NCBI GenBank assembly: GCA_030589945.1 | Contig: JAUUZN010000008.1 | Coordinates: 1-51,717, forward strand | Length of the DNA stretch: 51,717 nucleotides | From: Gammaproteobacteria bacterium | GTDB lineage: Bacteria > Pseudomonadota > Gammaproteobacteria > Enterobacterales > GCA-2746155 | Direction: 5' to 3' | In this document: piece after piece, positions 1 to 51,717 of the stretch | How the letters are laid out: every line of letters starts with the position of its first letter | Position numbering within the stretch: position 1 is the stretch's first letter | Position numbers and translations under genes: made by a program | Notes under the pieces: model-generated | The model's input: the letters and a program-made list of their open reading frames with translations, nothing else | Told to the model about the DNA's origin: nothing | Databases searched by the model: none

Positions 1-320
1 GAGCCCAAGCCACTGCAGACAGGTACATTTTTTTCGAGCTGAATATTAACAATCTTCGGTACTCGCTGAACTTTTTCAAGATCAGCATTAAATTTGACTA
101 AACAATGCCAAACAATGTTTTCTTTCACATCTTCAGGAAGCGTTTCTGCATATAAGCCTCGAACACTTAAATGACTGTCTTTTTGGTCATCCTGGGCCTG
201 TTCAATGTGGACAATGTCTCCCACAAGTGTTCCATCAATGGGCAAGACCGCAAGGCCAAGACTATCGAAGCCGACACTGATGTTGCCGATTGAAATGGGA
301 GCAAAAACTGATACGGTCAT
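1..320 (-). CDS. thrB: Homoserine kinase, partial (C-terminus beyond window start)
   Basis: Reverse-strand translation MTVSVFAPISIGNISVGFDSLGLAVLPIDGTLVGD...VPVCSGLGS shows the GHMP-kinase N-terminus and PxxxGLGS motif; directly downstream of thrA. Confidence 0.9.
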   Translation of the reverse strand, partial: MTVSVFAPISIGNISVGFDSLGLAVLPIDGTLVGDIVHIEQAQDDQKDSHLSVRGLYAETLPEDVKENIVWHCLVKFNADLEKVQRVPKIVNIQLEKNVPVCSGLG

Positions 321-332
321 TAATTTCTCATT

Positions 333-2816
333 TTAGTAATAGGGTTTATTGAGTACCAATGTTTTAAGTACATCACCAAATAAACCTGCTGCCGTCACTT
401 CAGCTCCCGCACCATAACCACGAATGACAAAGGGGATGGGCTGATAGTATTGTGTGTGCAAGGCTAATGCATTCTCACCATTAATAACACCATACATTGG
501 ATGTTTCTCATCAACCGCCTCAATGCCCACTTTAATTATATCGTCTTCGATACTAGCAATATACCTTAATACCTTGCCCGCTGATTCTGCCTGTTTAATT
601 TTTTTATCAAATTGGGTATCAAACTCTGGCAATTTATTCATAAACTCGTCAGCATCGGTGATTGCAGCAAGTTCTTCGGGTACCACGGCACTCACTTGAA
701 TATCGTCAAGCTCCAAAACGAGTCCTGCTTCTCTGGCGATCACCAGTGCCTTTCTTGCCACATCGAGACCACTAAGATCTTCAGCAGGATTGGGTTCAGT
801 GTAACCAAGGTCGCGCGCTTTTGCTGTTGCCTCAAATAATGACAGTCCGTTATGTATTTCACCAAAGATATAGGAAAGGGAGCCCGATAAAATTCCTGAG
901 AATTTTTGCAGTTTATCACCCGCTCGTAGTAACCCCTGTAAGTTATCAATGACCGGCAACCCTGCTCCCACATTCGTTTCATAAAGGAAACGACTTTGAT
1001 GTGTCTCAGCAGTTTTTCTCAATTGTTGATAATAATCATAATCTGCCGTATTGGCTTTTTTATTAGCAGTCACCACATGAAAGCCGTTGGCTAAAAAATC
1101 ATTGTAATGCATAGCAATACGCTCACTGCTGGTGCAATCGACAATCACTGGATTGCTGAGCTGAGCATCTGCAATAAAATCAGCCAGATTTTCAAGTTCA
1201 AGACTGGATGAAGATTCTTTCAGGGCTTGCTGCCAATTACTTAAATCAATACTTTTGCGATCAAATAACACCGTTTTACTGTTTGCAATGGCCACAACGT
1301 TAAGAGCGATATTGCGATTTTCTAAATCAACCTGCTGTCGTTGAATCTGTTTAATTAGCTCAGAGCCTATGGTGCCACAACCAATGATAAATGCGTCGAT
1401 GGTAGGCGTATCAACGAATAAACTTTGGTGACAAACTTTAACCGCATCATCAATTCGCTTAGCACGAACCACCGCTGAGATACTGCGCTCAGATGAGTCT
1501 TGGGCGATTGCGATAATGTTCACTCTCGCCTGAGATAGGGCGCTAAAAAATTTTGCAGCGATGCCTCTTTGTTGCTGCATTTGATCACCCACTAAAGTAA
1601 TGATCGCTAGATTTTTCCGTATTGAAATAGGATCAATGAGTTCATTTTGGATCTCAAGGCTAAAGGCCTTTGAAAGACATTTAACTGCAGCATCCGCTTC
1701 ATGTCCAGGCACACAGAAGGTAATTGATAATTCGGCTGATGATTGGCTGATCATGATGATGGAAATGCTCGCCTGACTGATGGCAGAAAACACACGACTC
1801 GCCATACCCACCATGCCCCGCATTTCTGGGCCGGATACGGTCACCATAGCAACATCGGGCAAATTGGTGACCGATTTAATGAGATCGTTAGAACCCGCTT
1901 CAGAAGAAATTAATGTCCCTGGCTTTTCAGGTGAATGAGTATTTTTGATGCGGCAGGGAATGTTGTATTTTAACAACGGCATGATGGTTTTAGGGTGGAG
2001 AATTTTAGCACCAAAATACGAAAGTTCCATTGCTTCGCTGTATGACATCTTTTCAATCAATTTGGCTTTTTCTACCAAATTTGGATCGGAATTATAAACG
2101 CCATCAACATCGGTCCAAACTTCACAAAGATCCGCATTGAGACATACTGCCAATATGGCCGCTGAATAATCTGAGCCATTGCGCCCAAGCGTTGTTGTAT
2201 CACCCGTTTGAGTGCGGCCAATAAAACCTGGCATTAATGACATGGGTGAGAGGTCAGGATAAAACTCGTTAAAACTTTTCTTCGATACGAGGCAATCTGC
2301 TACAGGCTCAACGGAAAGCTCCTCAATTGTGAGGAATTTTTCTGGATCAATTCTTGTGACATTATGTCCTTTCGATTCAAGAATGGCCGAAAGAAGTAAC
2401 ACGCTGAATTTTTCACCGGTACTTAAAATTTGCGCCAGTGTGGAGTCGGGACATTGGCCTAATAATAGGGCGCCTTCACTCAAGCGTCTTAATCTCGAGG
2501 TTAATTGCTCATATTGTTTATTAAGATCAAGTTTATCCAACGTTGAATTCATCGCATAAGAATCAACTAAAATATCACTGAGCTGATGGTGAATTTTATT
2601 GAGCAACGAGCCGGCTCTTTTTTGCAATGCTTTGGTGTCGCCAACAGTCGATGAAAAGACCTCGGTCAAAGCAATCAAGTGATTAGTCATCCCTTTAGGA
2701 GCAGATACGACGGTAGCAATTGGAGATTGCTGGCTCGATGAATCAATAATATCGGCCACTCTGCCAAAACATTTTGCATCTGCAAGTGATGAGCCACCAA
2801 ATTTTAATACTTTCAT
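333..2816 (-). CDS. thrA: Bifunctional aspartokinase I/homoserine dehydrogenase I
   Basis: 827 aa; N-term MKVLKFGGSSLAD aspartokinase motif, C-terminal homoserine dehydrogenase domain (IIGCGTIGSELI, TANKKAN). Confidence 0.95.
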   Translation of the reverse strand: MKVLKFGGSSLADAKCFGRVADIIDSSSQQSPIATVVSAPKGMTNHLIALTEVFSSTVGDTKALQKRAGSLLNKIHHQLSDILVDSYAMNSTLDKLDLNKQYEQLTSRLRRLSEGALLLGQCPDSTLAQILSTGEKFSVLLLSAILESKGHNVTRIDPEKFLTIEELSVEPVADCLVSKKSFNEFYPDLSPMSLMPGFIGRTQTGDTTTLGRNGSDYSAAILAVCLNADLCEVWTDVDGVYNSDPNLVEKAKLIEKMSYSEAMELSYFGAKILHPKTIMPLLKYNIPCRIKNTHSPEKPGTLISSEAGSNDLIKSVTNLPDVAMVTVSGPEMRGMVGMASRVFSAISQASISIIMISQSSAELSITFCVPGHEADAAVKCLSKAFSLEIQNELIDPISIRKNLAIITLVGDQMQQQRGIAAKFFSALSQARVNIIAIAQDSSERSISAVVRAKRIDDAVKVCHQSLFVDTPTIDAFIIGCGTIGSELIKQIQRQQVDLENRNIALNVVAIANSKTVLFDRKSIDLSNWQQALKESSSSLELENLADFIADAQLSNPVIVDCTSSERIAMHYNDFLANGFHVVTANKKANTADYDYYQQLRKTAETHQSRFLYETNVGAGLPVIDNLQGLLRAGDKLQKFSGILSGSLSYIFGEIHNGLSLFEATAKARDLGYTEPNPAEDLSGLDVARKALVIAREAGLVLELDDIQVSAVVPEELAAITDADEFMNKLPEFDTQFDKKIKQAESAGKVLRYIASIEDDIIKVGIEAVDEKHPMYGVINGENALALHTQYYQPIPFVIRGYGAGAEVTAAGLFGDVLKTLVLNKPYY

Positions 2817-2847
2817 TTTGTCCTCTATACTATTTCTTAACTAACTT

Positions 2848-2865
2848 ACACCTACAGGTAGGTGT
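2848..2865. repeat. Small inverted repeat ACACCTAC-AG-GTAGGTGT in the thrA 5' UTR
   Basis: 8-bp perfect inverted arms with 2-nt centre, about 30 nt upstream of the thrA ATG. Confidence 0.6.
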
Positions 2866-2877
2866 TCTATAAAACAA

Positions 2878-2913
2878 AAAAGCCCGTGAATCTATTTGGA
2901 GTCACGGGCTTTT
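2878..2913 (-). terminator. Attenuator terminator hairpin upstream of thrA
   Basis: Minus strand AAAAGCCCGTGA-12 nt loop-TCACGGGCTTTT followed by TTGTTTT; lies in the thrA leader. Confidence 0.8.
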
Positions 2914-2932
2914 AGAATTTTTTGTTTTCTCT

Positions 2933-3025
2933 TCAGCGAGTGACCCATGAACGAATAATCGTCATGCTAATACTCATAATATGAATAATATGTGCAACTA
3001 ATTGACTATTAAGGTCTATATTCAT
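2933..3025 (-). CDS. thrL: Putative thr operon leader peptide (30 aa)
   Basis: Minus-strand ORF MNIDLNSQLVAHIIHIMSISMTIIRSWVTR* with 7 Ile and 2 Thr, ending just upstream of the attenuator hairpin; an internal ATG would give MSISMTIIRSWVTR. Confidence 0.5.
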   Translation of the reverse strand: MNIDLNSQLVAHIIHIMSISMTIIRSWVTR

Positions 3026-3175
3026 CGTTCAATGTCTCGTAATAACGAATAACTTTATTTTAACTGACCCCTCTTTCATCATCAAAGAGAAGTGTTCATG
3101 CAAATCCTATATAAGGAATATAGAATATAACTGCTAGTTTGTTCAAAAACAACCCACTTTAATAAATTCTACCCA

Positions 3176-3202
3176 TAAAAAAAGGCCATGCAATACATGG
3201 CC
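3176..3202 (-). terminator. Rho-independent terminator after the His-rich ORF
   Basis: GGCCATG-CAATA-CATGGCC perfect stem followed on the minus strand by a run of T. Confidence 0.8.
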
Positions 3203-3222
3203 AAATCAACTGATGGTCGTTA

Positions 3223-4005
3223 TTACCAGTTGTAAATCAAAGCGCCTATGGTTAAACCTGTTACAAACTGACCAAATCCATCAGGGCAGTAATAAGGATC
3301 GTCATAATTGTTATAATATAATCCAAATCCTAAACGATCTCCCTGGTCCCAACGGTAATCAAAATAGGCCTGATAGTAATAGTCGTCATACCATTGTGAA
3401 TCGTTAAAAAGATGTCTATAGCGATAATCATAATGATAGTGCCCATGCCCTGAATGCCAGCGACCATGACGGTGTGAACCTCGATAATGATGATTACTAT
3501 AACGATATTGATTATGACGCTTGTTTGAATGCCTACGATCATAATTCACAGTTCTGTAACGGTCATGATCTCGGTACTTATCATGGTGTCGAGCGCTACT
3601 ACTGTAGTGTTGTGGACGATTACTTCGGTGTTGCTTTTTGTAGCTATTTTTGCGACTACTACGATGAATCTTCTTGTCATTTCCATGTTTAGTGGTATAA
3701 ACGCGAGACTTACCAGTGTCATTATTATGTCGGCTGGCCTTAGGCTCTTTTCGTGAAGAGTTCACTTTACTCTGTTTATTGCCACGCTCTGACGTTCGAT
3801 GTTGTGTCGCTTTCTGATGAGATTTACCAGTATTTGCTTTTTTATGGCTCGACTTATGACTTGAGCGCTTAGTTCGTGCTGAGCTTTTTTTCTCTGAATG
3901 TCGCTCGCTTGAATGCTGCTTTTCAGACGATCGACGTTCTTTTGCAGAAACATCAATTGATAATCCGAGACTTGTAATTATTAATAGAACTATTAAGTTT
4001 TTCAT
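3223..4005 (-). CDS. Secreted, highly basic His/Ser/Lys/Tyr-rich hypothetical protein
   Basis: Start reassigned to MKNLIVLLIITSLGLSIDVSAKERRSS (signal peptide, GAGG upstream); low-complexity middle and Tyr/Asp-rich C-terminus. Confidence 0.75.
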   Translation of the reverse strand: MKNLIVLLIITSLGLSIDVSAKERRSSEKQHSSERHSEKKSSARTKRSSHKSSHKKANTGKSHQKATQHRTSERGNKQSKVNSSRKEPKASRHNNDTGKSRVYTTKHGNDKKIHRSSRKNSYKKQHRSNRPQHYSSSARHHDKYRDHDRYRTVNYDRRHSNKRHNQYRYSNHHYRGSHRHGRWHSGHGHYHYDYRYRHLFNDSQWYDDYYYQAYFDYRWDQGDRLGFGLYYNNYDDPYYCPDGFGQFVTGLTIGALIYNW

Positions 4006-4117
4006 TGTTCTGTCCTCACCTTTGTTGATGATGACAGAATAACAAAGGTTATCTGAACAGAAACTGAACCGAATAAAGGTAACGAAGGAATAACTAAAAG
4101 ATAATGCTAGATGAATA

Positions 4118-5029
4118 CTACTCTCGGATGATACGTTCCTGCTGATCAGGTGCATCATTGTGAGGATCTTGATGGATAAGGATCTCAGCGGAAGGGAATT
4201 CTTTTTCTAAGCTCGCCATGATCCTGTCTGAAATGACATGAGCCTCAGACAACTTCATCTGACCATCCATTTCAATATGCAGTTGAATAAACTTGGTATG
4301 ACCCGACTCACGTGTCTTCAGTTCATGAATTGCATCAACATCTTTGTCACTGAGCACCAGCTCTTTAATTGATTGCTGGATCTCTTCAGAAAGCTCACGA
4401 TCGAGTAGTAACTGAATGGATTCCCAGATAATTTGCCAAGCACTATATAAAATATAAAGCCCCATCAACAGTGCCATGGTTGGGTCCATCCACTGCCAAC
4501 CCCAACTAACCATGAGTAGTGCGACAATAATCATTGAATTGGTTAACAGATCGGTAAAGTAGTGCATTGAATCGGCACGTATTGCGACGCTATTGGTGTG
4601 TTTTATTACATACCTTTGAAAAACAATGAGTACTGCGGTCGCCACCATTGAGATGATCATGACGATAATACCTACATCCATCGCAAAAACTTCTTGAGGC
4701 GTTTGTAGACGATAAAAGGCCTGCACCATTAAAAATACCGCTGAACTAGCAATGAACGTCGCCTGTCCTAAACCGGCTATGGCCTCTGCCTTACCATGAC
4801 CGAAGGGGTGCTCCTTATCGGCTGGCATCAAGGCAACTCTTATTGCAAAAAAGTTAATCATCGACGCCACTATATCGAGTAGTGAATCGAGTAACGATGC
4901 CATAATACTCACTGAATCTGTCATCCAGTAGGCGGCTAATTTTATCGTTAGCAAAAATACGGCAACCAACACGGATGCGGTACTGGCTAGGCGGAGTAAT
5001 CGTTTTGTGTTTTCTACGGATTTATTCAT
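4118..5029 (-). CDS. fieF: Cation diffusion facilitator, FieF-like
   Basis: CDF signatures SLLDSLLDIVASMINFFAIR and PADKEHPFGHGKAEA. Confidence 0.88.
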   Translation of the reverse strand: MNKSVENTKRLLRLASTASVLVAVFLLTIKLAAYWMTDSVSIMASLLDSLLDIVASMINFFAIRVALMPADKEHPFGHGKAEAIAGLGQATFIASSAVFLMVQAFYRLQTPQEVFAMDVGIIVMIISMVATAVLIVFQRYVIKHTNSVAIRADSMHYFTDLLTNSMIIVALLMVSWGWQWMDPTMALLMGLYILYSAWQIIWESIQLLLDRELSEEIQQSIKELVLSDKDVDAIHELKTRESGHTKFIQLHIEMDGQMKLSEAHVISDRIMASLEKEFPSAEILIHQDPHNDAPDQQERIIRE

Positions 5030-5098
5030 TGGGGCTTATTGTACCTTTAGATGTGAAATGATTTCATCCTTATTTCTCATTTGGGTATCTCTTTTAAC

Positions 5099-5212
5099 GG
5101 ACTCAGGTGGTGGGTGCCCGTTTTGCAGGGCGGCGTGAACCCATCCATGGGGCCTTCGCTGCTACATCCTTGCAGCAGAGACCTGCTAAATACCCACCGA
5201 ACACCTGAGTCC
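5099..5212. repeat. Palindromic element copy A (variable arms, conserved core)
   Basis: GGACTCAGGTG-GTGGGT...ACCCACCGAACACCTGAGTCC arms enclosing core CGGCGTGAACCCATCCATGGGGCCTTCGCTGCTACATCCTTGCAGCAGAGACC, shared with the element at 23084-23321. Confidence 0.85.
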
Positions 5213-5238
5213 TTAATTTAGATTCTTGGTTGCGTTTA

Positions 5239-6012
5239 TTAATACATTCTTTCTGTTTCGGTGCTCTGTTGTTTTGGTGTTACATTTATTTGTATGAGTT
5301 GATAGTGATCACATTTGATTAGTTTGACTTCGGTGCGGTTGATTAATGATTGGTGATAGCTGCTGTTTATTTCGGCTACTAGCTGTTTTTGGGCTATGTG
5401 TTTGTTTGTACTACCAATGTATTTTGAACTGCAGTCTTTGTTGTTTAGTAAATTTTTAAAATCTAGGCGATATGGGTGCATCATATATTGTCGGAAACGA
5501 TTGAGTGCCACAATTCTACTCATTGCAAATAACTCTAAGATATAGGATGTGTCTAACCAGTTAACCGACCAGAAACCGTTGTATACATGATGTGAATGCC
5601 AATGGTAATCCATTGCGTCTTCTGCGATTCGTTGTTCTACGACCTGTTGATGGAGATACCTTAGGCAATCGAGTGTCCACTTGCTATTTTTTAAATCAAC
5701 AATCTGTAGTTTAAATTCGGTCATTGAAGGACCCCGTTGTAATAACCAGAAATGATAACGCTGCAATAGACGTAGAAGGTGTTTACCGAAGAGCTGATCC
5801 CTTGGTTTGATCAATAACAGGCACTGTTGTTTGATCCAACAAAATCCATAAACCTGATACTGATTACAGCTCACACCGTCTCTGATAAGTCCCATGAATA
5901 CCAGGTAATCACGATAACAGTCGAAGATTGAATCTCTGTTGTTGGTTCTGATCGAAACTAGTAGGCAATTGTGTTGTTCGGGGGACTGCATCCTTGCTCT
6001 CCTCACTGTCAA
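5239..6012 (-). CDS. Y1_Tnp/RAYT-like protein, apparently lacking the HUH motif (degenerate or repurposed)
   Basis: R.NNRDSIFDCYRDYLVFMGLI...YGFCWIKQQCLLLIKP...LDCLRYLHQQVVEQRIAEDAMDYHWHSHHVYNGFWSVNWLDT follows the REP-associated transposase fold pattern, but the NHVHLL segment is replaced by KQQCLLL. Confidence 0.65.
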   Translation of the reverse strand: MTVRRARMQSPEQHNCLLVSIRTNNRDSIFDCYRDYLVFMGLIRDGVSCNQYQVYGFCWIKQQCLLLIKPRDQLFGKHLLRLLQRYHFWLLQRGPSMTEFKLQIVDLKNSKWTLDCLRYLHQQVVEQRIAEDAMDYHWHSHHVYNGFWSVNWLDTSYILELFAMSRIVALNRFRQYMMHPYRLDFKNLLNNKDCSSKYIGSTNKHIAQKQLVAEINSSYHQSLINRTEVKLIKCDHYQLIQINVTPKQQSTETERMY

Positions 6013-6110
6013 ATAGATAGGGGAGTTACTCTAATGTGGGAGCGAAAGGCTATCCATAGATGATGTTTGAATTATAGTGCAGATATGTGCTTCTTTGCTA
6101 AGAGGAAAAT

Positions 6111-6140
6111 GACCGGAACAATGTAAGAATTGTTCCGGTC
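6111..6140 (-). terminator. Putative terminator downstream of the FKBP gene
   Basis: GACCGGAACAAT-6 nt-ATTGTTCCGGTC, 12-bp perfect stem; weak T tail (ATTTTCC). Confidence 0.65.
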
Positions 6141-6156
6141 TATGTTAAGACAAGGT

Positions 6157-7068
6157 TTATTTTATAGCGATAAGTTCCACATCAAAAACCAGCATTCCAC
6201 CTGGAGCGCCATTTCCTGGGTTTTCTCCGTAAGCCAAACCAGCTGGTATCCAAAAGCGTCTTTTTTCGCCTTCGACCATGAGCTGAACACCTTCTGTCCA
6301 ACCGCGAATGACACGATTCAGTGGGAACACAATCGTTTCACCTCTTGTTACCGAACTATCAAACATTTCACCACCTAAGGTCCAACCAGAATAATGCACT
6401 TCAACATTAGACTCAGCCGTAGGATGTATGGTTCCTGTACCTTTTGTTAACACTCTTGAAGCCAAGCCACTTTCGGTAACCGTAGCCGTAGTGGGAACTG
6501 CTGCAACATCTTCAGGAACGGCCGGTGCAGGTACTGCTTTTTTAATCGCTATGAGTTCAATATCAAAAACCAATAAGCCACTTGGTGCACCGGGTCGTGG
6601 ATTTTCGCCATAGGCTAAATCTGCAGGAATCCAAAAACGTCTTTTTTCACCTTCAACCATCAGTTGAACGCCTTCAGTCCAGCCCTTGATTACACCTTTA
6701 AGAGGAAAATCAATACTTTGTCCTCTAGCAACCGAGCTATCAAACATTTTTCCGTCCGTAGTCCAGCCTGAATAATGTACTGTAACACTGTCATCAGCAC
6801 TTGGATGTTCAGAGCCAGTTCCTTTACTTAGAACGATGGATGCAAGTCCTGAGTCTGTGACCACTGCTGATTCTGGTGCCTTTGCTACATCTTCTGGTAC
6901 AGCAACAGATGCCGCATTTATTTCACTATTCATAGTTCCTCCGGCTAATACAATGATTAGCATTATTTGTAATAGATGTGTTTGTAAAAAGTTAAATTTT
7001 AATCTGTAACGTTGTAGTTTTTGGTCTATATCACCTGACATTACATTATTCTTTAGGGTGTTAATCAT
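6157..7068 (-). CDS. Exported protein with two tandem FKBP-type PPIase domains
   Basis: Two copies of GWTEGVQLMVEGEKRRFWIPAxLAYGENPxxGAPxGxLVFDxELIAIK; start overlaps the upstream CDF stop (ATGATTAA), though an internal start is possible. Confidence 0.9.
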   Translation of the reverse strand: MINTLKNNVMSGDIDQKLQRYRLKFNFLQTHLLQIMLIIVLAGGTMNSEINAASVAVPEDVAKAPESAVVTDSGLASIVLSKGTGSEHPSADDSVTVHYSGWTTDGKMFDSSVARGQSIDFPLKGVIKGWTEGVQLMVEGEKRRFWIPADLAYGENPRPGAPSGLLVFDIELIAIKKAVPAPAVPEDVAAVPTTATVTESGLASRVLTKGTGTIHPTAESNVEVHYSGWTLGGEMFDSSVTRGETIVFPLNRVIRGWTEGVQLMVEGEKRRFWIPAGLAYGENPGNGAPGGMLVFDVELIAIK

Positions 7069-7987
7069 GGTTGTTTATTCCTTTTTTTCGAGCCTCAGCC
7101 TCAACAAAAATTCGTTTTACATTTGGCCACGTTTTTTTAATTCGCTGATCAATTTCAGAAATTACATGTTCTATTTGTCCAGCCTTAAGATGGTCGTCAA
7201 AATCGATGCTAATATTCACCAAAATAAAATCGGGTCCCATGTGCATGGTCAGAAGTTCATTGACGTGCTCCACTTCATCATACTCAACAGCCAAGGCTTT
7301 AATGCCACTGACGATTTCAGGATCGGCACATTCACCAATCAACAAGCCTTTGGTTTCAATGGCAAGCCAAGTCGCAGTGAGTGCTAATATGAGGCCAATT
7401 ACGACAGATGCAATGCCATCAAACATTAAAATGCCTGTCAGCTCAGACAAATAAATACCTAGCATTGCCACCATCAAACCCAATAACGCAGCAGTGTCTT
7501 CAAACAACACCACAAACATTGACGGATCTTTGCCATCCTGTACGGATTTTATGATGCCGTGTTTATGGTTGTCTTTCTTAAATTCCGTATAGGCAAAATA
7601 CCAAGCCGCACCTTCAAAAACGATTGCAATGCTCAGAACAATATAATTGATCATCGAGTTTTTGACTTCAACGGGGTTAATAATATGAATGATTCCTTCA
7701 TAAATTGATACGCCCGCACCAACGGCAAAGATTAGAATCGCAACAACAAAACTCCAAAAGTAAATTTCTTTACCATGCCCAAAAGGAAATTGTTCACTTG
7801 CGGGTAGTTTTGCTCGCTTTAAACCGTAGAGCAATAAAACTTGATTACCAGTATCGACTAACGAATGAATGCCTTCAGAAAACATGGCTGATGAGCGAGT
7901 CACATAACTTGCAGCAAACTTTGTAATTGAAACCAAAAAATTACCGATGAGTGCGGCAATAATCACTTTTTTTGATGAACCGGCCAT
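7061..7987 (-). CDS. Cation diffusion facilitator family transporter (second CDF)
   Basis: SAMFSEGIHSLVDTGNQVLLLYGLKRA and FPFGHGKEIYFWSF motifs. Confidence 0.88.
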   Translation of the reverse strand: MAGSSKKVIIAALIGNFLVSITKFAASYVTRSSAMFSEGIHSLVDTGNQVLLLYGLKRAKLPASEQFPFGHGKEIYFWSFVVAILIFAVGAGVSIYEGIIHIINPVEVKNSMINYIVLSIAIVFEGAAWYFAYTEFKKDNHKHGIIKSVQDGKDPSMFVVLFEDTAALLGLMVAMLGIYLSELTGILMFDGIASVVIGLILALTATWLAIETKGLLIGECADPEIVSGIKALAVEYDEVEHVNELLTMHMGPDFILVNISIDFDDHLKAGQIEHVISEIDQRIKKTWPNVKRIFVEAEARKKGINNHD

Positions 7988-8005
7988 ACTGTTTAGTGTC
8001 CTTGT

Positions 8006-8392
8006 TTATAGATGTTCGTTAAGTAATTCACGGATCTGCTCTGGGATGGCAATGCTCTGCTCAGTCCTATAACTAAAATGCACCATGATTGACTCACCCG
8101 TAGCAACACAACGTCCATTTTGCCATGCCTGTTGTGCCACGGTAAATGACGAACGGCCAATTTTTTTGATATTGGTTTTAATTTCTACTTCAGCATTGAA
8201 ATAAATCTGTAGTTTAAAATCCACTGACATACTGACTAAAATTAATGGCCATTCTTTTAAATTCATTTCGGGTGTAAAAATTTTGAATATGGGTTCCCTT
8301 GCATTTTCAAACCAAACTGGAAGACGAGTATTATTAATGTGTCCCAAAGCATCCGTATCAGAAAATCCAGGTTGAATTGTTTCAGTAAACAT
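8006..8392 (-). CDS. Acyl-CoA thioesterase, hotdog fold (4HBT/YbgC-like)
   Basis: FSDTDALGHINNTRLPVWFENARE signature. Confidence 0.85.
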   Translation of the reverse strand: MFTETIQPGFSDTDALGHINNTRLPVWFENAREPIFKIFTPEMNLKEWPLILVSMSVDFKLQIYFNAEVEIKTNIKKIGRSSFTVAQQAWQNGRCVATGESIMVHFSYRTEQSIAIPEQIRELLNEHL

Positions 8393-8425
8393 TCAAGTCT
8401 CCAATTTATTCAAAAGTTATTGATT

Positions 8426-8818
8426 TTAGTTAGAACTATCGGTTGGCAATATCTTACTATTACGTCTACGGATGAACCACCATTTGATGGTATGAATTAT
8501 TTGATAGAGCAAAATTCCAAAAATATCGGCGAACCAGTCTCGCCAAGAAAAAGAGCGCCAGGGCAAATAATACTGGATCACTTCAATTAGCAAACCAAAG
8601 AGTGCCAGAGCAACGATTGACCATAGTCCATACCTAGATTGTAACCAATGACTGAGTAAAAACGAGAGAACAAAAAATATCAGTGCATGGGCTAACTTGT
8701 CGCTAAACAATATTGGACTCACGACGCCGGTGATAACACTGAGAGTAGCAATGAGAGTTGCGAAAACTCCCAACATGAATAAAATTCTATAGGTTTTTTG
8801 ATTAATTAATTCAAACAT
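8426..8818 (-). CDS. VanZ-like integral membrane protein
   Basis: SDKLAHALIFFVLSFLLS...LIEVIQYYLPWRSFSWRDWFADIFGI pattern. Confidence 0.8.
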   Translation of the reverse strand: MFELINQKTYRILFMLGVFATLIATLSVITGVVSPILFSDKLAHALIFFVLSFLLSHWLQSRYGLWSIVALALFGLLIEVIQYYLPWRSFSWRDWFADIFGILLYQIIHTIKWWFIRRRNSKILPTDSSN

Positions 8819-8897
8819 CTCAATCCATGCAATTAGGTCTAGTATTCTCAGTCTAGTCGTGTGAGTAGGCTAGCCTATGATGGATTGAAAAGAAAGA

Positions 8898-9908
8898 CTA
8901 GTTTACAGCCTTAAGAGCATTTCTTTGACTGACTAACACTCGGTTTCTTCCAGCGCTCTTAGCATCATACAACCCCTCATCAGCACGCTCAACAACCTGA
9001 CGCCAACTAGCAAGACGCTGACCTAAATGGCGCGAACAGGCAAGACCAGCACTAGTGGTTAAATACCCCAGTGGAGATTCTGTATGTTCGATATTCAGAT
9101 CGGCCAAACCTTCTATGATTCTTTTAACCGGGATCAGTGCTTCATCAATATTAGTATCAGGCATCACAAGGAGAAATTCTTCGCCACCATAGCGATAAAC
9201 GGCATCAGATTCTCTAATGGCTTCTGCAAAATGTGAAGATACAGCTTCCAACACCTTGTCGCCTGCCTGATGGCCATAATGATCATTATACTTTTTAAAA
9301 TAGTCGATATCTAAAAGCACAATTGAATAAGGTCGACCATGACGAATGCCAGCAGCATGGACTTTCATGATATCCACTTCCATGGAACGACGATTCCCTA
9401 GACCCGTTAGGGGATCAATCATCGATAAGGTTATTAGCTTGCGATTGGTTGCCTCTAGTAATTCTGTTCGTTTTTCAATTTTAGATTCAAGTTCCTCAGA
9501 ATGGATTCGCATTAATTGTGTATAGGCGTTAACAATATTGGTCCGAGTCACTATTCCTAACATCGTTCCCTCTGCTGAGGTGACTAACAAATGTTTAAGT
9601 TTCTTTTGTTCAATGTATTTAATGGCATCGGCAACGAGCATGTCTTGTGCGACCGTTGGTGGAGAGGTCAACATATAATCCGCGACTGGACGTTCCATAA
9701 TTCTAGGATCACTGCTGTTTAAACTAATGATTCTTACGAGGTCACGTTCGGTCAACAACCCTAGTGGGATGCGATGATCGTCATCTGCGATAACACAACA
9801 TGAATAATTGTTGTCGGTAAGTATCTTGAAAACCGACTTCAAACTTGTTTCTGGACTTATACAGTCAACTTCGGAGGTCAAAATATCATTTAGTGTGAAT
9901 TGACTCAT
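8898..9908 (-). CDS. CBS-pair and GGDEF diguanylate cyclase
   Basis: Two N-terminal CBS repeats, then DPLTGLGNRR and YRYGGEEFLLVMP. Confidence 0.92.
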   Translation of the reverse strand: MSQFTLNDILTSEVDCISPETSLKSVFKILTDNNYSCCVIADDDHRIPLGLLTERDLVRIISLNSSDPRIMERPVADYMLTSPPTVAQDMLVADAIKYIEQKKLKHLLVTSAEGTMLGIVTRTNIVNAYTQLMRIHSEELESKIEKRTELLEATNRKLITLSMIDPLTGLGNRRSMEVDIMKVHAAGIRHGRPYSIVLLDIDYFKKYNDHYGHQAGDKVLEAVSSHFAEAIRESDAVYRYGGEEFLLVMPDTNIDEALIPVKRIIEGLADLNIEHTESPLGYLTTSAGLACSRHLGQRLASWRQVVERADEGLYDAKSAGRNRVLVSQRNALKAVN

Positions 9909-10195
9909 GATCTAATTCCAAATGCCTCATAATTACTTTTGGTCATTATTTATCCCTGAGAGTAACCGTAGTATTCTAATTATTGGATGTCCGTATCCGT
10001 CGTGTGGGTTAAATCCTACAGGATAAAGCGCATCAAAAACAAGTGACTTTTCAAAGAGTTAGTGTGCTTAGCTAATGTTAGTTATAAGAAAGTCCTTATA
10101 AATCACATAGATATGATGTTTTTAATGGGTAAAATTTGCAAGAATAAAAACTGAAAAGTGTGACTCGGTTTGAACTTATTATGAAAACATTTCAA

Positions 10196-10231
10196 TATAA
10201 CGACGCTTTTTGACCATAAGTTGTCGTTATA
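10196..10231. repeat. Inverted repeat TATAACGAC...GTCGTTATA downstream of gcvPB
   Basis: 9-bp perfect arms, 18-nt spacing, in the gcvPB/GGDEF intergenic region. Confidence 0.55.
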
Positions 10232-10282
10232 AATTATTATTAGGGATAATTGCTATCAACAAACTTTTAATATTGCGACATG

Positions 10283-11746
10283 CTAAGGCTGTTTTATCCA
10301 AGCTAAATCTAGTTCTCTTGCTGCTCGCACGTCATCAAGTCTCTTTACCGGCATTGTAAGAGGCGCAGAAGTCACCTGAGTGGCATCATGATTCGCTTCC
10401 GCTAAAATTTGCACCATGGCGGCTATAAAACCATCCATTTCATCTTTACTTTCCGTTTCAGTGGGCTCTATAAGCAGACATTCGGGTATCAATAATGGAA
10501 AATAAGTGGTGGGGGCATGGTATCCAAGATCGAGTAATCTTTTCGCAAAGTCCATGGCCGTTACACCCAATTCTTTTGCTTCCTTTTTCAGGGTAACAAT
10601 GAATTCATGGGTTGCCCTACGCTGTGGGAAAGCAATCTGGAAACCTGATTGAATAAATTGCGCCTGCATGTAGTTTGCATTGAGTGTTGCAAACTCACCC
10701 ACTCGCACAAGACCTTCTCGACCAAGGAGTCTCGCATAAATATAGGCGCGTACAAGAATGCCAGCATTACCACCAAAGGCTGAAAGGCTACCAATGCTTT
10801 CTGGCATCTGAGCCTTACCTTTCCACTGATAAAATTTATGTCCATCAACGTTTTTAACCGTGACGTGCGGAGTTGGCATAAAGGGCACTAAACGTTTATT
10901 AATCCCTATAGGTCCACTTCCCGGACCACCACCGCCATGGGGAGTAGCAAAGGTCTTATGCAGATTCATATGCATCACGTCAAAACCCATTTCGCCGGGT
11001 TTCACCTTGCCTAAAATTGCGTTCAGGTTTGCGCCATCGTAATACAGTAATCCACCGGCATCATGAACAATTTTCGATATAGTCTCAATATATTTTTCAA
11101 AGACACCAAGGGTTGATGGGTTCGTCATCATAATTCCGGCTGTCTGTGGACCGACCATTTCTTTAAAAGCTGTGAGATCGACATCACCTTCTTTATCGGT
11201 GGGTATTTCACGAACCTTGTAACCGCACATGGCAGCCGTTGCCGGATTGGTTCCATGGGCCGAATCGGTGATAAGAATCTCAGTTCTTTGGTGATCACCT
11301 CGCGACTCATGGTAGGCACGGATCATTCGGATACCGGAAAATTCACCCTGTGCACCCGCCATGGGTGCCAGTGAGACTTCATCCATACCCGTGACATCTT
11401 TTAATATTTCCTGAAGGTCGTGCATGCAGGAAAGAAAGCCTTGGCTTTTTGAGTCGGGCGCTAATGGATGACGATCAATGATCCCCGGCAGCATTGAATA
11501 TTTCTGCGCACCTCTGGGATTGTACTTCATCGTACAGGAGCCTAATGGATAAAAATGGGTATCGATAGAGAAGTTCTTCTGCGATAATTTGGTGTAGTGG
11601 CGTACAGCCTGTAACTCTGAAACCTCAGGCAAATCAACCGATTTAGATCGTAAAAACTGCTCTGGGATCCCTGGCAATGCTGGCTTGCTCTGAGGGAATT
11701 GTGCCGGTGCTTTTCGCCCCTCTTTGGACAGTTCAAAAATAAGCAT
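10283..11746 (-). CDS. gcvPB: Glycine dehydrogenase (decarboxylating) subunit 2
   Basis: PLP-binding [45 protein letters not shown]. Confidence 0.95.
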
Positions 11747-13164
11747 TAGCGCTTACCCCCACTGTCGGGTAGCGTTGAAGTTGCATCAAGCAAGCTCATC
11801 ACCTCTAATAGGGCTTGATAATACACCTCGATGTCCGAATCATTGCGCATTTCAGTAGCACAGACCAACAGTACATTTCCTAGGTTCGGCTCGCCAAGTT
11901 CCGGAAAATCTTTCTTTAAATTATAGCCCCCTAGAATATTTCTTTTTGCCAATTCTTCAATGACTAACTCTGCGGGATGATTTAATTTTAGTGCTGCCTC
12001 ATGAAATCGAGGACTCTCAAAGAGTAACTCTACACCGTCAATGGATGATAGTTTTTGCACCAATTTTTCGGTATTTGCCACACAATTTGCTGCGACACTT
12101 TCTAACCCTACGGCACCTAATATTGCCATATGTATGGTGGAAGCCGTAACGGCTAATCCCTGATTTGTACAGATGTTGGAGGTTGCCTTGGCTCTGCGAA
12201 TATGCTGTTCTCGGGCCTGGAGTGTTAAGGTGTAACCGGTTTTACCATCAAGATCAATGGTCTTACCAATGATGCGACCTGGCATTTGCCTTATGAGTGG
12301 TTTGGTGCAGGCCATAAATCCATAGTAAGGTCCACCCGAAGCCAATGGAACACCTAAGGGTTGCCCATCACCGACAGCAATATCGGCTCCAGTTTCACCC
12401 CATTCTCCCGGCGGTTTTAGTAAGGCAAGCGCAAGTGGGTTCACCGCAGCAATTAATAAACTATTGTTCGCGTGTGCCCAGTCCGTTAATGCGTCCACCT
12501 GCTCCAAGTGACCAAAAAAATCCGGCTGCTGAATGACCAATGCGGCATAAGTCTCATCTTCATACTGACTCATGATCGCCACATCTAGAACACCGGTTTT
12601 AGCATCATAGGGGATTTCAATCAGTTCAATATTTTGCGACTGTACAATACTCTTGGTGGTTTCTCGATATCGTGGGTGGACTGTGCCGGCAATTAATACC
12701 TTGCGCGTTTTCGCTTTGCGATTACTGCGTACCGCCATAAGCACTGCTTCTGCTACACCACTGGCACCGTCATACAACGATGCATTTGCCGCGAACAGTT
12801 GGGTCAGGTTGACAATGTTACTTTGAAATTCATAAACCAATTGCAACGTGCCCTGACTCGCCTCTGCCTGATAAGGAGTATAGGCCGTTAAAAACTCACC
12901 ACGCATGGTGATATCCCAAACCGCCGCAGGAATATGATGCTCATAAGCCCCTGCGCCGATAAAACAGAGATTGCCAGCATCAAGCTTCGCCCGCTCACTC
13001 ATCATCCTTCCCAGATCCATTTCTGTCAGCGCTGTTGGTACCTTTGCTAACCCTTCGGCGCGGATATTGGCTGGAATTTCATCAAATAAATCTTCAATTG
13101 AACTCACGCCAATGGCGGAAAGCATTTGTTCGATGTCTGTTTGACTGTGTGGAATAAAAGGCAT
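11746..13164 (-). CDS. gcvPA: Glycine dehydrogenase (decarboxylating) subunit 1
   Basis: [37 protein letters not shown]; 1-nt overlap with gcvPB. Confidence 0.95.
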
Positions 13165-13179
13165 TCAATCAATCCTACT

Positions 13180-13569
13180 CTAAGCGTCTTCAATCAGCTC
13201 TAAATACTCATCTGCAGTTAGCAGATCTTCAAAATCAGCTTCATTGTCTACGCTCATTTTGTATAGCCAACCTGATTCATAAGGCTCGTTATTGACATTT
13301 TCAGGAGCGTCTTCAAGCTCTTCATTGACCTCCAAAATATCACCTGAAATGGGGGCATAAATATCTGATGCTGCCTTAACTGATTCAACAACGCCTGTCT
13401 CATCACCCGAGGCAACGGTATCGCCCACTTCTGGAACTTCGATGTAAACCATATCACCCAATAGTTCTTGCGCGTGATCGGTAATTCCCACGGTTGCGTT
13501 ACCTTCATCATCCAATCTCAGCCATTCGTGCTCTTTGCTGTATTTTAACTCACTTGGAACTTCACTCAT
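13180..13569 (-). CDS. gcvH: Glycine cleavage system H protein
   Basis: Lipoyl-domain motif [18 protein letters not shown]. Confidence 0.97.
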
Positions 13570-13639
13570 CAGTCGATCCTCTGTCTTAAATTACAATCTA
13601 TGTTGCTCTTTAAAATTTTAAAAAACATTTTATTAATCT

Positions 13640-14743
13640 TTAAAAAACTTGCTGACCATTTCTTACAAAGCCTGGTTTGATGACTCGAACAGGTAGTTGC
13701 TTATTGCGCATTTCTACATAGGCTTGTTCGCCAGTTGCTGCAGGCACTCTGGCAAGAGCAATGCCTACTTTTAACGTGGGAGAAAATGTACCACTGGTAA
13801 TTTCCCCTTCACCAATATTTGGTATGATGACTTTTTGGTGACCTCTGAGGACACCTTTGCCTTCTAATACAAGGCCGACCAATTTCGTTAAAACACCGGC
13901 CTGTTTTTGTGCTTCGATGGATGCACGGCCAACAAAATTACGCTCGGCATCTTTAAGATCGACAGTCCATGCCATGTTCGCTTCTAATGGACTGATTGTC
14001 TCATCCATATCTGAGCCGTATAAGTTCATACCGGCTTCAAGTCTTAATGTATCTCTAGCCCCTAATCCACAGGGTGTAACACCAGCCTTGAGTAAATCAC
14101 TCCAAAACGAATCAACATCAGTAAGCGGAATAGTAATCTCAAAACCATCTTCACCGGTATATCCTGTCCTAGCGATGAACCAATCTTTTGCCTGTGCAGC
14201 AAAAAAAGGTTTTAGAGGTTCTGCCTTGGCTCTTTGTGCATCATTCATCGCTAACATTGCAAGCTGTCGTGACTCGGGGCCTTGGATGGCTAGGGTTGCT
14301 AGATCGGCTCTATGAGTGAGTTTTACATTGAAACCATGGCTTTTAAGATTGATCCACGCCAAGTCTTTTTCTTGGGTTGAAGCGTTGACAACCATTCGAT
14401 AAGACTCATTTGTTAAAAAATAAACAATCAAGTCATCAATAACCCCAGCATCGTCATTGAGCATGCCGCTGTAGAGCGCCTTGCCTGGAATATTAATTTT
14501 TGCCACGTCATTGGCTAATAAAAACTGTAAAAAGGCCGTAGAATCAATTCCTTCAACGTCCACAATCGTCATATGGGAGACGTCAAACATGCCAGCCTTG
14601 GTTCGAACAATATGATGTTCATCCATTTGAGAGCCATAATGCAAGGGCATGTCCCAGCCGCCAAAATCAACCATTTTTGCATTGGCTTCAAGGTGATGAT
14701 TATAAAAAGGTGTTCTGTTAGCCATTTTGAATTCCAAACTCAA
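13640..14743 (-). CDS. gcvT: Aminomethyltransferase (T protein); true start may be the internal MANRTPF
   Basis: [36 protein letters not shown]. Confidence 0.95.
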
Positions 14744-14851
14744 ATTATTACTGTTTTATGAGTCTTTCTTTTTTCAGCAAAAGCTCTATTAAACAGCGAT
14801 CAATAATGGCGGAATTATACAATGCCTTTGGTTTAGATAACACCCAAAAGA

Positions 14852-16174
14852 TCAATCTAAAGCAGGATCCCTAGTCATTTTGGTCAGTTCAGGAAGGTCA
14901 CCCTGAAGTCCCATTGCCTGCAGCATCATTTTTTTCTTTAATTCCAAACTCTTATCGGCATAATTCATGCCCGTTGCTCTAAGCCAGGACTTCAAGGGAA
15001 CATCATCACTGAACATCGATTTAAAAAAGTCCATGGCAAGGATCATTTTTTGATTTTCACATTTACGCCAACGTTCATAGGGTCTGAGTACTTTGCGCTG
15101 TGAGATATCTTGGCCTTTATTGATTGCACTCAGGATCACTTCTGCCAATGTGGTCGCATCCAATAAGCCGAGGTTCACACCCTGACCCGCAAGCGGATGG
15201 ATGGTATGGGCCGCATCACCCACTAGAGCAATACCATCATCAATATAGGATTGTGCGTGGCGACGAATCAGTGGAAATGTTGCCCTGTCGCTGATGAGCT
15301 TTATCGCTCCCAATTTATTGTCAAAGGCTTCGCTTAGTTGCTCATTAAAGCTTTCATCAGGGAGCGATTTCAAAGTTGCTGCCTGCTCTTTCGAAGTCGA
15401 CCATACGATGGAACATTGATGGCAATTTTGCAACGGTAGTAACGCTAAGGGTCCCGACGGTAAAAAGCGCTGCCAGGCACATTTCTGATGAGGATCTTCT
15501 GTCTGAACATGACAAACAAGCGCATGATGATTGTAGGGGACTTTGTCGACATTGATTCCACGCTGCTCTCTTAACCAGGAATTTGCACCATCGGCCGCCA
15601 CCAATAATGGTGCTCGCCATTGCTCACCATTTTCAAGTTTGATTAACCCTCCGCGATCATCCCAATGCGCCTCAGAAGCGGTGACAGGTGCAACTAAAGT
15701 CACATTTTCAAATTGCTGTAATGCCTTATGGAGGCCAGCAACGATTATTTTATTTTCAATGATGTGACCGAGATCAGGCTCCGCCATTTCAGCGGCATCA
15801 AATGAAATGTTTGCATCGGTGAGCGCATCCCAAACATGCATTTTTTCATATCGGCTGACACCCATTGCTTCGATGTACTGCCAACAGTCAAGATTGCGAA
15901 AAATATTTTGACTGGCTCGAGTTATGGCGCTGACTCTTAGATCGAGTGCACAATTGGCCTGTGGCACTTGCCATTCAGAGCGATCAAATACTGCAATGGT
16001 ACGATTCATTTTGTTGAAGGATTCAGCCAAAGAGAGTGCAAGGGTCAGTCCCACCATTCCGCCGCCGACAATAATGATATCGGCCTGATTTCTAGAGAAT
16101 GATTTTGTTGAGGGCTTTATCGCTTCATTTGTGGCTTCATTTGTGGCTTCATTTGTGGAAAGAGTCGACACCAT
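14852..16174 (-). CDS. Ubiquinone biosynthesis FAD hydroxylase (UbiI/VisC-like)
   Basis: FAD motifs IIVGGGMVGLTLALSLAES and ALVGDAAHTIHPLAGQGVNLGLLDA. Confidence 0.85.
   Translation of the reverse strand: MVSTLSTNEATNEATNEAIKPSTKSFSRNQADIIIVGGGMVGLTLALSLAESFNKMNRTIAVFDRSEWQVPQANCALDLRVSAITRASQNIFRNLDCWQYIEAMGVSRYEKMHVWDALTDANISFDAAEMAEPDLGHIIENKIIVAGLHKALQQFENVTLVAPVTASEAHWDDRGGLIKLENGEQWRAPLLVAADGANSWLREQRGINVDKVPYNHHALVCHVQTEDPHQKCAWQRFLPSGPLALLPLQNCHQCSIVWSTSKEQAATLKSLPDESFNEQLSEAFDNKLGAIKLISDRATFPLIRRHAQSYIDDGIALVGDAAHTIHPLAGQGVNLGLLDATTLAEVILSAINKGQDISQRKVLRPYERWRKCENQKMILAMDFFKSMFSDDVPLKSWLRATGMNYADKSLELKKKMMLQAMGLQGDLPELTKMTRDPALD
16122..16157. repeat. Three exact tandem 12-bp repeats (GCTTCATTTGTG)
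   Basis: In-frame repeat encoding ATNEATNEATNEA near the N-terminus of the UbiI-like protein. Confidence 0.95.
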
Positions 16175-17493
16175 TAGTTGCTCTCCAATTTAAGAGAAAG
16201 CCCTCTGACAAGTCTTGATTGTTTGCCTGTTAGACCCATTGCCGCTGTTGCTACCTGTGCCCGTAATTCTGGTATCCAATTCATTGCCATCAATATTGTA
16301 TTACGTGGCACACTCACAAGATGAGATGAGTTTGCAAAGAGTCTTGCAATTAGATCGGTAAAATCTACAACCTTATCACGATCATTCTGTCGCCAGTTTT
16401 GATATTCATCCAGTAGCATCTGAGAACCTGGGTCTCGCGTTTCTTTGCAGGCCTTTCTGAGCATGTCACTCAGGGCTGCGACGTCCCTTAGTCCAAGATT
16501 AAAGCCCTGACCCGCAATGGGATGTAAACTTTGTGCGGCATTACCCACCAGTACCAGTCGATTGCCAATGCACTGCTTGGCTGTTAACAAACTTAAGGGA
16601 TATGAGGAGCGCTCGCCAACTCGAGTAATTTTACCCAGACGTTGACCAAAACTATTCTGTAATTGAGCGATAAACTGCTCATCGGATGTTTTAATAATGG
16701 ACGAAGCCTCTTCTGCTTGCATCATCCAAACCAATGAAATTCTATTGTTTGATAGTGGCAAAAAAGCAACTGGGCCACGTTCAGTAAAACGTTCGAAAGC
16801 AACGTTATTGTGGGGTAATTGCGTTTGAATCGTTGAGATCATTGCCACCTGATCATAGGCTTTATCCGAAGACTTAATGCCTGAAAGGCTTCGGATTACA
16901 GAACTTTTACCATCGGCTGCAACCACAAGCCGTGCTCTTAGCGTTTGAGGCTGCTTCTGTTTATTTAATGTGTTCTGTTGGTTGTCTTGTTGGTTGCTTT
17001 GTAAAAAGTCGAGGGAGAGTAGAGAAGCATCCTCTTGCGTTTCTATGGCCGAGACTGACGCTTGGATCAGATCAGTTGTAGATTCTGAAATTGCATTTTG
17101 GATGATGGCTGCAACATCTTCTAACTCAACCACCTGTCCCATGGCCGCAACATTAAGTTGTTTGGCATCAAGGCGACATATTCCAGGGTTGCCTTTATCG
17201 GAGACATGTATTTTTTGGATGGGTGTCGCAATGTTTTTTAATTGTTTCCAGAGTCCTAATCCATTAAATATTCGACAAGAACTCCACGATAGAGCAATGG
17301 CTCTAGCATCAAAACCGAGTGCCTTTGGGCTGGTTTGTAAGTGTGGTTCTATGAGTGCAACTTTTAACGGCAGTGATGACAATGCCAGAGCAAGGCTGCT
17401 TCCCACCATTCCGCCTCCCACTATGGCAACGTCATAAATATCAGAATGAGATTGAGGCAGCCGAGCTAAAAACTCTGCTGATGGTTGATTCAT
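16174..17493 (-). CDS. ubiH: Ubiquinone biosynthesis FAD hydroxylase (UbiH-like)
   Basis: AIVGGGMVGSSLALALSS, LVGNAAQSLHPIAGQGFNLGLRD; pepP-ubiH-visC order. Confidence 0.85.
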   Translation of the reverse strand: MNQPSAEFLARLPQSHSDIYDVAIVGGGMVGSSLALALSSLPLKVALIEPHLQTSPKALGFDARAIALSWSSCRIFNGLGLWKQLKNIATPIQKIHVSDKGNPGICRLDAKQLNVAAMGQVVELEDVAAIIQNAISESTTDLIQASVSAIETQEDASLLSLDFLQSNQQDNQQNTLNKQKQPQTLRARLVVAADGKSSVIRSLSGIKSSDKAYDQVAMISTIQTQLPHNNVAFERFTERGPVAFLPLSNNRISLVWMMQAEEASSIIKTSDEQFIAQLQNSFGQRLGKITRVGERSSYPLSLLTAKQCIGNRLVLVGNAAQSLHPIAGQGFNLGLRDVAALSDMLRKACKETRDPGSQMLLDEYQNWRQNDRDKVVDFTDLIARLFANSSHLVSVPRNTILMAMNWIPELRAQVATAAMGLTGKQSRLVRGLSLKLESN

Positions 17494-18806
17494 GCTGCGG
17501 ATTGACTCATGAGAGATTCGATCTCATCGATAGTTTTGGGTGTATCTTTTGACAGTACCTCATAACCATCTTCAGTGACAAGAACGTCATCTTCAATGCG
17601 AACTGCCAGTCCTTTCCACTGCTTGGGTACCTTTTTAATTTCTTTGGAAATGTACAAACCTGGTTCAACGGTGAGTACCATTCCCGGCTCTAAAACCCGC
17701 GGCTCTCCACCCACCTGATAATCGCCAACATCATGAACATCCAAACCTAACCAATGGCCAGTCTTATGCATATAAAAAGGCTTATAGGCTTCATTTTTAA
17801 TTAAGGTCTGTAGCCGCCCTTTCAAAATTCCCATTTCAATGAGACCTTTGGTGAGGACTTTGACCGCTGCTTCGTGGGGAGCATTCCAACAGGCTCCCGG
17901 CCTAATGGTTTCAATGGCTGCAAGCTGAGCCTTTAAAACCCAGCCGTAGATAATCTTTTGATTCTTGGTAAAAAGACCGTTAATTGGGAAGGTACGGCTA
18001 ATATCTGAGGCGTAAAGTTGATACTCAGCGCCCGCATCTATCATCATTAGATCACCATCTTTCATTTTATCGTCATTTTCTACATAGTGGAGGATGCAAG
18101 CATTTTCCCCACCGGCAACAATGCTGGTGTAAGCAGGAAAGCGCGCACCGAGACGCGCAAACTCATGGTGCAATTCAGCTTCAAGGTGATATTCACAAAG
18201 ACCAGGACGAGACTTTTGCATCGCTCTAATATGTGCTTTAGCAGATATTTGAGCTGCAGTTCTCATCAATTTAACTTCGGCAGGGCTTTTATATAACCGC
18301 ATATCGTGTAAGAAATGACGAACATCAATTATTTCGCCATGGGTTTCAGCGCCAGAGACATTGGTCCGTAGGGCATTCAGCCAAGCTAGGATTTTTTCAT
18401 CAAACTCTTTGTCATTACCAATGGCACAATAAATTCGTTTTCGACCTTCCATAAGTCCCGGTAAAATGTCGTCGATATCTTCGATGGGAAAGGCATCTGC
18501 AGCGGCATAATTATCAATAACACCCTGTTGACCCTCGCGTCTGCCGTGCCAGGTTTCTTTTTCTAAGTCTCGCTCACGGTTAAATATAATGAAATCACCG
18601 TGCTTTCGTCCCGGAATAAGTACCAGTACCGACTCAGGTTCATTAAAGCCTGACAGATAGTGGAAATCGCTGTCTTGCCTGAAATTAAAATGGGTATCGC
18701 GACTACGAATAATCTCCTGAGCAGAAGGTATAATGGCCACGGTCTCTGGACCCATCATGGTCATTAGGCGTTTTCTTCTTCTTGCGTATTCTGTTTTAGA
18801 TATCAT
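17490..18806 (-). CDS. pepP: Xaa-Pro aminopeptidase
   Basis: DLMMIDAGAEYQLYASDISRTFP, HKTGHWLGLDVHDVG, TVEPGLY. Confidence 0.95.
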   Translation of the reverse strand: MISKTEYARRRKRLMTMMGPETVAIIPSAQEIIRSRDTHFNFRQDSDFHYLSGFNEPESVLVLIPGRKHGDFIIFNRERDLEKETWHGRREGQQGVIDNYAAADAFPIEDIDDILPGLMEGRKRIYCAIGNDKEFDEKILAWLNALRTNVSGAETHGEIIDVRHFLHDMRLYKSPAEVKLMRTAAQISAKAHIRAMQKSRPGLCEYHLEAELHHEFARLGARFPAYTSIVAGGENACILHYVENDDKMKDGDLMMIDAGAEYQLYASDISRTFPINGLFTKNQKIIYGWVLKAQLAAIETIRPGACWNAPHEAAVKVLTKGLIEMGILKGRLQTLIKNEAYKPFYMHKTGHWLGLDVHDVGDYQVGGEPRVLEPGMVLTVEPGLYISKEIKKVPKQWKGLAVRIEDDVLVTEDGYEVLSKDTPKTIDEIESLMSQSAA

Positions 18807-18871
18807 CGATTAGCGACTCTCAAATTTGTCTAATTTCTATTTTTGTTCTAGTGAGCTATTAATGAAGCTTC

Positions 18872-19444
18872 TCAGTGAAGTAAAGAACCTTTTCCCGCCG
18901 AAGGGTCTTTACCATTGACGCTGTGTATGAGTTGCGCTGCCACTCGAATGTGTTCGGTGATTTCAAACAATAGCTTCTCATCTTCTTCGGTATTACCAAT
19001 GGTATCGAGATCGATGTTTGATATTTCTTCCAAATCATCCAAGGCATCAATCACATCTTCATCGGTTTCCTCATTATTATCAGAAACCTGAAGATAACCC
19101 AAAAGAAAACCCTGACACCAATAACCTAGCGACTCACCCCTTTCAACGGTCGACTGACTCTCATCGGGCAACAGTAACTGCAGCGCAAACAACTGCTGGC
19201 AGATCATTTCATAGAGCTCAGAATTTATCGCGGTAAGTTCCGCGTCAACAACATCAACTAAGACGTCTTTTTGTGATAATTGCCTGAGTAATTGAGGCTT
19301 CCAACTACTATCATCGAGCTCAAGCCCTGCAGCATAAAAGCCCATTAACAAACCCTGAATTTCCGCAATGGTGATCAATAAATGTTGATCATCAAAGAGT
19401 TGTTGCACCTCATCATAGGACTGCCTTGCTCTACATTGCGTCAT
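18872..19444 (-). CDS. UPF0149/YgfB family protein
   Basis: GLLMGFYAAG...WCQGFLLGYLQV pattern and position upstream of pepP. Confidence 0.85.
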   Translation of the reverse strand: MTQCRARQSYDEVQQLFDDQHLLITIAEIQGLLMGFYAAGLELDDSSWKPQLLRQLSQKDVLVDVVDAELTAINSELYEMICQQLFALQLLLPDESQSTVERGESLGYWCQGFLLGYLQVSDNNEETDEDVIDALDDLEEISNIDLDTIGNTEEDEKLLFEITEHIRVAAQLIHSVNGKDPSAGKGSLLH

Positions 19445-19659
19445 TCATTACACCCAGTCTTCATACTCTTCATCACCGAAGGAAAATCGATCGAAAAATT
19501 CATTGTCCAATCATACTCAAATATACTATATAATCATTGCTGCGAATAATAACATTGTATGATTGCTCCTGTCTGCCTTGTCAGAGATGACTAGAGTCTT
19601 TAGAATACTAATTTTACATAAGGTAACTACTTAAAAAAGTAGCCAAAATAGCAGTAACT

Positions 19660-19872
19660 ATGACTTCTTTAAAAACTGAACAGCTCGAACAACAACTCGA
19701 TTCTCTCATTGAACGATACCAAACCTTAAAAGCGGAAAATAAACTCTTACGTTCCTCTGAAAACTCACTGCAATCGGAACGCGGAAAATTACTGGAAAAA
19801 AATGAATTAGCAACCAGTAAAATTGAGGCGATGATTGACAGACTTAAGTCCATGGAGTCCAAAAATGGCTGA
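19660..19872 (+). CDS. Small coiled-coil protein, TIGR02449-like
   Basis: 70-aa coiled-coil adjacent to and overlapping zapA. Confidence 0.75.
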   Translation: MTSLKTEQLEQQLDSLIERYQTLKAENKLLRSSENSLQSERGKLLEKNELATSKIEAMIDRLKSMESKNG

Positions 19873-20176
19873 TGCTTCAACATTAACGGTCAATATTATG
19901 GACCGTGAATTTCGAGTCAATTGTGCTGCTTCAGAACTTCAAAACTTAAAAGACTCTGCCCTGGCCCTCGACAACAGAATGCGGGAAATTCGTGATACCG
20001 GTCGTGTTATTGGAGTCGACAGGATAGCCATCATGGCCGCCCTAAACCTTGCCAGTGAATTATTGTCCACGGAAGGTAGCAGCGACGACATGGTTTCTTC
20101 CGTCAATGATGCCATCAGCCGTATGGAACATAAGATTGAAAAAAGTCTCAATGAAACCGCAGAGCTCGACTTCTAA
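19865..20176 (+). CDS. zapA: Cell division protein ZapA
   Basis: MADASTLTVNIMDREFRVNCAASELQNLKDSALALDNRMREIR; start moved from 19835 to the internal ATG. Confidence 0.9.
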   Translation: MADASTLTVNIMDREFRVNCAASELQNLKDSALALDNRMREIRDTGRVIGVDRIAIMAALNLASELLSTEGSSDDMVSSVNDAISRMEHKIEKSLNETAELDF

Positions 20177-20272
20177 AGCAACTTTATTAAATAAAAGCAC
20201 AATCAGTACTGTATTTTAAACCCACTATGCTAAAATTATGGTCTGGACCTAGTGTTCAGATTAGGAGTTGGT

Positions 20273-20452
20273 GATTCCTGGGATGTTTGCTAGCAGAGAT
20301 GTTCCTCGAGCCGATGTTTTACTCTTTGGGAGCCTGTCATCTGCTGATGTTGTGCATGTCCGGTTTTACCGGAAAGCCTGATTCAGTAAACGGGCACCCC
20401 CCTGAACCCCCGGGTTCAAGGAGCTTAACCTGTAACGGCATTACTGGGAGCC
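20273..20452 (+). ncRNA. ssrS: 6S RNA (approximate ends)
   Basis: Between zapA and fau as in E. coli; contains GAGCCGATGTTTTA, AAGCCTGATTCAGTAAACGGGCACC, CCTGAACCCCCGGGTTCAAGGAG and pairing ends ATTCC..GGATGTT / GGCATTACTGGGA. Confidence 0.85.
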
Positions 20453-20500
20453 ATCAATTCCGCCTAACACATCTGACTTTAGCGCAAAACAAGATCAACC

Positions 20501-21091
20501 ATGAACACTGAAAGCACTCAACAATTGAAAACTCAGCTTCGAGCCCAGACGCGACAACAACGACAGCACTTATCTGATACTGACGCGGATCACTTTGATA
20601 AACAGCTTGCTGCTCAATTTAGCCAACATGACTCGCTCAAAACATTAAAAAATATTGCCCTTTACCTTTCTCAAGATAACGAGATTGGCACCGAACACCT
20701 TTGCCAGTTGCTCTTTAAAATTAACCGTAATTTGTATCTACCTAAATTATTTACCAATGGCCATAAACAGCTCAATTTTTGTCAATACTTACAGACGAGC
20801 AAGATGGTTAATAACCGTTACGGTATTGCTGAACCTGAAAAAAACAATTTTATTGATGTGGCTGATCTTGATCTAATATTGATGCCACTGACAGCCTTTG
20901 ATGCTGCTGGGAATCGTCTTGGCATGGGCGGCGGTTATTATGACCGAACCCTTGGTGCGAACAATCACAGCAACACCTTAATTGTCGGATTAGCCTATGA
21001 TTTCCAAGAGGTTAAATCCTGTCCAGTAGAACCCTTTGACCAACAGATACAAATGGTTCTAACACCCACCCAACTTATTGATTTTCGATAG
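20501..21091 (+). CDS. fau: 5-formyltetrahydrofolate cyclo-ligase
   Basis: [29 protein letters not shown] motif. Confidence 0.92.
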
Positions 21092-21101
21092 GAGACAACA
21101 A

Positions 21102-21764
21102 ATGTCTGCACAGGATGAAAAAAGAAATGCTGCCGAAGCGGCGGTAAAGTACATAGAAGAAAATACCATTGTTGGAGTCGGTACTGGTTCCACTGTCAAT
21201 TGTTTCATCGATGCGCTTGAACCCATAAAGCACCTCATTGATGGCGCAGTTTCTTCTTCTGTTGCATCCACCGAGCGGCTAGAAGCCATGGGTATTCGAG
21301 TTTATGATCTCAACACTGTGGATCATATTCCCGTCTACGTAGATGGTGCAGATGAGTCCGATGCAGGGCTTAATCTCATCAAGGGTGGCGGTGGCGCTTT
21401 AACACGCGAAAAAATTATCACCGCCGTTGCACAGAAGTTCATCTGTATAGCGGATCAATCGAAACTCGTTCCAGTTATGGGTGCATTCCCACTGCCCATT
21501 GAAGTGATCCCGATGGCACGAAGTTACGTTGCTCGTGAGCTTGTAAAGTTGGGTGGAGATCCTGTTTACCGAGACGGCTTTAAAACTGACAATGGTAATA
21601 TAATTTTAGATATCCACGGTCTTCAAATTACTGATCCGAAAGGACTTGAGACCGCCATTAACCAAATTACCGGCGTCGTCACCAACGGATTATTTGCTCA
21701 CCGAGGAGCCGATGTATTGCTACTTGGTCGAGGTGATGACGTTGAAACTGTTTTGCCACAGTAG
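21102..21764 (+). CDS. rpiA: Ribose-5-phosphate isomerase A
   Basis: [42 protein letters not shown]. Confidence 0.95.
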
Positions 21765-21815
21765 TTATTCTGTGAACTACCACAATCAATTTAAAGATAT
21801 TTTTGGAGAAAATAA

Positions 21816-23048
21816 ATGACCATTATCAAATCACTTGATAAAGACAAAATCAAAATTTTGCTACTCGAAGGTGTTCATCAAAGCGCTGTCGAATATCTCA
21901 ATTCACAGGGCTATCACAATATTCAATATGAAAAAAAAGCACTTCCAGACGACGCGCTAGCTGAGGCGATCAAGGATGCCCATTTTCTTGGCCTTCGTTC
22001 GCGAACCCAAGTTACAAAAGAGGTTCTTGATGGCGCACAAAAACTCAGTGCCATTGGTTGTTTTTGTATTGGAACTAATCAGGTCAATCTCAGCGAATGT
22101 CAAAGGCGTGGTATTCCGGTGTTTAATGCGCCCTTTGCCAATACCCGCTCCGTGGCAGAATTAGTGCTGGCTGAAATCATCCTAATGCTTCGCGGTGTAC
22201 CAGAAAAAAATGCTGTGGCTCACCGTGGCGGCTGGTTAAAATCAGCAGTTGGCTCCTATGAAACGAGAGGAAAAATTCTTGGCATCATTGGCTATGGTCA
22301 TATTGGAACTCAATTAGGAATACTTGCTGAAAATCTCGGTATGAAAGTTTATTTTTATGACATCAATAATAAGCTTTCTCTCGGTAATTCAACCCCTTGC
22401 GAAAGTCTCGATGAGCTACTTAAGGTCTCAGATGTAGTCTCACTGCACGTTCCTGAAACTGAGCAAACGCGCATGATGATTGCTGACGCGCAATTGCAAA
22501 TGATGAAGGTGGGTTCAATTCTTGTGAATGCTTCAAGAGGAACGGTTGTAGATATTGATGCCCTCTCGTCTGCGCTTAAAAATAAACAACTTGTTGGTGC
22601 GGCAATTGACGTATTCCCAACCGAGCCAAAGTCAAATAACGACGAGTTTATTTCTCCTCTGCGGGATTTTGATAATGTGATACTCACCCCTCATGTGGGA
22701 GGTAGTACCCAGGAAGCTCAATATGCCATTGGTCTTGAAGTCTCTGAAAAAATTGTTCGTTACTCAGATAATGGCTCTACATCCAGTGCTGTAAACTTCC
22801 CTGAGGTGAGTTTACCAGAACACAAAAATAGTCATCGTGTGTTTCATATTCATCATAATGAACCTGGTATCTTGGTGCAGATCAATAAAATATTTACTCA
22901 AAAAAATGTCAATATTTTCTCTCAATATCTGCAAACAACTGGTGAAACTGGGTATGTTGTAACCGATGTTGATGATGGTTGGGATCAGGCTGCTCTTGAA
23001 GATTTAAAGGCTATTAAAGGGACTATACGGACTCGGATTCTTTATTAA
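21816..23048 (+). CDS. serA: D-3-phosphoglycerate dehydrogenase
   Basis: GRTRGKILGIIGYGHIGTQLGILAE-type motif (TRGKILGIIGYGHIGTQ), IGTNQVNL, C-terminal ACT domain. Confidence 0.95.
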   Translation: MTIIKSLDKDKIKILLLEGVHQSAVEYLNSQGYHNIQYEKKALPDDALAEAIKDAHFLGLRSRTQVTKEVLDGAQKLSAIGCFCIGTNQVNLSECQRRGIPVFNAPFANTRSVAELVLAEIILMLRGVPEKNAVAHRGGWLKSAVGSYETRGKILGIIGYGHIGTQLGILAENLGMKVYFYDINNKLSLGNSTPCESLDELLKVSDVVSLHVPETEQTRMMIADAQLQMMKVGSILVNASRGTVVDIDALSSALKNKQLVGAAIDVFPTEPKSNNDEFISPLRDFDNVILTPHVGGSTQEAQYAIGLEVSEKIVRYSDNGSTSSAVNFPEVSLPEHKNSHRVFHIHHNEPGILVQINKIFTQKNVNIFSQYLQTTGETGYVVTDVDDGWDQAALEDLKAIKGTIRTRILY

Positions 23049-23050
23049 CT

Positions 23051-23170
23051 TCTGTTGTTAACGGTGCCTTAGAACATTTTGATTCTGTTGTTAACGGCAC
23101 AGACGGTGTCTTAGAACATTTTGGTTATGTTGTTAACGGCCCAACCGGTGTCATAAAATATTTTGTTGGA
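23051..23170. repeat. Three diverged direct repeats starting TNTGTTGTTAACGG after serA
   Basis: Units at about 23051, 23084 and 23126, sharing TGTTGTTAACGG...TTAGAACATTTTG or its variant. Confidence 0.8.
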
Positions 23171-23321
23171 CGCCGTGAAAACATCCATGTTGGCTTCGCT
23201 GCTGCGTCCTGCAGCAGAGACCAACATAATATTTTATGACACCGGCTGGGCCTAAATTAGCTTTCGTTTTAACTTGAAATTAATTTAAGACACCATCTGC
23301 GCCTAAATGAGCTTTCGTTTT
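23084..23321. repeat. Palindromic element copy B with nested arms
   Basis: 23096-23113 pairs with 23286-23303 (18 bp, 2 G-T); 23138-23169 pairs with 23221-23252 (30/32); core 23171-23222 shared with copy A. Confidence 0.9.
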
Positions 23322-23330
23322 GTCTTTAAC

Positions 23331-24395
23331 TTATTTTACGATCGGGTCTAATGAACCAGAGTCGTAGCGGGCGGTCATGTTTTCAAGACTGATTGGCTTT
23401 ATCTTGCTGGCGTTACCTGCGCAGTTAAAGGCTTCGTATCTTGATTTACAGATACCCATCATTGCATCCGTTGACGCCTGTAGGAATTTTCTAGGGTCAA
23501 AGTTTGATGGATTTTCCACTAGGAACTTTCTTACTGCGCCGGTGGCTGCCATGCGTAGGTCCGTATCGATATTTACTTTTCTTACGCCGTTTTTAATGCC
23601 TTTTTGAATTTCTTCTACTGGTACACCGTAGGTCTCGCCCATTTCTCCACCATATTCATTGATGGTGGCTAACCATTCCTGTGGCACTGATGAAGAGCCG
23701 TGCATCACTAGGTGGGTGTTTGGAAGACGTTCGTGAATTTCTCGGATGCGTTGGATTGACAGGGTATCACCTGTTGGTGGACGAGTGAACTTATACGCTC
23801 CGTGACTGGTTCCTATGGCGATTGCCAGTGCGTCAACACCGGTTTTCTTTACAAAGTCTGCGGCTTCTTCAGGATCTGTTAATAATTGATCCATGGTTAA
23901 TACACCTTCCGCTCCTGAACCATCTTCTTCACCGGCCATACCGGTTTCAAGTGAACCCAAGCAACCTAGTTCTCCCTCAACGGATACTCCACAGGCATGT
24001 GACATCTCGACCGTTCTGCGCGTCACTTCAACATTGTATTCATAACTTGAAGGGGTTTTCATATCGGCTTCAAGAGAACCATCCATCATCACTGATGAAA
24101 AGCCCATTTGAATAGACTGTTGGCATATTGCTGGAGAAGCTCCGTGATCCTGATGCATGCATACTGGAATGTGTGGCCACTCTTCAATGGAGGCAAGAAT
24201 TAAATGGCGTAAGAAGTTTGCACCCGCATAAGAACGTGCACCTGCAGAAGCCTGGACAATAACTGGAGAATCCGTTGCATCAGCGGCTTCCATCACAGCT
24301 CTCATTTGTTCGAGGTTATTTACATTAAATGCCGGTACGCCATATTCGTTTTCAGCAGCGTGATCGAGCATTTGTCGCATTGAAATTAGTGCCAT
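23331..24395 (-). CDS. fba: Class II fructose-1,6-bisphosphate aldolase
   Basis: [36 protein letters not shown]. Confidence 0.95.
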
Positions 24396-24445
24396 CTTAA
24401 TCTCTCCTAAGTTTTACGCCGACATTATTAATCTTGCTGTCGATG

Positions 24446-25618
24446 TTAATTGTTCTGTTTGAGTATTTCTACTGCGGGAAGTGGTTTGCCTTCAACAAAT
24501 TCTAAAAAGGCTCCACCACCGGTAGAAATGTATGAAATCTGTTCTGTAATTCCATATTTATCAATTGCAGCAATGGTATCGCCACCGCCGGCAATTGAAA
24601 ATCCTTGGTTTTTAGCAATTGCTGTTGCAACAGCCTTGGTGCCACCGCCAAATTGATCAAATTCAAAAACGCCTACGGGGCCGTTCCAGATAATCGTTTT
24701 CGCTTTGCTTAAAATTTCTTCAAGATCGGCAGCAGAATTGGGACCGATGTCAAAAATCATATCGTCAGAGGCAACATCCGTCGCCGGAATTGTTGTTGCT
24801 GCTGTTGATTCAGAAAATTCTTTACCGACAACCACATCCGTAGGTATTGGAATGGTTGCTCCTCGTGCAGAGGCTTTTGCCATAATTCTTTTTGCTTCGT
24901 CAACTAAATCCATTTCTACCAATGAATTTCCAATCGCTAGCCCTGAGGCTGCCATAAATGTATTCGCAATGCCGCCACCGACAATTAATTGATCAACCTT
25001 GTCCATCAATGAATCGAGGACCGAGAGTTTTGTTGAAACCTTTGAACCACCAACAATTGCGACCATTGGTTTTTCTGGATTATCCAACGCCTTAGCCAGC
25101 GCGTTGAGCTCTTTGCTAAGTAATAATCCTGCACAGGCGGTCGGTGCATATTTAGCAACTCCGTGGGTCGAAGCATGGGCTCGATGGGCTGTACCGAATG
25201 CATCATTGACAAAAATGTCACACAGGGCAGCCATTTTCTTTGAAAGCTGCTCATCATTGGCTTTTTCACCCACATTGCCACGTACATTTTCAAACAGAAC
25301 CAGTTCACCCGCTGCTGTTTGGACACCGTTAAGGTAATCAGTGGCTAATGTTACTTTCTCATCAATGAGTGTCGCAAGATGATTGGCAATGGGTCGCAAT
25401 GAGTCATCTTCCGTCAAAGCGCCTTCAGTGGGACGACCACGATGTGACATCACCATTAATTGCGCGCCCGCATCAAGGGCAAGTTTGATGGTGGGTAATG
25501 CAGCTTGAATTCGAATGTCCGATGTTACTTTACCGTCCTTTACTGGGACGTTAAAATCAACACGAATTAAAACACGTTTATTGGCCAGATCTAACTCATT
25601 GATGTTGATAATCGACAT
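24446..25618 (-). CDS. pgk: Phosphoglycerate kinase
   Basis: [27 protein letters not shown]. Confidence 0.97.
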
Positions 25619-25633
25619 TCGAAATACTCCAGA

Positions 25634-26632
25634 CTAGGCTTCCATCATGGCAATTGCGGTGTCGAGCATACGAACTGAGAAACCCCATTCGTTGTCATAC
25701 CAGGCAGTCACTTTAACTAAATCGTCGGCAGCTCGAGTTAATGTTGCATCAAAGATGGAAGATGCTGGATGATGATTAAAATCCGTTGAAACAAGCTGTT
25801 CTTCAGTATACTCAAGCACACCATCGCCCGCTGCCTCTTTCATGATAGCGTTAACCTCATCAATGGTTGTAGGGCGAAAGGATTTAAATGTCAAATCGAC
25901 ACAGGATACATTGATGGTCGGTACGCGCATTGCGTACCCATCGAGATGGCCGTTCAGTTCAGGCAATACTAAGCCTACTGCCTTGGCTGCTCCAGATTTT
26001 GTCGGAATAACGGACATTGCTGCTGCTCTAGCGCGTCGTCTGTCAGTGTGATAGTTATCAATGATTTTCTGATCATTGGTATAAGCATGAATCGTTGTCA
26101 TAAGGCCACTGACTATACCAAGCTTTTCGTGAAGAGGCTTCACCATCGGAGCTAAGCAATTTGTTGTACAAGAGGCGTTCGATACTACGGTATGCTCAGG
26201 ACGTAACACATGGTGATTAACTCCAAAAACAACCGTCGCATCTATATCATTGGCACCCGGTGCAGAAATAAGTACTTTCTTAGCTCCGCCTTTAAGATGC
26301 TGAGCGTTCTCAGCCTGGGTTTTAAACTTTCCTGTACATTCAAAAACGACATCAACGTCTTCTTCGCCCCAGGGTAAATTTGCTGGATTTCGATCAGCAA
26401 ACATTTTGATGCGATCACCATTAACAGTGATATGCGTGTCATCACAGGTAACGTCAGCATTAAAGCGACCATGGGTTGTATCATATTTAAGCAAATGAAC
26501 ATCATCATCCAAAGGATGTGATGAATTGATGGCGACAACTTTAATACGATCACCATAATCATGATCATAAATTGCTCTTAATGCACATCGTCCGATGCGC
26601 CCCAAACCGTTAATCCCAACTCGTATCGTCAT
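25634..26632 (-). CDS. gap: Glyceraldehyde-3-phosphate dehydrogenase, type I
   Basis: [23 protein letters not shown] active site. Confidence 0.95.
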
Positions 26633-26666
26633 TTTCTTACTCCAATTCTTAAATCAGTTCTGTTCT

Positions 26667-26702
26667 GTAGCCGTTCTACAATTCTGTTAAGTAGCCGTTC
26701 TA
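26667..26702. repeat. Direct repeat of GTAGCCGTTCTA (two copies) at the tkt stop codon
   Basis: Copies at 26667-26678 and 26691-26702; the second contains the tkt TAG stop (minus strand TAGAACGGCTAC). Confidence 0.8.
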
Positions 26703-28697
26703 AGCAAGTAGCTCTTCAGCCTGCTCAACAACATTTTCAACCGTAAATCCAAAGTGTTCAAATAATACATTGCCCGGTGCAGATTCACCAAAGGTATCCA
26801 TTGCAATAACTCGACCCGTTAGTCCCGTGTAACGGTACCAAAGACCAGGATGCCCCGCTTCAATAGCGATTCGATTAGTTACAGCACTTGGCAATACAGA
26901 TTCTTTATATTCTGCAGACTGTTTTTCGTACTCTTCATGGCAAGGTAATGAAACCATACGCACCTTATGACCCTTCGCAGTCAAGGCTGCTGCGGATTCC
27001 ATTGCAAGCCCCACTTCTGATCCTGTTGATATAATGATTATTTCAGGCTCGCCTTCACAATCACTGAGGATGTAACCACCCTTATAGATATTATCAATTT
27101 GCTGTTGAGTTCTATTCTGGTGACTCAAGGTTTGACGTGAGAAGATGAGTGCAGAAGGTCCATCTTTTCGTGCTACAGCGCTGTGCCACGCAACCGCAGA
27201 CTCCACTGTATCGGAAGGTCTCCAAGTATTGAGGTTCGGTGTGCTTCTCAGACTCGCCACCTGTTCAACAGGCTGATGAGTTGGGCCATCTTCACCTACA
27301 CCGATTGAATCGTGTGTGTAGACAAAAATGGTACGAAGTTTCATCAACGCAGCCATGCGAACGGCATTCCGTGCATATTCCATGAACATCAAAAAGGTGC
27401 CGCCGTAGGGAATGAATCCACCGTGTAAGGTGATGCCGTTCATAATGGCTGACATAGCAAACTCACGCACGCCATAATTGATGTAATTGCCATCAAAGTC
27501 TGTCGCCGTGATAGGTTTTGAGTTTTTCCATTTTGTTAGGTTAGAGCCTGCTAAATCTGCTGAGCCGCCCAATAATTCAGGAAGTAGTGGGCCAAGAACC
27601 TGAAGAGAATTTTCTGACGCTTTACGCGATGCGATATCAGCGCCGTCATCAGCAAGTTGCTTAATAAAATCTTGCATGTTTTGGTCAAAATCTTTGGGTA
27701 GGTCGCCGTTTAGTCGTCGTTTCAATTCATCCGCTGCTTGAGGGTTAGCTTCTGAATAGGCAATAAACCGGTCATTCCATTGTTGCTCACTGGCACTGCC
27801 TTTTTCTCTACAATCCCACTCAGCATAGATTTCTTCAGGGATTTCAAAATCACCATATTTCCAACCGAGTTTTTCACGAGTCGCAATGATTTCTTCAGGT
27901 CCAAGAGGGGCGCCGTGACAATTGTGTGTTCCTGCCTTATTTGGAGAGCCAAATCCAATGACTGTTTTACAACAAATCATCGTTGGTTTATTCGTTTCTG
28001 CCTTTGCAGCTTCTATTGCTGCATTTATTGCGCTCGCATCATGACCGTCAACATCTCGAATGACATGCCAGCCGTATGACTCGAAGCGCATGCCAGTATC
28101 ATCGGTGAACCAACCTTCAACCTCACCGTCAATTGAAATGCCATTGTCATCCCAGAAGCAAATGAGTTTACCAAGACCTAAGGTACCAGCAAGTGAGCAG
28201 GCTTCATGGGAAATACCTTCCATTAAACAACCATCACCCAAAAAGACGTAGGTGTTGTGATCAATCAGGTTAAAACGCTCTGTGTTATAGCGCGCTGCAA
28301 GCATTTTTTCACCAATTGCAAATCCAACAGCATTGGTGATCCCCTGTCCTAATGGTCCAGTTGTGGTTTCAATACCAGCGGTATAACCGTGCTCTGGATG
28401 CCCTGGGGTTTTTGAATCTAGGGTTCTAAAACTTTTTAAATCATCAATGGTCAGAGGATAGCCTGTGAGATGAAGCAACGAGTAGATGAGCATGGAGCCG
28501 TGTCCATTAGACAGTACAAAACGGTCTCGATTCACCCAATCTGGGTTATTTGGACTATGCTGTAGATGGTCTCGCCAGAGGACTTCGGCAATATCAGCCA
28601 TACCCATAGGTGCGCCAGGGTGACCTGAATTAGCCTTCTGTACCGCGTCCATACTTAGTGCTCTAATTGCGTTAGCTCGATCCTGTCTTGTAGACAT
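26700..28697 (-). CDS. tkt: Transketolase
   Basis: [38 protein letters not shown]. Confidence 0.96.
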
Positions 28698-28953
28698 AAT
28701 TCTCTCCTCTGTACGTTAGGCAACTAGATTAATGAACCTACAATGCGCCTTGATTTCTAAAAATGGCCTCATTATACTCAGATTACATTAGTAAAAGCTA
28801 ATATTAAATGGCCGGACGGTCATTCATAGCTTTATAGCACCTAATAAAATCAAATGTTAGATACTAACTTTCACTATAACCAAATCATTTAAAATTTGTT
28901 ATCATTTATTTAATAAAAGTACAGTTTGTCGCCTTATTTAAACCGAGAAAACT

Positions 28954-30147
28954 ATGTCAGATTTCGCAAAAACCAAAGCGCTATTTCATCTACCCAAGGA
29001 TGTTATTTATCTTGATGGAAATTCTCTAGGTCCGCTACCTAAAAAAGCGACAGATAAAGTCGCTAATATGATGCAGTCTGAATGGGGTGAAATGCTCATT
29101 GGTGCGTGGAATGAGGCAAAGTGGATGGATCTGTCTAAATCGGTGGGTAATCGAATTGCCAGGTTGATCGGCGCCGAGGAAAATCATCTGATTATGGGCG
29201 ATACCTTGTCGATAAAGGTCTATCAGGCTCTAGCATCGGCACTAGAAATTAACGATGAGCGTAAAATTATTTTATCTGATACGGGTAATTTTCCATCAGA
29301 TTTATACATGGCACAAGGATTAGTAAAAACACTGAAACAGGATTACCAATTAAAACTGGTTGAACCCCATGAGGTACTCGAAAATCTCAGTACAGATATT
29401 GCCGTTTTGTTGCTCACCGAAGTCGATTATCGTACCGGTGGTAAACACAATATGGTTGAATTGACACAAAAGGCTCGAGGGATGGGTATTATCACCGTTT
29501 GGGATTTAGCCCATTCAGCGGGGGCGATAGAGGTCGATCTAATGGCGGCAAATGTTGATTTTGCTGTGGGATGCACTTACAAATATCTCAATGGTGGACC
29601 CGGTTCACCGGCATTTATTTATGTGGCACCACGATTTTCCCAAATTGCACAACCTGCACTTTCTGGATGGCTAGGTCATGATGCACCCTTTGACTTTGAT
29701 CTCGATTATCGTGCTGCGAATGGAATTGATCGGATGCGTGTTGGGACTCCTCCGGTGATTGCCCTTAAATGTCTAGAATCGGCACTTGATATTTGGGAAC
29801 AGGTTTCAATGGCAGACGTCCGCGCAAAGTCGATTGAATTGTCGAGCCTTTTCATTGAAGAAGTGAGGCGAAGATGCCCTACGCTTACTTTGGTAAGTCC
29901 TGAGGATCCTGCCTTACGAGGTTCTCAAGTTTCTTTTAAATTTGATCATGGTTATGCAGCCATTCGCGCTTTGATTGACCGCAAAGTCATTGGTGACTTT
30001 AGAGCTCCAAATATAATGCGCTTTGGCATCACGCCGCTTTATATTGATGAAACAGACATTATTTCAGCTGCAAAAATGATTGGAAAGGTGATTAACAATA
30101 AATTGTGGGACAGGGATGAATACCATCAGCGCGCCAATGTTACCTAA
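28954..30147 (+). CDS. kynU: Kynureninase
   Basis: YLDGNSLGPLPKKA, WDLAHSAGAIEVDL, CTYKYLNGGPGSPAFIYV. Confidence 0.93.
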   Translation: MSDFAKTKALFHLPKDVIYLDGNSLGPLPKKATDKVANMMQSEWGEMLIGAWNEAKWMDLSKSVGNRIARLIGAEENHLIMGDTLSIKVYQALASALEINDERKIILSDTGNFPSDLYMAQGLVKTLKQDYQLKLVEPHEVLENLSTDIAVLLLTEVDYRTGGKHNMVELTQKARGMGIITVWDLAHSAGAIEVDLMAANVDFAVGCTYKYLNGGPGSPAFIYVAPRFSQIAQPALSGWLGHDAPFDFDLDYRAANGIDRMRVGTPPVIALKCLESALDIWEQVSMADVRAKSIELSSLFIEEVRRRCPTLTLVSPEDPALRGSQVSFKFDHGYAAIRALIDRKVIGDFRAPNIMRFGITPLYIDETDIISAAKMIGKVINNKLWDRDEYHQRANVT

Positions 30148-30218
30148 TACTAATGTAACCTAGTACCAGTGTTACCTAGTACTAACGTCACCTAGTACCA
30201 GTGTCACCTAGTGTAAGT
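30139..30218. repeat. Five tandem 16-bp repeats (consensus about GTYACCTAGTACCAGT)
   Basis: Units at 30139, 30155, 30171, 30187 and 30203; first overlaps the kynU stop. Confidence 0.95.
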
Positions 30219-30223
30219 AGCCT

Positions 30224-31594
30224 TTAAAAAAGATTGTCGATTAACTGTTGAACACTTTTTACGGGAATAATGGTTAACCCTTCTATGGGTTTTTTAGGAG
30301 CGTTCGCCACGGGAATAATGGCTTTCTTAAAACCATGTTTAACCGCTTCACGAAGGCGCTCCATGCCGTTAGGCACGGGTCGCACTTCACCAGCCAAGCC
30401 CAATTCACCGAATATGAGTAATTCACGATCGAGTGGCCTGTCTCTCAGGGATGAAAGAATTGCAGAAAGAACGGGTAAGTCTGCACCGGTTTCCATCACC
30501 CGAACACCACCTACTACATTAAGAAAGACATCCTGATCATGGGTGCTAATTCCTCCATGTCGACTTAATACGGCAAGCAACATTGCGAGTCTGGTTTGAT
30601 CAAGACCCACAGCAATGCGTCGTGGATTTCCTAGACTACTGTCATCCACCAGCGCTTGAACCTCAACTAACAAGGGACGACTGCCTTCCCAAGTTGCAGT
30701 AACCACACTGCCCGGCACTGGCTCACCATATCCTGCTAAAAATATTGCTGAGGGGTTGAGTATTTCTTTTAAACCGCCGTCGGTCATTGCAAAAACACCC
30801 AGTTCATTCACCGCACCAAAGCGATTTTTAACCGCACGCACCACTCGATATCGAGAATCTGACTGTCCTTCAAAATATAAAACTGCATCAACCATATGTT
30901 CAAGCACCCGGGGGCCAGCCAGTGCGCCATCTTTGGTAACATGGCCCACCAAAAACACGGTGGTACCCGTCTGTTTGGCAAATCGCACAAGCTGAGCAGC
31001 ACTTTCTCTGACCTGTGCCACGCCTCCTGGGGCCGATTGAAGTTGCTCTGTATGTGTCGTTTGGATAGAATCAACCACCATGACACTTGGCTTTTCAATA
31101 CCGGCGATTGCGGTGATCCTCTCAACGGATGTTTCAGCGAGCAATCGTAACTTGTCAACAGGTAAACCCAGTCGGTGTCCTCGCAAACCTACCTGTTTTG
31201 GAGATTCCTCACCGGTGATATAGAGAACTGGACGCTCAAGACTTATCTGACAAAGGCTCTGTAGTAGCAGTGTCGATTTGCCCACTCCCGGATCACCACC
31301 AATGAGAACCACTGAACCCGGCACAATGCCACCCCCGAGTACGCGATCCATTTCTTGCATGCCGGAGGGAAATCGAGGTTCATCTTTTACATTAATCTGC
31401 GACAAGGTTTGCACCTTTGCCTGCTCACCACTATAGCCCTTAAATCGTGGAGACTGTGGTTTGTCAGTGGTATTAACCGATTCTTCAAGGGTATTCCAAG
31501 CGCCACAATCTGAACACTGACCGCTCCATTTATTATGCTCGGTACCACATTCTAGACAGTTGAAAATAACTTTTACTTTTGCCATCTGGCTCAT
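30224..31594 (-). CDS. radA: DNA repair protein RadA/Sms
   Basis: CxxCG zinc finger, GGDPGVGKSTLLLQ Walker A, KNRFG motif. Confidence 0.96.
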   Translation of the reverse strand: MSQMAKVKVIFNCLECGTEHNKWSGQCSDCGAWNTLEESVNTTDKPQSPRFKGYSGEQAKVQTLSQINVKDEPRFPSGMQEMDRVLGGGIVPGSVVLIGGDPGVGKSTLLLQSLCQISLERPVLYITGEESPKQVGLRGHRLGLPVDKLRLLAETSVERITAIAGIEKPSVMVVDSIQTTHTEQLQSAPGGVAQVRESAAQLVRFAKQTGTTVFLVGHVTKDGALAGPRVLEHMVDAVLYFEGQSDSRYRVVRAVKNRFGAVNELGVFAMTDGGLKEILNPSAIFLAGYGEPVPGSVVTATWEGSRPLLVEVQALVDDSSLGNPRRIAVGLDQTRLAMLLAVLSRHGGISTHDQDVFLNVVGGVRVMETGADLPVLSAILSSLRDRPLDRELLIFGELGLAGEVRPVPNGMERLREAVKHGFKKAIIPVANAPKKPIEGLTIIPVKSVQQLIDNLF

Positions 31595-31741
31595 TTTCCT
31601 AAATACGTTTGACGATCATTCATTTAAGGCTTGCTGACCCTTGAGTAGAATTTTATTATAATGACACTCGTTTATATTACAATTAATAATAACAGTTACC
31701 TTTTATACACATTAAGGCTTAGTTCTACAGCGGAAAAACAA

Positions 31742-32995
31742 ATGCAAACAAATGCTTCTTTTAAAAGATTCTCAGTACTGCTTTTAATCCTTTTATTCCT
31801 AGGACTCAATATTAGTTTGCTTGCAGACAATCGGTTCATGGGAACTTCTTTGATGAGCACTCAAAGCACATCAGAGAAATCTTATTACACTGTTGCACAG
31901 TCTAACTCTGTCCTGGGCGGTGAACTTGCAGTATCTGAATGGCAACGTTTTGTGGGAACGACCACAGTCAATGAACAGATCAACAGATTACAAAACTGGG
32001 TCGATGATGAAACACTTGAACCGCTTATCAAAGAAAAATTATTGTTTGATGCGACCCTTACTTTTCGAAATGTTCATTTTAGTTCAACGGAGTCCCAGTT
32101 GCTCGGTAGAAATGCAATGGAGTCACTTTTAACGTATCAATCTAGGGCTTACCTACCTCTTTGGGATGCCGGTAGGCAACTTCAAATTGCTGCCTTTCAA
32201 GTTGCTGCATCGGCTCAAGCAACACTGATACATTGGAATATTGAAAATGAATATCGACAATCCTCAGCATTAGCAGAACTCGAACCCAGAGTCTTTCTTA
32301 AGCAGCTTGCTAAATTAACGACAATGCAAAAATCATTCACTCAACATTCTGAGTTTGTAAAATCTAAGGTTCACCAATCCATCCTTGGCTTTAAAAAGAC
32401 TCTTGACATGGCGAGCATAGAAACCTTAAACAGTCTCAGTATTGAATTACAAAATCGGACACTTATCATCTCAGATCATGCTCTTTTGATCCTCGCCCAA
32501 AAGCTCTCTAACATTAATTTGTTCCAAAGATTATTCACTCAATATTCTTCGGGATCGATTGATCAGACAAAAATTATCAGTGCTCTCAGTCATCTTCCTG
32601 ATAATTTTTCTGTTGAAGAAAAAGTGGCGCTACTCAAGATTGCTATGACCAGTGATGATTTAAGAAGTCCGAGCATTTTAATTCTTGGACAATTTGTTGA
32701 TGCAGGTGCTGGAGTTCTTCAGAAACTCAATAGTGAACTGTCCGATGCTAAGTTTGGTGGTGCAGCCGCTAAAGCGATGAGCCAAAGCACTGATTTATTG
32801 ACCCTTGAGCTGCTTCAAAAAAATCTACAGAGTGATGACATGCTTGTTGTGCGACGCTCACTTTTAACGCTCTATTTTATCAAAAATAAAGAGGCATCAA
32901 ACACACAGTTAAAGGCCTTAGTGCTGTTACAGCGCTTTCACAAAGATACACACAACCCTCAACTCAAAAGAGAGGTTGCGCAATGGCTGCTCTAA
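31742..32995 (+). CDS. Hypothetical exported protein, helical/HEAT-like C-terminus
   Basis: Signal-anchor MQTNASFKRFSVLLLILLFLGLNISLLA; start moved from 31661; overlaps the next gene. Confidence 0.7.
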   Translation: MQTNASFKRFSVLLLILLFLGLNISLLADNRFMGTSLMSTQSTSEKSYYTVAQSNSVLGGELAVSEWQRFVGTTTVNEQINRLQNWVDDETLEPLIKEKLLFDATLTFRNVHFSSTESQLLGRNAMESLLTYQSRAYLPLWDAGRQLQIAAFQVAASAQATLIHWNIENEYRQSSALAELEPRVFLKQLAKLTTMQKSFTQHSEFVKSKVHQSILGFKKTLDMASIETLNSLSIELQNRTLIISDHALLILAQKLSNINLFQRLFTQYSSGSIDQTKIISALSHLPDNFSVEEKVALLKIAMTSDDLRSPSILILGQFVDAGAGVLQKLNSELSDAKFGGAAAKAMSQSTDLLTLELLQKNLQSDDMLVVRRSLLTLYFIKNKEASNTQLKALVLLQRFHKDTHNPQLKREVAQWLL

Positions 32996-34905
32996 TTTTG
33001 CTGATCGAAGCCCTGACAGGCTGTGTTTCTCGTTGGGCGAAGCATGTTATTGTTTTATCAATATTATTGAGTATCAATAGCTCTGCAACTACCTGGACTT
33101 ATACTGAAAACACCAGTGGAGTGAATGTCTTCGCGCTCGGTTATCCTGTTCCCTTGCCCATAGATTCATTACTTCCAGTCGATGGGTTTCGCAGTTACGG
33201 AAATCTCCATGCACGTCATCAGGATCTCATGTTAATGAGTGATAGGATGACGGGAACCATCGTTGGGCAAACCACCAATGGTCGAGATATTTGGGCCTAT
33301 CAACTCAGTGATGCAAATAGCACTACTGTCGAAGGAAGCATTATTGAGCCTGCAGTTCTGCAAAATGGTGGTATCCACGCCCGTGAATGGTCAACCCCAG
33401 AAATTACAACCGCCATTATTGAGCGACTCATTGAAAATGAGGATGATCATTGGCTGTACCAGTACCTTCTTGAAAATCTAAATATCATCATCCAGCCCGT
33501 TGAAAATATTGACGGCTTCTTACAAACCCAGCGCTTCCCCAATACTGTTTTACAAACCCAGTCAGCGGATGATCCAACAAACTGGCCCCGTGATGGTCGT
33601 ATGCGCCGAAAAAACATGCACAATGTTGACGAGTTATTGACTACCGAGGATGACGGCATGTTCGGCGTTGATTTAAATCGAAACAACCCTCCTTACTGGA
33701 ACAGTAGTAATCGCTCATCGAGCAATGAAGATTCGATTGTTTATCATGGTAGCAGCGAAGCATCTGAACCTGAAACAAATGCACTTCAGGCCGCAGCGTT
33801 TCTTGGGCCAGCATCACGATTGCGATTTTATGTGGACACCCACTCGTTCAGTCAACTTTGGTTTGTCCCTCAGACGAACAATCAAAGCCGTAATAGGACA
33901 GCCTCAGAAGTTGCAAGTATCATGCGAGTCGCAACGAACAATACCTACGCCATCAGTCTTACCGAAGGTAATGGCGGCATTGGTTCAACTGATGAGTATT
34001 TTGCCGAAACCTATCAAATACCCTCATTCACTTTAGAAACTGAACCCGGTAATACGGGTAGCGTTCAATACGGTGGCAATGGTGTGTCTCATTCAGGATT
34101 TATTTTACCTCAGCTTGAAATTAATCGTGTTCGAACCGAACTCACCGATGCAAGTATTGTTGCCTGGTACATGCAGGCTGGCCCACCAACCTTAATTGCA
34201 GTAGAAATTAAAGATGTTGATAGTGGTACCGTTGTGTACTCAGGGCAATGGGATGTTAGCTCGCCTACCGAGCGCGTTTGGAATGAAGGCAGCAACTCAG
34301 GACTTCAAGCAAACGGTCATTATCAAGTTTGGGCAGCCTATAATAAACCCATGCGGTGGCTCAATGAGTTGGGTGAGATCAGCAACTTTAAAAGCATGTC
34401 AGTACCATTGGCACCGCAATTTGCAATTGAGGGGCTCTCAGCATCACAACAGGTTTTTAATCAATCGGTCAGTAGCAATGCCAATAATTGGTTATTACAA
34501 CCTGGTGGTGTAGGAGTGGGATATCTCAACTATGCAAGTGATGCATTTATGATTGATTTTACTCTCAATGGTTCCATTGAGCCATCATCAAGTACGTTGC
34601 TTAGTCTGGTGTTCAATAACCAAGATTTTGTTGGTAAGCGTAATGACGCTGCACCCGCAACGGTGGTGGATTGGTCATCGAATTGGGTCAATTATGAAAA
34701 TAGCGTTGGTACAAATGGTGAAAATGGTGGCGTTGATAGAACTCTTCGCCTAATTGATGATAATAGTCCAGGATTTCAGGCTCCAGTATCAACAACCAGT
34801 CCACCCAATTCAGGTTCAAATCCAACGGTAAAACGTTCGGGAGGATCCTTTGAATTTGCAGTTATTGTTGTTTTGATACTGAGTCTATTCCGACGGCGGA
34901 TTTAG
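32983..34905 (+). CDS. M14-family zinc carboxypeptidase with GlyGly-CTERM-like C-terminus
   Basis: GGIHAREWSTPE (HxxE), DLNRNNPPYWN, YVDTHSF, FTLETEP; C-term RSGGSFEFAVIVVLILSLFRRRI. Confidence 0.88.
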   Translation: MAALILLIEALTGCVSRWAKHVIVLSILLSINSSATTWTYTENTSGVNVFALGYPVPLPIDSLLPVDGFRSYGNLHARHQDLMLMSDRMTGTIVGQTTNGRDIWAYQLSDANSTTVEGSIIEPAVLQNGGIHAREWSTPEITTAIIERLIENEDDHWLYQYLLENLNIIIQPVENIDGFLQTQRFPNTVLQTQSADDPTNWPRDGRMRRKNMHNVDELLTTEDDGMFGVDLNRNNPPYWNSSNRSSSNEDSIVYHGSSEASEPETNALQAAAFLGPASRLRFYVDTHSFSQLWFVPQTNNQSRNRTASEVASIMRVATNNTYAISLTEGNGGIGSTDEYFAETYQIPSFTLETEPGNTGSVQYGGNGVSHSGFILPQLEINRVRTELTDASIVAWYMQAGPPTLIAVEIKDVDSGTVVYSGQWDVSSPTERVWNEGSNSGLQANGHYQVWAAYNKPMRWLNELGEISNFKSMSVPLAPQFAIEGLSASQQVFNQSVSSNANNWLLQPGGVGVGYLNYASDAFMIDFTLNGSIEPSSSTLLSLVFNNQDFVGKRNDAAPATVVDWSSNWVNYENSVGTNGENGGVDRTLRLIDDNSPGFQAPVSTTSPPNSGSNPTVKRSGGSFEFAVIVVLILSLFRRRI

Positions 34906-34927
34906 TCTAGATAACTGTACTCATGGG

Positions 34928-35797
34928 TTAATTTTTTGCTGCGTACAGGGCTAACAGTTCTGTCACCTCAGATCGCTTTGAGCCTTTACAGCTGATCATC
35001 CTTTGCACCTTAAACCGTTCGATTTTTGCATGCTGATAAATTTCTTTAGTCAAGGCATTTTCATGATTTGAAATCAATACTGGCACTCCCCGCTCTGAAA
35101 GTTTATACGCCTTGATAGATAGCTGTAACTGACTGTCGAGTCCAAAACCTTCCTTTGTATAACTTGTAAAATTTGAACTGTCTGACAAAGGAACATAGGG
35201 AGGATCGCAATAAACCACATTGTTGCGTCGCGCTCGATTCATCAGCTCGTTAAAAGAGCAACAAACAAAGATTGCGCGTTTTGATTTTTCTGAAAAAGCG
35301 CTCATCTCATCACTTGGATAATAGGGCTTTTTATAGCTCCCAAAGGGTACATTGAGTTGTCCCGATTGATTGTATCGACAAAGACCATTATAACCGTGGC
35401 GATTTAGGTAAATGAATAAAGCTGATTTTTCACGACCTTTAGGTATTTTATTAAACTGATCACGCCAATGGTAATAAGCCGTCTTTGAATTTTCTTCTTG
35501 AATGAACCAATCCTTGGCATATTGGATGAACTTATCGCCATTTTGTTTAAGTTGTTCGTAAAGATCAATTAAGTCTGGATTAATATCACCCAGAAGATAT
35601 GAGTCGTAGTCGGTATTTAGAAAAACAGCACCCGAGCCCATAAAGGGTTCGATGAGACGATTGCCTTCGGGTAGTAATTTACTGATACGATCAATAAGTC
35701 GAAACTTACCACCCGCCCATTTTAAAAAAGGACGAATTGCCTTTGGACTCTTTTGTAGAGAATGAAGCGGCTTAGAATGAATAGGTTTAGAGGGCAA
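34928..35797 (-). CDS. dam: DNA adenine methylase (Dam family)
   Basis: PFLKWAGGKFRLID, EPFMGSGAVFLN, VVYCDPPYVPL. Confidence 0.93.
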   Translation of the reverse strand: MPSKPIHSKPLHSLQKSPKAIRPFLKWAGGKFRLIDRISKLLPEGNRLIEPFMGSGAVFLNTDYDSYLLGDINPDLIDLYEQLKQNGDKFIQYAKDWFIQEENSKTAYYHWRDQFNKIPKGREKSALFIYLNRHGYNGLCRYNQSGQLNVPFGSYKKPYYPSDEMSAFSEKSKRAIFVCCSFNELMNRARRNNVVYCDPPYVPLSDSSNFTSYTKEGFGLDSQLQLSIKAYKLSERGVPVLISNHENALTKEIYQHAKIERFKVQRMISCKGSKRSEVTELLALYAAKN

Positions 35798-35852
35798 AAG
35801 AGTGATTAACTATATCGGCAAATGATGCCCAGCAGTGTAACAGGATTATACT

Positions 35853-36710
35853 TTATGCAGAAGCGCTGATCTGTCCGCCCACCTGCTCAGTAGCATCCGT
35901 GGCTAAAGCTGAAAGTAGGCGACCACCTGAAAAGGAAGAGCCAGATTCTAGGGATGGAGTGTTGTCGATTTCTTCACCGTTAATTCTTGCCTGAGTATCT
36001 GCATTACTCTGTCTAATTTTATCGGCAGCCAGTTGTGCAATTTCAAACCGAGCTTTTGAGGCGAGAGCCTGAGCCGATGATGCAATACGTCTATCTGTTG
36101 GAGATGGGTTTGCTGGAGCTAGTGCTGCACGAGCGACCTGCTCAGATTTTCTTAATGTGGCTTCAGGAGTTCCCGCAGCCGAGGTATCAATAGGCACTTC
36201 GCCGGCAACTGCATAACGTACACCATTGGGTCCGGTCTTAAAGGTAAAACTGGGTGAACCTGCATAGGCGCCACCGACACTTGCATGAGCCTGTTCATGA
36301 GCCTTAACTTTCCTGTCGATTGATACCAGCTTTTGAATGATTGCTTGATCTTCTGCAGCCTGTGCCCGCTCTTGTCTTACTTGGTTAGGGTTTTGTGCAG
36401 ATGCTTGCTGCGCGACTTCTTGAATATCTTTCTGATCGGTTGATGGTCCGGAAGTAGAACCATCTGAAGACGAGTCCGTATCTCTGCCTTTCGCGCCAAA
36501 GATTTGATCACGTAATTCTGCAGTTTTAGTACTAGGATCTGAGCCTGCAAGAAATTGGCCTGTTGCAGCACCTTGATTTTTTGATGACTCAGCAGTAGCA
36601 ACACTTTGAGGAATGGTCTCAACAAATTTATTTTGCACAGCAAGTGACTCATTCGGTAAATTTGCCGAACTCGATGCTGTTACACTAATGGGTGAAGGAC
36701 CAATAACCAT
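35853..36710 (-). CDS. Putative metalloprotease of the SprA/CJM1_0395 family
   Basis: KVKAHEQAHASVGGAYAGSPSFTFKTGPNGVRYAVAGEVPID. Confidence 0.8.
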   Translation of the reverse strand: MVIGPSPISVTASSSANLPNESLAVQNKFVETIPQSVATAESSKNQGAATGQFLAGSDPSTKTAELRDQIFGAKGRDTDSSSDGSTSGPSTDQKDIQEVAQQASAQNPNQVRQERAQAAEDQAIIQKLVSIDRKVKAHEQAHASVGGAYAGSPSFTFKTGPNGVRYAVAGEVPIDTSAAGTPEATLRKSEQVARAALAPANPSPTDRRIASSAQALASKARFEIAQLAADKIRQSNADTQARINGEEIDNTPSLESGSSFSGGRLLSALATDATEQVGGQISASA

Positions 36711-36761
36711 ACTATCTCTCTAAAACGACTATTTCTCTATACGACTAGCAATAAACGATGA

Positions 36762-36992
36762 CTAGGCTAACAAATCAAGCAAGGTACCTACCTGCTTGTT
36801 TTCAACTTCAATAATTTTTGCGCCAGCACTTGCCTGTTGCTCAGCAACCTTTAAATCGACTAACGCAGGAATAAGATCGTCTGGAGAGCCTTCAATACTG
36901 CTTCTAGCAATTTTGCTGGCGCTCGCTTCGATACGTTCTTTAGCATTGAGGAAAACCTGAATGCCCGATGTTGTTGCTGAATTAATTTCCAT
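36762..36992 (-). CDS. Small conserved hypothetical, C-terminus reminiscent of flagellar rod proteins
   Basis: 76 aa, intact ORF, ..VDLKVAEQQASAGAKIIEVENKQVGTLLDLLA. Confidence 0.6.
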   Translation of the reverse strand: MEINSATTSGIQVFLNAKERIEASASKIARSSIEGSPDDLIPALVDLKVAEQQASAGAKIIEVENKQVGTLLDLLA

Positions 36993-37134
36993 ACGACTAC
37001 TGACCTAAAATCACATATTTAATTATTAATTGCCTATATTTTAAGCTATTTTGGAAAATTTTGCAGTAACTGTAGAGACTATATTGTTCTATCGGGGCAA
37101 TTTGATATAACTAAATGATAGGTTGTTTGCTCTT

Positions 37135-38049
37135 TTATAACGTTTTTATTCCAATTGTGCCGGGATGTGACGGACCTTTAGGGATCTGTCGTTCTCCCGC
37201 CCAAGCATGGCCGTATATGACTTCCCAGCTTGTGGGTAGCTCATTTTCAGCTGTTTTGTGTTGATTATAGGCTTGCTCATAGGTCTGCCATAGATCCTTG
37301 CCAGTCATGTTACGCGTTCGACCCGCATTCATATTTGTCTCGCCCATAGCCTTTAAATCGGCATGTACCTGTGCCACTGAGCAATAGTTCATGGTAATGG
37401 TCTCACTGTCCATGACCGTACCGCCAAACCCTGATTTAGTTAAACTGTCGCCAATATCATGCATGTCTAGAAATCTGTTTACTCGGACATGATTGCTATT
37501 TTTTCCCAGTGCATCCTTACCCTGCGCAATGGCCCAACTTTGGCGCATCTCTTTGAGAGTATCCGGACCGAAACTAGTAAAGATTAATAACCCACCTGGT
37601 TTTATGATGCGATTAAGTTCTCTAAATGCCGTATCAGGATTATCTAACCAGTAGAGCATCAAATTAGAATAGATGAGGTCGAAGGAGTTGTCAGCAAAGG
37701 GTAGCTTCTCTGCATCTGCGCAAGTATAGCGTTCCTTATTCGTCCATTTTTTCAACCAGTTTCCATTTGATTGAGCGACCGATAACATCTGCCAAGCTAG
37801 ATCGACCCCGAGTACCTTTGACTTCTTAAAGTGCTGTTGTAATTGCCGAGTAAACTTACCCGTTGAACAACCGAGATCGAGTATTAATTCTGGTTTTATT
37901 TTTACATAATCTAGCCGCTCAACAAGACGCTCTCCAATAAGATGTTGAAGTTGAGCGTGTTGATCAAAACTCTGCGCTGCCCGGTTAAAAGACCGTGCAA
38001 TATTTGCTTTGTTTATGTCAAATGGATTTACGGGTTGATCACTCATCAT
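37135..38049 (-). CDS. bioC: Malonyl-ACP O-methyltransferase
   Basis: SAM motif LILDLGCSTGKFTRQL, YSNLMLYWLDNPDTAFRELNRIIKPGG. Confidence 0.85.
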   Translation of the reverse strand: MMSDQPVNPFDINKANIARSFNRAAQSFDQHAQLQHLIGERLVERLDYVKIKPELILDLGCSTGKFTRQLQQHFKKSKVLGVDLAWQMLSVAQSNGNWLKKWTNKERYTCADAEKLPFADNSFDLIYSNLMLYWLDNPDTAFRELNRIIKPGGLLIFTSFGPDTLKEMRQSWAIAQGKDALGKNSNHVRVNRFLDMHDIGDSLTKSGFGGTVMDSETITMNYCSVAQVHADLKAMGETNMNAGRTRNMTGKDLWQTYEQAYNQHKTAENELPTSWEVIYGHAWAGERQIPKGPSHPGTIGIKTL

Positions 38050-38147
38050 CAGCTTGTCTTTTATCAGTCGTAAGGGTGGAGTTAATCTCTATTCATTTTA
38101 TTGTCTTCAGCCTATTATCTTTTATTCTAACCTGCTGAGACAAGGTT

Positions 38148-38936
38148 GTGGATTTTAACCCATTCCATCACATTTTAAATACTAACTTTTTATCTAAAGC
38201 TTCTTTTTTGATGACCCGATTAGATTTAAAACCCTTGGCGTATGATTTGTTCAGGCAAACTCTTGATCTGTTTTTACCTCTATCCTGCATTTTATGTAAC
38301 AGCAATACCATTCGACCCATTTCTTTGTGCCAAGGTTGTCAAAATAAAATAATCTCTGCAGAGAAGATTCCTGAGAAGACAATAATCTCAGCCATGAAAT
38401 CAAAGCCCTCATGGCAAAAAATACGCTACCTTGGAAATTATAATGCCGAGTTGCGCGAATTAATTTTGGCCGGCAAATTTCAAGATAATCTTGCCGCATT
38501 AAAAACCCTGGGACAACTCTTTGCACAAAATATCTGTATAGAGGGCTACGACCCAGAGCTTGTATTAATCCCTGTGCCTCTTCATAGAAATCGACTTAAA
38601 AGTCGAGGTTACAATCAAGCCTATGAAATAGCTCTGCCTCTTGCTAAACAATTGGGTTTAAAAATTAACAGACAATGTGTTGAGCGCCATATAGAAGCAA
38701 AAACACAACATTTTTTATCCCGTGAGCAAAGAATGCTCAACGCCAAAACTCTCTTTCAAACTACCGTCCATAAAACTAATTACTTTACTGATCCACTAAG
38801 GTTTGTTGTTCCAAAAAAGGTTGCCCTTATTGATGATATTTATACGACCGGTGCAACCATCGAAAGCCTGAGCAACTGTTTGTCGGCAGCCGGTGCAGAA
38901 GTTATTGAAGTTTGGATAATTGCAACGACCTTATGA
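38148..38936 (+). CDS. comF: ComF family protein (start may be 38208)
   Basis: Zinc-finger CILC...CQGC, phosphoribosyltransferase motif VALIDDIYTTGATIES. Confidence 0.88.
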   Translation: MDFNPFHHILNTNFLSKASFLMTRLDLKPLAYDLFRQTLDLFLPLSCILCNSNTIRPISLCQGCQNKIISAEKIPEKTIISAMKSKPSWQKIRYLGNYNAELRELILAGKFQDNLAALKTLGQLFAQNICIEGYDPELVLIPVPLHRNRLKSRGYNQAYEIALPLAKQLGLKINRQCVERHIEAKTQHFLSREQRMLNAKTLFQTTVHKTNYFTDPLRFVVPKKVALIDDIYTTGATIESLSNCLSAAGAEVIEVWIIATTL

Positions 38937-39021
38937 AGGACATCAGGTATACTCATCATCAACCAGATTGATTACATTCAATTAATAACAACCGAATAAT
39001 AAATACAAAGAAACAGCTTCA

Positions 39022-40359
39022 ATGAAACGATTTATACCTCAAAGAGATCGCAGACGACAAGTCATGGCAATATCGATACCGATTATTGGCGCAATGATCT
39101 CTCAAAATATTCTAAATCTTGTTGATTCCGCTATGGTGGCTCACCTTGGCTCACCTGCTATGGCAGCCGTAGGAATTAGTAGCTTTTTAAACTTTATGGC
39201 GGTTGCAATCTTTATGGGACTTGCCACCGGTGTACAGGTCATCGTTGCCAGACGCATTGGTGAAGAGCGAGAACATGAAGCCGCTATTCCACTGAACGGC
39301 GCCCTGTTACTTAATTTATTATTTGCACTACCCGTTTCAATATTACTCTTTTATACCGCTCCTCAGTCATTGTCGTTGATCATTAGTGATCCTGCGGTTG
39401 TCGCTGAAGCTGTTCCCTATATGGAAATGCGTCTTTTAGGCGTTCTTGCCATTGCTAGTAATTTTTGTTTTAGAGGGTTTTGGAGTGGCATCAAAAAGAC
39501 TCAGTACTATATGTGGGTCCTTTTTGGTATTCATGCCCTTAATATTTTGCTGAACTATACGCTGATTTACGGCAACTTTGGTTTTCCAGAAATGGGTGTC
39601 AAAGGCGCTGGCCTTGGCACAACGATTTCAATGATCGTCGGTACTATTTGTCATTTCACACTGTGTCTTTATAAGGGCAAAAAATACGGCTTCATGCACG
39701 GCTTACCGTCAATGGAATCGATCCGCAACATTGTTAAATTGTCAGTTCCTGCGTCTATGCAGCAGTTTTTCTTTGCTGCAGGCTTCACGACTCTTTTCTG
39801 GATTATCAGTAAGATTGGTACCGATTCTTTAGCGGCGGCCAATGTATTAACTAATTTAACATTGGTTGCATATCTTCCTTGCATTGCCTTTGGTATGAGC
39901 GCATCAACACTGGTGTCAGAAGCCCTTGGCCGGAAAAATTCTGAGGATGCTTATCAATGGGGATGGGACGTTTCAACCATAGCAATGGTTGCCATTACGC
40001 TCATTGCAATTCCACTATTTTTATTCTCTGAACCGATTTTATCAATATTTCTCGTGGAGGCTGATGCACTTGCAATTGCGCAAACCCCGCTCAAAATTGT
40101 TGCCATTGGTTTGCCCCTCGAAGCCCTTGGCATGGTAATGATGAGCGCATTAATGGGGGCTGGTGCTACAAAGGTTGTGATGAAGGTCTCAATGGGTATG
40201 CAATGGCTCATCTTTCTACCTGTAGCTTGGTTTATTGGACCCGTATTTGGTTATAGCCTCAGCATGATTTGGCTTGCACAGGCCGTTTATCGCGTGTCCC
40301 AGTCCATCGTTTATGCAAAATTATGGAGCAATAAACAGTGGGCCAACATCAATGTCTGA
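39022..40359 (+). CDS. MATE family efflux transporter
   Basis: 445 aa, NLVDSAMVAHLGSPAMAAVGIS and multiple TM segments. Confidence 0.9.
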   Translation: MKRFIPQRDRRRQVMAISIPIIGAMISQNILNLVDSAMVAHLGSPAMAAVGISSFLNFMAVAIFMGLATGVQVIVARRIGEEREHEAAIPLNGALLLNLLFALPVSILLFYTAPQSLSLIISDPAVVAEAVPYMEMRLLGVLAIASNFCFRGFWSGIKKTQYYMWVLFGIHALNILLNYTLIYGNFGFPEMGVKGAGLGTTISMIVGTICHFTLCLYKGKKYGFMHGLPSMESIRNIVKLSVPASMQQFFFAAGFTTLFWIISKIGTDSLAAANVLTNLTLVAYLPCIAFGMSASTLVSEALGRKNSEDAYQWGWDVSTIAMVAITLIAIPLFLFSEPILSIFLVEADALAIAQTPLKIVAIGLPLEALGMVMMSALMGAGATKVVMKVSMGMQWLIFLPVAWFIGPVFGYSLSMIWLAQAVYRVSQSIVYAKLWSNKQWANINV

Positions 40360-41350
40360 TCAGGATTATTATAAGCTCACTCCCGACACTGTTCTCGATG
40401 CAATAGAATCCATTGGTATTGAACTCGATGGTTCAATGTTGACGCTTAATTCCTATGAAAATAGGGTCTATCGTGTCATTGATGTTGATGGTAAAAAATT
40501 GGTGGCTAAATTTTACCGGCCTAATCGTTGGAGTGATGAGGAAATCCTCGAAGAACACCAATTTTCACAAGAGCTCGCTGACGCAGAAATACCCGTTGTT
40601 CCACCGTTAAAGTTAGTTAATGATGAAACCATTATGCGTTGGAACAATTTTCGTTTTAGCCTATTTGATTGTCATGGTGGTCGAGCACCAGAGCTTGATG
40701 ATGAAGATCATTTGATGTGGCTTGGGCGCTATATGGCTCGTATTCATAATATTGGTGCAATTAAAAAATTCGAACATCGACCGACTATCGACTGCCAATC
40801 TTTTGGTTATGATAGCTTAACGTTTTTAAGTGACAGCCCTTACATTCCCGATTCACTGAAACCTGCCTATGAAGCCATTGCCAAACATGTGCTAGATGCA
40901 TCACAGGAGGTTTTTGATAGGCATCAAAACGTTGAACATATTCGACTTCATTGCGATTGTCACCCCGGCAATATTTTGTGGACAGATGACGGACCCCATA
41001 TTGTCGATCTGGATGACAGTCGTAACGGACCGGCTATTCAAGACATATGGATGTTGTTAGGTGGCGATGCCGAAACGATGAACCATCGGTTAGATCTAAT
41101 ATTAGAAGGTTATGAAGAGTTTCGTGATTTTGATTCATTGGAACTCGCATTAATTGAACCTTTGCGCTCCCTTAGAATGATTCATTATTCAGCTTGGCTG
41201 GCACGTCGTTGGGAAGATCCGAGTTTTCAACATCACTTTCCTTGGTTTGCTGAACAAAAATATTGGGAAGGGCAGATCCTTGGTTTAAAAGAGCAACTCT
41301 CGGCAATTAATGAGCCGCCCGTTAAAAAGATAGTTAGTGGAAATTACTAG
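40352..41350 (+). CDS. srkA: Stress response serine/threonine kinase SrkA/YihE-like
   Basis: LNSYENRVYRVIDVDGKKLVAKFYRPNRWS, RLHCDCHPGNILW; start moved from 40274; overlaps the MATE stop. Confidence 0.9.
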   Translation: MSDQDYYKLTPDTVLDAIESIGIELDGSMLTLNSYENRVYRVIDVDGKKLVAKFYRPNRWSDEEILEEHQFSQELADAEIPVVPPLKLVNDETIMRWNNFRFSLFDCHGGRAPELDDEDHLMWLGRYMARIHNIGAIKKFEHRPTIDCQSFGYDSLTFLSDSPYIPDSLKPAYEAIAKHVLDASQEVFDRHQNVEHIRLHCDCHPGNILWTDDGPHIVDLDDSRNGPAIQDIWMLLGGDAETMNHRLDLILEGYEEFRDFDSLELALIEPLRSLRMIHYSAWLARRWEDPSFQHHFPWFAEQKYWEGQILGLKEQLSAINEPPVKKIVSGNY

Positions 41351-41367
41351 ACACTTTATGGATAAAT

Positions 41368-42090
41368 ATGAGTTTACCTCGCTTTTACCAAAAGATTGAA
41401 CTTTCAATTGATGCATCAGTGAACCTCGATAAGGATGCTTCACACCATCTTTGTAAAGTACTTCGGCTCAAGGTGGAAGATGAGGTTGTATTGTTTAATG
41501 GCGATGGTTGCAATTATCTCGCTAGGATTTCATCAACGGGTAAAACCGTCATCGTGGACATTAAAAGCCGTCATTGTGTCGAAACAAAATCCCCCATTCT
41601 AATTCATCTTGGTCAATGCATCTCAAAAAATGAACGTATGGACTTCACCATACAAAAATCCGTTGAACTGGGCGTGCATCAAATAACGCCATTGATCAGC
41701 GAACGGGTCCAATTTCGTTTTGATGAAAAAAGAAAGCAAAAAAAACTCAATCATTGGCGAAAAATCATCATTTCTGCCTGTGAGCAATCCGGCAGAACTG
41801 ACATACCTGAACTGAACGAACCTGTACCGATTGAAGAGTGGCTCGATAATGAGCAAACCATGACTCTTTTGTTTGACCCAAATAGCCAGACGCGACTTAA
41901 GGATCTGCAAACACTCTCTTCAGTTAGGATTTTGATAGGTCCTGAGGGTGGTTTCAGCGCAGAGGAAATAACAATGGCGAAGCAATCTGTTCACTATAAA
42001 GCCATTAGTCTTGGTCCTCGGATATTACGTACTGAAACAGCAGGGCTCGCCATAGTTAGTGTCTTGCAGTCGCGTTTTGGTGATCTTTAA
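41368..42090 (+). CDS. rsmE: 16S rRNA m3U1498 methyltransferase
   Basis: LIGPEGGFSAEEI, LGPRILRTETAGLAIVSVLQ. Confidence 0.93.
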   Translation: MSLPRFYQKIELSIDASVNLDKDASHHLCKVLRLKVEDEVVLFNGDGCNYLARISSTGKTVIVDIKSRHCVETKSPILIHLGQCISKNERMDFTIQKSVELGVHQITPLISERVQFRFDEKRKQKKLNHWRKIIISACEQSGRTDIPELNEPVPIEEWLDNEQTMTLLFDPNSQTRLKDLQTLSSVRILIGPEGGFSAEEITMAKQSVHYKAISLGPRILRTETAGLAIVSVLQSRFGDL

Positions 42091-42110
42091 AAATTCTTTT
42101 TAGGCTGTTT

Positions 42111-42127
42111 TGTAACAAATTGGTGCA
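42111..42127. promoter_or_regulatory. Putative NtrC site 1 (TGTAACAAATTGGTGCA)
   Basis: Two mismatches to TGCACC-N5-GGTGCA. Confidence 0.55.
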
Positions 42128-42141
42128 ATTGTTTTCAATTT

Positions 42142-42158
42142 CGCACAGGTATAGTGCA
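42142..42158. promoter_or_regulatory. Putative NtrC site 2 (CGCACAGGTATAGTGCA)
   Basis: GCAC-N7-GTGC dyad; centre 31 bp from site 1. Confidence 0.6.
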
Positions 42159-42252
42159 ACAATGTCTTCGGATTTAAGACAACATATAACTATTTTATAC
42201 TCTACATTTCTAAGTCACTGTTATTCATAGCTATTTGCTAATTCTTATTTGA

Positions 42253-42268
42253 TGGCACAGCTATTGCA
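42253..42268 (+). promoter_or_regulatory. Sigma54 promoter of glnA (TGGCACAGCTATTGCA)
   Basis: Matches TGGCAC-N5-TTGCA, 75 nt upstream of the glnA ATG. Confidence 0.9.
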
Positions 42269-42342
42269 ATTCTATCTGTATTAGCTTTTCTTGTATTAAA
42301 GCATTGTAATTTTAATTGAAACCGCCAACTGGAGAACACATT

Positions 42343-43767
42343 ATGTCTGAACAAAACATGTCTGAAGAAAATTTATTTGATCTGATGAAAGATAAAAAAG
42401 TCCGTTACGTCGACTTAAGATTTACTGACACCAAAGGAAAGGAGCAACATGTCACTATTCCTGCAAAGTTAGTCGATTCAGAAATGCTTGCCGAAGGAAA
42501 AATGTTTGATGGATCATCCATTGAAGGTTGGAAGGGCATTAATGAATCTGACATGGTATTGATGCCCGATGCGTCAACTGCAGTGATCGACCCCTTCTGT
42601 GAAGAAATAACCATGAACCTTCGTTGCGACATTCTTGAACCCACGACAATGGTCGGTTATGAACGTGACCCTCGCTCTGTAGCTCACCGTGCTGAAGAGT
42701 ATTTAAAATCAACCGGTATTGGTGATACAGCGTATTTTGGACCGGAGCCTGAATTCTTTATTTTTGACGATGTGAAATTTGGCAATGAAATGAAAGGTAG
42801 CTTTTATTCTGTTGATTCAGAAGAAGCCGAATGGAACTCCAGTACAAGTTATGAAGCTGGAAACACCGGTCATAGACCTCGGGTTAAAGGCGGCTACTTC
42901 CCAGTGCCTCCCGTTGATTCGTCGCAGGATTTACGTTCAGCCATGTGCTCGACGATGGAAGACATGGGACTGGTTATTGAAGCCCATCACCATGAAGTTG
43001 CCACCTGTGGTCAGAACGAAATTGCTTGTCAGTTTAATACTCTTGTTAAAAAAGCTGATGAGGTTCAAATCTACAAATACGTGGTCCATAACGTAGCTCA
43101 CGCTTATGGCAAAACAGCAACCTTTATGCCTAAGCCTCTTGTTGGTGACAACGGAACAGGCATGCACGTTCATATGTCAATTAGCAAAGATGGCGTCAAC
43201 ACCTTTGCTGGCAACAAGTACGGCGGATTGTCTGAAACTGCACTGTTTTACATTGGTGGAATTATTAAGCATGCCCGTGCATTAAACGCCTTTACCAATG
43301 CATCGACAAATAGCTACAAGCGCCTTGTACCAGGTTTTGAAGCACCTGTAATGCTTGCATATTCAGCCCGTAACCGCTCTGCATCTATTCGAATTCCACA
43401 CGTGAATAGCGAAAGAGGTCGCAGAATTGAGTTACGTTTCCCTGATCCAACAGGCAACCCTTACCTGTCTTTTTCAGCCATGTTAATGGCCGGCCTTGAC
43501 GGTATTGCAAACAAAATTCATCCCGGTGATGCAATGGACAAAGATCTCTATGATCTACCCGCTGAAGAAGCTAAAGGCATTCCAACTGTTTCAAGCTCGT
43601 TCGAAATGGCTCTTGATGCACTTGATGCCGATAGAAGCTTTTTGACCGAAGGTGGTGTGTTTACCGATGACATGATTGATGCCTATATTGATCTAAAACG
43701 TGACGAGGTTGAACGACTCAATATGTCGACTCATCCGATAGAGTTTGATATGTATTATAGTGTGTGA
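42343..43767 (+). CDS. glnA: Glutamine synthetase type I
   Basis: [28 protein letters not shown], adenylylation-loop [15 protein letters not shown]. Confidence 0.97.
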
Positions 43768-43791
43768 TCCTGGCGGTTTCTGCACTGTATA

Positions 43792-43817
43792 GCCCGGCGT
43801 GATGCCGGGCACCTTTT
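43792..43817 (+). terminator. Rho-independent terminator after glnA
   Basis: GCCCGGC-GTGAT-GCCGGGC followed by ACCTTTTTA. Confidence 0.88.
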
Positions 43818-44019
43818 TAAAAGTATTACTGTCATTGCTCTCTTTGTATTGTGAGTACGGATACTAGTTTGTACAAAACCATTCTCTTTCAAAACTCCTT
43901 TTACGTTAACGCTATTTACCTTAAATGAATGTACTTACAAAACAATGAAGGCTAAAGTAGAGGAAGCATGAGTCAATCGAAGAATCGATAGACAGGCTGA
44001 ATAGGGAAAAGGTACAAAC

Positions 44020-44613
44020 ATGAATTCAGTTCTCAAATTATCTATTGTAGTAGCTTTACTCTTTATTCCTCTGTCGGCCAATTCGGGTTTTGCGACCGAA
44101 ACTACGGATAAAGTAGAAAAGACACAGACTGTAGAGAATAAAAAGGCTGTCAGCACAGGTGATAAAATTTATACCTGGGTTGATAACCGTGGTAACCGCA
44201 TATATTCAGACGTACCTCGTGAAGGTGCAGAAGAAATGAAAATTCAAAAGGGCACGGATTTTAAGTCTCCCACAGCACTAAAAAGCACTGTGGACCCAAT
44301 GATAAAGCTTGTCACTAAAGCGAACGTTTATAAAAAGATACAAATAGTTAGTCCTCCAAACGACGCAACAGTTCGTAACAACAACGGCTCTTTTCAAGTT
44401 GCGATCAGTACTAACCCAACTTTAAAATCGGGGGATAAGGTTAGACTTGAAATTGATGGCAGCTCTGTTCCTGAGTCAGGATCTACCATTTTCTCACTTA
44501 ATAATATTAATAGAGGAACACATGTTCTTGTTGCTTCAGTTGTCTCATCGGATGGAAAAGTACTTGTTACCAGTGAAGCGGTCACCATTCATCTGCACAG
44601 AAACTCTCGATAA
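44020..44613 (+). CDS. DUF4124-type exported protein
   Basis: Signal peptide, KIYTWVDNRGNRIYSDVPREGAEEM; located between glnA and glnL. Confidence 0.82.
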   Translation: MNSVLKLSIVVALLFIPLSANSGFATETTDKVEKTQTVENKKAVSTGDKIYTWVDNRGNRIYSDVPREGAEEMKIQKGTDFKSPTALKSTVDPMIKLVTKANVYKKIQIVSPPNDATVRNNNGSFQVAISTNPTLKSGDKVRLEIDGSSVPESGSTIFSLNNINRGTHVLVASVVSSDGKVLVTSEAVTIHLHRNSR

Positions 44614-44633
44614 GGCTGTTAATTTATATGCCT

Positions 44634-44650
44634 TGCACCGTTTTGGTGCA
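44634..44650. promoter_or_regulatory. NtrC-binding site upstream of glnL (TGCACCGTTTTGGTGCA)
   Basis: Perfect TGCACC-N5-GGTGCA dyad, 33 nt upstream of the glnL ATG. Confidence 0.88.
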
Positions 44651-44682
44651 GCACATCATCAAATAAGCTACAATACTAGCTT

Positions 44683-45762
44683 ATGAATAACTCCACATTA
44701 AATACTGATTGGCTCTTTGATCAACTTCTGGTTGCAATACTGGTAGTCAATCGCGATCTAACAGTTGCTTGGTGTAACTCTTCGAGTGAAGAGTTATTGC
44801 GCCAATCAAAACGACAGCTCATCGGTTCCCATTTAAGCGAAGTACTCATAGATAGTGATTTTTCGGTCAAAGCCATAAGTGGTTCACTTCAATCTGGAAA
44901 CCCGTACCATCAACGCAATGCCAATATAACCCTCATCAATCAAGAACAAATTATGGCTGACATTTCGGTCAGCAGCCTTGAAATTGATGACGAACGTAAA
45001 CTACTGGTTGAAATAAGACAGTCTGATTATGATTATAAAATTGGCGTGGACTCCAGTGAATACAGTCAACATATCGCAGCGAGCGCTTTGGTTCGTGGTC
45101 TAGGGCATGAAATTAAAAACCCGCTAGGGGGTTTGAGAGGTGCCGCACAATTGCTCGCCATGGAACTTGATGATGCTGAATTAGAAGAATATACCGAGGT
45201 CATCATCAAGGAAGCTGATCGCTTAAGCAGCCTGGTTGATAGGATGATGGCTCCTAATAAGGTGGGCAAAAGAGAATTCACAAACATACATGAGGTCATT
45301 GAACGAGTACTCAATCTTTTGACCATTGAATCGGGTGATGAACTAAACATTATTCGTGACTATGATCCCAGTTTACCTGAAATCTTTGCCTCAGCGGATC
45401 AGTTGCAACAGGCCATGTTAAATATTGCCCAAAATGCCGTTCAGGCAATGGATGGGAGCGGTACTTTGACCATTAAAACACGTGTAGTCAGGCAGATGCT
45501 TTTAGGTGAAAAAATATGGCGTCTGGTGATGCGGATTGACATTATGGATGATGGCCCAGGGATACCCAAAAATCTTAAAGATAAACTGTTCATGCCGCTG
45601 GTCAGTGGTCGAGCGAATGGCACCGGTCTTGGACTTGGAATAGCACAAAGCTTGATTCAACAGCATGATGGACTGATTGAGTACCTCGACAAAAAACAAC
45701 AAACAACCTTTGCCATTCATTTGCCGATTACCGAGCAATCTAATCAATTCAGGGGAAATTAG
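44683..45762 (+). CDS. glnL: Nitrogen regulation sensor histidine kinase NtrB
   Basis: PAS domain, GLGHEIKNPLGGLRGAAQLL H-box, GTGLGLGIAQSLI. Confidence 0.94.
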   Translation: MNNSTLNTDWLFDQLLVAILVVNRDLTVAWCNSSSEELLRQSKRQLIGSHLSEVLIDSDFSVKAISGSLQSGNPYHQRNANITLINQEQIMADISVSSLEIDDERKLLVEIRQSDYDYKIGVDSSEYSQHIAASALVRGLGHEIKNPLGGLRGAAQLLAMELDDAELEEYTEVIIKEADRLSSLVDRMMAPNKVGKREFTNIHEVIERVLNLLTIESGDELNIIRDYDPSLPEIFASADQLQQAMLNIAQNAVQAMDGSGTLTIKTRVVRQMLLGEKIWRLVMRIDIMDDGPGIPKNLKDKLFMPLVSGRANGTGLGLGIAQSLIQQHDGLIEYLDKKQQTTFAIHLPITEQSNQFRGN

Positions 45763-45765
45763 CCT

Positions 45766-47175
45766 ATGAATCAAGAAAAACTACTCATTATTGATGACGA
45801 TGATTCTATTCGCTGGGTATTGGAAAAAGCCGTAGGTCGTGAAAATATTCAGGCCGTTTCAGTTGAAGGAACCGATGATATTCTAAAACTCATTGAACAA
45901 CATCAACCCGATGCCGTGATTAGTGACATTAGAATGTCTGGACTCGATGGATTAGCAATATTAGAGCAGCTACAAGAAAATCACCCACGTTTACCGGTGA
46001 TTATCATGACCGCACATTCTGATCTCGATACCGCTGTTGCAGCTTTTAAAGGCGGCGCCTTTGAATATTTGCCAAAACCTTTTGACATAAAAGAGGCCAT
46101 AACGGTTATACGGCGCGCCATTAACCAAGGCAAAAAAGACAACAGGCAGACCATTAAAAAAATAACCAAGGTGACAGAGCTCATTGGTGAAGCCCCCGCT
46201 ATGCAGCAATTGTTTAGGGCTTTAGGACGATTGTCTCGCTCAGAAGCAACAGTGTTGATTAATGGTGAGTCTGGCACAGGTAAAGAGCTCGTAGCCAAAG
46301 CGTTGCACCGGTATAGTCAACGCTCTAAACAGCCCTTTATTGCATTGAATATGGCTGCCATTCCTAAGGAGTTGGTCGAAAGCGAACTCTTTGGGCATGA
46401 AAAGGGTGCGTTTACAGGGGCGAACAAACAACATAGTGGAAAATTCGAACAGGCGAATGGCGGCACACTTTTTCTTGATGAAATTGGAGATATGCCATTA
46501 GAGATTCAAACTCGATTGTTACGTGTTTTAGCCGATGGTGAGTTTTATCGCATAGGAGGCCATCATTCGGTCAAGGTCGACGTTAGGGTGGTCGCAGCTA
46601 CTCATCAAAATTTAGTCAGCCAAGTTGAAGAAGGGATCTTTAGAGAAGATCTTTATCATCGACTCAACGTTATTAAGCTACAACTGCCTAGACTCGCTGA
46701 TAGGATTGTTGATTTACCCATTCTTGCAGAACATTTTCTACAGGAAGCGGCGAAAGAACTGGGCGTTTCAAGAAAAATACTTATGCCAGACACCATTGAA
46801 TTTATGTCAAATTTAGATTGGCCGGGCAATATTCGACAACTTGAAAATGTCTGCCGTTGGTTGACGGTTATGGCTAGTGGCAACGAGATTCATCGGCTCG
46901 ACTTACCCGATGATCTACAAACGCGCACCAATAAAACGCCGAGCAGTGACTGGCAACAGCTTTTCAGACAATGGATAAGGGTAAAGCTGCATGAAGGCGA
47001 AACGGATATTGCTCAGGATGCGCAAACCTGTGTTGATAAAATACTGATTGATGAAGCATTACTAGCAACTCACGGACACAAACAAAAAGCCGCCAAGCAG
47101 TTAGGTTGGGGCCGTAATACATTGTCTAGAAAACAAAGTGAGCACTTACATCAAAAAAGAAAGAGTAAACATTAA
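45766..47175 (+). CDS. glnG: Nitrogen regulation response regulator NtrC
   Basis: Receiver domain, [29 protein letters not shown]-terminal HTH. Confidence 0.95.
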
Positions 47176-47642
47176 TGTTGCACATTGCACTCTTTGAACC
47201 CGAAATTCCACCCAATACAGGGAACATCATTCGACTTGCTGCGAATACAGGGATTCAGCTGCATTTAATTAAACCTCTTGGCTTTGAATTAGACGATAAA
47301 CGACTACAACGTGCCGGTCTTGATTATCATGAATTCGCAAACTTAAAGCTTTATGATAGTTTTGAGGATCTGCTGAGCGAACATTCTACTAAGCGGATTT
47401 TTGCGATAACTTCTAAGGGGACAAAACATTATCATCAGGTCGAGTATCAGGATGAGGATATGTTTTTGTTTGGACCCGAAACACGTGGCTTGCCTCAAAG
47501 TATTAGAGATGGGTTAGGTGAAGATCTTTGTTTAAGATTACCCATGTTAAAAAATAGTCGCTCACTGAATTTATCGAATGCCGTTTCAATAATCGTTTAT
47601 GAAGCTTGGCGACAAATTGGATTTTTGGGTGCTGACTTATAA
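47175..47642 (+). CDS. trmL: tRNA (cytidine/uridine-2'-O)-methyltransferase TrmL
   Basis: [42 protein letters not shown]. Confidence 0.93.
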
Positions 47643-47674
47643 AGGCTTCTTTATAAAGAAAAGAATAGAGAGCC

Positions 47675-48688
47675 CTAGTCTTCGAATTTTATATCACGAG
47701 TTAGTAGTTGATGTGCCGCAACTTGAGGACTGACATTTTCATAAAGGATGCTGTAGATTGCATCACATATTGGTACTTCGACAGATTTTTCAATGGCTAA
47801 ATTATGGACTTCACGCGCATTTCGAACCGCTTCAACAACCTGCCCAATTTCAGCTTCAGCCTGCTTTAGATCTTGGCCCTTGCCAATGGCGATACCAAAA
47901 CGACGGTTTCTAGACTGATTGTCTGTACAGGTTAATACCAGATCACCCAAACCAGCCATGCCCCTAAAGGTTTTTTCTTGTCCACCCATTGCCACGCCAA
48001 GGCGTGTAAGCTCAACTAATCCTCGAGTGATTAGCGCGGTCCTAGCATTAGCACCAAAACCCATACCATCGGCCATTCCGGCTCCGACTGCAATAACATT
48101 TTTTACAGCGCCACCCAGTTGAACCCCAATTAAATCATCGCTGCCATAAACCCTAAAGCGATCATTTTTCATGCGAGCCACCAGATCATTAAAGAACTGT
48201 TGATCATGTGAAGCGATGGTCGTTGCTGTTGGCAGATTATTGGCTACTTCTTTGGCGAAATTGGGACCCGACAAAACAGCCAGAGAAATATCGTCACCCA
48301 TGATTTCAGTTGCAACATTGATGAGCAGATTACCCGTGTCAGGGTCGAGACCTTTGCAGGCAGAAATGATGCGGGTATGTTGATGACAAAAAGGTTTGAT
48401 CTGCGTCAGCAGAGGCCTAAATGCGTGACTCGGCACGACGATTAGAATATCGAGCACACCTTCAAGAACTTCTTCTAGGTCAGTATAGACACTTAAATTT
48501 TCAGGAAATTGTATTCCTGGAAGGTATTTATTATTGGCAGAGTCTTGTTGCATTTGAGCAACATGATTGGAATCACGAGCCCAAAGTCTAGTTTCATTAC
48601 CATTTCTAGCAAGAAGAATAGCAAGAGCTGTACCCCAGGACCCGGCCCCGAATACAGCTATTGGCGTAGATTTATTAGCGTCGCTCAT
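47675..48688 (-). CDS. gpsA: Glycerol-3-phosphate dehydrogenase [NAD(P)+]
   Basis: AVFGAGSWGTALAILLARNG, VLSGPNFAKEVA, GMAGLGDLVLTCT. Confidence 0.96.
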   Translation of the reverse strand: MSDANKSTPIAVFGAGSWGTALAILLARNGNETRLWARDSNHVAQMQQDSANNKYLPGIQFPENLSVYTDLEEVLEGVLDILIVVPSHAFRPLLTQIKPFCHQHTRIISACKGLDPDTGNLLINVATEIMGDDISLAVLSGPNFAKEVANNLPTATTIASHDQQFFNDLVARMKNDRFRVYGSDDLIGVQLGGAVKNVIAVGAGMADGMGFGANARTALITRGLVELTRLGVAMGGQEKTFRGMAGLGDLVLTCTDNQSRNRRFGIAIGKGQDLKQAEAEIGQVVEAVRNAREVHNLAIEKSVEVPICDAIYSILYENVSPQVAAHQLLTRDIKFED

Positions 48689-48741
48689 TAATTTTAAAGC
48701 TTATCCTTGAACTACTGTTAATTAGTAGTCCAATGATAGCA

Positions 48742-49272
48742 TTAATGAGTGTTTTGCGACTCTGGGTTTGAATCTGGGCTAGATTCAGCGCCTTCTTCTG
48801 CTAAAGTTTCTCGTCGCTCTTCTTGAGCTTGGTACAGCTGCTCAAAATTAATGTGGGCTAGTAACAACTGAGGGAAACCACCGTTAATGATGAGATCTGA
48901 AATTGTCTGACGTGCATATGGGAATAAAATTGACGGACAAAAACTACCCAAAGTATGGCGTTTCGCTGCATCTTCCATGTTTTGAACAAGGAAAACACCA
49001 CATTGCTTTACTTCAGCAAGAAATAATACGGTGTCTTCATCTTTTGCAGTGACCGTGACGTTAAGAACAACTTCGTAGGAATCGTCCTTTACGTGTCGGT
49101 TTATAGTGTTGAGTTCAAGGTTTATGTTTGGCTTGTAACTACCTTCATAGGCAAAAGACTCAGGAGCTCCAGGAGCTTCAAATGATAAATCTTTGATATA
49201 AATTTTTTGCATTGAAAACGCAACTTCGTTTGCATTTCCATTGGCGTTTTCGTCAATTGTATTCTCAGTCAT
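48742..49272 (-). CDS. secB: Protein-export chaperone SecB
   Basis: QKIYIKDLSFEAPGAPESF, FPYARQTISDLIINGGFPQLLLAHINFEQLY. Confidence 0.95.
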   Translation of the reverse strand: MTENTIDENANGNANEVAFSMQKIYIKDLSFEAPGAPESFAYEGSYKPNINLELNTINRHVKDDSYEVVLNVTVTAKDEDTVLFLAEVKQCGVFLVQNMEDAAKRHTLGSFCPSILFPYARQTISDLIINGGFPQLLLAHINFEQLYQAQEERRETLAEEGAESSPDSNPESQNTH

Positions 49273-49323
49273 AATAATCTCTTCTTGGTTTTATTAATTT
49301 TTGTTTATTAGTTCGATGTATTG

Positions 49324-49620
49324 TTAGTTAGATTGCGATGAAGCTTGTTGATTTGGGTCAAGTTTATTGGACTCTAGCATATCATCTAAAAGCCCTTTGT
49401 GCTCCAAAGCGTAAAGCTCATTACATCCACCGATAGCCTGTTCATTAATAATGATTTGGGGAACCGTATAACCACCGGTTATTTCGATCATTACTTTTCG
49501 CTTTTCAAAGGAAAAATCGATAGCAATTTCTTCGTAATTGACACCTTTGCTGTCGAGCAAATCTTTCGCACGATAACAAAATCCACAGGTTTGTTTTGTA
49601 TAGATAATAACGCTATTCAT
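49324..49620 (-). CDS. grxC: Glutaredoxin 3
   Basis: VIIYTKQTCGFCYRAKDLL; secB synteny (active site CGFC). Confidence 0.93.
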   Translation of the reverse strand: MNSVIIYTKQTCGFCYRAKDLLDSKGVNYEEIAIDFSFEKRKVMIEITGGYTVPQIIINEQAIGGCNELYALEHKGLLDDMLESNKLDPNQQASSQSN

Positions 49621-49670
49621 TATTTAACTTATTCTTAAATTTAATTCTTTACACTAATGTTTTAAACTAG

Positions 49671-50087
49671 TTATGGCTTGCTCAAAGGCAAGTTATCATT
49701 AGTCCAACTTAGTATTCCACCATGCATCCTTGAAATTTCTTGGATGCCCAATTTTCGCATTTGCTGAGCCGCACCTGAAGAATGTAGCCCGCTTGCGTCA
49801 ACGAGAATAATGGGGCGTTGTTGGTATTTTTCAAGCTCTTTAAGTGAATCTTTAATATTAGCGACTGGAATATTAATGGAACCCAGTAGATGGCCCTTGC
49901 TAAAATCGGCCTTCGGTCTTATGTCTACTATGACTGCTTTGTCACGATTCATCATGGTAGTAACCTGTTGCGTTCCTATTGCTTTACTCGCTGTACTGTT
50001 AAAGCTAACCATTAACAATGTCACTAAAGCAAACCATGCTCCGGCTAACATCCAATTGTTGGTTACAAATTCTACTATTTGATCCAT
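49671..50087 (-). CDS. Membrane-anchored rhodanese-like protein (YibN-like)
   Basis: N-terminal TM, VIVDIRPKADFSKGHLLGSINIPV, HGGILSWTNDNLPL. Confidence 0.88.
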   Translation of the reverse strand: MDQIVEFVTNNWMLAGAWFALVTLLMVSFNSTASKAIGTQQVTTMMNRDKAVIVDIRPKADFSKGHLLGSINIPVANIKDSLKELEKYQQRPIILVDASGLHSSGAAQQMRKLGIQEISRMHGGILSWTNDNLPLSKP

Positions 50088-50266
50088 TGATTCTTTCTCA
50101 CTTGCTATAGGTCATACAAGATAGTCTTGTTGATTGGCACGTTTATTTTTAACTGTGCAGAAAACGCGCAATTATACACACCTGAAGGGTAAACAGAAAA
50201 GGTTATTGTCGCTTAATCCCAATGTTTCACCAGTAAAAGCAACTAATTGACTAAAATAGGCAAGTT

Positions 50267-51250
50267 TTAATCTATGGGACTTTGAACGGCCCGGCCACCG
50301 CGATTTAAAACATGCGTATAAATTTCTGTCGTTCGTATATCGGTATGACCTAATAGCTCTTGAATGGTTCGCAGATCGTAACCGCTTTCTAAAAGGCGAG
50401 TAGCAAAACTATGTCTAAAAGTGTGGCTGCTAGCCTGCTTGAGGATTGCTGATTTTTTTATTGCAAAACGTATGCTTTTTTGAAGAATTGACTCATGAAC
50501 ATGGTGCCGCCGGAGTTTATTAGATGTTGGATCTAACGCAGGTTTTACCGCAGGAAATAAGTAGGCCCAATGCAATGAATGAGCCGCGGATGGGTACTTT
50601 CTATTTAAAGCATTCGGTAACCACGCCTCAGCACAACCTAATTCAGTATCGTATTGATGTAAGGCTCGAACATTCTTAATTTGAGACTTTAGATCTTCTG
50701 TGAGGGTGATTGGTAGTAACGTATGGCGATCTTTGTTTCCTTTGCCTCCACGAATAAGGATTTCGTTGAGACCAAAGTCGATATCTTTAACTCTTAGTCG
50801 ACAACATTCCATAAGACGTAACCCTGCTCCGTACATGATTTTAGACATTAACTGATGTGTAGAATTTTTAATAATACTAATAACAAATAAAGCTTCGTCA
50901 TGTGTAAAAACAACTGGTGGTTTTTTACGAAACTTCGGGCGTTTGAAGTTTAATTTACCCAAATCTTTCTCGAGAAAACGATGATATAAAAACACTAAAG
51001 CATTTAGTGCAATGGCCTGAGTATGAGGAGAAACTTTTCTACTAATTGCGAGATAGCTTAGATAATCATCTACATCAACAGCACCCATTTGAGAAGGATG
51101 CTTACGATTATGAAAGCGAATGTAATTTAAAATCCAATAAAGGTATGTTTTTTCAGTGCTATAAGACAAATGTTTAATTCGCATACAATGCCGGAGTTGA
51201 TCGACAAGACGAATAGGATTGTCACTGATTGGTAGCGGTATATCGTCCAT
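50267..51250 (-). CDS. intI: Integron integrase IntI (chromosomal integron)
   Basis: Tyrosine recombinase residues (GLRLMECCRLRVKDID, HTFRHSFATRLLESGYDLRTIQELLGHTDIRTTEIYTHVLNRGG) plus the IntI-specific extra segment (NRKYPSAAHSLHWAYLFPA...RRHHVHESILQKSIRFAIKKS). Confidence 0.95.
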   Translation of the reverse strand: MDDIPLPISDNPIRLVDQLRHCMRIKHLSYSTEKTYLYWILNYIRFHNRKHPSQMGAVDVDDYLSYLAISRKVSPHTQAIALNALVFLYHRFLEKDLGKLNFKRPKFRKKPPVVFTHDEALFVISIIKNSTHQLMSKIMYGAGLRLMECCRLRVKDIDFGLNEILIRGGKGNKDRHTLLPITLTEDLKSQIKNVRALHQYDTELGCAEAWLPNALNRKYPSAAHSLHWAYLFPAVKPALDPTSNKLRRHHVHESILQKSIRFAIKKSAILKQASSHTFRHSFATRLLESGYDLRTIQELLGHTDIRTTEIYTHVLNRGGRAVQSPID

Positions 51251-51469
51251 GATTCAATAGTTCGGGTTTATCAATATGAACCATTAAAGTAAACGATTAC
51301 CCATTCAACAGATATAGGGCGAATCAGCTTTAGTACTGAGCAATTGCTGTAGATGTGCGTACGAAAGAAACCAAGTCCCCTGACAGTAATGCATTCCAAA
51401 GACTAAAGACAAAATACGTCGCACTATAAATACATGGCACAAGCTCTAGTTCTACAATCATTGATTTCA

Positions 51470-51498
51470 TAGACAAGCCCTATGTCTTTGAATAGAAT
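51470..51498 (+). promoter_or_regulatory. Candidate cassette promoter Pc (TAGACA-N17-TAGAAT)
   Basis: 5/6 matches to both -35 and -10 with a 17-bp spacer, pointing toward the cassette. Confidence 0.5.
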
Positions 51499-51539
51499 GT
51501 AGAAAAGGAAGAGTTATACCGACACCCAAAGGAATATAC

Positions 51540-51596
51540 ATGTCAAATGCTAGCAACCCACAAATATTAACCATTCGCCGTAGAATCAGCTGTTAG
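51540..51596 (+). CDS. Putative attI-embedded short ORF (18 aa, MSNASNPQILTIRRRISC)
   Basis: AAAGGAA Shine-Dalgarno 6-7 nt upstream; stop TAG lies within the GTTAGGG core. Confidence 0.5.
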   Translation: MSNASNPQILTIRRRISC

Positions 51597-51598
51597 GG
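51592..51598 (+). other. Putative attI crossover core GTTAGGG
   Basis: Matches GTTRRR of the integron core site (last base G instead of Y), about 340 nt from the intI start on the expected side. Confidence 0.55.
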
Positions 51599-51609
51599 TC
51601 TTTCCAAAT

Positions 51610-51717
51610 ATGAACTACGATGAACAATTTAGAGAGTGGCAAGATTGGCCGGAATGTAAAGCATCAGTAAGTGAATTCAGTGAAGATCTGGAAATTGTCC
51701 ATTTTTACCGAGAGAAA
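51610..51717 (+). CDS. First integron cassette ORF, partial (MNYDEQFREWQDWPECKASVSEFSEDLEIVHFYREK...)
   Basis: ATG 11 nt after the putative core, open for 36 codons to the window edge. Confidence 0.6.
   Translation, partial: MNYDEQFREWQDWPECKASVSEFSEDLEIVHFYREK

Follow-up and report, generated by a model that had tools for sequence, protein, structure and literature searches.

A short open reading frame ending at the crossover point in the attI site of a gammaproteobacterial chromosomal integron, most likely an ORF-11-type translational enhancer

The DNA analyzed (the window) was a whole contig of 51,717 nt (G000:C84) from the 3.27-Mb genome of a marine gammaproteobacterium, assembled in 224 contigs, and the attI feature was found at the very end of this contig. 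A complete intI gene encoding an integron integrase of 327 aa was located on the minus strand (50267–51250). In a profile search, the protein matched TIGR02249 (integrase_gron) with 406 bits compared to a cut-off of 265, and it also matched the Phage_integrase and Phage_int_SAM_4 domains. An alignment showed intact R-K-H-R-H-Y catalytic residues in common with IntI1, and the profile score and these residues identify the protein as an IntI-type tyrosine recombinase. The gene was neighbored by secB, a glutaredoxin gene (grx) and a rhodanese gene, and the gpsA-secB-grx-rhodanese-intI region was common to the window genome and a sister genome (G001/NORP44), whose IntI showed 70% identity to that of the window. 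The identical secB-grx-rhodanese-intI order in the sister genome shows the integron to be chromosomal and vertically kept, i.e., a sedentary chromosomal integron, in agreement with the initial annotation, which had assigned the site to a chromosomal integron. In the sister array (L226; G001:C48, 9.4–13.1 kb), one attC site was found to pair with the first cassette. More attC-like copies were read by eye in this array, and the sole sizeable ORF of its first cassette runs against the array direction.

The attI site of the window is adjacent to intI and divergent from it, and a re-check of the sequence recovered all plus-strand elements listed in the initial annotation. A candidate cassette promoter Pc (51470–51498, plus strand; 10 of 12 consensus matches) consists of TAGACA (51470–51475), a 17-nt spacer and TAGAAT (51493–51498). 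A match of this grade is no better than expected by chance alone (1 found compared to 1.6 expected); the equivalent in the sister attI (L005) is TCGACA-N17-TAGAAT. Downstream of the promoter, a Shine-Dalgarno sequence (SD) AAAGGAA (51528–51534, plus strand), with a calculated anti-SD duplex of −5.6 kcal/mol, is separated by 5 nt from the ATG (51540) of an 18-codon ORF, MSNASNPQILTIRRRISC plus stop (51540–51596, plus strand). This ORF ends in TGT TAG, and its stop codon (51594–51596) lies within the attI/cassette core GTTAGGG (51592–51598, plus strand), so that the stop is supplied by the cassette core in the frame of ORF-11 of the class 1 attI1 site. The core differs from GTTRRRY at the last base, which is not Y, and its start at 51592 matches the confirmed attI cores of relatives. 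The core-proximal motif TAGAATCAGCT (51581–51591, plus strand) is conserved and common to L005, L017, L012, L013 and a second contig of the window genome, C80. The TAGAATMAGCTGTTAR segment, which covers 51581–51596 in the window and is also present in relatives, tends to close the other frames just upstream of the core, one frame being closed by TAG or TGA and, in sites that read AATAAGCT, another by TAA. Whatever its frame, translation that enters attI is thus often terminated no later than at a TTAR cassette.

The first cassette (51593–51717, plus strand) is cut off by the contig end, 107 nt into the cassette, and the window stops before any attC. A cassette ORF begins at ATG 51610, 13 nt after the stop of the attI ORF, and is still open where the contig stops at 51717, with 36 codons visible. 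As annotated initially, it lacks a strong ribosome-binding site, its own SD being weak. No credible family was found in a Pfam search with the cassette protein fragment, and no LexA box is claimed at the attI site, where the best match carries two mismatches.

In relatives, cores were fixed by locating the cassette's own attC downstream, whose 5′ end is complementary to the bases that open the cassette. In the window, the crossover point was instead placed by comparison with C80, a contig of 6.6 kb that carries the same cassette and has no integrase gene. The final 127 nt of the window are the same as the final 127 nt of C80; the last mismatch between them is at 51590, and from 51591 on they agree fully. 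Thus, the cassette boundary G/TTAGGG lies at 51592/51593, and the crossover after the G of the core that had been assumed earlier is supported. In C80, the cassette is preceded by a second attI-like sequence (L206; G000:C80, 6346–6564, core at 6439), located just after an ada/O6-methylguanine methyltransferase gene. This site contains a 19-codon ORF, MRYICHIPQITNIRCRISC plus stop, in the same frame as the window ORF and with the SD AAGGG. In the sister genome, the homologue of ada has no attI-like site next to it. In a search of the window genome for the continuation of the array, only C84 and C80 carried the cassette start, and both break off inside the cassette after 127 nt of common sequence, as is usual where an assembler meets a repeat. 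An attC pattern derived from the sister array gave no match in the window genome.

Taken alone, the window site is only suggestive: about 21% of dinucleotide shuffles yield an in-frame ATG ORF of 8–40 codons, and the promoter match does not exceed chance expectation. The decision therefore depends on conservation. We located the attI cores of 90 nonredundant integrons; in 26 of these, IntI shared 50% identity or more with that of the window, and the other 64 were more distant. Within the close set, 14 of 26 attI sites contained an ATG ORF of 11–26 codons in the frame ..TGT/TAR, compared to 2.6 expected, and none of 400 shuffles in which the last 12 nt were preserved reached 14. An IntI tree placed the window within a 12-member clade with moderate support (SH-aLRT 88). 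An in-frame ATG ORF of 11–26 codons ending at the core was present in 9 of the 12 attI sites of this clade (1.2 expected; 0 of 2000 shuffles), in 8 of 11 when the window was left out, and in 5 of 8 after thinning of near relatives (0.7 expected). The clade boundary was drawn after the pattern had been seen, and the set with at least 50% IntI identity is therefore reported as well. The orthologous integron of the sister genome has kept a 20-codon ORF in frame. Three clade members (L008, L016, and L013) lack the frame; L016 and L013 contain small ORFs that end 6–7 nt before the core. Same-frame open stretches with GTG or TTG starts and a shared end, RRVGN(R/C)RGVDRIGC, were noticed by eye in the attI sites of L236 and L237, which suggests that counting ATG starts alone underestimates such ORFs in GC-rich hosts.

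These counts bear on one alternative, a chance small ORF in an AT-rich intergenic region. The 21% of shuffles given above would agree with it, but the proportion falls to 1.2% once an SD at least as good as that of the window is required in addition. The alternative is already disfavored by the clade statistics, the second attI-like site of the genome also has a same-frame ORF, and we consider it very improbable. Inheritance without selection is likewise an unlikely cause, since the attI stretches of the clade showed a median identity of 61%, barely above the 57% of shuffled pairs.

Outside the clade, the frame was not enriched: the 64 more distant attI sites contained 7 in-frame ORFs compared to 6.3 expected, and the Vibrio and most Shewanella attI sites in the set were without it. 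Among six additional attI sites associated with IntI of 48–52% identity, one had an in-frame ATG ORF. The claim of conservation is thus confined to the clade, and a general rule for all chromosomal integrons was rejected. Conservation of ORF, SD and frame together had been named in the initial annotation as a check; the frame and the ORF were found to be kept in the clade, but the SD was not conserved and the wider set showed no enrichment.

It could be argued that the ORF is a by-product of constraint on the DNA itself, an integrase-binding attI (A-rich stretches, TAGAATMAGCTGTTA) happening to be free of stops in this frame, with a fortuitous ATG. The core-proximal motif common to relatives is in line with this, as part of the frame is made up of such motifs, which are probably bound by IntI; a AAAACAAAAG-like stretch recurs in L009, L010, L017, and L007, and the lack of enrichment outside the clade also fits. 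The same motif closes frames b and c, which made them poor negative controls; they were dropped, and only the shuffle control for frame a was relied on. However, with the last 12 nt and the dinucleotides held constant, shuffling yields 1.2 ORFs compared to the 9 seen in the clade, and the ORFs persist despite almost complete change in the upstream attI, with start positions ranging from −43 to −70. A by-product of this kind is thus regarded as unlikely, though less so than chance.

The peptides encoded by the attI ORFs were not conserved (e.g., MSNASNPQILTIRRRISC, MPTLTKKTYNIRSKLDRISC, MTRKQKATSAVSAEYSC, and MRRSKVNTSFHLISC), as would follow if translation as such, and not its product, were what counts. 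The amino-acid sequence probably does not matter; what is kept is the start, the frame and the position of the stop. A strong SD was present in the window, L115, and L023; other relatives had a weak SD or none, with several values near 0 kcal/mol, and the SD was therefore rejected as the conserved element. In L009, L010, and L017, the −10 box of a TTGAC-type promoter (17-nt spacer) lies 7 nt before the ATG, and L011 has a weaker TTGATT match with the −10 box likewise 7 nt before the ATG; this arrangement suggests near-leaderless mRNAs in all four. The ORFs of L009, L010, and L017 share MxRKQK at their start.

At the other end of the ORF, the stop depends on the cassette. In the close set, 16 of 26 first cassettes begin with TTAG or TTAA and place TAG or TAA in the core, whereas 10 (about 40%) begin with TTAT or TTAC and provide no stop there. 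With the TTAT cassettes of L012, L017, and L030, the attI ORF stops three codons later. The initial annotation had expected a stop for any incoming TTAR cassette and, with it, a termination/re-initiation distance fixed regardless of cassette; the latter holds for TTAR cassettes only, as with TTAT or TTAC cassettes reading runs on. In most relatives the cassette starts 8–18 nt after the stop, and such short distances fit coupling between the two reading frames.

With anatomy, frame, clade conservation and crossover position shown here, the ORF in the window is most likely an ORF-11-type translational enhancer of a chromosomal integron. We consider it probable that the site is the attI of a vertically inherited chromosomal integron whose ORF works like ORF-11 and passes ribosomes to the first cassette. 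From the anatomy and from experiments on class 1 integrons, we infer transcription, translation of the ORF, coupling and a benefit. A promoter in the attI/intI intergenic region would transcribe attI and the cassette, and ribosomes would load at the ORF start, led by the SD in the window genome. After translation of 18 codons they would stop at the crossover TAG, supplied by the first-inserted cassette, and would either reinitiate at the weakly initiated cassette start 13 nt downstream or increase the concentration of ribosomes around it.

Alternatively, the ORF may be translated but serve to protect or clear the leader mRNA (Rho-dependent termination, RNase or structure) without handing ribosomes over. 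It spans much of the leader from the predicted Pc to the core, the predicted fold of the leader is weak (−16.8 kcal/mol over 136 nt), and mRNA stabilization has been proposed for ORF-17/ORF-11 with GES-1 (PMC8876359). Protection would, however, leave the placement of the stop at the crossover unexplained, and the short stop-to-start distances fit coupling instead. This explanation appears improbable to us, ranking between the DNA-level by-product and chance.

Cassettes often lack a ribosome-binding site of their own, which raises the real question of how a gene whose origin is unknown gets translated just after its capture; ORF-11 has given an answer for class 1 integrons only. The frame kept in chromosomal attI sites that have diverged suggests a similar role for some environmental integrons, whose first-position cassette would likewise be provided with translation; environmental integrons are the pool from which resistance cassettes come. 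A simple prediction follows, namely that cassettes starting with TTAR and with TTAT differ. More tentatively, a ribosome-loading ORF ending at the crossover may be an old and selected part of attI in a clade of marine gammaproteobacterial chromosomal integrons, ORF-11 being one instance of a strategy reached more than once, in which the platform supplies initiation by an SD in some species and by a near-leaderless start in others; we hold this broader view to be possible rather than probable.

In class 1 integrons, ORF-11 overlaps the crossover point of attI1, and its stop, usually TAG, corresponds to positions 3–5 of the core (GTTRRRY) that the inserted cassette brings in (PMC8876359). The cassette-donated stop, presented as a new inference in the initial annotation, is thus already known for ORF-11 (Hanau-Bercot et al., 2002; PMID 11967073, described in the review PMC8876359); what is new here is the conservation of the attI ORF frame in chromosomal integrons. 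Translational control has been described “so far” in class 1 integrons (PMC8876359), and the non-subscription literature searched describes such control for class 1 only, no report for chromosomal integrons having been found there. Like that of the window, the integron of V. cholerae (superintegron, attIA/Pc) is chromosomal and has Pc within its intI/attI region; no attI ORF of the window type was found reported for attIA in the literature searched.

Like the window ORF, ORF-17 of attI1 is an attI ORF with its own initiation region, but it ends upstream on its own stop and in another frame, and the ORFs of L016 and L013 resemble it more. ORF-18 arises when the core provides no stop (PMC8876359), as in attI1 joined to blaOXA-1-type cassettes; L012, L017, and L030 are similar in that the ORF runs on into the 5′ leader of the cassette, whereas the window ORF stops within the core. 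The closest counterpart is ORF-11 itself, likewise a short attI ORF downstream of Pc with its own SD and the frame ..G/T TAR, preceding a weakly initiated first cassette. In class 1, replacement of the SD and ATG of ORF-11 sharply lowers cassette expression, while amino-acid changes matter little (PMC8876359). The attI1 of plasmid pHB42-F1 contains MLRSRAVALKQS followed by TAG in a frame identical to that of the window ORF. Since MSNASNPQILTIRRRISC and MLRSRAVALKQS share only the frame, homology by descent was rejected and the window ORF is regarded as an analogue of ORF-11, as first suggested, with in-frame ORFs also in the nearest relatives and at the second site of the genome. Compared to ORF-11, the window ORF, a putative enhancer, lies in a chromosomal integron, has 18 codons instead of 11–12 and encodes a dissimilar peptide, and its relatives replace the SD by an apparent near-leaderless start. 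It is thus a known kind of element extended to a new setting rather than a new kind.
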